The position numbers and the translations under genes were made by a program. Below the pieces are notes generated by a model, which did no database searches, had not been told where the DNA came from, and was given only the letters and a program-made list of their open reading frames with translations. 35,654 bases of DNA from a virus, in IMG/VR virus record IMGVR_UViG_3300037199_000131, positions 1 through 35,654 of that record. The stretch is one strand, 5' to 3'. Positions 1 to 35,654 of the stretch are shown one piece after another; within the stretch, counting starts at the first letter, position 1, and every line of letters begins with the position of its first letter.

Positions 1-105
1 GGAAATCTATCTTGGCTTGGGCGGCAGCTACGGTGGGCTGAGGCCCGTTGGCTAGAGCTATTTCTTCGGGCCCGGCGCCTATCGCCGAGCCCCAACGAGC
101 TATTT
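1..105. repeat. 105-bp terminal overlap (matches 35550-35654)
   Basis: Bases 1-105 are identical to bases 35550-35654. The overlap lies within the 132-bp tandem repeat. Merging the two ends gives a circle of about 35549 bp and keeps the reading frame of the minus-strand gene that crosses the join: position 1 and position 35550 are both the first base of a codon on the minus strand. This is what a de Bruijn assembler produces for a circular or terminally redundant molecule when the graph breaks at a repeat. Whether the virion DNA is circularly permuted or has defined ends cannot be told from this. Confidence 0.85.
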
Positions 106-391
106 CATCGGGCGTGGGCGGGCCACCATTGGGGAAATCTATCTTGGCTTGGGCGGCAGCTACGGTGGGCTGAGGCCCGTTGGCTAGAGCTATTTCTTCG
201 GGCCCGGCGCCTATCGCCGAGCCCCAACGAGCTATTTCATCGGGCGTGGGCGGGCCACCATTGGGGAAATCTATCTTGGCTTGGGCGGCAGCTACGGTGG
301 GCTGAGGCCCGTTGGCTAGAGCTATTTCTTCGGGCCCGGCGCCTATCGCCGAGCCCCAACGAGCTATTTCATCGGGCGTGGGCGGGCCACC
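1..391. repeat. 132-bp tandem repeat array, in-frame 44-aa repeat
   Basis: The period is exactly 132 bp: the phase mark ggaaatct starts at 1, 133 and 265. Copies 1 and 2 are identical, and copy 3 matches to about base 391 before diverging. A further partial copy begins near 35543 at the window end and is the same copy as 1-105 if the contig is circular. Because 132 = 3 x 44, the array adds or removes whole 44-residue blocks in the minus-strand virion protein. The block is rich in Pro, Gly, Ala and Glu, with segments such as GPPTPDEIARWG and ANGPQPTVAAAQ. Identical copies imply recent expansion or homogenisation, and the true copy number may exceed three. Confidence 0.93.
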
Positions 392-1132
392 CTGCCCATG
401 GGGCGAGGGGACTGGCGGGCTCGGCTTGCCGAGGGCGTCCTTGAGGGCCTGGTCCCGGGCCATGTTCGCCCGCACTTGCGCGATTTCGGCGGGCGTGGCC
501 ATCCGATTTTGGGCATCAAACTTTTGTGTAGCTTTTTGCTCAGCCCCTCTGGAAGCGCCGCTTAGCCCTTCCTCTACTGCTCCGGTAAATTTTGGAGCAA
601 CGAAGCGTGCGACCTTACCTATACCTTTTGCTAATAGACCAGTACCTAATGCGAGTGTCGGCGCCGCTACAGCTCCTATTCCGCCACCAATTACGCGGTC
701 ACCTAAAGAGCCGCCTTCACCACCAGAACCGATAATAGCCCCTAGGCCAGCTTGGCCCCACAGTCCCGCACCCCCAAGAGCACTTGCGACTGGATTAGCG
801 ATTGCTCCGACAGTGCTGGGTAAGGTAGATGCATACCACGGAGCCTCCCCCGATTCTTTTATCTTGCGGCGGGTATCGGCCACTTCCTGGTTCGCCTCTT
901 CGGGCGTCATCAGTTTAGCTCTTTGATTAAGCCAATCCAAAAATTGAATGGCGTCCGCCCCATGGTTCAGAGTAGCGCCGTTCAGAAGTTGCCATCCCGC
1001 CGCTTCGGAATTACTCATGGGTTGAGCAGAATCGGCTTCTGGGGGTAGCTCAATAGCATCAGCGGGCAACCCCGGACCGGAGGATTCGCTCTCCTCGGGA
1101 GGCAGTTCGATAGCATCTGCTGGGAGTGCCAT
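1..1132 (-). CDS. Repeat-containing internal virion (ejection) protein, N-terminal part of a gene crossing the contig end
   Basis: The reading frame opens with ATG at 1130-1132 and stays open to base 1. Through the 105-bp overlap it continues into 34330-35654, giving about 783 aa in total. The N-terminus has a short duplicated block (LPADAIELPPE twice within 35 residues). Next comes a Gly/Ala-rich hydrophobic stretch around residues 85-160 that could insert in a membrane, then a Pro-rich linker and the 44-aa repeats. It is the last gene of the late operon, 1 nt after the stop of the gene at 1134-2741. Position, size and composition fit the ejected internal proteins of podoviruses (the P22 gp7/gp16/gp20 class). 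I cannot show homology, so the role is inferred. Confidence 0.7.
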   Translation of the reverse strand, partial: MALPADAIELPPEESESSGPGLPADAIELPPEADSAQPMSNSEAAGWQLLNGATLNHGADAIQFLDWLNQRAKLMTPEEANQEVADTRRKIKESGEAPWYASTLPSTVGAIANPVASALGGAGLWGQAGLGAIIGSGGEGGSLGDRVIGGGIGAVAAPTLALGTGLLAKGIGKVARFVAPKFTGAVEEGLSGASRGAEQKATQKFDAQNRMATPAEIAQVRANMARDQALKDALGKPSPPVPSPHGQGGPPTPDEIARWGSAIGAGPEEIALANGPQPTVAAAQAKIDFPNGGPPTPDEIARWGSAIGAGPEEIALANGPQPTVAAAQAKIDFPNGGPPTPDEIARWGSAIGAGPEEIALANGPQPTVAAAQAKIDF

Positions 1133-1133
1133 A

Positions 1134-2741
1134 TTATTTCACCGGATTGCCTTGGCGGTCAATATATCCTACTGTGGGACTCCAGTGCGTTGCACCCTTA
1201 GGACGAGGCCCAGTGGGCGGTCTACTCTGAAATGCCTCGGGCTCTGCTTTCTTGATGTTTTTGATGGCGGCCGCCATTCTATTAGCGGTCTGATATATTT
1301 CCGGCGTAGGAGCACCTTTGGTCCGGGTATATCCAGGAATCGCATACTTGCCCGTATCCTGCGGGGTGCCCTGAGCGGGAATCCAGCCCATATTTTGGAT
1401 ATTTTGCTGCGCTTGCGCCACGGCCTGATTGATACGACCCCTGCGAGTTTGGATAAATTCAGGCGTATACTCGTTAAAGGATGGGTCGGGCAGTAATTCG
1501 GCGTATGCCTTCTTCTCTTCTTCGCCCTTTCCGGGCACATTGGGCTTTTCGAGCATACTATTGAGTAAGGCTCGACTGTTCTCGTTGCGCATTTCGAGAT
1601 TACGCCTAAGTTGAGTGCTAGCAGTTATGTCGTTACCTAGTACCGAGATTCCAGCATGAGCAGCCGAAATAGGACCAGCACCTTCCATTAGGGTTTCGAA
1701 GGTCTCACCTGTGGGTGATTCTCCAGCAGCAGGAGGCGTTTGGCTACTATTAGGCGTATTACCTCTGACAGGCGTATTACCTCTGACAGGCGTAGCACGC
1801 GCAGGAACGGTCTGGCCAGGGAGTCCGTAATCAGCTCTGTTAGGCTGAGGAGGATGAGCAGACCCGGTTTCGTCGGCAACCCTATCCGCAGCGGCCCAGT
1901 TTTCCCAAGCTTTCGCGTATGCTCCAGCGCCGCCTTCGGTGTAGGCTTGGCTAGCCTGACCCAGAGCCTGTTGAGACTCAGCCCGAGTCTTCATTGCGTT
2001 GATGGCTGCCTGGACGCGGGGCTGTCCTTCAGCAATCATTTGTGAGAGCACAACATTTTTGGGAGCGCCGTCAAGTGGATTCCCGTTGGGGTCCATGGCT
2101 ACGTTGCCGTTTTGGTCCAGGGGAATATGCCCTTGGGCGTCAAGCCCCGGAGCCATTTGCCTGAGTTTGTTCGCGATATCTTGCTGTGTGGGCGATTGTC
2201 CTCGTAGAGTGGCATCGTACGTGGCAGCGTCCTGAGCCATATCTCGGATTTTGCTCTCTCGATACTGAGGGATGTTCTGGAGCTGGCTGTATTCCCAAAG
2301 CTGCATTCGGACGCTAGCGGCCTGGGTATGTTCCTGCCGCAAAGCCGCCGATAGTTTCAGTTGCTGGTCAGGACTCCCCGCGAGCTGTTCCTCTGGAGTA
2401 GTTGCCTCCAGACTGATGGGACCGGTCTGAGACCCTCGGGCCGCAAACTGTTGGGCATTTCGCGCTAGTCTATTGGCTCCGGCAACGCGTGCTTGCTGTT
2501 GCATCATCTGTTGCAAGTCGCCCTGAGACTGTATAAGCGGCTGTCCGACGTTGCGGCTCAACTGCTCTAGAGTGGCCGCGGGCAGGTCTTCGAGACTAGG
2601 CCGAAGAATAGGGGTAGAAGACATGGTCGTTGCGGGCGCCGAAGCGGGCGCAGAAGGAGCGGAAGACGTATCACCGGAATCATCATCTGGATTTCCGGCA
2701 GCTAACGTCTTGAGGATTTCTTCTTGGGGGTCGAAGGTCAT
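1134..2741 (-). CDS. Putative internal virion protein, 535 aa, Gln/Ala-rich
   Basis: The start is ATG at 2741, preceded by GGGAGAG at good spacing. The stop is 1 nt before the next gene. The N-terminus is acidic and Ser/Ala/Pro-rich (residues 1-50), followed by long Gln/Ala-rich segments likely to be helical or coiled coil. A Pro/Thr linker near residues 315-330 contains an in-frame 18-bp duplication (1755-1790, giving TPVRGN twice). The C-terminus is a compact basic/aromatic segment (GATHWSPTVGYIDRQG). There is no signal peptide and no obvious enzyme motif. It lies between two other Ala/Gln-rich proteins at the end of the late operon, so ejection or internal virion protein is the best guess. 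Confidence 0.65.
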   Translation of the reverse strand: MTFDPQEEILKTLAAGNPDDDSGDTSSAPSAPASAPATTMSSTPILRPSLEDLPAATLEQLSRNVGQPLIQSQGDLQQMMQQQARVAGANRLARNAQQFAARGSQTGPISLEATTPEEQLAGSPDQQLKLSAALRQEHTQAASVRMQLWEYSQLQNIPQYRESKIRDMAQDAATYDATLRGQSPTQQDIANKLRQMAPGLDAQGHIPLDQNGNVAMDPNGNPLDGAPKNVVLSQMIAEGQPRVQAAINAMKTRAESQQALGQASQAYTEGGAGAYAKAWENWAAADRVADETGSAHPPQPNRADYGLPGQTVPARATPVRGNTPVRGNTPNSSQTPPAAGESPTGETFETLMEGAGPISAAHAGISVLGNDITASTQLRRNLEMRNENSRALLNSMLEKPNVPGKGEEEKKAYAELLPDPSFNEYTPEFIQTRRGRINQAVAQAQQNIQNMGWIPAQGTPQDTGKYAIPGYTRTKGAPTPEIYQTANRMAAAIKNIKKAEPEAFQSRPPTGPRPKGATHWSPTVGYIDRQGNPVK

Positions 2742-3770
2742 TTATACTCTCCCGCCCTTACTCTTGGTGACGAATGTCCTCAACATGCTCGGAGAGCCGC
2801 GAGCAACGCGGGGAGGCACTACGATTTCTCTCGGGGACGCCATGATAGGTACTTCGCCGCCGCGTGACGCCATCATAGCTAATGGCGCCAGATCCATCAT
2901 TGTGTCCCCCGCTCCAGCAGCGCCCATCACATCGGCTCCTCCTCCAGCTCCTCCAGCAAGAGTATCGGGAGCTGATGTAGACAACGCGCCGTTACTCATC
3001 GGGGTGGCCCCGGCCCCACCTCCGCTCGAAAACGGGTTACTCCCGTTGTGCATAGCATCGCCAGCCTGCGCGATAGCCCCGACAGTATTGCCTACATCGC
3101 CACCGAGGTTAATGTCGGTTCCTTGCTGTATCAGACCCTGCTTAAATCCTAGGTTGGCCACGTTATTAGTTTGACCTGCTACGTCTCCGGCTTGCTGTAG
3201 ACGCCCGGAAGCGTTGAATCTAGAGATTGCGTCCTTGGCCTGTTGCGTGGCGAGGTCTTGCCCTTGCTGCGCTGAGGCCATGTTACCAGACTGAGCTAGC
3301 GCCTGGAGCGCTCGACCTCTAGCGTCAGAGGCCGCCGCCGCAGAAGATAGCGCGGCGGTATTGGCTGCACTAGAGCCCCCGGTCAGCTCCCCAGCCACCA
3401 TCTGGCCACCGCCGACAACGCCGCGCCGAGCCTGGTCAGCTAATACAGCTTGCCGCCGAGCACCCTCCTGTTGCCCTGCGCGCGCAAGAGCCTCCTGCTG
3501 AGCCTCGCGCGCCTGAATATCCATTCCGCCCTGCTCACCGGCATTCTTGACTTGTGCGAGTGACTGGAGAGCGGCTTCGCGCAAGGCCGGGTCCTGCGAG
3601 ACCGAGCTGGTGGCGGTCGGGTTTACCTGCTGTAGGTTGGTAAGGGCACCCTGCTCCTGAGCCTGGGCATTTTCTGCGGCCTGTTGCTCGGCATCAGCGC
3701 CCACAAATGCGCCGACTGTACTTCCGATATCGCCGAAAATATCATAGGGATTACTTTGGCTCGCTGCCAT
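2742..3770 (-). CDS. Putative internal virion protein with C-terminal GGEVP motif, 342 aa
   Basis: The start is ATG at 3770 with GAGGTAAAT just upstream, and the stop abuts the next gene. The protein is very rich in Ala, Gln and Gly over residues 20-300, with little aromatic content, like helical ejection proteins. The last ~45 residues switch character: SRGGEVPIMASPREIVVPPR, then a basic tail ending in KGGRV. This Gly-Gly-Glu-Val plus V-P-P block resembles the C-terminal motif of the neighbouring gene at 3773-4843 and the D-x-VPA-x-L-x-PGE-like motif common near the ends of phage virion proteins. The role is inferred from neighbours and composition. Confidence 0.65.
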   Translation of the reverse strand: MAASQSNPYDIFGDIGSTVGAFVGADAEQQAAENAQAQEQGALTNLQQVNPTATSSVSQDPALREAALQSLAQVKNAGEQGGMDIQAREAQQEALARAGQQEGARRQAVLADQARRGVVGGGQMVAGELTGGSSAANTAALSSAAAASDARGRALQALAQSGNMASAQQGQDLATQQAKDAISRFNASGRLQQAGDVAGQTNNVANLGFKQGLIQQGTDINLGGDVGNTVGAIAQAGDAMHNGSNPFSSGGGAGATPMSNGALSTSAPDTLAGGAGGGADVMGAAGAGDTMMDLAPLAMMASRGGEVPIMASPREIVVPPRVARGSPSMLRTFVTKSKGGRV

Positions 3771-3772
3771 AT

Positions 3773-4843
3773 TTACCTCTTACCTTTGATGACATTGCGT
3801 AAATGGGTAGCTCGGACGAACTTGACGGCCTTATCCGGCGCATTTTCGGCCATCGCGACTGTTCGCGGAAGCACTACAGATCCCGGCCTTACATTGAGAG
3901 GCACAGTATCGTTCGCGTCATGGTCACCGGGCATCGTAGCCTCGCCGGGTACCTCGCCGCCAAAAGCCAGTCCGATGGGGGATAACAGTGTCGGGAAGAA
4001 TGTCGGGTCCTGCGATTCCACGCCAAAGGCAGCTCCACCTGGGGAAAGTAAGGTAGATAGTCCCTGATTGTTGGGGTCTTTGGCGTTTTGGTAATCCTGA
4101 CCGGTCGGCAGTCCGGCATTAGCAACGGTATAGGGATTAATGATAGGCGCTGGAGCGCCCGATTCGAGCTGCGTGGCCGTGGTCTGGGCTCCCGGAGCCT
4201 GTTGCTCGGCTTCTCCCGCATTTAGGTCGAGGAAATTGTTTAGCGCCTGGCCCTGGGTCGTCTGGGCAGGATTGCCGACCATACCGGGATTCTGGACTTC
4301 GTTTTTGAGGGCTTCCGCGCCCGCCGTCACTCCGGTCGGGGGCGTGTATGCCTCTAGCGTAGGCGCCACTTCGGTACCGGGTGAAGTCGCGGGGTTGAAT
4401 GCCTGTCCGTGGAACGAAGGCGTCAGCGTCTTGCCCCAGAAATTGTGTCGCTGGGTAAACTCGTTCGGGAGGTTCGCCTGCCAAGCGTTGTACGCCTGGT
4501 TCTCGGTGTTCTGGTAGTTTTGCTCGACATTGGCATTGGCCTGATTGACTTCGCCCTGAGCCTGAGCCCCTGCCGCTTTGAGCCCGGCGAGCTGCGCAGC
4601 CATTTCGCCCTGAGCCTGTCCGCCTCCAGCGCCCGGGTTCTCTTGCTGAAACTGGGCCGCCGAGACGAAGTTGTTGCCGCTCCCGGGCGTCGTATTTGGG
4701 CCTGGGGCGCTCCCGGGCGTCGGGTTGGCCCCAGAGGACCCAGCGGTCACTGCGCGGCCCGCAGGTGCTGAGCTGGACGTCGTCGGGCCTGCCAGCGCGG
4801 GCGTTGTGGGAGCGGATTCGTCGTCGAGGTCGAAAATTGCCAC
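3773..4843 (-). CDS. Putative virion protein with C-terminal GGEVP / D-x-VP...PG motif, 356 aa
   Basis: I chose GTG at 4841-4843 because GGGAG lies 5 nt upstream and it directly follows the stop of the preceding gene (4845). A TTG at 4855 would add four residues and overlap that gene. The N-terminus is Pro/Ala/Thr-rich and disordered-looking (to about residue 60). The middle is Gln/Asn/Ala-rich with repeated NANVEQ- and QTTQGQ-type segments. The C-terminus carries FGGEVPGEATMPGDHDAND followed by VPLNVRPGSVVLP, then a basic end. That C-terminal block matches the general D-x-VP-x-x-x-x-PG-x-x-VLP pattern of many phage structural proteins. Function beyond virion component is unknown. Confidence 0.65.
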   Translation of the reverse strand: MAIFDLDDESAPTTPALAGPTTSSSAPAGRAVTAGSSGANPTPGSAPGPNTTPGSGNNFVSAAQFQQENPGAGGGQAQGEMAAQLAGLKAAGAQAQGEVNQANANVEQNYQNTENQAYNAWQANLPNEFTQRHNFWGKTLTPSFHGQAFNPATSPGTEVAPTLEAYTPPTGVTAGAEALKNEVQNPGMVGNPAQTTQGQALNNFLDLNAGEAEQQAPGAQTTATQLESGAPAPIINPYTVANAGLPTGQDYQNAKDPNNQGLSTLLSPGGAAFGVESQDPTFFPTLLSPIGLAFGGEVPGEATMPGDHDANDTVPLNVRPGSVVLPRTVAMAENAPDKAVKFVRATHLRNVIKGKR

Positions 4844-4844
4844 A

Positions 4845-5252
4845 CTAGCTCCCAAGGACCAAGAATCTGAGGTTAGTGACCTGGGTCTGGTCTAGCCCAC
4901 TAATAGCGGTCACTTCGATATCCCCATTCCCGTTGACTCGCCAAGCTGGATTTCCTAGTGACACCGGATTCCCGCTGGAGTCGGTTGCGCTCGAGATGAG
5001 CACGTGCGTCGGCTTCCCGGCGAGACTATTCTTCATCGTTATTTTGGGGAATCCACCACCCTGCACGGGGCTAACCTTCAGGTCGCTCACGATACTATTG
5101 ACGTTGTCCCCGACGCTGATGGACTTGTTGAGGATATTGTTATGGGTCGTCAAAGTATTGTTGAGCTGACGAAATACAGGCTCCATCCATTCCCTGTGCT
5201 CCTCGGGGATGTCTTCGAGCTTCAGCGAAGGGTAGGTTCCAGGTTTAGACAC
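4845..5252 (-). CDS. Small tail-associated protein, 135 aa
   Basis: The start is GTG at 5250-5252, overlapping the last 8 nt of the nozzle gene, so translation is probably coupled. The N-terminal half is helical and amphipathic (EDIPEEHREWMEPVFRQLNN, then THNNILNKSISVGDNVNS), suggesting a trimeric coiled-coil attachment. The C-terminal half is beta-rich (residues 55-135). This layout of a short helical anchor plus a small beta domain, beside the nozzle gene, is typical of small podovirus tail accessory proteins. I do not recognise the family, and no catalytic motif is visible. Confidence 0.65.
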   Translation of the reverse strand: MSKPGTYPSLKLEDIPEEHREWMEPVFRQLNNTLTTHNNILNKSISVGDNVNSIVSDLKVSPVQGGGFPKITMKNSLAGKPTHVLISSATDSSGNPVSLGNPAWRVNGNGDIEVTAISGLDQTQVTNLRFLVLGS

Positions 5253-8200
5253 TCATGCGCTCCGATACGGTTTCGTAAATTAGGCTCAAACCCTGTAGAG
5301 TCCAGGGCATCCAGCCATCGTTCAGTTGGACGGTCATGGTTAGCTGATTACCGCGCTCCATTGAGGACGGTATGCCAACGCGCACCGTTTTGCTGTTGTC
5401 CCCTCTGTATATTAGCAACTCCGAGGCTATAGCGGGCTCGAAGTCGTCGAGCGGGTCGTTGTCGGTATGGAAACCAAGTTGCAACTGGCTGAAGCTTGCC
5501 GATTTGAACAGCAAAGCCGCCTCGCGGAATATGTAGCCCGCGCCGGGGTTATCGCCGAAAAAGGGCACCCAGGTAATGGTGCAGTTGATGCCGCGGAAGG
5601 CCGTTACGTTGCCGGTACCTAATGTCCAGAGTTGCGGACGGTCTACCGTGACGATATTGTTGACCGTGTCCACCGAGAGCACATTCACCCAATTCCATGT
5701 AGGGTAGGTGCCCTGGACGAGCACGTCGCCGGGCTGCAAATTGGCCACGCTAGAGAGCGTCAGCGAATCGTACTGGGTACACGCTAGGATATTCAACGTG
5801 GTTGCCAGTGTCATGTCCACATAGTCTCGATAGTCAGGGATAGGCACACTGCCAGGCGCCGGACCCGGCACGAAGGGCGACTTGCGCTCTTGGTAGAGCT
5901 GGTTTCCGGCAGCTACGTACAGCTTGTCGGTCGGGGTATAGAGAGTCCCGGCCTGGAACATATCAGTGCGCGAGGTCCAGCTATTGGTATAGAGGTTGTA
6001 GACCAGGCACTGGGTCGGAACGGTATCGGCGGGGACCGTAGGCAGCCAGAAAATCACTGAGTGCTCGGATTCATACCCAACCGCAAAGCCAACCGACGCT
6101 ACTACGGGTAGCATAGCGGGGGCTAGGAGACTCTGCACCAGGTCGTCGATGTCAGGGAACGTGATGTTCCGCGAACCGGTCGAGGTCAGCTGCATAAATC
6201 CCTGGTTAGTGAGCGCGATGAGCGTATTTGATAGCGGAGCAACGCATTGAGGCGAAGGGAAGGTCAAGGTCAAATCCAGCGCCGCAACCTGGAAGTCGCT
6301 GGAATCGTTTCCGCTCAGGATGAAGGCTCCGTCATCTTTCAGAATGAACAAACCGTCTCGGAGGGCGTTGATTCGGCGTACCGTGTCTTCTGTGTTGCCA
6401 ATGGCGTAGGTATTGAGCACCGGAACAGCGTCGGGCTGGTCAATTTTGGAGTAAGCTACCTGATTCAGCACGCGGATGGGCGGTTGGGACTGTCCTTGCG
6501 AAGGACTCCAGGCCGAGACATGAGCTGTGGGCGTGAAAGTGATTGTCTGCGTGACGTTAGTGGCCTGAATCGCGAACGAACCCGGCAAAGAGTCCTGGGA
6601 CGAGGTAACAACGGCTGTGCAACCGAGCCCTGACGTGCGATTGATAGTGCGAACGATGCTCGCGACCGTGTTCAGGAGGTCGTTGGCGACGTTGCCGGTC
6701 GAGAAAATTTGGAAAATGCCCGCAGTAGCGTTCTCTGCAGCGGCGGCGGTGATGTGTCCGCCAGTCGTGCCTACGTACACCACGTCCCCAATCCGCAAAC
6801 CTACCGTTGGGTCAGTCGAGAGAAGCTGGATATCTATACTAGCGGCTCTAAGGGGGGCGGCATAGAAGGTCGTTGTCTTGAATTTGGCGATATCCACGCT
6901 GTCTGGCGGAATGTCGTTGGTTGCAGCGGGACCATCATCGCTTTGATTCGTGTACAGGTCCGCGCCGAGCAGAGAGTCCGGCGTGATATCGATAGTCCCA
7001 ACTGCGATTGGCGTGTAGGTGCCGCTCGCGGGCGTAGGACTGAATGAGCCCGCCGCCGATGCGTAGACGGTGAAAGTGGACGGCGAGGGTGTGGTCAAAA
7101 CGGTGTACTGACCTGCGGGTACACCACCGGGCAACCCGCTCGGAAGCTGCACCACCGAGCCCGGGCTAAGGCCCGTAATAGAGGCGGTGGCGGTTAACTG
7201 CACGATACCGCTGCTGGCAGATATGCCAAAGAGGCTTCCGGGCAAAGGTACAGGCGCCTCGAAATCGAGGTACATGTCATCTGAGGGCGAAGAGGTGCCG
7301 CTGATGGTTCCCACGCTACGGTAGACCTGGTAGAAATAGGTGCCGTCCGAGACGCCCGTCGGGATAGTAGAGGAGACGACCACGTTGCGCCCAGTCCGGG
7401 TGACCGTAATGACGGACTCGTTGACGCCCTGGAATCCTGCACTGTTGATTGTGAAATGGTTGAGGTCGACTGCGCCTAACACCAAAAAATCTGTGTTACC
7501 GGGCAAGAACATCGCATCGTTGGATGCGTTGCCGATGACTATATTTTCGCCCGCCACCAATCCATGGCCAAATTGAGTGATGGTCACGGTTGAACCGGAG
7601 CGCGAGACGAGACCAGCAGTAATGTTGTAGGAAGGGCTGATGACCACTCCACGGCCCGAGGGCGTGCCTTCTAATAGGTTCGAGTTGATATCGCGCTTCC
7701 CAAACAGGAAACGATATGCCACCTGGGAATTGCCAACTAGAGCCGTGCCGTCTGAACCGCCCTGGAACAATCCGATGTCATTACCTCCCGCCAAAGTAGC
7801 GCCCGAAAGCGTAAAATGGGCAAAGGGGGTACCGTTTATCAAGATACTGTTACCCGCCGTCCCAGGGGTGACGGCTTCAATAATAATAGTATTCCCGGTC
7901 GCGTAGGCTACGACGCCCAACGAGGCGGTGTCAGAGTTTATTGACGCTGCCAGATTAGCGGCGGTAATAGCATCGCTAGACCCTAGCGTATAATAGAATG
8001 TTCCTCCATAAGAGCCTTGCTGTGTAGTGGTATAGTACGCTACTATTGCGCCAACAGAAATACCCGCAGGAGAAGGGGTAACCCCAGAGAACGTGTTCGC
8101 TACGTAAGCGGTATATGAGTACGTAGTGCCACCAATCGAGATTACTCCTCCCTGGTCGGAAGTAGAGAGATTAATAGGGGTGGTGCATACAACAGTGGAA

Positions 8201-9171
8201 CTTGTGGATGATGCAACATTGGTGACCTGTTGAGAGCTTGCTGTGGCCACGAAAGGGGTGGCGGCGACGACGGCAGCATCACCAAAAGTCACCCCAAACA
8301 ACGAAATAGTACCAATAGCCGCCGTTCTTCCTGACACCACTAGATTGGCCGAGCCAAGCATGCTGTTGGCGAATGTGATGCCCCGGGTGAGCGCGGTAAG
8401 CGTGACTACATTGGACGTGCCGCCTACGTTGCTAGCGGTCATATACGTGGTAAGAAAACTATTGGCTCCGATGGTGGTTACGAGGTTAGAGGCCGTGGCG
8501 ATGTCGTTCGCGCCCACCAGGAAGTGTGTCGAGTCCTGCGTGGAGCTTGATGCCGTCAGGAGAATGCCATCCACATATACGGTGTTGCCCGCTACGACAC
8601 TCGTCAGAGTGATGGTGCCCGTAGGGAACGACCCCGCGATAGCGAAATTGGGGTTAGACGCGAATCCTGTGGATGGGACCGTGTATTGATAGTTGAAACC
8701 CGCCTGGACATCGAGTCCAGCAGGCACGCCCGCGGCGACCGGAGCGGTCGTCTGCGACTCCATGCGCATTACACCGCCACCAGTGAGCAGGTACAGGTTC
8801 TGATTCGAAGGGATTGCTCGTGGGTACCCGACCTCGGGGAACGCGAATCCACCTAAGAGCGTCGATACCTGGGTCGTTTGATTTACAGAAGTTAGGCCGG
8901 TGAGCGAGTCCCAAACAATGAGCGAATCGTTTGCTGGGGTGTAGGCATTTAGGTATTCGCCCAGGAAAACAGCAGGGTGCAAGAATGGCGCAAGGTACAG
9001 GTCGGTTCCCCGGCGAGACTGCCAAAGTCCCCGGCGCTTGACCTCGATGTTGTCGGCGCGCAAAACCTGCCCGGTACCGGCAGAGCGTTGGACGGAGCTA
9101 CCGCCTACGCCCCCGATATCGGAGCCGCTGAGTTTGAGGCCGCGAGCGTTGAGCGTGAGTAGCTGGCTCAT
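5245..9171 (-). CDS. Large tail nozzle / packaged-DNA stabilisation protein (P22 gp10-like), 1308 aa
   Basis: The N-terminus (residues ~1-150) has the pattern of podoviral tail hub/nozzle proteins: an early Asn/Gly-rich start, then a segment ending RRGLWQSRRGTDLY, then short beta repeats. The C-terminal third returns to propeller-like repeats with VYNLYTNSWTSRTDMF and DKLYVAAGNQLYQE, as in P22 gp10/T7 gp12-type nozzles. Between them, residues ~150-850 are a long Ser/Thr/Gly-rich insertion of Ig-like beta domains. These include copies of the A-x-NL-x-x-x-I / VTLTA / PG-x-x-GN pattern also seen in the proteins at 14256-16013. Classic nozzles are about 470-800 aa, so this one is enlarged by the inserted domains, perhaps for surface binding. 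ATG at 9171 lies 3 nt after the upstream gene, with no strong ribosome site. Confidence 0.72.
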   Translation of the reverse strand: MSQLLTLNARGLKLSGSDIGGVGGSSVQRSAGTGQVLRADNIEVKRRGLWQSRRGTDLYLAPFLHPAVFLGEYLNAYTPANDSLIVWDSLTGLTSVNQTTQVSTLLGGFAFPEVGYPRAIPSNQNLYLLTGGGVMRMESQTTAPVAAGVPAGLDVQAGFNYQYTVPSTGFASNPNFAIAGSFPTGTITLTSVVAGNTVYVDGILLTASSSTQDSTHFLVGANDIATASNLVTTIGANSFLTTYMTASNVGGTSNVVTLTALTRGITFANSMLGSANLVVSGRTAAIGTISLFGVTFGDAAVVAATPFVATASSQQVTNVASSTSSTVVCTTPINLSTSDQGGVISIGGTTYSYTAYVANTFSGVTPSPAGISVGAIVAYYTTTQQGSYGGTFYYTLGSSDAITAANLAASINSDTASLGVVAYATGNTIIIEAVTPGTAGNSILINGTPFAHFTLSGATLAGGNDIGLFQGGSDGTALVGNSQVAYRFLFGKRDINSNLLEGTPSGRGVVISPSYNITAGLVSRSGSTVTITQFGHGLVAGENIVIGNASNDAMFLPGNTDFLVLGAVDLNHFTINSAGFQGVNESVITVTRTGRNVVVSSTIPTGVSDGTYFYQVYRSVGTISGTSSPSDDMYLDFEAPVPLPGSLFGISASSGIVQLTATASITGLSPGSVVQLPSGLPGGVPAGQYTVLTTPSPSTFTVYASAAGSFSPTPASGTYTPIAVGTIDITPDSLLGADLYTNQSDDGPAATNDIPPDSVDIAKFKTTTFYAAPLRAASIDIQLLSTDPTVGLRIGDVVYVGTTGGHITAAAAENATAGIFQIFSTGNVANDLLNTVASIVRTINRTSGLGCTAVVTSSQDSLPGSFAIQATNVTQTITFTPTAHVSAWSPSQGQSQPPIRVLNQVAYSKIDQPDAVPVLNTYAIGNTEDTVRRINALRDGLFILKDDGAFILSGNDSSDFQVAALDLTLTFPSPQCVAPLSNTLIALTNQGFMQLTSTGSRNITFPDIDDLVQSLLAPAMLPVVASVGFAVGYESEHSVIFWLPTVPADTVPTQCLVYNLYTNSWTSRTDMFQAGTLYTPTDKLYVAAGNQLYQERKSPFVPGPAPGSVPIPDYRDYVDMTLATTLNILACTQYDSLTLSSVANLQPGDVLVQGTYPTWNWVNVLSVDTVNNIVTVDRPQLWTLGTGNVTAFRGINCTITWVPFFGDNPGAGYIFREAALLFKSASFSQLQLGFHTDNDPLDDFEPAIASELLIYRGDNSKTVRVGIPSSMERGNQLTMTVQLNDGWMPWTLQGLSLIYETVSERMSV

Positions 9172-9174
9172 GGT

Positions 9175-10380
9175 TTAGTAGTAGCCCCCGCGCTTATACG
9201 GCCCATTGATGGCTAGGATAGTAGCGGGGTTGCCCGTGATGCGGTTCTTAATGAGGCTCAGAGCCGTGTCCATGAGCATCTCGAGCTTCGCCTCGGAACG
9301 CTGCATGGCTGGCACGTCCCCAAGAGCATCCATGCAGCGCACGACTACCGCGCGCACGAGCGCCGGGTGAAATTCCACCGGCAGCTGGACGATTGCCGAC
9401 TGGTCCGATAGAGATACCTGGTCGCCAACCGCTAGGTCCAGGGGCAGCACGCCCGCCGGGAACGAGATGACGTTGCCGCTCAGTGACCCGGACAAATCGA
9501 AAGCGCGCAAATCGAAGCTGGGGCCGCTCTTGATGATGTCGTAGGTACCCGCGTAAGCCGTGAATCCCACCGGCACGTTTGAGAGAGTGATAGTCGCAGC
9601 CGACTGGCTAAAGGCAGCCACGAACGCGACCTGGTCTACCGTAACGAGCTGATTGGGGCGCAGATAGTAGGAGACGCGCAGGTATTGGGTGAGGTTTCCG
9701 TTGTTGAGCAGCACCGAGATGTTGTTGTTGCGAATGTAGAACCCATAGCCCTGGTACGGTAAATCCTCTTCCTCCAGCCTAGCTAGCTCGGCCGGGTTAC
9801 CGTCGGGCATTACCAGGTAGATGCACTTGGGGTCGCTGCCAATCGCTCTGTAGGGCAGCGGGAAGGGGCCGTAGGTGAATCCACGAGGGTCGTTGGGGTC
9901 TTTGACGGTCGAGTCGAAGTCCACGTAGCCGTTGTAGTAGTCCTTCCGAATTGAGATGATTTTAGGAAGGATAGTCGAGCGTAGTTCTTCGGTCGCGAAG
10001 GTCAGCAAATCGGAATCGGCGAATTGTTTCGAGCCAGTCTTCGGCAACCGGCCGGTCGATTTGATGCTCGCTAGAAGCTGTTGAGTCGAATACGCAACCT
10101 GCGAAGGGGTCGGGTTCGTGCCCGGCTGGAATGACGGACTCCAGGGGCCCTGTACGGAGAGGTTGTTGACCTGGGCGAGTCGGTACCAGGTAGCGTTCGT
10201 GCCTGCGCCGTCGAGATAAAAGTACTGCCCGGTGAGCGGATTGAAGACCGAGATATTGAGGACGTTCGCCGTTATGCTGGCGATAGTCGAGTAGGGTCCG
10301 CTCTGAGCTGGAGCCGACTGGAGCAGGTACGTGATTATCGTCGGGTCAGACGATGGGTACCAAGAGATGGTAATGGCCAC
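9175..10380 (-). CDS. Head-tail adaptor / tail tube-like protein with N-terminal FN3-like domain, 401 aa
   Basis: The start is GTG at 10380 with GGGAG upstream. Residues 1-~90 look like a fibronectin type III or Ig-like domain: TISWYPSSDPTIITYLLQSA, a YFYLDGAG strand and WYRLAQVN near the end. Residues ~95-401 resemble podoviral head-closure/adaptor proteins: a helical segment DLLTFATEELRSTILPKIIS followed by a charged KDYYNGYVDFD strand and a C-terminal helical region (RAVVVRCMDALGD). It sits directly upstream of the nozzle gene, where the adaptor is expected. The fused FN3-like domain is unusual. Assignment is by position and pattern. Confidence 0.62.
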   Translation of the reverse strand: MAITISWYPSSDPTIITYLLQSAPAQSGPYSTIASITANVLNISVFNPLTGQYFYLDGAGTNATWYRLAQVNNLSVQGPWSPSFQPGTNPTPSQVAYSTQQLLASIKSTGRLPKTGSKQFADSDLLTFATEELRSTILPKIISIRKDYYNGYVDFDSTVKDPNDPRGFTYGPFPLPYRAIGSDPKCIYLVMPDGNPAELARLEEEDLPYQGYGFYIRNNNISVLLNNGNLTQYLRVSYYLRPNQLVTVDQVAFVAAFSQSAATITLSNVPVGFTAYAGTYDIIKSGPSFDLRAFDLSGSLSGNVISFPAGVLPLDLAVGDQVSLSDQSAIVQLPVEFHPALVRAVVVRCMDALGDVPAMQRSEAKLEMLMDTALSLIKNRITGNPATILAINGPYKRGGYY

Positions 10381-10389
10381 GATGGCTCC

Positions 10390-10764
10390 CTAAGCCACAA
10401 CCGTTCCGCCCGAAAAATCAGGCAGTGTCATGAGCCAGTTGTACACCTCTTGCTGGATTCCTGAAGGCATCGACGCATCCATCGTCGGGAACGTGTAGGC
10501 GCTCGTGGTTGGCACGGTAACAGGGACAGACTGCTGAGCCGTGCCAACATTGACTACCTGTGCCGTCTGCGCGCCAACTGGCGTGCCGTACACCTTTGTC
10601 TGCAGGGGCTGAGAACCAGCCGCGTAAGCTGCCTGGCTGAAGAATACCTGCACCGTTGTAGCTAGTGTGTTGCTGGCGGCGTCGTACGAGTAGCCGCTAA
10701 TGACACAGTACGCTCCAGTAACGGGGACACCCTGCGGCGATGTAATGTTTGCTTGGATTGCCAT
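10390..10764 (-). CDS. Small beta-rich virion protein, 124 aa, unknown
   Basis: The start is ATG at 10764 with a strong TAGGAGAAAAC upstream. The sequence is Val/Thr/Ala-rich with alternating hydrophobic residues, suggesting a beta sandwich over residues 1-95. It then has an acidic, Trp-containing C-terminal helix (IQQEVYNWLMTLPDF). It lies between a tail-fibre-like gene and the adaptor gene, so it is most likely a tail or fibre-attachment component. I do not recognise a family and see no enzyme motif. Confidence 0.6.
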   Translation of the reverse strand: MAIQANITSPQGVPVTGAYCVISGYSYDAASNTLATTVQVFFSQAAYAAGSQPLQTKVYGTPVGAQTAQVVNVGTAQQSVPVTVPTTSAYTFPTMDASMPSGIQQEVYNWLMTLPDFSGGTVVA

Positions 10765-10773
10765 TGTTTTCTC

Positions 10774-11760
10774 CTACGAATCGAGGCCCGGGATGTATAT
10801 AACCTGGACGAAGTTGGCGCTCGTGGTTGCGATAGTCGTGGCATTCGATGTGGAGTCGCCGATGTACATCTGGATGGTCATTGTCTGGCCCGCGCCCATT
10901 GGCACCATCGCACTACCAGCGGCCACGAGGGCTGTATTGACGACACCCGGACCAGATAACTCATAGACTCTGAACGTCTCGGCACCATTCACAAAGACGC
11001 TGCCTATGACCTGATTGGTAGTTGAGTTGGTCGAAATGTCGGCAGCGAACTTGACCTCGTACAGCCCTGTGGACGGAGCGGTGAATGTCCATGGGCTGGT
11101 AGTGCAGGTGCTAAAAACGTCAAACTCTTTGTGCGGGTACGCGAGTGCAGTGTAAGTGTTCTTCGTCAGCGTCTGTGTGCCGGTGTTGTCGTACCATGCC
11201 CAGTTGATTTTCGCGTAGGGCGACGTCTGAGCGTAAGCCCCCCCCACCGTGAGGGGTCCGAGGACGGCTGTGTTAATACCAGACTTACCCAGAGTGATTG
11301 CCGTAGCAGTCGTTCCACCGATTGTCAGTGTGCCAGCCGAAGCCACGTCGAGGCTAGGGGACAACAGCCCAGCAAACGAGCCAGTAATACCGAAGGTCTG
11401 GGTACCAGAAGCAGCCACGGCTCCCGCGGTAGTCGATGTAGCCGCAGCCAGAGCGAGCGTCCCCGACGTGAGAGACAACCCGTTCGCCACTGTTACACTG
11501 GTCACTGCTCCAGCAGCGCCTGCCGCGGCAATCAAAAGCCACACGGCCGGATTGGTGCTAGGTGGGGCATTGATGTTAGGAGCTACGGCCACATAGCTGG
11601 AACCCAGGTACGTGACCGCCTGGCTGTAGACGTACGCTGTAGAGCTGGACCACGCGCCCAGCCACGTCAAGCCCGAGACTCCCGCGACGCTAGTAGTAGC
11701 TAGAGTGCTATTAGGCGGCGGGTTGCTCGATGCGGCAGCTCCTACAGGATATTGGGGCAT
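10774..11760 (-). CDS. Tail fibre-like protein with C1q/TNF-like C-terminus, 328 aa
   Basis: Starts at ATG 11760 (an in-frame ATG pair lies here) and ends 9 nt before the next gene. The N-terminal ~130 residues are Ala/Thr/Ser/Val-rich with Trp-containing strands (LTWLGAWSSSTAYVYSQ). Next comes a shaft-like repeat, SAGTLTIGGTTATAITLG then KSGINTAVLGPLTVGG, shared with the upstream gene. The C-terminal ~140 residues have the order of strands typical of C1q/TNF-type trimeric jelly-roll heads: FDVFSTCTTSPWTFTAPSTG, YEVKFAADIS, VFVNGAET, then a final VQVIYIPG strand. This suggests a receptor-binding trimer. The assignment rests on motif pattern only. Confidence 0.68.
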   Translation of the reverse strand: MPQYPVGAAASSNPPPNSTLATTSVAGVSGLTWLGAWSSSTAYVYSQAVTYLGSSYVAVAPNINAPPSTNPAVWLLIAAAGAAGAVTSVTVANGLSLTSGTLALAAATSTTAGAVAASGTQTFGITGSFAGLLSPSLDVASAGTLTIGGTTATAITLGKSGINTAVLGPLTVGGAYAQTSPYAKINWAWYDNTGTQTLTKNTYTALAYPHKEFDVFSTCTTSPWTFTAPSTGLYEVKFAADISTNSTTNQVIGSVFVNGAETFRVYELSGPGVVNTALVAAGSAMVPMGAGQTMTIQMYIGDSTSNATTIATTSANFVQVIYIPGLDS

Positions 11761-11772
11761 GGGCCATGACCT

Positions 11773-12525
11773 TTAGTATAGGCGCTCTGCCGCGAAGCAC
11801 GCGTTGCCGATAGAGATTGCTTGGGACGCGCTGGTCGAAGAGAAATAAATTTTGAGAGTCGCCGCCGCGGGGAGAGTGACCACGGTACTGATACAAAATC
11901 CGAGCTGGACGCTGTTGGAGGCAGAAAGAGTAGTCGTACCTCCGGCGATAACCGCGCCTGCCGACCAAATCTGAAAGTTGACGTAGCTTACGGCCGTGGT
12001 GTCCATGGCCGTACCGGAGAAGCTGACGCTGTAAGTGCCAGCATTTGTGACCGTGATGGTCGAAGAAGCGAACGACATCGCTCCGTTAGTCCCGCCTCCG
12101 CCCCAGCCAGTCGTCCACTGGTCAAAGGTGTTGGCGGTGCCATCAGAAGTCTGCGTTTGCCCTGCAAGCACAGACCACGCGGTGCAGCCGACGTTGGGCG
12201 CCGTGATGGTTCCGCCAGCCGTAAGCACGCCCTGGACTGCGGTGGTAATACCAGAACGGCCCAGCGTGATTGCGGTCGCAGTCGTTCCACCGATTGTCAG
12301 TGTGCCAGCCGACGGAGTGTCCAGAGCGGACGCGAGCAGAGTGCCGGACGTATCGATAGTCGTGAGCGAATCCCAAGAGTGGCCCGACCCAGGGGTCTCA
12401 TTGATGTTGTAGGCGTTGCTAACCCAGATACCGCCGCCACTCGTGACCACGAGGCCGGAGGGATAGATGGTTCCGGACTGCCACTTGCTGGCGCCCGCGC
12501 CATCTAGGACTGAGAGAATAGCCAT
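11773..12525 (-). CDS. Tail fibre-like protein, paralogous shaft, 250 aa
   Basis: The start is ATG at 12525 behind GGGAGGTGAG. It shares with the next gene the shaft motif SAGTLTIGGTTATAITLGRS at residues ~75-100, and the underlying DNA (12270-12310 versus 11295-11345) is also very similar, so the pair arose by duplication. The C-terminal ~130 residues are a second C1q/TNF-like or similar beta sandwich: GTYSVSFSGTAMD, YVNFQIWSAG, TLKIYFSS. It contains Cys residues near the end. Probably a short fibre or fibre adaptor that trimerises like its paralogue. Confidence 0.66.
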   Translation of the reverse strand: MAILSVLDGAGASKWQSGTIYPSGLVVTSGGGIWVSNAYNINETPGSGHSWDSLTTIDTSGTLLASALDTPSAGTLTIGGTTATAITLGRSGITTAVQGVLTAGGTITAPNVGCTAWSVLAGQTQTSDGTANTFDQWTTGWGGGGTNGAMSFASSTITVTNAGTYSVSFSGTAMDTTAVSYVNFQIWSAGAVIAGGTTTLSASNSVQLGFCISTVVTLPAAATLKIYFSSTSASQAISIGNACFAAERLY

Positions 12526-12528
12526 GGC

Positions 12529-13026
12529 CTACTCACCTCCCGCCGAAAACTTGCCCATTTTCTTCGCGCCATACTTCTCGCGCCCGATGTAACCGGCGAG
12601 AGCCCCCGGGTTCTTGGCGCCCTTACCGGCGAGCCGATGCACCAAGTGCTCAAATCGTTCCCCGGTGCCAAGCTTCACTTCGCCGCCCTCGGCGTAGGCC
12701 TTGCCGTCTTCGCATTCGCTGGCCTTGTGCTCGGCCATGCCCCCGTGAGCGCGGTGCATGCCGCCGGGGATAGCGTGAGGGTGGTCCATGCAAGTGGGGG
12801 CGTGGACTTCCATGTCGCCACCATGCGCGTAGTGGCCGCACTTCACTTCGCCGCCCTCGGCCTTGTGCTCGGGCTCATCGGATTCTTCCTTGGCCCGCTG
12901 CTCAAGCGATTCGTCTCCCCCCTGATCGCCCTCGGATTTGTGCTCGCCGAGCTCTTCCGCCTGCGCATCGAACATGTCGTCGATGATTTCCTTCAACACC
13001 TCGTCGTTCACATCGCGCTTGGCCAT
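12529..13026 (-). CDS. Gly/His-rich virion-associated protein with GGEV motifs, 165 aa
   Basis: The start is ATG at 13026 behind GAGGTAAC. Residues 1-55 are acidic and helical. Residues 56-112 form a Gly/His/Cys-rich block (EGGEVKCGHYAHGGDM, then CMDHPHA and MHRAHGGM) with Cys and His spaced as if to bind metal. Residues ~113-165 hold a recognisable phage pattern: AEGGEVKLGTGERFEHLVH, KNPGALAGYIGREKYG and a KFSAGGE end. The C-terminal G-x-G-x-RF...ALA-x-x-IG-R-x-KYG pattern is common in small phage structural proteins. The exact role is unknown. Confidence 0.65.
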   Translation of the reverse strand: MAKRDVNDEVLKEIIDDMFDAQAEELGEHKSEGDQGGDESLEQRAKEESDEPEHKAEGGEVKCGHYAHGGDMEVHAPTCMDHPHAIPGGMHRAHGGMAEHKASECEDGKAYAEGGEVKLGTGERFEHLVHRLAGKGAKNPGALAGYIGREKYGAKKMGKFSAGGE

Positions 13027-13030
13027 GTAG

Positions 13031-13306
13031 TTACCTCGTGAAAAGCCATTTGATTGCCACCAGCACCAGACCCAGCGAAGCTACGAGCAGCGGGAACAGG
13101 AGGCCGGTCTTTTGGTCCCGTTTTGCATCGTCCTCGTTTTGCTTCCTTATCTCTAGGACCGCCAGGGCGGCCTTGTGATCGGATATGTCTCTGCGCACCT
13201 CGCAGAATCCCTGCTCTACGCGAGACGACAGATCCGTGATGGCGGCGAGCACCGGAGCGCAGTTTGCGTTGCATGGAGACATGGGCGGATTATCGTCCGT
13301 TGGCAT
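13031..13306 (-). CDS. Small membrane protein with C-terminal TM helix (XhlA/hemolysin-like), 91 aa
   Basis: Residues ~20-65 form a charged helix (SSRVEQGFCEVRRDISDHKA, then LEIRKQNEDD) likely to be coiled coil. It is followed by one transmembrane segment (GLLFPLLVASLGLVLVAI, about residues 69-87) and a short basic end. This coiled-coil plus tail-anchor layout is that of XhlA/hemolysin-type lysis accessory proteins and some tail-associated membrane proteins. It lies inside the late structural block, apart from the lysis block at 26330-27888, so it could act in lysis timing or in virion-membrane contact. ATG at 13306 with AGGATTTC upstream. Confidence 0.6.
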   Translation of the reverse strand: MPTDDNPPMSPCNANCAPVLAAITDLSSRVEQGFCEVRRDISDHKAALAVLEIRKQNEDDAKRDQKTGLLFPLLVASLGLVLVAIKWLFTR

Positions 13307-13315
13307 TCTGAAATC

Positions 13316-14194
13316 CTAGAATGGCGCGCTCCGGATATCGACGTAGAGGCTAGTCCCCGTGGTAGGCCAGGTGAGAGCCTGGATATAGGGCGCCACCTTC
13401 CAAATCCTGCGGATAGGCAAGCGCCGTTTTCCGGTGATTCGGACTCGCGTGGTGACTCCAGACCCCGCTGCCCCGATAGCGAACTGCGTGCGCCACGGCA
13501 GCATGGCCTGTATGCCGGTCAGCCCCCCGGACCCGAACGATGATCCCGGCCCCCATGAGATCGCGGCATAGGTAGCCGAGGCGGTGATCGCCTGCGAGGG
13601 ACCGACCTGGAGAGCGTTGCCGGTCGCATCGACCTCGTATGGGATAAGCGTGCATCCGGTCTGGGCGCCCGAGAACTGGATGTCTACGAAGACCTCCTCA
13701 AAGTCCTCCATGTCGACTGCGGGTGTGGTCACCGCCGTGTTCGCAGCCGTGGTGAAGTCCCAGATCGCATCTACGCCGCCCGGGATCGTCCGCTGCACTA
13801 GCTGCGTTAGACCCCCTGCGGCCATGTAGTGGCCCGTGGCGTCTCGCACGTAGGACGAGATCACCCCGGAGGCCTCCGGAGGCTGCATGGGCCAGAGTTC
13901 GGCCATGCCGATCTTCATTCCCACGCCTCCGGTCTGGGCGCCGTAGTAGAGCGACCACGACGGGTTGCTGTGCTGAGACAGATCGAGCGTCCACGGCGGA
14001 ACCGACACACCCGCCGCAGAGATGCTCGTCCCGGCGAGAACAAGCGAAGCCGTGTTGTTGTTCGCCTGGCCGTACGGAGTGCCCGCTTGCAGGGGGTTGA
14101 TCCAATAGGCGCTACCTGCGGTCAGGGTCGAGCCCTGGAATGCCGCAGGCGGTATGACCATGTTGAGGCCGAACTGTGTCGAGAAATCGGGCAT
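13316..14194 (-). CDS. Virion protein, 292 aa, unknown
   Basis: The start is ATG at 14194 with AAAGGAATAG upstream. The protein is beta-rich, with many Gly, Thr and Trp residues and no transmembrane helix. Visible landmarks are NPLQAGTPYGQANNNTAS near residue 35, MAELWPMQPPEASGV near 100, DMEDFEEVFVDIQFSGAQTG near 165 and a basic KRRLPIRRIWK at ~255. It follows the capsid and decoration-like genes and precedes a membrane protein gene. A structural role in the head or head-tail region is likely from context. I do not recognise the family. Confidence 0.6.
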   Translation of the reverse strand: MPDFSTQFGLNMVIPPAAFQGSTLTAGSAYWINPLQAGTPYGQANNNTASLVLAGTSISAAGVSVPPWTLDLSQHSNPSWSLYYGAQTGGVGMKIGMAELWPMQPPEASGVISSYVRDATGHYMAAGGLTQLVQRTIPGGVDAIWDFTTAANTAVTTPAVDMEDFEEVFVDIQFSGAQTGCTLIPYEVDATGNALQVGPSQAITASATYAAISWGPGSSFGSGGLTGIQAMLPWRTQFAIGAAGSGVTTRVRITGKRRLPIRRIWKVAPYIQALTWPTTGTSLYVDIRSAPF

Positions 14195-14255
14195 GGCTAT
14201 TCCTTTGAGGGGCGGTTTGCCTGCTTTTGGCCGCCGATCTCGAGCGGCATGACAA

Positions 14256-14798
14256 CTAGACCCCGAAGCCGTGGAAAACTGCGGACAGGTTGCCAGTCCC
14301 GCTCGTCAGGAACCCAGACCCGGTGCATGTGATGGTCGCGCCAGCGGTCTGCGAGAAGGGGACGAAGTTACCGATCGTGCCCGGCTGAAGAGCGGTCAGA
14401 GTGATCACCGCTGTCCCGGTACGGGCCGCGCTAATGAACGTGTTGATGGTCGGGTCGGCATTCAGGGCCGCAGCGAGCGCGATCATGGTTAGATCGTCTG
14501 TGCCGCCCTTGTTCCACTGGTTTGCCACGGCCCCGGAGTTCACGCACGTGTACGTCACTCCGCAAACCTTGACCGCGTTCGTGGCAACCACCGAGGCCCC
14601 GGTCATGGTCCCGCTAGCTTGTACGGCTACGCTGGGAGCGATGGCCGCGATCGAGAGCTGGTTTCCGCTCGGAGATGCACGCGAAAAGAGGTTGGTCAGG
14701 TTCGACACCAAGCCTTGAAGGTTCTGGGTCGCGTTGGCGAAGGTCGGGAAGAGGGCGCCCGTGCCGCCGTCGTTGATGAGAAGTACGCACTGAGCCAT
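14256..14798 (-). CDS. Decoration-like virion protein with one AINA/VTLTA domain, 180 aa
   Basis: The start is ATG at 14798 behind GGAGAATTCC. After an ~60-aa N-terminus it has one beta domain with the order SGTMTGASVVATNAV, CGVTYTCV, LAAALNADPTI, VITLTALQPGTIGN and ATITCTGSGFLTSGTG. The same domain occurs in the upstream 401-aa protein with clear residue-by-residue similarity. Similar A-x-N-A...VTLTA...PG-x-x-GN domains occur in phage surface and tail proteins. It sits two genes downstream of the major capsid gene, so a capsid decoration or minor head protein is plausible. A paired Cys (CGVTYTC) is conserved in both copies. Confidence 0.65.
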   Translation of the reverse strand: MAQCVLLINDGGTGALFPTFANATQNLQGLVSNLTNLFSRASPSGNQLSIAAIAPSVAVQASGTMTGASVVATNAVKVCGVTYTCVNSGAVANQWNKGGTDDLTMIALAAALNADPTINTFISAARTGTAVITLTALQPGTIGNFVPFSQTAGATITCTGSGFLTSGTGNLSAVFHGFGV

Positions 14799-14807
14799 GG
14801 AATTCTC

Positions 14808-16013
14808 CTAGTACCCGAAGTGAAGGATCGCCTGCGTAGAAAGCTGCCCGAACACGAGCGTAGGCCACTGCGGCTCCATCGTTGAGCCCGTGGTGGTTAC
14901 CGCATAGGTGTTGTAGTAGGGGCTCGTGCCCGCTGCGGTAATGGTGAGCGTGTTTCCGACCACCGAGCCAGTGACGAGCGGGCTCAATGTCCCGTTCGCG
15001 GCGATGGTGGTCACGATGTTGAGCAGCGTGGCGTTGTCCGTAGCCCCGACGATGAAATTGGTCGTGTTCTGGGTCGCGACCGTAGCCGTCAACGTCTGGC
15101 CGGCGATGACGATCGTATTGCCTGACACGATAACCGGGGCGGCGGTGAGGGTCGGGGTGGACGCAACGATGCTCCCCTGGCCCGAGGTCATGGACGGCAA
15201 CGCCGGGATGCCCTGTGGGTTCGCTACCACGAGGGTCACGATTAGACCGCTGGATGTCGCCCGGCACCTCTGGTTCGTCCCTGGACACTGATTGATGGCC
15301 AGCGCCAGGTTGGCCATGGTTTGTTGATCGTTCCGGCCGATGTTGAAGCTCGGCGCCTGGGACTGAGCCGAGGCGAACGAGCTCGCAGCCACGGACGTGA
15401 AAATCACCCCGCCGATGGTGACGTACGCGCCGGCAGCGATCCCCGGCAGCGTGGTAACCGTGTCACTGCCCCGGACCCCCGCGATCGAGCCGACCAACGA
15501 CCCTGCTCCGCTGGTCAGGTAGCCGGATCCTGAACACGTGATCGTCGCGCCGCTGGTCTGGCTGAACGGAAGCTGATTCCCCACTACCCCGGGAACCACC
15601 GATTGCAGGGTGACCACGTTACTGGCCGACGTGGCGATTACAAGGAGCTGAACCGACGAGTGCGCGTTGACGGCTGCGGCGAGGTTCGCCATGGTAGCCG
15701 TGTCCGACGCGCCCACCTGGAACTGCACCGCGGAGGGTACCGTCGAGTTAGACACGCACGTGAACACGGTTCCGCAGATACTCACCGCGTTCGTTGCCAC
15801 GACGGTGACCCCCGTCATGGTGCCCGTAGCAAACACCGCGTTGGCGGGCTTCAGAAAACCCGCCTGCGCATTGATTGCTCCGTCGAGCACGCCGTTAATC
15901 ATGTTGCTGAACCCGAGCAACTGCTGATGAGGGTCCAGGCTGTTGCCGTACGAAACGTCGTTCAGGTCGTTCGACGGCGAGTTGATGAGAAGCAGCGCTT
16001 GCTGTCCGGCCAT
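14808..16013 (-). CDS. Multi-domain decoration-like virion protein, 401 aa
   Basis: The start is ATG at 16013 with AAGGAGAGCC. Residues ~1-60 resemble the N-terminus of the next gene. Then come three beta domains. The first (~60-170) matches the domain of the 180-aa neighbour: TGTMTGVTVVATNAV, CGTVFTCV, LAAAVNAHSSV, VVTLQSVVPGVVGN. The second (~185-280) and third (~290-385) are more divergent but keep the A-x-x-AIN / VTLVVAN or LTA pattern. The gene follows the major capsid gene across a hairpin at 16034-16063. Duplicated Ig-like domains and this position suggest a capsid surface or tail component. Confidence 0.65.
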   Translation of the reverse strand: MAGQQALLLINSPSNDLNDVSYGNSLDPHQQLLGFSNMINGVLDGAINAQAGFLKPANAVFATGTMTGVTVVATNAVSICGTVFTCVSNSTVPSAVQFQVGASDTATMANLAAAVNAHSSVQLLVIATSASNVVTLQSVVPGVVGNQLPFSQTSGATITCSGSGYLTSGAGSLVGSIAGVRGSDTVTTLPGIAAGAYVTIGGVIFTSVAASSFASAQSQAPSFNIGRNDQQTMANLALAINQCPGTNQRCRATSSGLIVTLVVANPQGIPALPSMTSGQGSIVASTPTLTAAPVIVSGNTIVIAGQTLTATVATQNTTNFIVGATDNATLLNIVTTIAANGTLSPLVTGSVVGNTLTITAAGTSPYYNTYAVTTTGSTMEPQWPTLVFGQLSTQAILHFGY

Positions 16014-16033
16014 GTCCGGCTCTCCTTACGTAA

Positions 16034-16063
16034 GGGGCTGCCAGGTGGGTTCCTGGCAGCCCC
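16034..16063 (-). terminator. Hairpin after the major capsid gene
   Basis: A perfect 12-bp stem (ggggctgccagg / cctggcagcccc) with a 6-nt loop lies 17 nt downstream of the capsid stop on the minus strand. There is no U-run, and a strong ribosome site for the next gene follows closely. It is best read as a partial terminator or mRNA-stabilising stem that raises capsid mRNA relative to downstream genes. Confidence 0.7.
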
Positions 16064-16080
16064 GGGGTTGCGTCAACCTG

Positions 16081-17412
16081 TTAGGAGTTGACGATGTTGT
16101 ACCACTTGATGGCCTTTGCGGGCGCGAGCAGGAGGACCGCCTGGTGCGCGTAAGTTCGCATCAGGTAACCGGCGCGAGTCGGGTCGTCGAACCAAATGTC
16201 ACCTTCGGCGTCGCCTCCACCCGGCCTCGTGAATGACAAATCGTAGGCGCCCACGCGGCTGAGCTTGCGCATTGGGAACCCGAATGCCTCTCCCGCCTTT
16301 ACGACTCCGTGCGAGCGCACCCTAACCTTGCCGCTCTGGCTGTAGAACTCGATCGCCTTCGCGCCGTTCTCCAGCTTCGACGGGTCATAGCTGGAATCGA
16401 TTTTCCTGAGGGCCGCGAGGTCCGTCAAGAGGTTCGACCACGTGTTGGGGTTCACGAACACGTCGATGTCTTCGTCCAGTCCGCCACGGCCCACGGCAAT
16501 GGCGATCCCGTCCTGGATCTTCTTGAACGTGAAGGCCTGCGCCGAGCAGTTGTAGGTGTTTCCTGCCCAGAGGCTATACAGGGTCGGGTCGATGCCGAAC
16601 CGGGTAGCAGTCGAGACGAGCTGCTGGTCAAGCCCCATCATGTCCTGGTTAGAGAACGAGCTCGTTGAGCCCGTCGCCGCGAGCCAGTAGTAGACGACGA
16701 TGTTGTTACCGAGGGTGATGCCCGTGAGCGAGGTAGCGTCGCCCGAGGTGCTCACCACGGTAAACGAACGGTTGAGGATGTCCACGCTCGTGATCTGGTA
16801 CGCGCCCAGAGACGGCAGCGAAGGCTCGGAGCCGATGCGGGTATAGTTCCCAGCGCCCGTGCTCGGGTCGTAGAAAACGACGCACGCATTTTCCTTACCG
16901 GCCCAAAGCAGAGGAGCAAAGCTCGCAGCACTGAGGGTCACGTATGTGTGAGTGGAGTCGGTAGCGGCGACCGCCGAGACGACCCCCAGCCCCGACTGCC
17001 CATACAGGACCGATGCCTCGAGGCGCTTCCTGGCGCTATTGATAATGTTCTCGACCTTATACTTGGTCAGAGCGACGAAGCTGGCGCCCTCTCCGTGCAT
17101 CGAGCGCGCGGCCGAGTTGTAGTCGAGCGAGCCGGCCAGGATCTGTTGGTACCCGTCCACCAGGGCGTTCTGCGACCGGAAGCTAATGGGCGGCGCAAGG
17201 GTGAAGTTGCCGGCGTTCGGGTCCCCGTACGCCATGCCCTGTTCGTCCGCGAGGACGACCGGCACGTTCCAGCCGGCGCCCTCCATCGAGCGGGCCTCGA
17301 AGGGGATTTCCCGAACAAGAAGAGCACTCTCCGGGACGAGGTTCAGGACCTCATCGCCGTAGCGCTGCTTGAACATGCCATTGAAGTTCGCAAGCTGTGA
17401 GTCAACAGCCAT
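16081..17412 (-). CDS. Major capsid protein (P22 coat-like size), 443 aa
   Basis: The start is ATG at 17412 with GGGAG upstream. Order (portal, small gene, scaffold, this gene), length close to the P22 coat protein (430 aa) and content all support the major capsid protein. The N-terminus has a delta-like segment (LVPESALLVREIPFEARS) and a beta/spine region with KYKVENIINSARKRLEASVL near residues 125-145. The mid-section, ~170-240, is beta-rich and may be an insertion domain. The C-terminus has the typical GDIWFDDPTRAGYLMRTYAH segment. HK97 fold is inferred, not proven. The flanking hairpins suggest separate control of its mRNA. Confidence 0.82.
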   Translation of the reverse strand: MAVDSQLANFNGMFKQRYGDEVLNLVPESALLVREIPFEARSMEGAGWNVPVVLADEQGMAYGDPNAGNFTLAPPISFRSQNALVDGYQQILAGSLDYNSAARSMHGEGASFVALTKYKVENIINSARKRLEASVLYGQSGLGVVSAVAATDSTHTYVTLSAASFAPLLWAGKENACVVFYDPSTGAGNYTRIGSEPSLPSLGAYQITSVDILNRSFTVVSTSGDATSLTGITLGNNIVVYYWLAATGSTSSFSNQDMMGLDQQLVSTATRFGIDPTLYSLWAGNTYNCSAQAFTFKKIQDGIAIAVGRGGLDEDIDVFVNPNTWSNLLTDLAALRKIDSSYDPSKLENGAKAIEFYSQSGKVRVRSHGVVKAGEAFGFPMRKLSRVGAYDLSFTRPGGGDAEGDIWFDDPTRAGYLMRTYAHQAVLLLAPAKAIKWYNIVNS

Positions 17413-17529
17413 TGGCCACTCCCGAGGGCCGTAGCCCTACGAAAACGAGGAAGAAAGAACTGCTCTCACTCGCCTTGGTAGTGGGCCGTCCCGAGGGATG
17501 GGCGTCACATCGCCGCTTGTTCGGATCGT

Positions 17530-17550
17530 AGCCTTACACAAAGTAAGGCT
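17530..17550 (-). terminator. Short hairpin between scaffold and capsid genes
   Basis: An 8-bp perfect stem (agccttac / gtaaggct) with loop acaaa lies 10 nt past the scaffold stop. The surrounding 148-nt gap (17413-17560) is the longest in this part of the late operon and holds no ORF that I support. It could be an mRNA-processing or attenuation site, or part of a promoter region for the capsid gene. No clear sigma70 boxes are visible. Confidence 0.45.
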
Positions 17551-17560
17551 CGGCGCAACT

Positions 17561-18526
17561 TTACCGGCTCTTCATCCGCTCTTCCCATTCGCGCGTGGTG
17601 AGGTATTTGTTGATCGGCTTCTCGCCGGCCGGCGTCTTTGTCGCCCCGGTTGAGCGGGTATTGAGCACGGTAGCGGGCGGATTGCGCAACTGCTGTACCT
17701 CGTAAGCCCTAATTTTCTCAGCATCTTTGCCTAACCACTTCACTAACTGTTCCGGGGACATCGTGCGGACTAACGCGTTGTGCTCCTCCAGCAGTTTGGC
17801 GCGCACGTCTCGAGCCGCGTCCCGAGCGGTGTAGAACGTCTTCTGCAACCTGTGAGCCCCGAGCATGAGCTCGGCTATACGCCGCGCCACCTCCGGCTCT
17901 GCCGGCAGACCCTCGGCCTCCATTGCCGTGGAGATTTGGCCCTGTACGCGCTTGTGCAGCGCAGCCTTGGCCTCATTGGATTTGGCCGCCTCGGCATCCT
18001 GAGCGCGCTTCTGCTCGGCCGCACGGAACTGAGCTAGTTCTTGCTGCTGTTGCAGCGACTCCCGCTGTTCCGGTGTCATTCGCTCCACTTGGAGCTTCCG
18101 GTAGAGGTATCGCTGCACGATCTCGTCAAATTTCGCTCCCTCCTTGCCCGACGAGAGCTTTTCCATCGCGCCGATCGGGTCGGCGTTGAAGTCGTCAACC
18201 CACTTCTCCACGCGCTTCTGCATTTGCGCGGCTTCCTGGAATCGCTGATCAGACGCCTTCCGGATCTGATAGTCGCGCACGACCTCCTCAATCGGGATCT
18301 CCTTGTCCGCGCCATCGACCGTCACCTTGACCCTGGCCCCTGGCTTGTAGGGCAGATCAGCGTCGGCGACCGGGACAATTCCCGGTTCCTGACCGGCTTT
18401 CGGCTTCGTATCGCGAGCACCGCGCGCGGCCAGCGCGCCGTCGATGGTGGAAGGTGGTTTACCTGACACGTGCGTCGGTGTCGTGGTGGTAGCTGTAGTA
18501 GGTGCGACGGGGGCGGCGTCAGGCAT
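17561..18526 (-). CDS. Capsid scaffold protein, 321 aa
   Basis: The start is ATG at 18526 with GAGGAGAAGAACC upstream, overlapping the previous gene by 8 nt. The N-terminal ~75 residues are Pro/Thr/Ala-rich and disordered. Residues ~75-260 are strongly charged and helical with much Gln, Glu, Lys and Ala (QRESLQQQQELAQFRAAEQK), as in podoviral scaffolds. The C-terminus is basic (REWEERMKSR), fitting the coat-binding helix of scaffold proteins. It lies directly upstream of the major capsid gene, the usual place. Scaffolds are poorly conserved, so the call rests on composition and position. Confidence 0.8.
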   Translation of the reverse strand: MPDAAPVAPTTATTTTPTHVSGKPPSTIDGALAARGARDTKPKAGQEPGIVPVADADLPYKPGARVKVTVDGADKEIPIEEVVRDYQIRKASDQRFQEAAQMQKRVEKWVDDFNADPIGAMEKLSSGKEGAKFDEIVQRYLYRKLQVERMTPEQRESLQQQQELAQFRAAEQKRAQDAEAAKSNEAKAALHKRVQGQISTAMEAEGLPAEPEVARRIAELMLGAHRLQKTFYTARDAARDVRAKLLEEHNALVRTMSPEQLVKWLGKDAEKIRAYEVQQLRNPPATVLNTRSTGATKTPAGEKPINKYLTTREWEERMKSR

Positions 18527-18770
18527 GGTTCTTCTCCTCGGGGCGGGCGTACTCCACGGCGTTTTCGTCGGGCGCTGAGTTCAGGAGCGCCGCCTGCGCT
18601 TCCTCGAGCCGCTGCCTCGCGGCGTCGGCAGCGGCCTTGAAGGCCAACGCCTCGTCTACGTTTTTCGGGGGTGGGCCATTCCCTAGGCCCAGGGCTTCGT
18701 CGATCGTTTTGGGCGGGTTGTACGGCTTTCCCCTCAGCACATCATCGATATGGGCGGGCGCGTTTGGCAT
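18519..18770 (-). CDS. Small protein between portal and scaffold, 83 aa
   Basis: The start is ATG at 18770 with AGGATAGG upstream. It has a Pro-rich N-terminus with a repeated phrase (KPYNPPKTIDEALGLG, then GPPPKNVDEALAFKAA), followed by an Ala/Glu-rich helix to residue ~70. The phrase also resembles the scaffold N-terminus (KPPSTIDGALAARG), so the two genes may share a short binding motif. It overlaps the scaffold gene by 8 nt. Probably a portal- or scaffold-associated assembly factor, but that is inference. Confidence 0.6.
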   Translation of the reverse strand: MPNAPAHIDDVLRGKPYNPPKTIDEALGLGNGPPPKNVDEALAFKAAADAARQRLEEAQAALLNSAPDENAVEYARPEEKNHA

Positions 18771-18780
18771 GATTCCTATC

Positions 18781-20946
18781 CTAAGCCGATGCGGGCTTGA
18801 CTCCAGGCGGGGTGACTCGAGCGGCAGGCTTCGGCAACTCGGTCTTCTGGCCGGTCATGGGGTTCGTCGGGCCCTGCGGCATCGAGGGCTCCCTCGCTGG
18901 CGTACCTACTGGAGTCGTGGGCTGCCCTGGCTGCGGAGGACCGGCGCCCGAGAAGATGTCCTTCGCCGCTGTTGGTTCGTCGGGGCGGTTCGGGTCGGCT
19001 GCAGCCTGGCTCTCCGGCACCACCGGAGGCGAAGCGAACGACTTGATCCCCAGGAAGGCTGCGAGGACCGGATCCAGCATCTTCGCCATACTGAGATGCC
19101 ACTCGATGTGATTGGTCGCCTGCAACACTAGCCGTGGGTTGGTGCGGCTCTCCGGGGAGTCGAGGAGGACCTTATGGTGCAGAGCGTGAAGTTGGTGGTC
19201 ATCGGTTTTGAGACCTTGGACCTCCTTGCCATCCGACAGGGCTTCGTTCTCAGCCTTGACGTTCATGAGCTCAGACTGTGCCGGGTCGATGATGGGCTCT
19301 AGCCGGCCCGTCGTCAGGACCTGCACGTAGTCCTGCGTCGTGCGAACGAGGCCCTTGGCCAATAGGTTGTCGGCGATCTGCATTTTCCCTGCGAGCGTTT
19401 GCAATAGCGGGTTTTGGAGCTCGACCGTTATCCGCTTCACTTCCGACAGATCCTGGCCGGTGAACGACTTCATATAGCTGCGGGCGTTGCTTTTGCCGAC
19501 AATGAGCGCGTTCTGCTGCTGGTCTCCGAACGTGATGTAATCCTGAATGGTCGCGGTGGCGCACTCTTCCATCGCCTGCACGTAGCTCGCTTGCAGCCTG
19601 ACCGTGTGTTTCAGGGCCTGCGCCACCACGAGCGCGGCCATGGAGCCGGATGACACGTTTTCGGGCGGAGAGCCTCTAGTCGTCGCGTTCTGTCCGGAGA
19701 TGGCCTCAAGGTCGCCTACCAGCTTCTCGAGCCATGTGAGCGATTCGGGAGCAACCTTCAGCATATTGAGGCCCTGCGGTATTCCTCCCCCCTCAACCCC
19801 TGGGATCGGGTCGTATTCGAGTAGCACCAGGCCGCTGCCTATCATTTTAGGCGTGAGCGCGGCCTGACGAGGGGACGCCACGGACTGGATACCGAAGGCG
19901 TTGTGATTCGTGGCCAGCGTCGTGTACTGAGCGTCAATGGCATGCTGGATTGGCAGGAGGTCGAAGTTGATTGAGTATCCGAAATTCGTTCCCTCCTGCC
20001 GACCCGCCGAAATTCGGAATAACGGCCGCTGCTGATACGGGAGCGGGCCGTCTTGCACCCAGGTCTGCCCGACGATGAACATGTACCGGCCATGAGGCAT
20101 GGCCGCGGTCTTGTCGTGGAAGAAGTGGAAGCACTCCACTTGATCCGAGAAATGGAACGCCATCTGGGTGAAGTTGTTGTAGAACGCGGGCGTAGGGTGC
20201 TGAGCATAGCTTTCGAGTCGTCCCGGCGCGTTCAATATCTCCCGCTTCTTCCCCGGGTATTTCTGCGCCAAGTCGTACTTGTTCACGTACTCCCGGACGA
20301 TGACCCAAGTCATCTTTCGCGGGTCGGGCTCGGAGAAATCGCGAACCACCTCCCAGGGCGGAAACGATTGGAAAACGAGCGTCCCGGACCACTGCGGCTT
20401 CCCCGTGCCCGGTACTGGCTCCATGAGCCCGGTTTGCGGGTTGGGCGCCAGGTCTTCCGTGCCCGGCAGCCGCCCGACGATGTCGCCGCCCGTCGCGTTC
20501 CAGAATTTGCCGATGTAGCCCTCTCCGTACCACTGCGCGAAATCAACAGCCTCTTGACTCACTGATTCGAGGCTCTTGTTCCGCATCGTGTCGTAGTCGA
20601 GTAGATTCTGAGCCAGGATGCACTGCGCCATAGACGAAAAGTCGGAATTGGTCGCCTTTGCCGAAAAACTCGGACGCTCCTGGCAGATCTGATCGACGAT
20701 GCCCGAATTGATGGCCCGAAGATGATTCGCCTCGAGCAACACCTGCTCTCCGGCCATACCCCCCGTCCAGACTCGGCCCAGCTTGATACCGCCCTTATTT
20801 TGGGCCTTGTACACACGATGCCAGAGGTTGAGCTGGCTCGTGCGGATGAATTGGTAGTATGAGCCGATGCGCGAGAATGCCTCCGCGCAACAACGGTCAG
20901 CCGGTAGTGCTGCCCAGTATTCGTCTGAATTGGTGTCGAACGACAT
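18781..20946 (-). CDS. Portal protein (P22-like podoviral), 721 aa
   Basis: Begins at ATG 20946 just after the terminase gene (GAGGCG ribosome site). Length is close to P22 gp1 (725 aa). Visible portal features are a helical N-terminus (YYQFIRTSQLNLWHRVYKAQ), a central clip/wing region with aromatic strands (FQSFPPWEVVRDFSEPDP), and a helical stem/crown part (EECATATIQDYITFGDQQQN). The C-terminus is a Pro/Gly-rich tail, ~100 residues, like the barrel tail of P22-type portals but low-complexity here. It forms the dodecameric DNA entry channel with the terminase. A 36-bp part of this gene (20137-20172) recurs almost exactly at 25532-25567. Confidence 0.88.
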   Translation of the reverse strand: MSFDTNSDEYWAALPADRCCAEAFSRIGSYYQFIRTSQLNLWHRVYKAQNKGGIKLGRVWTGGMAGEQVLLEANHLRAINSGIVDQICQERPSFSAKATNSDFSSMAQCILAQNLLDYDTMRNKSLESVSQEAVDFAQWYGEGYIGKFWNATGGDIVGRLPGTEDLAPNPQTGLMEPVPGTGKPQWSGTLVFQSFPPWEVVRDFSEPDPRKMTWVIVREYVNKYDLAQKYPGKKREILNAPGRLESYAQHPTPAFYNNFTQMAFHFSDQVECFHFFHDKTAAMPHGRYMFIVGQTWVQDGPLPYQQRPLFRISAGRQEGTNFGYSINFDLLPIQHAIDAQYTTLATNHNAFGIQSVASPRQAALTPKMIGSGLVLLEYDPIPGVEGGGIPQGLNMLKVAPESLTWLEKLVGDLEAISGQNATTRGSPPENVSSGSMAALVVAQALKHTVRLQASYVQAMEECATATIQDYITFGDQQQNALIVGKSNARSYMKSFTGQDLSEVKRITVELQNPLLQTLAGKMQIADNLLAKGLVRTTQDYVQVLTTGRLEPIIDPAQSELMNVKAENEALSDGKEVQGLKTDDHQLHALHHKVLLDSPESRTNPRLVLQATNHIEWHLSMAKMLDPVLAAFLGIKSFASPPVVPESQAAADPNRPDEPTAAKDIFSGAGPPQPGQPTTPVGTPAREPSMPQGPTNPMTGQKTELPKPAARVTPPGVKPASA

Positions 20947-20949
20947 TGG

Positions 20950-22410
20950 TTACGCCTCGCCGAACGTGTTGGGTATGAGAGCCCGCAGCGCCTGTGCGGC
21001 GCCGCTTTCGGAGTGGAACGCCTTTGCGTCGATGATGTCGGGGCGGAGAACGTCCGTCTCGGGGTTGAACGTCTCTGGTATGGCTGGATAGGGATTGATG
21101 CTCACTGGCACTGAGCGCACCATATAGACGAGCGCGGCCAGTAGGTCGAGGTGGCTATCGCCCTGGTGCTCGAACTTGGTTCGCGCCGCGTTCCACACGC
21201 CCGTGCGGAGCTGGTGAATGAGCTTCTTGCAGCGTGGGTCTATCTCGATCTCGCCCTTTTGAAAGCGGATTCGCAGCACGTTCACCATGCCGTCGAGCGA
21301 TTCTTTGACAACGGGCAGGAACAAGAGGCGGTGAAGGGTCTGCATGTCGAACGCCCATTGCGGGTTAGCCGAGTCAGACGTACGCCGCCAGGGCCGCATG
21401 CCACCGGTTGCTGGAGGCAGGTGTCCCCAGAGCGCGGCCTCCTTGCCCTTGATCTCCTCCGCCTGAGTCTGAGTGTTCTGTTTCAGGCATACGAGCTCGT
21501 CCTCCACCACCAATGTTGCGCGCCTAAAATCGTAGTAGGCGAACACCGTGCCCATCGGGTCCGGGTGGAAGCCCGGGTCGGACGAAACTAGGCACAGCTC
21601 GTACTTATCCGGGGAGCGGGTCGGCCTGCTGTACCGAGCCTCGTCCTGGCAGAACTCGGCCACGATGACGCGGCTCGAGTCGATCACCGGGATGTTCTTG
21701 TACTCGCGGAGGTAGGTGTCGCTCTCGCACCCGCCGCACTCAGCCGACCACTCGGCCTTCTGCTTCGGAGTGACGTGCGGCATGTCGTCGATCGACGCAG
21801 CGAAGTACGCGGCGACCTCCATCGCTGTTGCACGCAGCTCGAGGAAGTAGTGTGCCGGCTGTTTCGGCGCGCTCGACAGGACCACTAGCCGGCCGCGCGT
21901 CGTGAGAAAGGTGGCCAGGATCACGTCCTTGACGAGTGACTTCAGCTCGGCTGAGGGCACGTACCCGGCCTCGTCGACAACCCAGAAATCGACCGCAGGT
22001 CCACGGTTCGAGTCGACGGCCCGCATATCGTCGGCTCCAGTGAGCCGGATTGTCGACCCGCTTGGAAACGCGAAAACATGGTCAACCGAGTTGTAGCGGA
22101 TACCGTCCGCTACGTTCGTCGGAGCCCGGGCCAGTATTTTCCGGGCGTTGGGGAGCAGGTAGGCTTTCAGCGACTTGGCGGTGGAGGACGTGACGGTGAC
22201 AACCGCGTGCGGCCGGCTCATGGCGAGCTCGAAACACACGACCAACGCAACGTAACTTTTCCCGAATTGCCGGCTCACCATGCCGACCATCGTGGGCTGG
22301 CGGACCCCGTCGCTAGCGCGGAGCCAGTGGTACAGCTCGCGCGCGTGCGGAGCGACCAGATACTCGAGGTCGCCCGCCTCCCAGAGGCTCAACTCCTGCT
22401 CTGGGGTCAC
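20950..22410 (-). CDS. terL: Terminase large subunit, 486 aa
   Basis: I chose GTG at 22408-22410, which overlaps the upstream stop as GTGA. The open frame extends further up, but that part is Arg/Pro/Gly-rich shadow coding over another gene. ATPase motifs are a deviant Walker A SRQFGKSY (46-53), Walker B DFWVVDEAGY (141-150) and a coupling motif LSSAP (178-182). The RNase H-like nuclease domain has Asp in SSDPGF (~278), an acidic EDE (~303-305) and a final GDSHLDLLAALVYMV. It cuts concatemeric DNA and drives packaging through the portal encoded next. No small subunit is recognised for certain. Confidence 0.93.
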   Translation of the reverse strand: MTPEQELSLWEAGDLEYLVAPHARELYHWLRASDGVRQPTMVGMVSRQFGKSYVALVVCFELAMSRPHAVVTVTSSTAKSLKAYLLPNARKILARAPTNVADGIRYNSVDHVFAFPSGSTIRLTGADDMRAVDSNRGPAVDFWVVDEAGYVPSAELKSLVKDVILATFLTTRGRLVVLSSAPKQPAHYFLELRATAMEVAAYFAASIDDMPHVTPKQKAEWSAECGGCESDTYLREYKNIPVIDSSRVIVAEFCQDEARYSRPTRSPDKYELCLVSSDPGFHPDPMGTVFAYYDFRRATLVVEDELVCLKQNTQTQAEEIKGKEAALWGHLPPATGGMRPWRRTSDSANPQWAFDMQTLHRLLFLPVVKESLDGMVNVLRIRFQKGEIEIDPRCKKLIHQLRTGVWNAARTKFEHQGDSHLDLLAALVYMVRSVPVSINPYPAIPETFNPETDVLRPDIIDAKAFHSESGAAQALRALIPNTFGEA

Positions 22411-22718
22411 CGGGGCACGACCTGGTCGGCGCCCGAGGGGACCTGTAACGGCACGCCCGTGAGGCCAGAGTGGTACGCGAGCGCATTGACCGCGACCCGC
22501 ATCCGCTCGACGACCTCCAGGGCCTTGTGCACCTCGTCGGACGTCAGCGCGGGGACTTGCGCCGCCAGCTGCGCCCGGCTGCGATCCGCGTAGTCGCGAT
22601 CCTCGAGATAGGCGGCCCGGCGCGCCCGGGCGCTGCGCTCCTGGCGGAGATCCCGGTGCACCACCAGGGCGGCGGCGATCAGGGCGAGGGCTACGACGGC
22701 GACGAGGACGGAGCTCAT
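22407..22718 (-). CDS. Membrane-anchored helical protein, 103 aa
   Basis: The start ATG at 22718 overlaps the upstream stop by 4 nt (ATGA), and its own stop overlaps the terminase start (GTGA). The N-terminus is a transmembrane segment (VLVAVVALALIAAALVVH, residues 4-21) followed by a long charged helix rich in Arg, Ala and Glu (residues 22-80). The layout is that of an i-spanin or other signal-anchored coiled-coil protein, but it lies far from the lysis block. A small terminase role is unlikely because of the membrane helix. Function unknown. Confidence 0.65.
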   Translation of the reverse strand: MSSVLVAVVALALIAAALVVHRDLRQERSARARRAAYLEDRDYADRSRAQLAAQVPALTSDEVHKALEVVERMRVAVNALAYHSGLTGVPLQVPSGADQVVPR

Positions 22719-23044
22719 GATCGCCCCCACCGTCGAGTAGGCGTAGGCCGGTCCCCCGGTGCGGGTGCATCCGCGTGCTCGGGCTGGTAGTCGCGCTCGA
22801 AAACTTTGGCGTCGAGGTACTCCCAGCCGCTGGGCGTGGGGCTCGCGGGGCTCGCGGTCACGAGGTATCCGCCCGCCTGGGGTAGGTATCGGTGGATCCA
22901 TTCGCGGCCCACCTCGATCTCCTGGCCGTCCTCGAGGATCAGTCGGCAGCCGAGATATTCCCAGGCCACGGGGGATAACCCGTGGGCCAGCACTACGGCG
23001 ATCCTGGAGGCGCTCACTACGCGTGAACATTGATATTTGTCCAT
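22715..23044 (-). CDS. Small soluble protein, 109 aa, paralogue of 23084-23362
   Basis: The start ATG at 23044 follows AAAGGGACGTA. Its body (VLAHG...GCRLILEDGQEIEVG, YLPQAGGYLVTASP, GWEYLDAKVFERDYQPEHAD) contains the GGY-x-V...G-x-x-x...A-x-x-FE-x-x-Y pattern of a small, widespread phage protein family with no assigned role. It differs from its neighbour by an insertion near residue 68 (SPTPS) and an Arg/Pro-rich end. The two genes and their upstream sequence are a recent tandem duplication. Confidence 0.68.
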   Translation of the reverse strand: MDKYQCSRVVSASRIAVVLAHGLSPVAWEYLGCRLILEDGQEIEVGREWIHRYLPQAGGYLVTASPASPTPSGWEYLDAKVFERDYQPEHADAPAPGDRPTPTRRWGRS

Positions 23045-23391
23045 TACGTCCCTTTCGTTTAGTTCTTCGGGGGAGCGCCGGGTTCAAAAGGGCGAGGGCG
23101 CATCCGCGTGCTCGGGCTGGTAGTCGCGCTCGAAAACTTTGGCGTCGATGTACTCCCAGCCGCCGGGGCTCGCGGTCACGAGGTATCCGCCCGCCTGAGG
23201 TAGGCATCGGTGGACCCATTCGCGGCCCACCTCGATCTCCTGGCCGTCCTCGAGGATCAGTCGGCAGCCGAGATATTCCCCGACCCCGTGGGACGACCCG
23301 TGGGCCAGCACTACGGCGATCCTGGAGGCGTTCACTACGCGTGAACATTGGTATTTGTCCATTACGTCCCTTTCGGTCAGGGCTTCGGGGG
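22767..23391. repeat. Direct tandem duplication of ~300 bp (22767-23073 and 23100-23391)
   Basis: The two segments match almost base for base over the coding part, the ribosome site (tacgtccctttcg) and a short upstream run (cttcggggg at 23065-23073 and 23383-23391). They differ mainly by a ~15-nt insertion and scattered substitutions. The high identity at synonymous positions implies a recent event. Confidence 0.88.
23084..23362 (-). CDS. Small soluble protein, 92 aa, paralogue of 22715-23044
   Basis: The start ATG at 23362 follows AAAGGGACGTA, as in the other copy. Residues 1-88 match the neighbour closely: MDKYQCSRVV, IAVVLAHG, CRLILEDGQEIEVGREW, GGYLVTASPGGWEYIDAKVF. Both share the G-G-Y-x-V...FE-x-x-Y pattern of small phage proteins. 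The copy lacks the insert and the basic tail. Retention of both frames suggests both are expressed. The open frame upstream of this ATG is not supported. Confidence 0.68.
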   Translation of the reverse strand: MDKYQCSRVVNASRIAVVLAHGSSHGVGEYLGCRLILEDGQEIEVGREWVHRCLPQAGGYLVTASPGGWEYIDAKVFERDYQPEHADAPSPF

Positions 23392-23793
23392 TGCGGTGGG
23401 TGCGATGCGGCGCCGGGTCAGCGGGGCGACTCGGTCGGCTACGGCCGGATCGCAGCGGGGGGGCGGCCCGTCCACGGGGGGGGGTTGGTATGGAATACGA
23501 CAGTCCTCGAGAACTATCGATGCCTGTCCCTCGCAAACCTGCGGGCTTTGCTCCTGCTCCCACTCGATCTGGGTGACCCGTCCGCGCAGGACCGATAGCA
23601 CGGCTACCCGCGTGTGGGACAGCCCGAGGCTGGCGTCGACAACAGGAGCCCGGAGCGTGATCCCTCCCCAGGATTTTGGCCAGCCGCTGGGCTCGCCCCT
23701 GTTCCACACCTGCACCGTCTCCGCCCTGCCCAGCGGGGACGCCGCAACGTCACGTCTGTACGTCAGTGTGTGTGGCCGGCTCGGTTTCCCCAC
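23377..23793 (-). CDS. Hypothetical protein, 138 aa
   Basis: The start is GTG at 23793 with a strong AAGGAGGG 5 nt upstream, 12 nt after the methyltransferase stop. The N-terminal ~100 residues look like a beta-rich domain (TVQVWNRGEPSGWPKSWGG, TRVAVLSVLRGRVTQIEWE). The last ~40 residues are Pro/Arg-rich. I do not recognise it. Its place between the methyltransferase and the duplicated small genes marks it as part of the same leftward operon. Confidence 0.6.
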   Translation of the reverse strand: MGKPSRPHTLTYRRDVAASPLGRAETVQVWNRGEPSGWPKSWGGITLRAPVVDASLGLSHTRVAVLSVLRGRVTQIEWEQEQSPQVCEGQASIVLEDCRIPYQPPPVDGPPPRCDPAVADRVAPLTRRRIAPTAPPKP

Positions 23794-23805
23794 GGTATCC
23801 CTCCT

Positions 23806-24618
23806 TCATAGAATCTCTATGACGGCGCGTACAAAGGCCGCTGCGACGAACGGATCTATCGCGTTCCCATAGGCGCGCAGTCGTCCCACTGTTTCGGGTA
23901 TCCGATCAGCCAACGGCTGTGTGCCGGATTCAATAGGTCTGGTTTTCCCGTCGCGACCGAGAAGCCAATTGATCGGACTCCCAGATCGATCTTCTTGAAG
24001 ATCTGCGGGAGTGGGCCACTTCCGTAGAGCCGGGCTGCACCGCATAACTTCAATCCCAGTTTCTCGTGATTCCCCGCCGCGTACTGGTGAGTCGACCCGG
24101 TCGCGTCGTTTGTCGTTGGCGTAGGCCACCCAGTACAGTCTTTGGCGCTTATGGAATCCTCCGAAGCCCGCAGAGCACAGATCTGCCGCTGCGACGGCAT
24201 AATCCGATGTTTCCAGGTCAGTTTGTACAGCGTCGAGCCATTTGAGACCGTCAGGGCTCGCAACCTGTTCTCCAAAGACGACTGAAGGGCGGCGCTGCCG
24301 AATGAGCGGTAGCCAGCTGGGCCACAGGTGCCGCTGGTCGGCGAACCCACCATGCCGACCGGCCTGTGAGAACGGTTGACACGGGCACGACCCCGTCCAG
24401 ACGTCTCGATCGTCGGGCCAGCCGGCGAGGCGGAGGGCGTAGCTCCAGCCGCCGATGCCAGCGAAAAAATGGCACTGTCGGTATTGCTCCAGGTCCGCAA
24501 CGGTGAGGTCGCGCACGCTCCGTCGATCGACAATTCCATGTGCGATATGTCCGTCTGCCGCAAGTCGCTCGATCCATTCCGCCGCGTACGTCTCGATCTC
24601 GTTGTAGAAGGCGCTCAT
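23806..24618 (-). CDS. C5-cytosine DNA methyltransferase, 270 aa
   Basis: The start is ATG at 24618 with GAGGTTCC upstream. Motifs in order: I FAGIGGWSYA (52-61, AdoMet binding), IV GSCPCQPF (76-83, catalytic Cys80), VI FGEQVAS (115-121, where many enzymes have ENV), VIII RQRLYWVA (158-165) and X YGNAIDP (~250-256). It lacks the first ~45 residues of compact enzymes only in being replaced by a phage-specific N-terminus. The target recognition region (~170-240) is short. It probably modifies phage DNA to evade host restriction. No cognate nuclease is adjacent, so it is an orphan enzyme. Confidence 0.93.
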   Translation of the reverse strand: MSAFYNEIETYAAEWIERLAADGHIAHGIVDRRSVRDLTVADLEQYRQCHFFAGIGGWSYALRLAGWPDDRDVWTGSCPCQPFSQAGRHGGFADQRHLWPSWLPLIRQRRPSVVFGEQVASPDGLKWLDAVQTDLETSDYAVAAADLCSAGFGGFHKRQRLYWVAYANDKRRDRVDSPVRGGESRETGIEVMRCSPALRKWPTPADLQEDRSGSPINWLLGRDGKTRPIESGTQPLADRIPETVGRLRAYGNAIDPFVAAAFVRAVIEIL

Positions 24619-24628
24619 GTACGGAACC

Positions 24629-25114
24629 TCAACGGGTTACCTCCTGCTGGTTAGTCAATTCGCGGTACGGGGTCAGTCCCGCCGCAGCCCGAGCCTCGCC
24701 CAACCGCCGCACCCGCTCCTCGGCCGACACGACCACCGTCTGACCCCCGGCCGCGAGGAGCGCAATTCCTGCGCGTGCCTCGACGAGGCCCGCCAGCGCC
24801 TCTCGGTAGGCGTCTACGTCGGCCAGCGTCACGGGCGGCGACTCTCGCAGCAGGACGCAAATCCTGCGGTACAGCACGTCGTACGTCGCGCCGGCCTCCT
24901 CGCGAGTGAGCGACACGCCGTGGCCCAGCTCCTGTGAGATCCGCGACAGTTTGGCCAAGGCGCGAGATTTGCGCGAGTAGCGGGCCTGGGCGACCCGTTT
25001 CGCGCGGAGCTCGTCGTCTGGGCGCTCGAGGCGCTCGAGGGGCACGGGCGGCACTGTAGCACCCTGTGGAGCGATCGCAAGATGTGCGTGAGATCCGGGC
25101 CAGACTGGGCTCAT
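24629..25114 (-). CDS. Hypothetical charged helical protein, 161 aa, first gene of the late operon
   Basis: I favour ATG at 25112-25114. A TTG two codons upstream is also possible. The ribosome site is weak. Residues ~25-80 are Arg/Lys/Ala-rich (ERPDDELRAKRVAQARYSRK), and residues ~75-150 are helical with Ala/Arg/Val (YREALAGLVEARAGIALLAA). It could be a DNA-binding protein or a small terminase subunit, since none is recognised elsewhere. That is a guess from position and charge. It ends 10 nt before the methyltransferase start. Confidence 0.6.
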   Translation of the reverse strand: MSPVWPGSHAHLAIAPQGATVPPVPLERLERPDDELRAKRVAQARYSRKSRALAKLSRISQELGHGVSLTREEAGATYDVLYRRICVLLRESPPVTLADVDAYREALAGLVEARAGIALLAAGGQTVVVSAEERVRRLGEARAAAGLTPYRELTNQQEVTR

Positions 25115-25165
25115 ACGCAAACCTAGCGCTGGCCCGGTAGTGACGATCTAATGATTACGGGCGGC

Positions 25166-25194
25166 TTGCCATCGGCATACGCCGTGTATATACT
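25166..25194 (+). promoter_or_regulatory. Sigma70-like promoter for the 25201-26371 cassette
   Basis: TTGCCA (25166-25171), 17-nt spacer, TATACT (25189-25194). Only 6 nt (gaggct) separate the -10 box from ATG 25201, so the predicted transcription start falls on or next to the start codon. That geometry implies a leaderless mRNA. Confidence 0.7.
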
Positions 25195-25200
25195 GAGGCT

Positions 25201-25476
25201 ATGACCAAAACGACGAACTACCCCGAATACGCAGTGGTGGACCTGGAGACTGGCGCGATCTACGGCATAGGCGAGGACCTGGCGCACGCGCGCGCCGACG
25301 CCCGCGAGGAGCTGCGCAAGGCGCGCATCGACGACCTGGATGAGGCCCTGGCGCGCCTCGCAATCGCGCGCATCACGGTCGCCGCGGCCCAGTCCGTGCG
25401 CGATCACGGGGGCGCCCCGGACGCGCGCAGGCTTTCTGTTGGTACGGCTACGATCTGCCTGCGCGAGGAGGAGTAG
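25201..25476 (+). CDS. Small acidic protein, 91 aa, first gene of the plus-strand early cassette
   Basis: The start ATG at 25201 sits 6 nt after a strong -10 box. It has a short beta N-terminus (YAVVDLETGAIYGIGEDLAH) and then a helical region rich in Ala, Arg, Asp and Glu (ADAREELRKARIDDLDEALA). The stop TAG is 1 nt before the next ATG, and the last codons (GAGGAGGAG) provide its ribosome site. The A-x-x-DLETG-x-x-YG pattern occurs in small phage and actinobacterial proteins of unknown role. An early host-directed function is plausible. Confidence 0.68.
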   Translation: MTKTTNYPEYAVVDLETGAIYGIGEDLAHARADAREELRKARIDDLDEALARLAIARITVAAAQSVRDHGGAPDARRLSVGTATICLREEE

Positions 25477-25477
25477 C

Positions 25478-25906
25478 ATGCAAAAGCGAACGCTAAAGCA
25501 GAGGCAGCAAAGGGAACCTTGGCCGGCGTATTTCACCCAGATGGCGTTCCGTTTCTCGGATCACGTGCTCGTACAGGCGCTGGATGCCAAAACACGAGAT
25601 CCTAGGGCAGTCGTCCGGGCTATCACCTTCACACTGGCCGAGGGCAACCTGACGGACGGGACCTGGGAGCCCACGCGCGCCCAAAGCTATCAGCTCGCTG
25701 AGCGGATCGCGAAGGGTATCGCCGCGCGGCACCCCGGGTTCGATGTTCGCGTCCAAGTGAAACTCACAAGCGGGTATACGCCCCCGACCCGAGTCGACGG
25801 CTGCGCTTGCCCCGAGGAAGGCTTGGTAGCGGAGGATGTCGACCAGACGGCGGAGCGCGAGTGGACGCGGTGGTGCGAGGAGTGCCAGCCCGACGTGTGC
25901 GGGTAA
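25478..25906 (+). CDS. 142-aa protein with portal-derived segment; paralogue of the next gene
   Basis: The start ATG at 25478 follows GAGGAGGAG. The first six residues (MQKRTL) and residues ~40-115 (RAVVRAITFTLAEGNL, GTWEPT, AARHPGFDV, SGYTPPTRVDGCACPE) match the next gene closely. Between them lie ~35 residues absent from the paralogue, including FTQMAFRFSDHV. The 36 bp encoding that run (25532-25567) match portal-gene bases 20137-20172 at 34 of 36 positions. The C-terminus adds a Trp/Cys-containing acidic tail (REWTRWCEECQPDVCG). Function unknown. Two Cys pairs might bind metal. Confidence 0.7.
   Translation: MQKRTLKQRQQREPWPAYFTQMAFRFSDHVLVQALDAKTRDPRAVVRAITFTLAEGNLTDGTWEPTRAQSYQLAERIAKGIAARHPGFDVRVQVKLTSGYTPPTRVDGCACPEEGLVAEDVDQTAEREWTRWCEECQPDVCG
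25532..25567 (+). repeat. 36-bp near-copy of portal gene bases 20137-20172
   Basis: Plus-strand 25532-25567 equals the coding strand of the portal gene at 20172-20137 except for two substitutions (G/A and C/A). Both encode FTQMAF-x-FSD-x-V in frame. Similarity fades on both sides. Confidence 0.85.
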
Positions 25907-25916
25907 GAGGAAAGAC

Positions 25917-26168
25917 ATGCAAAAGCGAACGCTAAATCCTCGGGCAGTCGTCAGGACTATCACCGTCACACTGGCCGAGGGCCACCTGACGGGCGGAACC
26001 TGGGAGCCCACGTGCGCCCAAAGCGAGCAGCTCGCCGAGCGGGTCGCGAAAAGTATCGCCGCGCGGCACCCCGGGTTCGATGTTCGCGTCCACGTGAGAT
26101 GCACCAGCGGGTATACGCCCCCGACCCGAGTCGACGGCTGCGCCTGCCCCGAGCCGACCGCCTGGTAG
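25917..26168 (+). CDS. 83-aa protein, shorter paralogue of 25478-25906
   Basis: The start ATG at 25917 follows AAGAGGAAAG. It lines up with the preceding gene at MQKRTL and again from PRAVVRTITVTLAEGHL to DGCACPE, lacking the central ~35-residue segment and most of the C-terminal tail. DNA similarity continues just past its stop (aggagtgccagcccga), so the gene arose by duplication and then lost its end. It keeps HPGFDVRVHVRCTSGYTPP and CACPEP. Unknown function. Confidence 0.68.
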   Translation: MQKRTLNPRAVVRTITVTLAEGHLTGGTWEPTCAQSEQLAERVAKSIAARHPGFDVRVHVRCTSGYTPPTRVDGCACPEPTAW

Positions 26169-26182
26169 GAGTGCCAGCCCGA

Positions 26183-26371
26183 ATGACTACACCACGAGCT
26201 CTCAGATATCGCTCTCCCCGCCGAGCCGGCGCAGTGCTCCTCCCCCTCACCGTCGCCGAGAGGGAGGAGCTACGCGCGGCGTCCGCCCGCGAGGCTATGA
26301 CCCTAGCGGGGTGGGTGCGACGGGTCGCCCTACTGGCCGCCCGGCTCCGGGTCAGTAGTTCCCCCGTCTAG
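26183..26371 (+). CDS. Ribbon-helix-helix-like small protein, 62 aa
   Basis: The start ATG at 26183 lies 14 nt after the previous stop, with weak ribosome-site resemblance. The core (GAVLLPLTVAEREELRAASA, then REAMTLAGWVRRVALLAARL) follows the CopG/Arc pattern: a short beta strand, a helix beginning after an acidic start, a turn and a second helix ending in Trp-Val-Arg. Such proteins bind DNA as dimers and could repress the cassette's promoter. Its 3' end overlaps the convergent gene at 26330-26854 by 42 nt. Confidence 0.62.
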   Translation: MTTPRALRYRSPRRAGAVLLPLTVAEREELRAASAREAMTLAGWVRRVALLAARLRVSSSPV

Positions 26372-26854
26372 GGGCCCGGAAGCGACTGCCGAGGAGGCCG
26401 CCTCCCTCTCTTGGGCTACCTCCTGCTGTTTCGTCGTTTGCAGGGCCCGATCGTAGGAGTAGTGCGCCAGCACAGTGGCGTCCGTCCCCTCGAATTTGAT
26501 ACTTTGTCCCACCGTGGCGCCCGTGAAAACGTGCCCCTGGGGGATAGTGGCCGGGACGACGGTGCCTCGCGAGCCCCCTACGTCGAATACGACGACCTCA
26601 CCCCCCAGCACGGCGGCGTCGGGCGGCTGTAGGACGAGCCAACCGTTCGCTACCCCGTCGTCGAGGGTGTCAGCGAGGACCTGATTCTGGGCATCCTTCT
26701 GCCGAGCCGTCTCGGCCTCTATTTCCGCGGCCACTGACTCCGGCCCGACGAGGCGCATTAGCGCGCTCGTTTGCTCTCGGAGGACATTCCATTGGCCCAT
26801 GAGTTGCGGCAAAAATGCCTGTATCTGCTGTAGCGTCATTTTCTGTTTTGACAT
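26330..26854 (-). CDS. Hypothetical protein with central beta domain, 174 aa
   Basis: ATG at 26854, 4 nt after the stop of the upstream gene. Residues 1-70 are helical (TLQQIQAFLPQLMGQWNVLR). Residues ~75-140 are beta-rich (GGEVVVFDVGGSRGTVVPAT, GQSIKFEGTDATV). The C-terminal ~35 residues are Ala/Ser/Gly/Pro-rich and disordered. It ends the lysis-associated leftward block and overlaps a convergent plus-strand gene. Unknown; possibly virion- or lysis-associated. Confidence 0.6.
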   Translation of the reverse strand: MSKQKMTLQQIQAFLPQLMGQWNVLREQTSALMRLVGPESVAAEIEAETARQKDAQNQVLADTLDDGVANGWLVLQPPDAAVLGGEVVVFDVGGSRGTVVPATIPQGHVFTGATVGQSIKFEGTDATVLAHYSYDRALQTTKQQEVAQEREAASSAVASGPLDGGTTDPEPGGQ

Positions 26855-26858
26855 GGTC

Positions 26859-27035
26859 TCATAGGTGCGACGGGTTGGGGTCGGTGGGTTGACGGGGCCA
26901 CGCAGGGTGCTCGGTCATGGTTTTCCAGGCCGCGACCTCCACGGATCGGACAATCTTCGCTTTGTCGTCCGCAGGGATGGCGGACCAAACGCCCTTCGCG
27001 AGCGCTTCGCACAGGGCTAGCACGAGGCCGTTCAC
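26859..27035 (-). CDS. Small protein, 58 aa
   Basis: GTG at 27033-27035, 2 nt after the previous stop; the stop at 26859-26861 lies just before the next gene. It is helical (NGLVLALCEALAKGVWSAIP, then KIVRSVEVAAWKTM) with a Pro-rich end. Tight packing between two other genes supports it. Function unknown. Confidence 0.55.
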   Translation of the reverse strand: MNGLVLALCEALAKGVWSAIPADDKAKIVRSVEVAAWKTMTEHPAWPRQPTDPNPSHL

Positions 27036-27037
27036 GC

Positions 27038-27241
27038 CTATCCCTCGCCGGCGGTCGGATCAGGCGCAGGGATCTTCTGCAAAAGGCCGACGATTTTTCC
27101 GGCCCAATCCATGAACTCACCGAGGATTGTCGTGGACGGAGTCATCTTATCGACTACCGCGATCACCGCTGCGGCGTCCGCTTCAAGAGTAGCCCCATTC
27201 GCCGTAAACCACGCCTCGAGATCTTGGAGGATCTTTTCCAT
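27038..27241 (-). CDS. Small amphipathic protein, 67 aa
   Basis: The start ATG at 27241 follows TAGGAGAGC 8 nt after the holin-like gene. It is acidic and amphipathic (DLEAWFTANGATLEADAAAV, GEFMDWAGKIVGLLQKIP), resembling small phage proteins found beside holins, which some annotators call holin accessory proteins. No clear transmembrane span. It may modulate lysis or bind membranes. Confidence 0.58.
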   Translation of the reverse strand: MEKILQDLEAWFTANGATLEADAAAVIAVVDKMTPSTTILGEFMDWAGKIVGLLQKIPAPDPTAGEG

Positions 27242-27249
27242 ACGCTCTC

Positions 27250-27468
27250 CTACTGCGGGTTGACTCCGACCGCGAGTTTGGCCTGTGCAGGGCCGGCCAG
27301 CGCGCCGAGAACGAAAGCGATCCCGGACACCACGATGCCGATCGTCGGCCACGGGGCCGGCAGTCCAGTGAAATTCGTCGCGAGCGTGGTCAGCGACGCA
27401 GCTAGCGCGGCCCAAAGGGTTGACGGTAGGTGACCGAGGATATTGCTGGGACGAAGGCTAAGGTTCAT
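27250..27468 (-). CDS. Holin-like small membrane protein, 72 aa
   Basis: The start ATG at 27468 is behind AAGGAGAAGAG. It has two hydrophobic segments (STLWAALAASLTTLATNF, ~16-33, and IGIVVSGIAFVLGALAG, ~43-59) with short ends, as in class II holins. It lies 34 nt downstream of the peptidoglycan enzyme gene. A holin would release the signal-less lysis enzyme to the periplasm. The call rests on size, topology and context. Confidence 0.68.
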   Translation of the reverse strand: MNLSLRPSNILGHLPSTLWAALAASLTTLATNFTGLPAPWPTIGIVVSGIAFVLGALAGPAQAKLAVGVNPQ

Positions 27469-27501
27469 TCTCTCTTCTCCTTTGCTTTGCTGCTAGTTGA
27501 C

Positions 27502-27888
27502 CTACGGCACTACGAACAGATTCCGATCCGGAGACGCGGCGATTGTAGCTCGCGGGCCATGCGGGACCACTATGCAACCCGTAGAAATCTTCCCCCGTAG
27601 ATCCGGATCGATCGCGTCCCCGTGAAACAAAAACCCCGAGCGCTCGAATGTGTTGGTTCCCAGCTTGGGCGCGAGGTGCATCACCACCGGCCCGCGCTCC
27701 GGGTCGGTGAACGGGGCACCGATAGTGTATGCGCCCTGGGGAATCGGCCCAACGTCGGGGATCTCCTGTTTCGCCGGATCATTCAGCCCTTCCGGCGATC
27801 CCGCGTAACAGGCCGTCGTCAGAGTTCCGAGAGAGTTGTCCGAGCCGATGCGCCAAAGGGTGTGCTTGGACTGCGAATAGATCCACAT
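27502..27888 (-). CDS. Tlde1/DUF2778-like peptidoglycan enzyme (endolysin candidate), 128 aa
   Basis: I take ATG at 27886-27888 (GGAGAG upstream; its A overlaps the stop of the preceding mini-ORF as TAATG). The frame stays open upstream as a Val/Gly repeat, which I reject as coding. The domain fills the protein: YAGSPEGLNDPAKQEIPDVG then PIPQGAY, RGPVVMHLAP, RSGFLFHGD (His89) and STGCIVV (Cys105). This order of GPIP-x-G-x-Y, HG-[DT] and S-x-GCI is that of the DUF2778/Tlde1 family, whose L,D-transpeptidase-type Cys/His pair acts on peptide stems. It has no signal peptide and lies beside a holin-like gene, so it is the likely lysis enzyme. Confidence 0.82.
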   Translation of the reverse strand: MWIYSQSKHTLWRIGSDNSLGTLTTACYAGSPEGLNDPAKQEIPDVGPIPQGAYTIGAPFTDPERGPVVMHLAPKLGTNTFERSGFLFHGDAIDPDLRGKISTGCIVVPHGPRATIAASPDRNLFVVP

Positions 27889-28094
27889 TAATGGCTCTCC
27901 GACCCCGACCCCGACCACGAGCGCGACGACGACCACGACGCCGACGCCGACCGCGACTCCGACCGCGACCGCGACCACCCCGCCCACGCCCCCACCCACG
28001 CCCCCACCCACGACAGTGACCACGACAGCGACCGCGACCCCGACCCCGACCACGACACGGACCACTGAGTTCCGGCCGACAGCGCGCTCACCAT
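27888..28094 (-). CDS. Ser-X/Trp mini-ORF L4, 68 aa, coupled to the lysis enzyme
   Basis: The start ATG is in the CCATGG at 28091-28096 with GGAGAG 6 nt upstream. It opens MVSALSAGTQWSVSWSGSGS, then has alternating Ser-X residues with a Trp/Gly/Val/Ala patch (SWVGAWVGAWAGWS), and ends SGSGSESH followed by TAA. The stop overlaps the lysis enzyme's ATG (TAATG), a classic coupling layout. A beta strand with Ser on one face is expected. Low complexity and the lack of known relatives mean expression is unproven. Confidence 0.5.
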   Translation of the reverse strand: MVSALSAGTQWSVSWSGSGSRSLSWSLSWVGAWVGAWAGWSRSRSESRSASASWSSSRSWSGSGSESH

Positions 28095-28312
28095 GGGTGA
28101 CTCCCCGACGCCGACGCCGACCACAACCCCGACCCCGACCACGACTCCGACGCCGACCGCGACCCCGACGCCGGCCACAACCCCGACCCCGACCGCGACT
28201 CCGACCACGCCCCCGCCCCTGTACACGACCACGACCGCGACCGCGACCGCGACCACCCCGACCCCGACCACGACACGGACCACTGAGTTCCGGCCGACAG
28301 CGCGCTCACCAT
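28088..28312 (-). CDS. Ser-X/Trp mini-ORF L3, 74 aa
   Basis: The start ATG is in the CCATGG at 28309-28314 behind GGAGAG. It opens with the same MVSALSAGTQWSVSWSGSG as L2 and L4. The middle carries SWSCTGAGAWSESRSGSGLW, then PASGSRSASESWSGSG and an SASASGSHPW end. The last two codons and stop (CCA TGG TGA) contain the start of L4. Its central and C-terminal part is nearly the same as that of R2 in the other array, showing exchange between arrays. Confidence 0.5.
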   Translation of the reverse strand: MVSALSAGTQWSVSWSGSGWSRSRSRSWSCTGAGAWSESRSGSGLWPASGSRSASESWSGSGLWSASASGSHPW

Positions 28313-28455
28313 GGGTGGCTCTCCGACCCCGACCCCGACCACGAGCGCGACGACGACCACGACGCCGACCGCGACTCCGACCGCGACAGCGACCGCGACC
28401 CCGACCCCGACCACGACACGGACCACTGAGTTCCGGCCGACAGCGCGCTCACCAT
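28306..28455 (-). CDS. Ser-X/Trp mini-ORF L2, 49 aa
   Basis: The start ATG is in the CCATGG at 28452-28457, with GGGGAG 6 nt upstream inside L1. It opens MVSALSAGTQWSVSWSGSGS, has the body RSLSRSESRSASWSSSRSWS and ends GSESHPW-stop, overlapping the start of L3 through CCATGGTGA. Strict alternation of Ser with Arg, Glu, Trp, Gly or Leu spans almost the whole length. Confidence 0.5.
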   Translation of the reverse strand: MVSALSAGTQWSVSWSGSGSRSLSRSESRSASWSSSRSWSGSGSESHPW

Positions 28456-28535
28456 GGGTGACTCCCCGACCCCGACCACGACCACCGCGACCGCGACGCC
28501 GACCCCCGAGCTCCCGCCGCCAGCGCGCTTACCAT
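28449..28535 (-). CDS. Ser-X/Trp mini-ORF L1, 28 aa
   Basis: The first unit of the left array. The start ATG at 28533-28535 directly follows the nuclease stop (TAACCATGG), with GAGG 6 nt upstream inside the nuclease gene. The peptide opens MVSALAAGARGSASRSRWSW and ends SGSGSHPW. CCATGGTGA then starts L2. It is the shortest and most divergent at its start (LAAGAR in place of LSAGTQ). Confidence 0.45.
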   Translation of the reverse strand: MVSALAAGARGSASRSRWSWSGSGSHPW

Positions 28536-28537
28536 GG

Positions 28538-28960
28538 TTACCTCGCTGGAAAGCGTTTCACTGCCGGTTGCAACTTAGATCCGAAGATAAACTTGCTGCG
28601 CCTCGGCTCCTTCTTGAGCCGCTCCGCCATTTCGCGCATCGCCGCTTTGTTGTCTTCTGCCTCAGGGCCCGTGATCCCGACCGCGTCGAGTGCCTCTGAA
28701 ATCGACCGAACGATCCGCACGCGTACGCCAACCACTTTCCAAGACACATGCTCGAATGCCTGGTCTGCCTCGACGTGGTTTCGGCCGGCCGGGTTCTTCA
28801 CCTCGAGTAGGTATAGGTTTCCGAACCGACCCACGAGCAGATCCGGGCATCCCGCAAGCGACACGTCGAGCACCAGGACCTTGCAGCCCACGCGCTCCAG
28901 GGCGGTCGTGATCTCGTGTTGGTTTCTATCCACGTTTGCGCCGAATCTGGGTTTTGTCAC
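28538..28960 (-). CDS. VRR-NUC/PD-(D/E)XK-type nuclease, 140 aa
   Basis: The start GTG at 28958-28960 overlaps the upstream stop (GTGA). The motif series is Glu16 in NQHEITTAL, Asp40 in GCPDLLVG, and Glu53-Val-Lys55 in LYLLEVKNP, which is the PD-(D/E)XK core as in VRR-NUC and Holliday-junction-type nucleases. The basic C-terminus (KKEPRRSKFIFGSKLQPAVK) may bind DNA. It closes the leftward replication operon, so it probably resolves branched DNA or trims replication intermediates. Its stop abuts the first mini-ORF of the left array. Confidence 0.82.
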   Translation of the reverse strand: MTKPRFGANVDRNQHEITTALERVGCKVLVLDVSLAGCPDLLVGRFGNLYLLEVKNPAGRNHVEADQAFEHVSWKVVGVRVRIVRSISEALDAVGITGPEAEDNKAAMREMAERLKKEPRRSKFIFGSKLQPAVKRFPAR

Positions 28961-29133
28961 TGCGCCACCTCCGCGTATGTCGCCGCAGCCTTAAGCACCA
29001 TGTCAAGTATCTGGAGTGCGCCGATTTTGTCTCCCGACTTCCACGCGTCTCGCGCCGCTGCCAGCATGTCGGAGACGAGCGTATCGGCGATGCGCGCCTT
29101 TAGCCTCTGCGACACTGCTGGTTGGGCGCTCAC
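28957..29133 (-). CDS. Small helical protein, 58 aa
   Basis: GTG at 29131-29133 overlaps the helicase stop, and its stop TGA overlaps the nuclease GTG, both as GTGA. The sequence is helical (RLKARIADTLVSDMLAAARD, KIGALQILDMVLKAAATYAE). No family is recognised. Being locked between the helicase and nuclease genes supports coding and a role in replication or recombination. Confidence 0.65.
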   Translation of the reverse strand: MSAQPAVSQRLKARIADTLVSDMLAAARDAWKSGDKIGALQILDMVLKAAATYAEVAQ

Positions 29134-30044
29134 TTAGGTAGCCTCTCAGTGACACAACCCGTGGCGCCATGCATTTCATATATGAGAACAGCGTCGGGTA
29201 CGCCCCTACGATTCTTCAGCACGTAGCCGTCAAGCTGCGACACCGGCCCCTCGTCCCCCGGCGACCGCTTCCTGCGCCGCAATCCGATCACCACGTCGCT
29301 CCAATGGTCAATTAGCGCCGACCCGCGAAAGTCAGACATTCTAGGTGGCCGATCTTCACCGTCCTCGATCTTCCGATTGAGCTGGCACAGGGCGACTACT
29401 AGCGGCTTGTACCCGATGCGGTAGCGGCACTCTCCACGCGAGAGCGCCCGCAGTCCGCCGATAGCCTCGCCGAGTACTGAGGAATCGTCGAAGATCCAAC
29501 GCCCGCGCGCATCCCGTCGGCCAATCATACCGAGGTAATCGACGAACACAACGTCAGCATCGCCGTCGCACGCTCCGTGAAGCACCTCCTCTACTGTTCG
29601 TCCCTTTTCCGCTCCTGTGTGCAAAAAAAGGTTCTCTGATAGATTCTCCCACTCGGACACTCCACGATCCCAGCGCGCCTGAGCCTCTTCGTCGAACGGC
29701 CACGAATCCTTGGCGAACGCCTGCTCTATTCGGCCCACCGTGATGCCCGAGAGTTGAGCGATCGCGAGCGTGGTCATTTCCTCTTCCGTCAGTTCCAGCG
29801 CCTCGAATACGACACGCTGACCTAATCGAGCCATCTTGAGCGCAATACTCCAGGCCCACGAGGTCTTGCCGTCACCAGGTCGCCCGCCTACGCTCCACAG
29901 TTTCCGCGCTTGGGGCTGACACAGCCGCTCCATCCGAGGGCAGCCCATTTTCAGCGGACGGATCTCGGCCATCTGAGCCGTTGCCCGATCCACCGAGTTC
30001 AGCCTCGGCTCGAGCGATTGCATTGCTCCAACGAGCTTCGTCAC
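29130..30044 (-). CDS. DnaB-type replicative helicase (RecA-like domain only), 304 aa
   Basis: GTG at 30044 has a strong GGAGGTGG site 3 nt before it. Motifs: Walker A GGRPGDGKTS (53-62), an acidic motif-1a region (FEALELTEEEM, ~80-90), Walker B ADVVFVDYLG (163-172) and the DnaB motif series QLNRKIEDG (221-229) with PPRMSDFRGSALIDH (233-247), then Arg-rich motif RRRKR. It lacks the N-terminal DnaB domain of full-length helicases, as in several phages. Its first ~57 codons overlap the 3' end of the replication-protein gene by 173 nt, so the overlap is genuine. It likely unwinds the phage origin with that partner. Confidence 0.9.
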   Translation of the reverse strand: MTKLVGAMQSLEPRLNSVDRATAQMAEIRPLKMGCPRMERLCQPQARKLWSVGGRPGDGKTSWAWSIALKMARLGQRVVFEALELTEEEMTTLAIAQLSGITVGRIEQAFAKDSWPFDEEAQARWDRGVSEWENLSENLFLHTGAEKGRTVEEVLHGACDGDADVVFVDYLGMIGRRDARGRWIFDDSSVLGEAIGGLRALSRGECRYRIGYKPLVVALCQLNRKIEDGEDRPPRMSDFRGSALIDHWSDVVIGLRRRKRSPGDEGPVSQLDGYVLKNRRGVPDAVLIYEMHGATGCVTERLPK

Positions 30045-30765
30045 GGTCCACCTCCGTCGAGTTCCAGAATTGCGCGAGTTGAGCCACGGTGCGAACGGTC
30101 GGGTAGCCCTTGTGCCGCAGGGCCGACCGCCAGCGGAGATCGATTTCGGCGGGCGTCGCGGAGGCCAGCAGCCGCTTCAATGCCGCCCCGTCCCGTCCGT
30201 AGGCGAAGAGGTACTTCGCCCCCGCCCCCATCACTTCCTCAAAAACAGTCTCGAGGCGGAGCCGCGTGGGGCCAAAGAGGGGCGACGAGGCCGGCCGGCG
30301 CTTGTCGCCGGGTGTTTCTTCTGTTTCTTCTCTCTGCTTCTTCTGCCTTCTTCTACTAGAGTGTTCCGCTTCTCGATCCAAGGGTGTTCCGGTACCCGTT
30401 CCGCTACCCGCGGGCTCGTGTTGATAGGTCGCGAATTTAACTCGGGTTATCCTGGACGGCGAGCCGTTCCGCTTCTCGATCCAAGGGCGTTCCGCTTCCG
30501 CTACCAAGAGCCCGGCCCTGATCGCCTCATGGAGAGCTCGGTGTGTGGTCGTGAGCGGGACCGTCTGCTTGTGGTGCGGACCGCTCAGATATCGCGAGAG
30601 TTGACGCAGAGTTACGAGAGCCGTCCCGGAATCGTCGGCGTTTTCCTCTACCCAGATCACGATCAGTTTGGCGGGTAGACCTATGCCCCGAAACGACGAC
30701 CCCTCCCGCCACCTGCGGCGCCACGCCTTTCTCCACGGTTTCGTCCCCTCGGGCGCGTCGCTCAC
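29872..30765 (-). CDS. Replication initiation / helicase-loader protein (phage O/DnaD-like), 297 aa
   Basis: I prefer GTG at 30763-30765, which overlaps the upstream stop as GTGA. A GTG at 30795 would add 10 residues. Residues ~20-115 look like a winged-helix domain (PAKLIVIWVEENADDSGTAL, TLRQLSRYLSGPHHKQT, THRALHEAIRAGLLV). A basic, disordered linker follows (EHSSRRRQKKQREETEE), then a helical C-terminal domain with PAEIDLRWRSALRH and QLAQFWNS. That is the O-protein/DnaD layout found next to phage helicases. The acidic C-terminus overlaps the helicase gene. Confidence 0.78.
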   Translation of the reverse strand: MSDAPEGTKPWRKAWRRRWREGSSFRGIGLPAKLIVIWVEENADDSGTALVTLRQLSRYLSGPHHKQTVPLTTTHRALHEAIRAGLLVAEAERPWIEKRNGSPSRITRVKFATYQHEPAGSGTGTGTPLDREAEHSSRRRQKKQREETEETPGDKRRPASSPLFGPTRLRLETVFEEVMGAGAKYLFAYGRDGAALKRLLASATPAEIDLRWRSALRHKGYPTVRTVAQLAQFWNSTEVDRDEARWSNAIARAEAELGGSGNGSDGRDPSAENGLPSDGAAVSAPSAETVERRRATW

Positions 30766-30971
30766 GGGAGGGGTTCCCTTGCGCGCTGGTGACACACGAT
30801 CTCAGCGTCGGCGAGTAGCGACTGAGCGCGCGCGAAATGCCGAGCCGCCTGAGCCCAGTGTGCTCGCTGAGCCGATACCCCCGTGACGGTTTTAGCCGTC
30901 AGAGCCTCACGCACCGCCCCCTCGACCGCAACCGACACGTCCGACAGACAATCTCGCAGTTCAGAACCCAT
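30762..30971 (-). CDS. Small helical protein, 69 aa
   Basis: I chose ATG at 30969-30971 with GGTGAGGTGG upstream. A GTG at 31085 would overlap the small membrane gene. It is an Ala-rich helical protein (DCLSDVSVAVEGAVREALTA, RAHWAQAARHFARAQSLLAD). It is coupled to the replication gene by GTGA. Unknown role in the early operon. Confidence 0.6.
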   Translation of the reverse strand: MGSELRDCLSDVSVAVEGAVREALTAKTVTGVSAQRAHWAQAARHFARAQSLLADAEIVCHQRAREPLP

Positions 30972-30978
30972 TGCCACC

Positions 30979-31140
30979 TCACCTACAGTAACGCAAAACG
31001 ATAGCCGCCGCGCCGAACCACGCAACGCACGACACGGTGACCGCCCCGGCCAACCCGAGCCAACACGGGGGCTCCTCGATCTCACTGAGCGGCGGAGGGT
31101 CTCGCACGATTTCGAAAAGGGGCGTCTGTTTGGATCTCAT
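30979..31140 (-). CDS. Small single-span membrane protein, 53 aa
   Basis: ATG at 31138-31140 overlaps the HTH gene stop by 4 nt (ATGA). The stop TGA is 7 nt before the next ATG. The first ~27 residues are acidic and Pro-rich (EIVRDPPPLSEIEEPP). Residues ~29-50 form a transmembrane segment (GLAGAVTVSCVAWFGAAAIV). Membrane proteins of this size next to phage regulators can act in exclusion or lysis control, but that is speculation here. Confidence 0.6.
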   Translation of the reverse strand: MRSKQTPLFEIVRDPPPLSEIEEPPCWLGLAGAVTVSCVAWFGAAAIVLRYCR

Positions 31141-31334
31141 CTGAGCCACTCGCACGGAGCGATTTTCGTAACAGACTCGATCCGCAGAGCCAACGCAAGC
31201 CCGGGTGTGCGTCTACCCGCCAGCAACCCGCATACCGTGGCCTGCGAGCACCTGAATTTCCGTGCCAACTCCACCTGCGTCCAGTTGCGCTGGTACTGCA
31301 GGAGTAGCGCGACCGCCCTTGCTGGATTTTCCAT
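31137..31334 (-). CDS. HTH (XRE/Cro-type) transcription regulator, 65 aa
   Basis: The HTH spans about residues 18-45: QVELARKFRCSQATVCGLLA then GRRTPGLALAL, with the Q-x-x-LA...C-S-Q-x-TV-x-x-L pattern of Cro/CI proteins. Length fits a Cro-type or minimal repressor. The ATG at 31334 lies 6 nt from a TAATAT -10 box and lacks a ribosome site, so its mRNA is probably leaderless, as for lambda cI from PRM. It heads the leftward replication operon and faces the rightward operon across an AT-rich control region, where it most likely binds. Confidence 0.85.
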   Translation of the reverse strand: MENPARAVALLLQYQRNWTQVELARKFRCSQATVCGLLAGRRTPGLALALRIESVTKIAPCEWLR

Positions 31335-31429
31335 AGGTTTATATTACTCGATTCATTTCTGTTGACAACGTTTATTTGTTGGCTCATAACACACGCATCC
31401 TGCATGGAGCAGGGATAGAGGGACGCACA
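31335..31429. promoter_or_regulatory. Divergent promoter/operator region
   Basis: This is the AT-rich gap between the HTH gene and the 31430 gene. Rightward promoter: TTGACA (31362-31367), 17 nt, CATAAC (31385-31390). Leftward promoter: TTGTCA (31363-31368 read on the minus strand), 16 nt, TAATAT (31341-31346). The two -35 boxes share five bases within the near-palindrome GTTGACAAC (31361-31369), so a regulator bound there would affect both. That palindrome is the best operator candidate. Confidence 0.7.
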
Positions 31430-31720
31430 ATGGACCGCGAAACCGCCTGGCAGACCCACTGCGATTCAATGGCTTCCGGCTGCGACCTGGAAGCGCTTGC
31501 CGAGCAATTCTATGCGCTCGCCTACGAGACCGACCCCAACGCGAGCGCGGAGCAGAGGCAGTCCCTGATCGCCCATCACACGCAGATGTCGCGGTCCTGC
31601 GAACAGCGAGCGCGTCGCTACCGCGCAATGGGCGCAGGGGATTGGGAGGGCGCCGACGCCGAGGCGGCTCGCGCGTTCGGTGGCGAAGACGAAAAGAAGG
31701 GGTCGAGCCAGCCATGGTGA
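31430..31720 (+). CDS. Small acidic helical protein, 96 aa, ends in SSQPW
   Basis: ATG at 31430 behind GAGGGACGCACA. It is helical and acidic (DLEALAEQFYALAYETDPNA, EQRARRYRAMGAGDWEGADA). The final residues Gln-Pro-Trp and stop are encoded by CAGCCATGGTGA, which also contains the start of the first right-hand mini-ORF. So this ordinary-looking gene is the head of the right chain. It is first in the rightward operon, where antirepressors or regulators often lie. Function not recognised. Confidence 0.7.
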   Translation: MDRETAWQTHCDSMASGCDLEALAEQFYALAYETDPNASAEQRQSLIAHHTQMSRSCEQRARRYRAMGAGDWEGADAEAARAFGGEDEKKGSSQPW

Positions 31721-31929
31721 GCGCGACGGTCGGGGCTAGGTGGTCGCGGTCGGGGTTGTGGTCGTCGTCGGGGTCGCGGGCGGGGTCGTGGTCGTGGTCG
31801 CTGTCGGGGGCGGGGTTTTCGCGTTCGCGGTCGTGGTCGTGTACAGGGGCGGGGGCGTGGTCGGAGTCTCGGGCGGCGTCGGCGTCGCGGGCGCGGTCGT
31901 GGGCGTGGTCGGGGAGCCAGCCATGGTGA
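31714..31929 (+). CDS. Ser-X/Trp mini-ORF R1, 71 aa
   Basis: The start ATG is in the CCATGG at 31712-31717, overlapping the stop of the 96-aa gene; the ribosome site (AAGGGG) is 11 nt upstream. It opens MVSATVGARWSRSGLWSSSG. The body has SWSWSLSGAGFSRSRSWSCT and GAGAWSES, and it ends SWAWSGSQPW. Its stop sits in the CCATGGTGA that starts R2. It shares SRSWSCTGAGAWSESR with L3 of the other array. Confidence 0.5.
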   Translation: MVSATVGARWSRSGLWSSSGSRAGSWSWSLSGAGFSRSRSWSCTGAGAWSESRAASASRARSWAWSGSQPW

Positions 31930-32189
31930 GCGCGACGGCGGTCGGGGCTAGGTGGTCGCGGTCGGGTTTGTGGTCGTCGTCGGAGTCATGGGCGGGGTCG
32001 CTGTCGTGGTCGCTGTCGTGGGCGGGGTTTTCGCGGGCGCGGTCGGAGTCGGGCACAGGGGCGGGGGCGTGGTCGGAGTCGGGGTCGGGGTCGGGGTTGT
32101 GGCCGGCGTCGGCGTCGGGGTCGCGGTCGGCGTCGGAGTCGTGGTCGGGGTCGGGGTTGTGGTCGGCGTCGGCGTCGGGGAGGCGATAG
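31923..32189 (+). CDS. Ser-X/Trp mini-ORF R2, 88 aa, upstream of the exonuclease
   Basis: The start ATG is in the CCATGG at 31921-31926 with GGGGAG 6 nt upstream. It opens MVSATAVGARWSRSGLWSSS, contains SLSWSLSWAG and TGAGAWSESGSGSGLW, and ends SASASGRR-stop. The TAG at 32187-32189 is 2 nt before the exonuclease ATG, which has its own GGGGAGG site inside this ORF. It is the only unit besides L4 not ending Pro-Trp, and both are the last of their chains. Confidence 0.5.
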   Translation: MVSATAVGARWSRSGLWSSSESWAGSLSWSLSWAGFSRARSESGTGAGAWSESGSGSGLWPASASGSRSASESWSGSGLWSASASGRR

Positions 32190-32191
32190 CC

Positions 32192-32968
32192 ATGGCCCTG
32201 GACCTCACCTCGGTCAGCCCGTCGCTTTTATGGAACATGAACACCTCGCCGGGAGCGTACCGGTACCGGGTCACGACCCCGTTCGAGGGAACGCCTCAAA
32301 CCGTGTTCGGTCAGCTAGTAGACGGACATTTGACCGGCGTCGGGCTGGATCGGTTCTGCGTATGTGGCGTCGACAAGCGGACCAAGGAGTACAAGGCGTT
32401 CCAGGCCCAAAACGAGGGGAAGGAGATCATCTCCCGCGACGTATGGGACGAGGCGGTGGAGTGCGCCGCTGCGGCCCGCTCTAATCCTCTCGTGGCCGAG
32501 ATTCTATCGGCGGGCCAGCCACAGGTTGCGCTGAAATGGGTTGACGAGGAGACCCAGCTCGTGATCTCGGGTCGCCTCGACTGGCTCTCGGATTCGACGG
32601 GGCTCGCGCCAGATATCAAGACGACAGCGAAGGGTCTCGCCGTCCGGCAGATCGCGAACACAGTGTCCGATCGCGGGTACCACGTACAGAACGCGCTCTA
32701 CCGGATGGGGCTCAAGGTTATGGGGCTGCCCTACGACGTTGGCTGGGTTTTTATCGAGTCCTCGCCTCCCTACGACTCCGTCGTCTACCGATTGAGTGAC
32801 GTACAGGAGGAGGATTGCGAACGCGAGGCGCGACGGCTGCTCCGGAAGGTCCGGCGGTGCCTCGACGCGAACTCGTGGCCTGGCGTCGCTGGTCCGACAC
32901 CCGGGGTTCAGTCATTAGTCCTACCGTTCTGGGCTTTCGGCCCGCGCATTGAGGAGGAACAACCGTGA
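32192..32968 (+). CDS. RecB/RecE-like (PD-(D/E)XK, DUF3799-type) exonuclease, 258 aa
   Basis: ATG at 32192 follows GGGGAGG at 8 nt. Motifs: GRLDWL (Asp130), PDIKTT (Asp141, Lys143) and the RecB-family HVQNALY (Gln166, Tyr170). The N-terminus (SLLWNMNTSPGAYRYR) resembles the substrate-binding part of DUF3799/Cas4-like proteins. A 4-bp GTGA overlap links it to the ERF annealing gene. Together they form a two-protein recombination system in which the nuclease resects a 5' strand and the annealer pairs the exposed ends. Part of its C-terminus is duplicated at 33753-33861. Confidence 0.85.
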   Translation: MALDLTSVSPSLLWNMNTSPGAYRYRVTTPFEGTPQTVFGQLVDGHLTGVGLDRFCVCGVDKRTKEYKAFQAQNEGKEIISRDVWDEAVECAAAARSNPLVAEILSAGQPQVALKWVDEETQLVISGRLDWLSDSTGLAPDIKTTAKGLAVRQIANTVSDRGYHVQNALYRMGLKVMGLPYDVGWVFIESSPPYDSVVYRLSDVQEEDCEREARRLLRKVRRCLDANSWPGVAGPTPGVQSLVLPFWAFGPRIEEEQP

Positions 32969-33645
32969 TCACATCAGACAAGACCGGCGAGATAGCGAAA
33001 GCCCTCGCCGCCGCACAAACCCAGCTCGGACCGGTGCTCAGGGACAAGACGGTGCGCGTCTCTGGGGATAAGGGGACATATACGTTCGACTACGCGGATT
33101 TGGCCTCGGTGGTCGAGGTGTGCCGTACCGCTCTCTCCCAACAGTCAATCGCGATTGTGCAGGGAGTAGAAACGGAGCAAGGGGGAGTGAAGGTCGAAAC
33201 GCGACTCATTCACTCGTCCGGTGAGTGGCTCTCCTCTGCGATCACGATGCGGGGCGCCGCAGACAAGCCACAAGCAGTTGGCTCCCTGATCACCTACGCG
33301 CGCCGATACGCCCTGTCGGCAATGGTAGGAGTAGCCTCGGAAGAGGACGACGACGCCAATGTGGCCGAGGGCAACTCGCGACAAATATCCACGCGGCCCC
33401 TAAGCCCCCAGGCCCAGGCACGCTCCGCTGCCGTCAAGGCCGGGAAAGATCCCGTGGCGCGACTCGAGGCCGTGAAGGCGCGGGCCCTGAAGCTGTACGC
33501 AAACATCCCCGACGCGAAGTCGCAGCTAGGGACGTGCCTTGGCAGAACCTTTGGAGAGGGGCCTATCGCCGGTCTGTCAGAGGCGGAACTTGACCAGGCG
33601 GAAGCGTGGCTAACGCTAGAGCAGGCCGCAAAGGCGAAGGGCTAG
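32965..33645 (+). CDS. erf: ERF-family single-strand annealing protein, 226 aa
   Basis: GTG at 32965 overlaps the exonuclease stop; GAGGAGG lies upstream. Residues ~1-145 carry the ERF signature: EIAKALAAAQTQLGPVLRD, GTYTFDYADLASVVEVCR, TRLIHSSGEWLSS and GSLITYARRYALSAMVGVAS (the GS-x-x-TYA-RRY-x-LS core), then acidic EEDDDAN. The C-terminal ~80 residues are helical and variable, as usual. It anneals complementary single strands during phage recombination or genome circularisation. Confidence 0.93.
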   Translation: MITSDKTGEIAKALAAAQTQLGPVLRDKTVRVSGDKGTYTFDYADLASVVEVCRTALSQQSIAIVQGVETEQGGVKVETRLIHSSGEWLSSAITMRGAADKPQAVGSLITYARRYALSAMVGVASEEDDDANVAEGNSRQISTRPLSPQAQARSAAVKAGKDPVARLEAVKARALKLYANIPDAKSQLGTCLGRTFGEGPIAGLSEAELDQAEAWLTLEQAAKAKG

Positions 33646-33647
33646 GC

Positions 33648-33860
33648 GTGACGGGAGCGACCTTAGACGCTTGCGTCCCTTGGCCTACGGGCCTGGGTCG
33701 CCCCCGCTCCATCGCCGTGCGCCCCAGCGGCGACGCCATAGTGGGGCACCCGCGAACGCGAGGCGCGACGGCTGCTCCGGAAGGTCAGGCGGTGCCTCGA
33801 CGCGAACTCGTGGCCTGGTTCTGGGCTTTCGGCCCGCGCATTGAGGAGGAACAACCGTGA
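33648..33860 (+). pseudogene. Chimeric small ORF ending in the duplicated exonuclease C-terminus, 70 aa
   Basis: GTG at 33648, 2 nt after the ERF stop, opens a frame that ends FWAFGPRIEEEQP, the same last 13 residues as the exonuclease. The middle of the duplicated DNA is read in another frame here, and the first ~35 residues (GLGRPRSIAVRPSGDAIVG) are unrelated. Most likely a duplication relic that may still be translated. I would not assign a function. Confidence 0.4.
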
Positions 33861-33946
33861 TAGCGAAAGTTCTAGCCGCCGTACTACCGATTTGTGTAAC
33901 TCTCGAGGCGCTTAGGCAGTTAACCCGTCGCAAGGAGAGACACCCA

Positions 33947-34234
33947 ATGGCAACGAAGGCAAAGATTCAGCAGTATCCGATCCTCCAGCTCGGACGAGCA
34001 GTGATCATCCGTACGGTAACGTTCCACTACGTCGGCCGCGTTGTGGCGCTCGACAATAACTGGGTCACGCTCTCGGATGCGGCGTGGGTAGCGGACTCGG
34101 GCAGGTGGTCGGACGCGCTCCGGACTGGGGTGTTGAAGGAGGTTGAGCCGTACCCCAACCCCGTGGACGTGGGGCGGGAGACCATAGTCGACGTGACCAC
34201 CTGGGACCATTCGCTTCCGCTGGATCAGAAGTGA
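33947..34234 (+). CDS. Small protein, 95 aa, end of the rightward operon
   Basis: ATG at 33947 is preceded by a strong AAGGAGAG. The frame is also open from a GTG at 33857 (125 aa), where the duplicated erf start lies, but the ribosome site favours 33947. The protein is beta-rich with Trp and Val (AVIIRTVTFHYVGRVVALDN, NWVTLSDAAWVADSGRW) and resembles small phage proteins with an Sm-like or SH3-like barrel, which is only an impression. A strong hairpin follows 12 nt after the stop. Confidence 0.7.
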   Translation: MATKAKIQQYPILQLGRAVIIRTVTFHYVGRVVALDNNWVTLSDAAWVADSGRWSDALRTGVLKEVEPYPNPVDVGRETIVDVTTWDHSLPLDQK

Positions 34235-34246
34235 AGTAACAACAGA

Positions 34247-34295
34247 GATCGCGCGCAGCCGGGCCGTCGTGGTTCGGGCCCGGCTGCGCGCGATC
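34247..34295. terminator. Bidirectional terminator hairpin
   Basis: A 19-bp perfect inverted repeat (34247-34265 and 34277-34295) with an 11-nt loop lies between convergent genes: the rightward operon end at 34234 and the late operon end at 34330. No clear U-tract on either side, but position and stem strength fit termination in both directions. A stray CCATGGTGAG (34306-34314) like the array punctuation follows it. Confidence 0.8.
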
Positions 34296-34329
34296 ACGGA
34301 GCTACCCATGGTGAGAGCGTTGGCGGTCG

Positions 34330-35654
34330 CTACCGTCCCCTATACACCCGTCGCTGGTAATCAGGGCTGATCTGTTGGCCGATGAAGTCGGCGGCGGGGT
34401 TGGCGGTGCGGGCCCGGTCGAAGGACGGCGCTTTCTGCTCTAGCCAGCCGTGGAGCTCGTCCTGGTTTACCTCGCCACAGCCGTGGAGCTCGTCCTGGTT
34501 TACCTCGCCACCATGGGCCATATTGTTGGCTTTCTTGACGGCATTTATTCTATTAGCGTCGATGAGCTTTTCTTTGAGCGTTACGGCTCGGGCGCCAGTA
34601 GGCGGCGAGGTCGACTCAAACACCGCGCGTCCAGTACGAATCAGGTTTCGCAGGTCTCCTCCTTCTCCACGCGCGTAGGGGCTACCCACATCCTTTTTGA
34701 GAGCGCTTTCGAGCTGGAACGAGCCGAATCCACCCGGTCGGTCTCCTGCCCGGAATTGAGCATTCTCCAGAATTTTGTAATTTCGATACTGATTGTCAGT
34801 AGTTTTCAGCTTCTGAGCCATCTCCTTTGGAAGACCGTCTTCAATGGCTTCCGTTGTGGCGTCTTCGGCTTGGGACAGCATTTTTTGTACGGCATTAGAT
34901 TGCGTAGGGCTAATCTCATCCCGAATGTTTGAACGGATTTGCATCAGCTGCTCGACTGGGACCTGACCCTCCTCATTCGGCTTTAGTATTGTCGTTTGCG
35001 CCTTCAAGAATTTTGAGACAGCGTGTCTATCGGGGTCCCCGGCCAAAATCCTGTCATTATTGGCAGCTTGCTCAAAGGCATCAGGTAGTGATTGAGGGCC
35101 AGCGTTGAGAGGAACATACGCGCCCTTGATTTCGCTGTATGCTGGCTCGAATCCTTGATAGATTTTAGCAAGCTTATCGCTGACGGAAGGCTCCTGGGCT
35201 ACGTCTTCCCAGTTTAGGCCCTCGGGCAACGCTTTCCTAAGACCGAGATTCTGCCAGGCTTGACGAGCAGCCTCACGTTTCGCATATATCTCGGGACCGA
35301 TATCCGGGCTCGATAGTAATGCCTGTTCAGTAATGCCGATATCAGACCGAGGCGCTAGCTGGCCCGCTGTTAGTCGCGTTTGGTCTCCTACGTTTGCAAA
35401 TTGCTTATTTAGCTCGGTAGCCTCTGGGATTATTTGCTTAGGTGTGATGCCAGCTCTGGCAAACCTTTGGCTGAGTGGGGTTTCTGATTCCCTATTAACA
35501 GTGGTAAATGATTTAAAATCGGCTTGTTTTTCTGGGGGTATTCCATTGGGGAAATCTATCTTGGCTTGGGCGGCAGCTACGGTGGGCTGAGGCCCGTTGG
35601 CTAGAGCTATTTCTTCGGGCCCGGCGCCTATCGCCGAGCCCCAACGAGCTATTT
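34330..35654 (-). CDS. Repeat-containing internal virion (ejection) protein, C-terminal part
   Basis: The frame is open from the window end to TAG at 34330-34332 and joins the 1-1132 part through the 105-bp overlap, giving about 783 aa in total. This ~406-residue part begins within the 44-aa repeat, then is helical and charged (KLAKIYQGFEPAYSEIKGAY, VEQLMQIRSNIRDEISPTQS, KMLSQAEDATTEAIEDGL). Near the end it has HGGEVNQDELHG, an 11-residue phrase duplicated in tandem (33-bp repeat, 34446-34511), then RTANPAADFIGQQ and a basic tail. The ATG near 35229 is internal, not the start. Probably ejected with the DNA. Confidence 0.72.
   Translation of the reverse strand, partial: IARWGSAIGAGPEEIALANGPQPTVAAAQAKIDFPNGIPPEKQADFKSFTTVNRESETPLSQRFARAGITPKQIIPEATELNKQFANVGDQTRLTAGQLAPRSDIGITEQALLSSPDIGPEIYAKREAARQAWQNLGLRKALPEGLNWEDVAQEPSVSDKLAKIYQGFEPAYSEIKGAYVPLNAGPQSLPDAFEQAANNDRILAGDPDRHAVSKFLKAQTTILKPNEEGQVPVEQLMQIRSNIRDEISPTQSNAVQKMLSQAEDATTEAIEDGLPKEMAQKLKTTDNQYRNYKILENAQFRAGDRPGGFGSFQLESALKKDVGSPYARGEGGDLRNLIRTGRAVFESTSPPTGARAVTLKEKLIDANRINAVKKANNMAHGGEVNQDELHGCGEVNQDELHGWLEQKAPSFDRARTANPAADFIGQQISPDYQRRVYRGR
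34446..34511. repeat. 33-bp tandem repeat (2 copies), in-frame 11-aa
   Basis: Two adjacent identical 33-bp units (34446-34478, 34479-34511) in the minus-strand gene encode GEVNQDELHG plus Cys or Trp. The first codon after each unit differs only by context. This is a second in-frame expansion in the same gene as the 132-bp repeat. Confidence 0.92.
35543..35654. repeat. Partial copy of the 132-bp tandem repeat at the window end
   Basis: From ccattgg at 35543 the sequence follows the 132-bp unit up to base 105 of the unit at 35654. Bases 35550-35654 equal 1-105. If the genome is circular this is the first copy of the array at 1-391. Confidence 0.93.

Follow-up and report, generated by a model that had tools for sequence, protein, structure and literature searches.

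Ser-X repeat ORFs of an uncultured phage and their predicted Sm/LSm-like partner

Does G-rich repeat DNA in a phage genome encode proteins and, if so, with what might these proteins act? This question is raised by the window, the whole stretch of 35,654 nucleotides that was analyzed (IMG/VR virus record IMGVR_UViG_3300037199_000131).

Six Ser-X ORFs in the window

An ORF check showed that the apparent G-rich repeat DNA consists of six ORFs in two chains, L1 to L4 and R1 to R2 (Table 1). All are present with the lengths and sequences given by the initial annotation. We define a Ser-X ORF as a short ORF in which every second residue is Ser for eight dipeptides or more, X being mainly Trp, Arg or Gly. 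As had been described, all six ORFs begin with MVSA, PW-stop ends L1, L2, L3 and R1 as well as the gene before R1, and the chains run up to the lysis-type gene and the exonuclease VIII-like gene. The automatic detector passed L2, L3, L4 and R2, and R1 and the short L1 were recognized by eye only. Trp, Arg and Gly occupy 64% of the X positions in the window, together with Ala, Glu and Leu, as compared with 86% in relatives, so the window ORFs are a looser member. They are also atypical in their MVSA heads, their weak net charge and their detachment from the Sm-like partner described below. The usual heads in relatives (MNxA..R.GFD or M..KQKY type) are typical but non-defining, and many relatives possess other heads. 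By protein pattern, the window ORFs belong to the Ser-X family and are filed as a rearranged member.

Consecutive ORFs are joined by the linker CCATGGTGA, which is read as Pro-Trp-stop in one ORF and as Met-Val in the next. The chains contain three copies on the minus strand and two on the plus strand, against 0.21 expected by chance, and GGTCGNGGTCGNGG-like matches number 68 against 0.7 expected. A sixth copy of CCATGGTGA at position 34306 is unrelated to the chains. As a search marker, CCATGGTGAGCGCG was too common, and with the hexamers attached it returned only four chance-like matches. A G-rich motif had been placed 6 nt before five of the six starts: G-rich, ribosome-site-like hexamers do lie at this distance from L2, L3, L4 and R2, but in L1 GAGG is at 5 nt and R1 has none.

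Most reading frames of a GTCGNN repeat contain no stops, and the other frames of the window units are mostly near stop-free too. Therefore, the openness of ORFs within the window is weak evidence for coding, and the support for coding comes from relatives. Codon-position counts among the window units (98:74:38) show no excess at the third position, and these counts are not used as support.

Table 1 Positions of the Ser-X ORFs, linkers and neighboring genes in the window
Feature	Positions	Strand	Description	Basis
Tlde1-domain protein	27502..27888	-	peptidoglycan-acting; downstream of L chain	Pfam PF10908 E 1.9e-8
L4	27888..28094	-	Ser-X ORF, 68 aa; stop overlaps next gene's start (TAATG)	
Linker CCATGGTGA	28088..28096	-	between L3 and L4 (Pro-Trp-stop / Met-Val)	
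L3	28088..28312	-	Ser-X ORF, 74 aa; start overlaps L2 stop by 7 nt	
Linker CCATGGTGA	28306..28314	-	between L2 and L3	
L2	28306..28455	-	Ser-X ORF, 49 aa; start overlaps L1 stop by 7 nt	
Linker CCATGGTGA	28449..28457	-	between L1 and L2	
L1	28449..28535	-	Ser-X ORF, 28 aa, MVSALAAGARGSASRSRWSWSGSGSHPW	ORF check; frame by comparison with relatives
Endonuclease / Holliday-junction-resolvase-like gene	28538..28960	-	upstream of L chain	PHROGs phrog_93 E 1.6e-8, phrog_5702 E 4.9e-6
Gene upstream of R1	31433..31720	+	95 aa, no family; ends SSQPW-stop	
Linker CCATGGTGA	31712..31720	+	between upstream gene and R1	
R1	31714..31929	+	Ser-X ORF, 71 aa; start overlaps preceding gene's stop by 7 nt	
Linker CCATGGTGA	31921..31929	+	between R1 and R2	
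R2	31923..32189	+	Ser-X ORF, 88 aa; end 2 nt ahead of exonuclease ATG	
Exonuclease VIII-like gene	32192..32968	+	downstream of R chain	PHROGs phrog_412 E 6.9e-44; Pfam DUF3799
ERF-type ssDNA-annealing protein	32965..33645	+	between R chain and Sm-like partner	
Partner, predicted Sm/LSm-like	33947..34234	+	95 aa, AAWVADSGRW class	hmmsearch E 8e-31; AlphaFold pLDDT 93.2

The Ser-X frame in other phages

Ser-X relatives occur in hundreds of other uncultured phages, usually adjoining a gene for a predicted Sm/LSm-like protein. Searches with the exonuclease, helicase and terminase found no close relatives of the window phage. Comparison of the loci shows a widespread family of predicted small phage proteins, (Ser-X)n, with Arg, Trp or Gly at most X positions. 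Among 69 usable strict GTCGNG arrays from viral contigs, a compact Ser-X-frame ORF encloses 33, and each other frame accounts for 1 to 6. GTCGNG arrays from bacterial genomes (n = 104) show no Ser-X excess (5, as compared with 1 to 8 in the other frames). Thus, a generic GC-rich repeat is ruled out.

Unrelated phages also have chains of Ser-X ORFs, which overlap by 4 nt in loci L379, L433, L418, L412 and L425 and are separated by 9-nt gaps in L376 and L380. It had been suggested that such ORFs grow or shrink by whole units. Near-identical orthologues behave in this way: dipeptide units are gained or lost with the frame intact, interior indels are multiples of 6 nt, and no frameshift with the hexamer DNA kept was seen among them.

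The dominant Ser codon of the arrays varies. In the first sample (84 arrays), it was TCG in 38, TCT in 33, AGC in 8, TCA in 4 and TCC in 1; the second sample gave TCG 25, TCT 16, AGC 11, TCA 7, AGT 2 and TCC 1. Across phages, all six serine codons serve as the array codon and the residue stays Ser. Because Ser is constant under all six codons and lengths shift in dipeptides, the protein is what is kept. A DNA element with a fixed GTCG core is ruled out because other phages use TCT, TCA, AGC, AGT or TCC. Together, the compact-ORF counts, the downstream placement and the codon switching in relatives bear out the Ser-X frame as the coding frame. In the non-repeat heads, third codon positions vary most (549/1047 and 199/367).

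Trp, Arg and Gly are all present in 80 of 84 arrays of the first sample and in 53 of 54 of the second. In relatives, 83% of the X codons are NGG. The one free base of NGG can specify only Trp, Arg or Gly, so the DNA itself could account for part of the X composition. Within single arrays, synonymous change is scarce and the Ser codon is nearly uniform. This is not classical purifying selection, and homogenization is needed to explain it. Because Ser-X codons change while the peptide stays, the arrays offer a clean natural case of repeat homogenization combined with protein-level selection.

No Pfam, PHROGs or NCBIfam family scored above cut-off for either the Ser-X protein or its partner, and we found no paper on either protein or their pairing in the open-licence literature. 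The family is apparently undescribed so far. Simple-repeat filters hide this gene family, which is seemingly common in uncultured tailed phages, and masking of Ser-X arrays by annotation pipelines should stop.

A predicted Sm/LSm-like partner

In relatives, the gene upstream of the GTCGNG arrays usually encodes a protein of about 90-120 aa. This partner falls into two related classes, which are homologous (hhalign 96%). Loci were also retrieved with the partner as the sole query. Of these, 58 of 69 distinct loci in the first sample and 62 of 67 in the second had a Ser-X ORF immediately downstream. The junction is mostly an ATGA overlap. Because the Ser-X ORF is observed to follow the partner gene and mostly overlaps its stop, the two are probably co-translated. 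In a control of 119 unrelated phage loci (1.09 Mb), the partner was absent and there were only two ordinary Ser-rich frames. Two narrow motif scans gave 405 and 95 partner-coding stretches. Among GenBank phage records, only two, both from the Manatee Spring metagenome, contained the partner. A host search covered 1,078 genomes drawn from four phyla; its single match fell in the phylum group of a Myxococcales MAG (G833, locus L450), where the partner is again followed by a GTG-start Ser-X ORF, and this may be a binned phage contig.

The window also contains a partner gene, which lies 1.76 kb after the R chain, whereas in relatives the typical, but non-defining, position is directly upstream of the Ser-X ORF. 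The initial annotation had missed the wide distribution of the family, the Sm/LSm-like partner and its presence in the window.

Both partner classes are predicted to adopt Sm/LSm-like folds. For the window-class model, all 50 VIA-align matches listed are Sm/LSm/SmAP proteins (Z up to 9.1), as are nearly all Foldseek matches listed, at E-values of only about 1e-3. The model of the second class (pLDDT 79.8) also matches Sm/LSm proteins (Z up to 10.8). The partner sequence gave no match to Pfam or to solved (PDB) chains; distant homology may still exist.

Sm/LSm proteins (snRNP core and archaeal SmAP; Hfq superfamily) form hexa- or heptameric rings and bind RNA. The likeness of the partner lies in the predicted fold: models of both classes are beta-barrels, and Sm/LSm/SmAP chains are their best structural matches. 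A further likeness is that SmB, SmD1 and SmD3 carry Arg-Gly tails; in the phages, a Ser/Arg/Gly/Trp chain is encoded by a separate, apparently coupled gene. Unlike Sm/LSm proteins, the window-class model carries an additional helix between strands 3 and 4 and has no N-terminal helix, and, as noted, the sequence matches no Pfam family or solved chain. Eukaryotic RS-domain (SR) proteins also have long low-complexity stretches rich in Ser-Arg dipeptides, associated with RNA-binding modules. Their RS/SR repeats are phosphorylated by SR kinases, and Ser-X proteins are partly alike in composition; however, they are separate small phage proteins in which about half of X is Trp or Gly. Staphylococcal Sdr/Clf adhesins share a Ser-X dipeptide repeat, with weak composition matches (E 0.05-0.2, far below cut-off). 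Their Ser-Asp repeat, with its acidic X, serves a large anchored protein as its surface stalk, whereas X in the window is mainly Trp, Arg or Gly and the ORFs are 28-88 aa with no anchor. Foldseek also relates the partner to predicted structures in BFVD that are named DUF6948 and come from uncultured Caudovirales phages (E 7e-4, 20% identity). Here too, there is no Pfam sequence match, and no paper mentioning DUF6948 was found in the open-licence literature.

Proposed role and alternatives

With moderate confidence, we propose that the two window chains are members of the widespread (Ser-X)n family that have been duplicated in tandem and have diverged somewhat, and that the family, in most phages probably co-translated with the Sm-like partner, acts with it on nucleic acid. 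The Ser-X chain, usually basic, would be disordered, its Arg and Trp residues serving as stickers that Ser and Gly space apart. It may bind the Sm-like protein, perhaps in ring form, together with the RNA or ssDNA of this protein, and it could be a scaffold for nucleoprotein assemblies or condensates while early replication and recombination proceed. The frequent recombination and replication genes around Ser-X/partner loci are in favor of this reading. Overlapping ORFs in a chain would raise the Ser-X dose, and recombination between hexamers would alter its length with the frame unbroken. More tentatively, the pair may be a two-gene snRNP-like module, in which a predicted Sm/LSm-fold RNA-binding ring and a separate, length-variable Ser-Arg/Trp/Gly sticker-spacer protein form condensates during replication, analogous to Sm cores with RG/RS tails. 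The predicted partner suggests that phages use the Sm-plus-low-complexity arrangement known from eukaryotic RNPs, and this idea is directly testable with two small genes. The surface role that had been offered for the peptides is not supported.

It is unlikely that the pair is a toxin-like module, in which a Trp/Arg-rich Ser-X peptide acts on membranes or inhibits the host and is regulated or neutralized by the Sm-like protein. Two small coupled genes, the composition of relatives' Ser-X proteins (K+R 18%, W 11%) and the Tlde1-domain lysis-type gene next to the L chain would fit. However, about half of the residues are Ser or Gly, there is no hydrophobic segment, neighbors of Ser-X/partner loci are often recombination and replication genes, and the window has six Ser-X ORFs against one Sm-like gene found, which is detached.

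Quite improbable is the earlier suggestion that Ser-X ORFs are leader peptides whose translation tunes downstream genes such as the lysis-type enzyme and the exonuclease. The window ORFs overlap within each chain, and each chain runs right up to the next gene (TAATG; 2-nt gap), but the constant neighbor in relatives is the upstream Sm-like gene and the downstream genes vary. Moreover, a leader has no need to retain Ser-[W/R/G] along 30-100 residues whichever of the six Ser codons is in use.

Selfish or neutral hexamer expansion, with the open Ser-X frame as a by-product and peptides without function, was already disfavored and is very improbable. It would account for GTCGNN repeats that are stop-free in nearly all frames, for similar bacterial arrays without Ser-X ORFs and for the near-uniform Ser codon inside an array. 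It does not account for Ser being kept across codon switches that include AGC/AGT versus TCN, for a start and stop tight round the array in the Ser-X frame only, for the near-constant linkage to one partner gene, or for third-position variation in the heads. Coding of Thr-Pro/Ala-rich mucin-like peptides from palindromic CCATGG on the opposite strand (for example, MAGSPTTPTT...TATT-stop opposite R1) is tempting in the window, where an ATG-to-TAG ORF lies opposite each of R1 and R2 and changes at hexamer base six fall on the third position of a Thr codon and are synonymous, but relatives refute it, leaving almost no probability: those with AGC, TCT or TCA for Ser lose the antisense Thr-Pro, and antisense frames are compact in 1-4 of the 69 arrays as compared with 33 for Ser-X.

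Reading frame of the Ser-X arrays

The window is the complete IMG/VR record of a tailed phage, in which terminase, portal, DnaB-type helicase, exonuclease VIII and ERF genes were recognized by database or family matches. In the initial annotation, six ORFs (L1-L4, minus strand; R1-R2, plus strand) were described in its repeat DNA. Their lengths, MVSA starts, Pro-Trp-stop ends and CCATGGTGA joints agree exactly with the window sequence, and the repetition of GTCGNN hexamers was likewise confirmed, the count being far over chance expectation. Most frames of the repeat units are open, and the substitutions between units (98:74:38 by codon position) are not enriched at third positions. Therefore, the window by itself is insufficient to claim coding.

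Viral contigs were scanned for strict GGTCGNG-type hexamer runs, and an ORF was called compact when its ATG lay at most 120 nt before the array and its stop at most 60 nt after it. Among the matches listed, the Ser-X frame, which places Ser at every second residue, was compact in 33 of 69 usable arrays, as compared with 1-6 in each of the other five frames. No frame was prominent as a compact ORF among 104 arrays from bacterial genomes. Examples of Ser-X ORFs are MARSSKQKYRSLWSRSGSR... (locus L198), MNAAVMRAGFDMSGSGSRS... (L147) and MNPAIQAWSGSW..., which occurs in at least three tandem copies in L139. In the non-repeat heads, variation was highest at third codon positions (549/1047 and 199/367), with a bias toward synonymous differences because heads were chosen by amino-acid motif. 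The MRGLKQKY head has synonymous spellings across six phages. Interior indels of 6, 12 and 60 nt separate near-identical orthologues (L376/L380 and L383/L384). Tandem Ser-X ORFs are joined by 4-nt overlaps in five loci (L379, L433, L418, L412 and L425) and by 9-nt gaps in L376 and L380; MW202825, a public record, has two such ORFs with ATGAAATGA as their joint. Because chains of Ser-X ORFs are found in other phages, CCATGGTGA represents a local variant of a layout that recurs. An annotated hypothetical protein of MW202573 (UOF78858.1) is also a member. We are confident that Ser-X is a real protein-coding family.

Codon use within arrays

The dominant Ser codon in 84 long arrays was TCG (38), TCT (33), AGC (8), TCA (4) or TCC (1), and the median purity inside a single array was 1.0. 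A second sample gave TCG 25, TCT 16, AGC 11, TCA 7, AGT 2 and TCC 1. Since TCN and AGY cannot be exchanged in one synonymous step, arrays sharing one peptide pattern probably originated repeatedly, as judged from codon use. Trp, Arg and Gly together accounted for 86% of X residues, a composition to be read with caution because NGG makes up 83% of X codons and its single free base yields just these three residues. All three occurred in 80/84 and 53/54 arrays of two samples; Arg was encoded exclusively by CGG in 33 arrays and exclusively by AGG in 28. Recombination of the hexamers may need their near-identity, and NGG may serve as the codon set where a change at a single base switches X among Trp, Arg and Gly. 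In the L472 Ser-X ORF, Tyr substitutes for Trp (X = Tyr 11, Arg 8, Gly 7), in line with an aromatic-sticker role.

Partner gene and its predicted fold

Directly upstream of the Ser-X ORFs found by array, there is usually a gene for a 90-120 aa protein (the partner), whose stop often overlaps the Ser-X ATG by 4 nt. It comes in two classes (AAWIADTGRF and YETG...DAQ.LP), which hhalign identifies as homologues (96% over 47 columns). Tested members had no meaningful match in Pfam, PHROGs, NCBIfam or PDB sequences. When loci were fetched by the first class alone, independently of arrays (n = 80, 69 distinct), a Ser-X ORF lay just downstream in 58 of the 69 distinct loci, and one on the same strand lay within 3 kb in 70 of the 80. 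For the second class the figure was 62/67, and three of the five exceptions sit within 100 nt of a contig end. A set of 119 unrelated phage loci, 1.09 Mb in total, contained no partner and no Ser-[W/R/G] ORF, just two ordinary Ser-rich frames. In the reverse test, the partner was present in 59 of 89 array-fetched loci having a Ser-X frame. In phage loci of 33% GC (L444-L448), the ORF after the partner is not a regular Ser-X ORF but a longer one rich in Cys, Ser and Tyr, possibly a decayed or alternative companion. A partner and a GTG-start Ser-X ORF also occur, between flanking ORFs that look phage-like, on a 92.7-kb contig (L450); the genome that holds it belongs to the same phylum group as a Myxococcales MAG.

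The window partner, modeled with 35 homologues (pLDDT 93.2, pTM 0.82), is predicted to be Sm-like. Each of the 50 VIA-align rows listed was an Sm, LSm or SmAP chain or complex, with Z reaching 9.1. The same held for nearly all rows of the Foldseek comparison with PDB (best E 2.2e-3), the small remainder including NatC, Mnx and Edc3-type chains. For the second class (pLDDT 79.8), Sm/LSm was again best (E 1.0e-3, Z up to 10.8), and the model has the order of Sm proteins, a short helix and five strands.

Proposed role and arrangement in the window

The analysis established the conserved peptide pattern, the gene order, the overlap, the predicted fold and the presence of recombination and replication genes nearby. 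A functional link between Ser-X and the Sm-like protein is likely. The two genes would be translationally coupled, and the Ser-X protein would bind the Sm-like protein; nucleic-acid binding and condensate formation may also occur. That the pair is a nucleoprotein scaffold or condensate is proposed only tentatively. No family model or paper on Ser-X and the partner was found; unpublished or subscription-only descriptions may exist.

The window is a rearranged member, with two chains apart from the partner, which has a hairpin next and no Ser-X ORF directly downstream. X is broadened to Ala, Glu and Leu (Trp, Arg and Gly, 64%), and the Ser-X proteins of the window are weakly charged. The tandem repeat at the contig start is either a coding repeat or an assembly end effect.

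Features of the window outside the two chains
Feature	Position	Remark
Partner gene (plus strand)	33947-34234	E 8e-31; 1.76 kb after the R chain (R1-R2)
Hairpin after the Sm-like gene	34250-34300	Long inverted repeat rich in G+C; resembles a terminator but has no T run
Sixth CCATGGTGA	34306-34314	Lies across from where an ORF on the minus strand starts; without link to any Ser-X ORF
33-bp direct repeat	34445-34511	Two exact copies
132-bp tandem repeat	1-391	Three exact copies (100% identity), located where the contig begins
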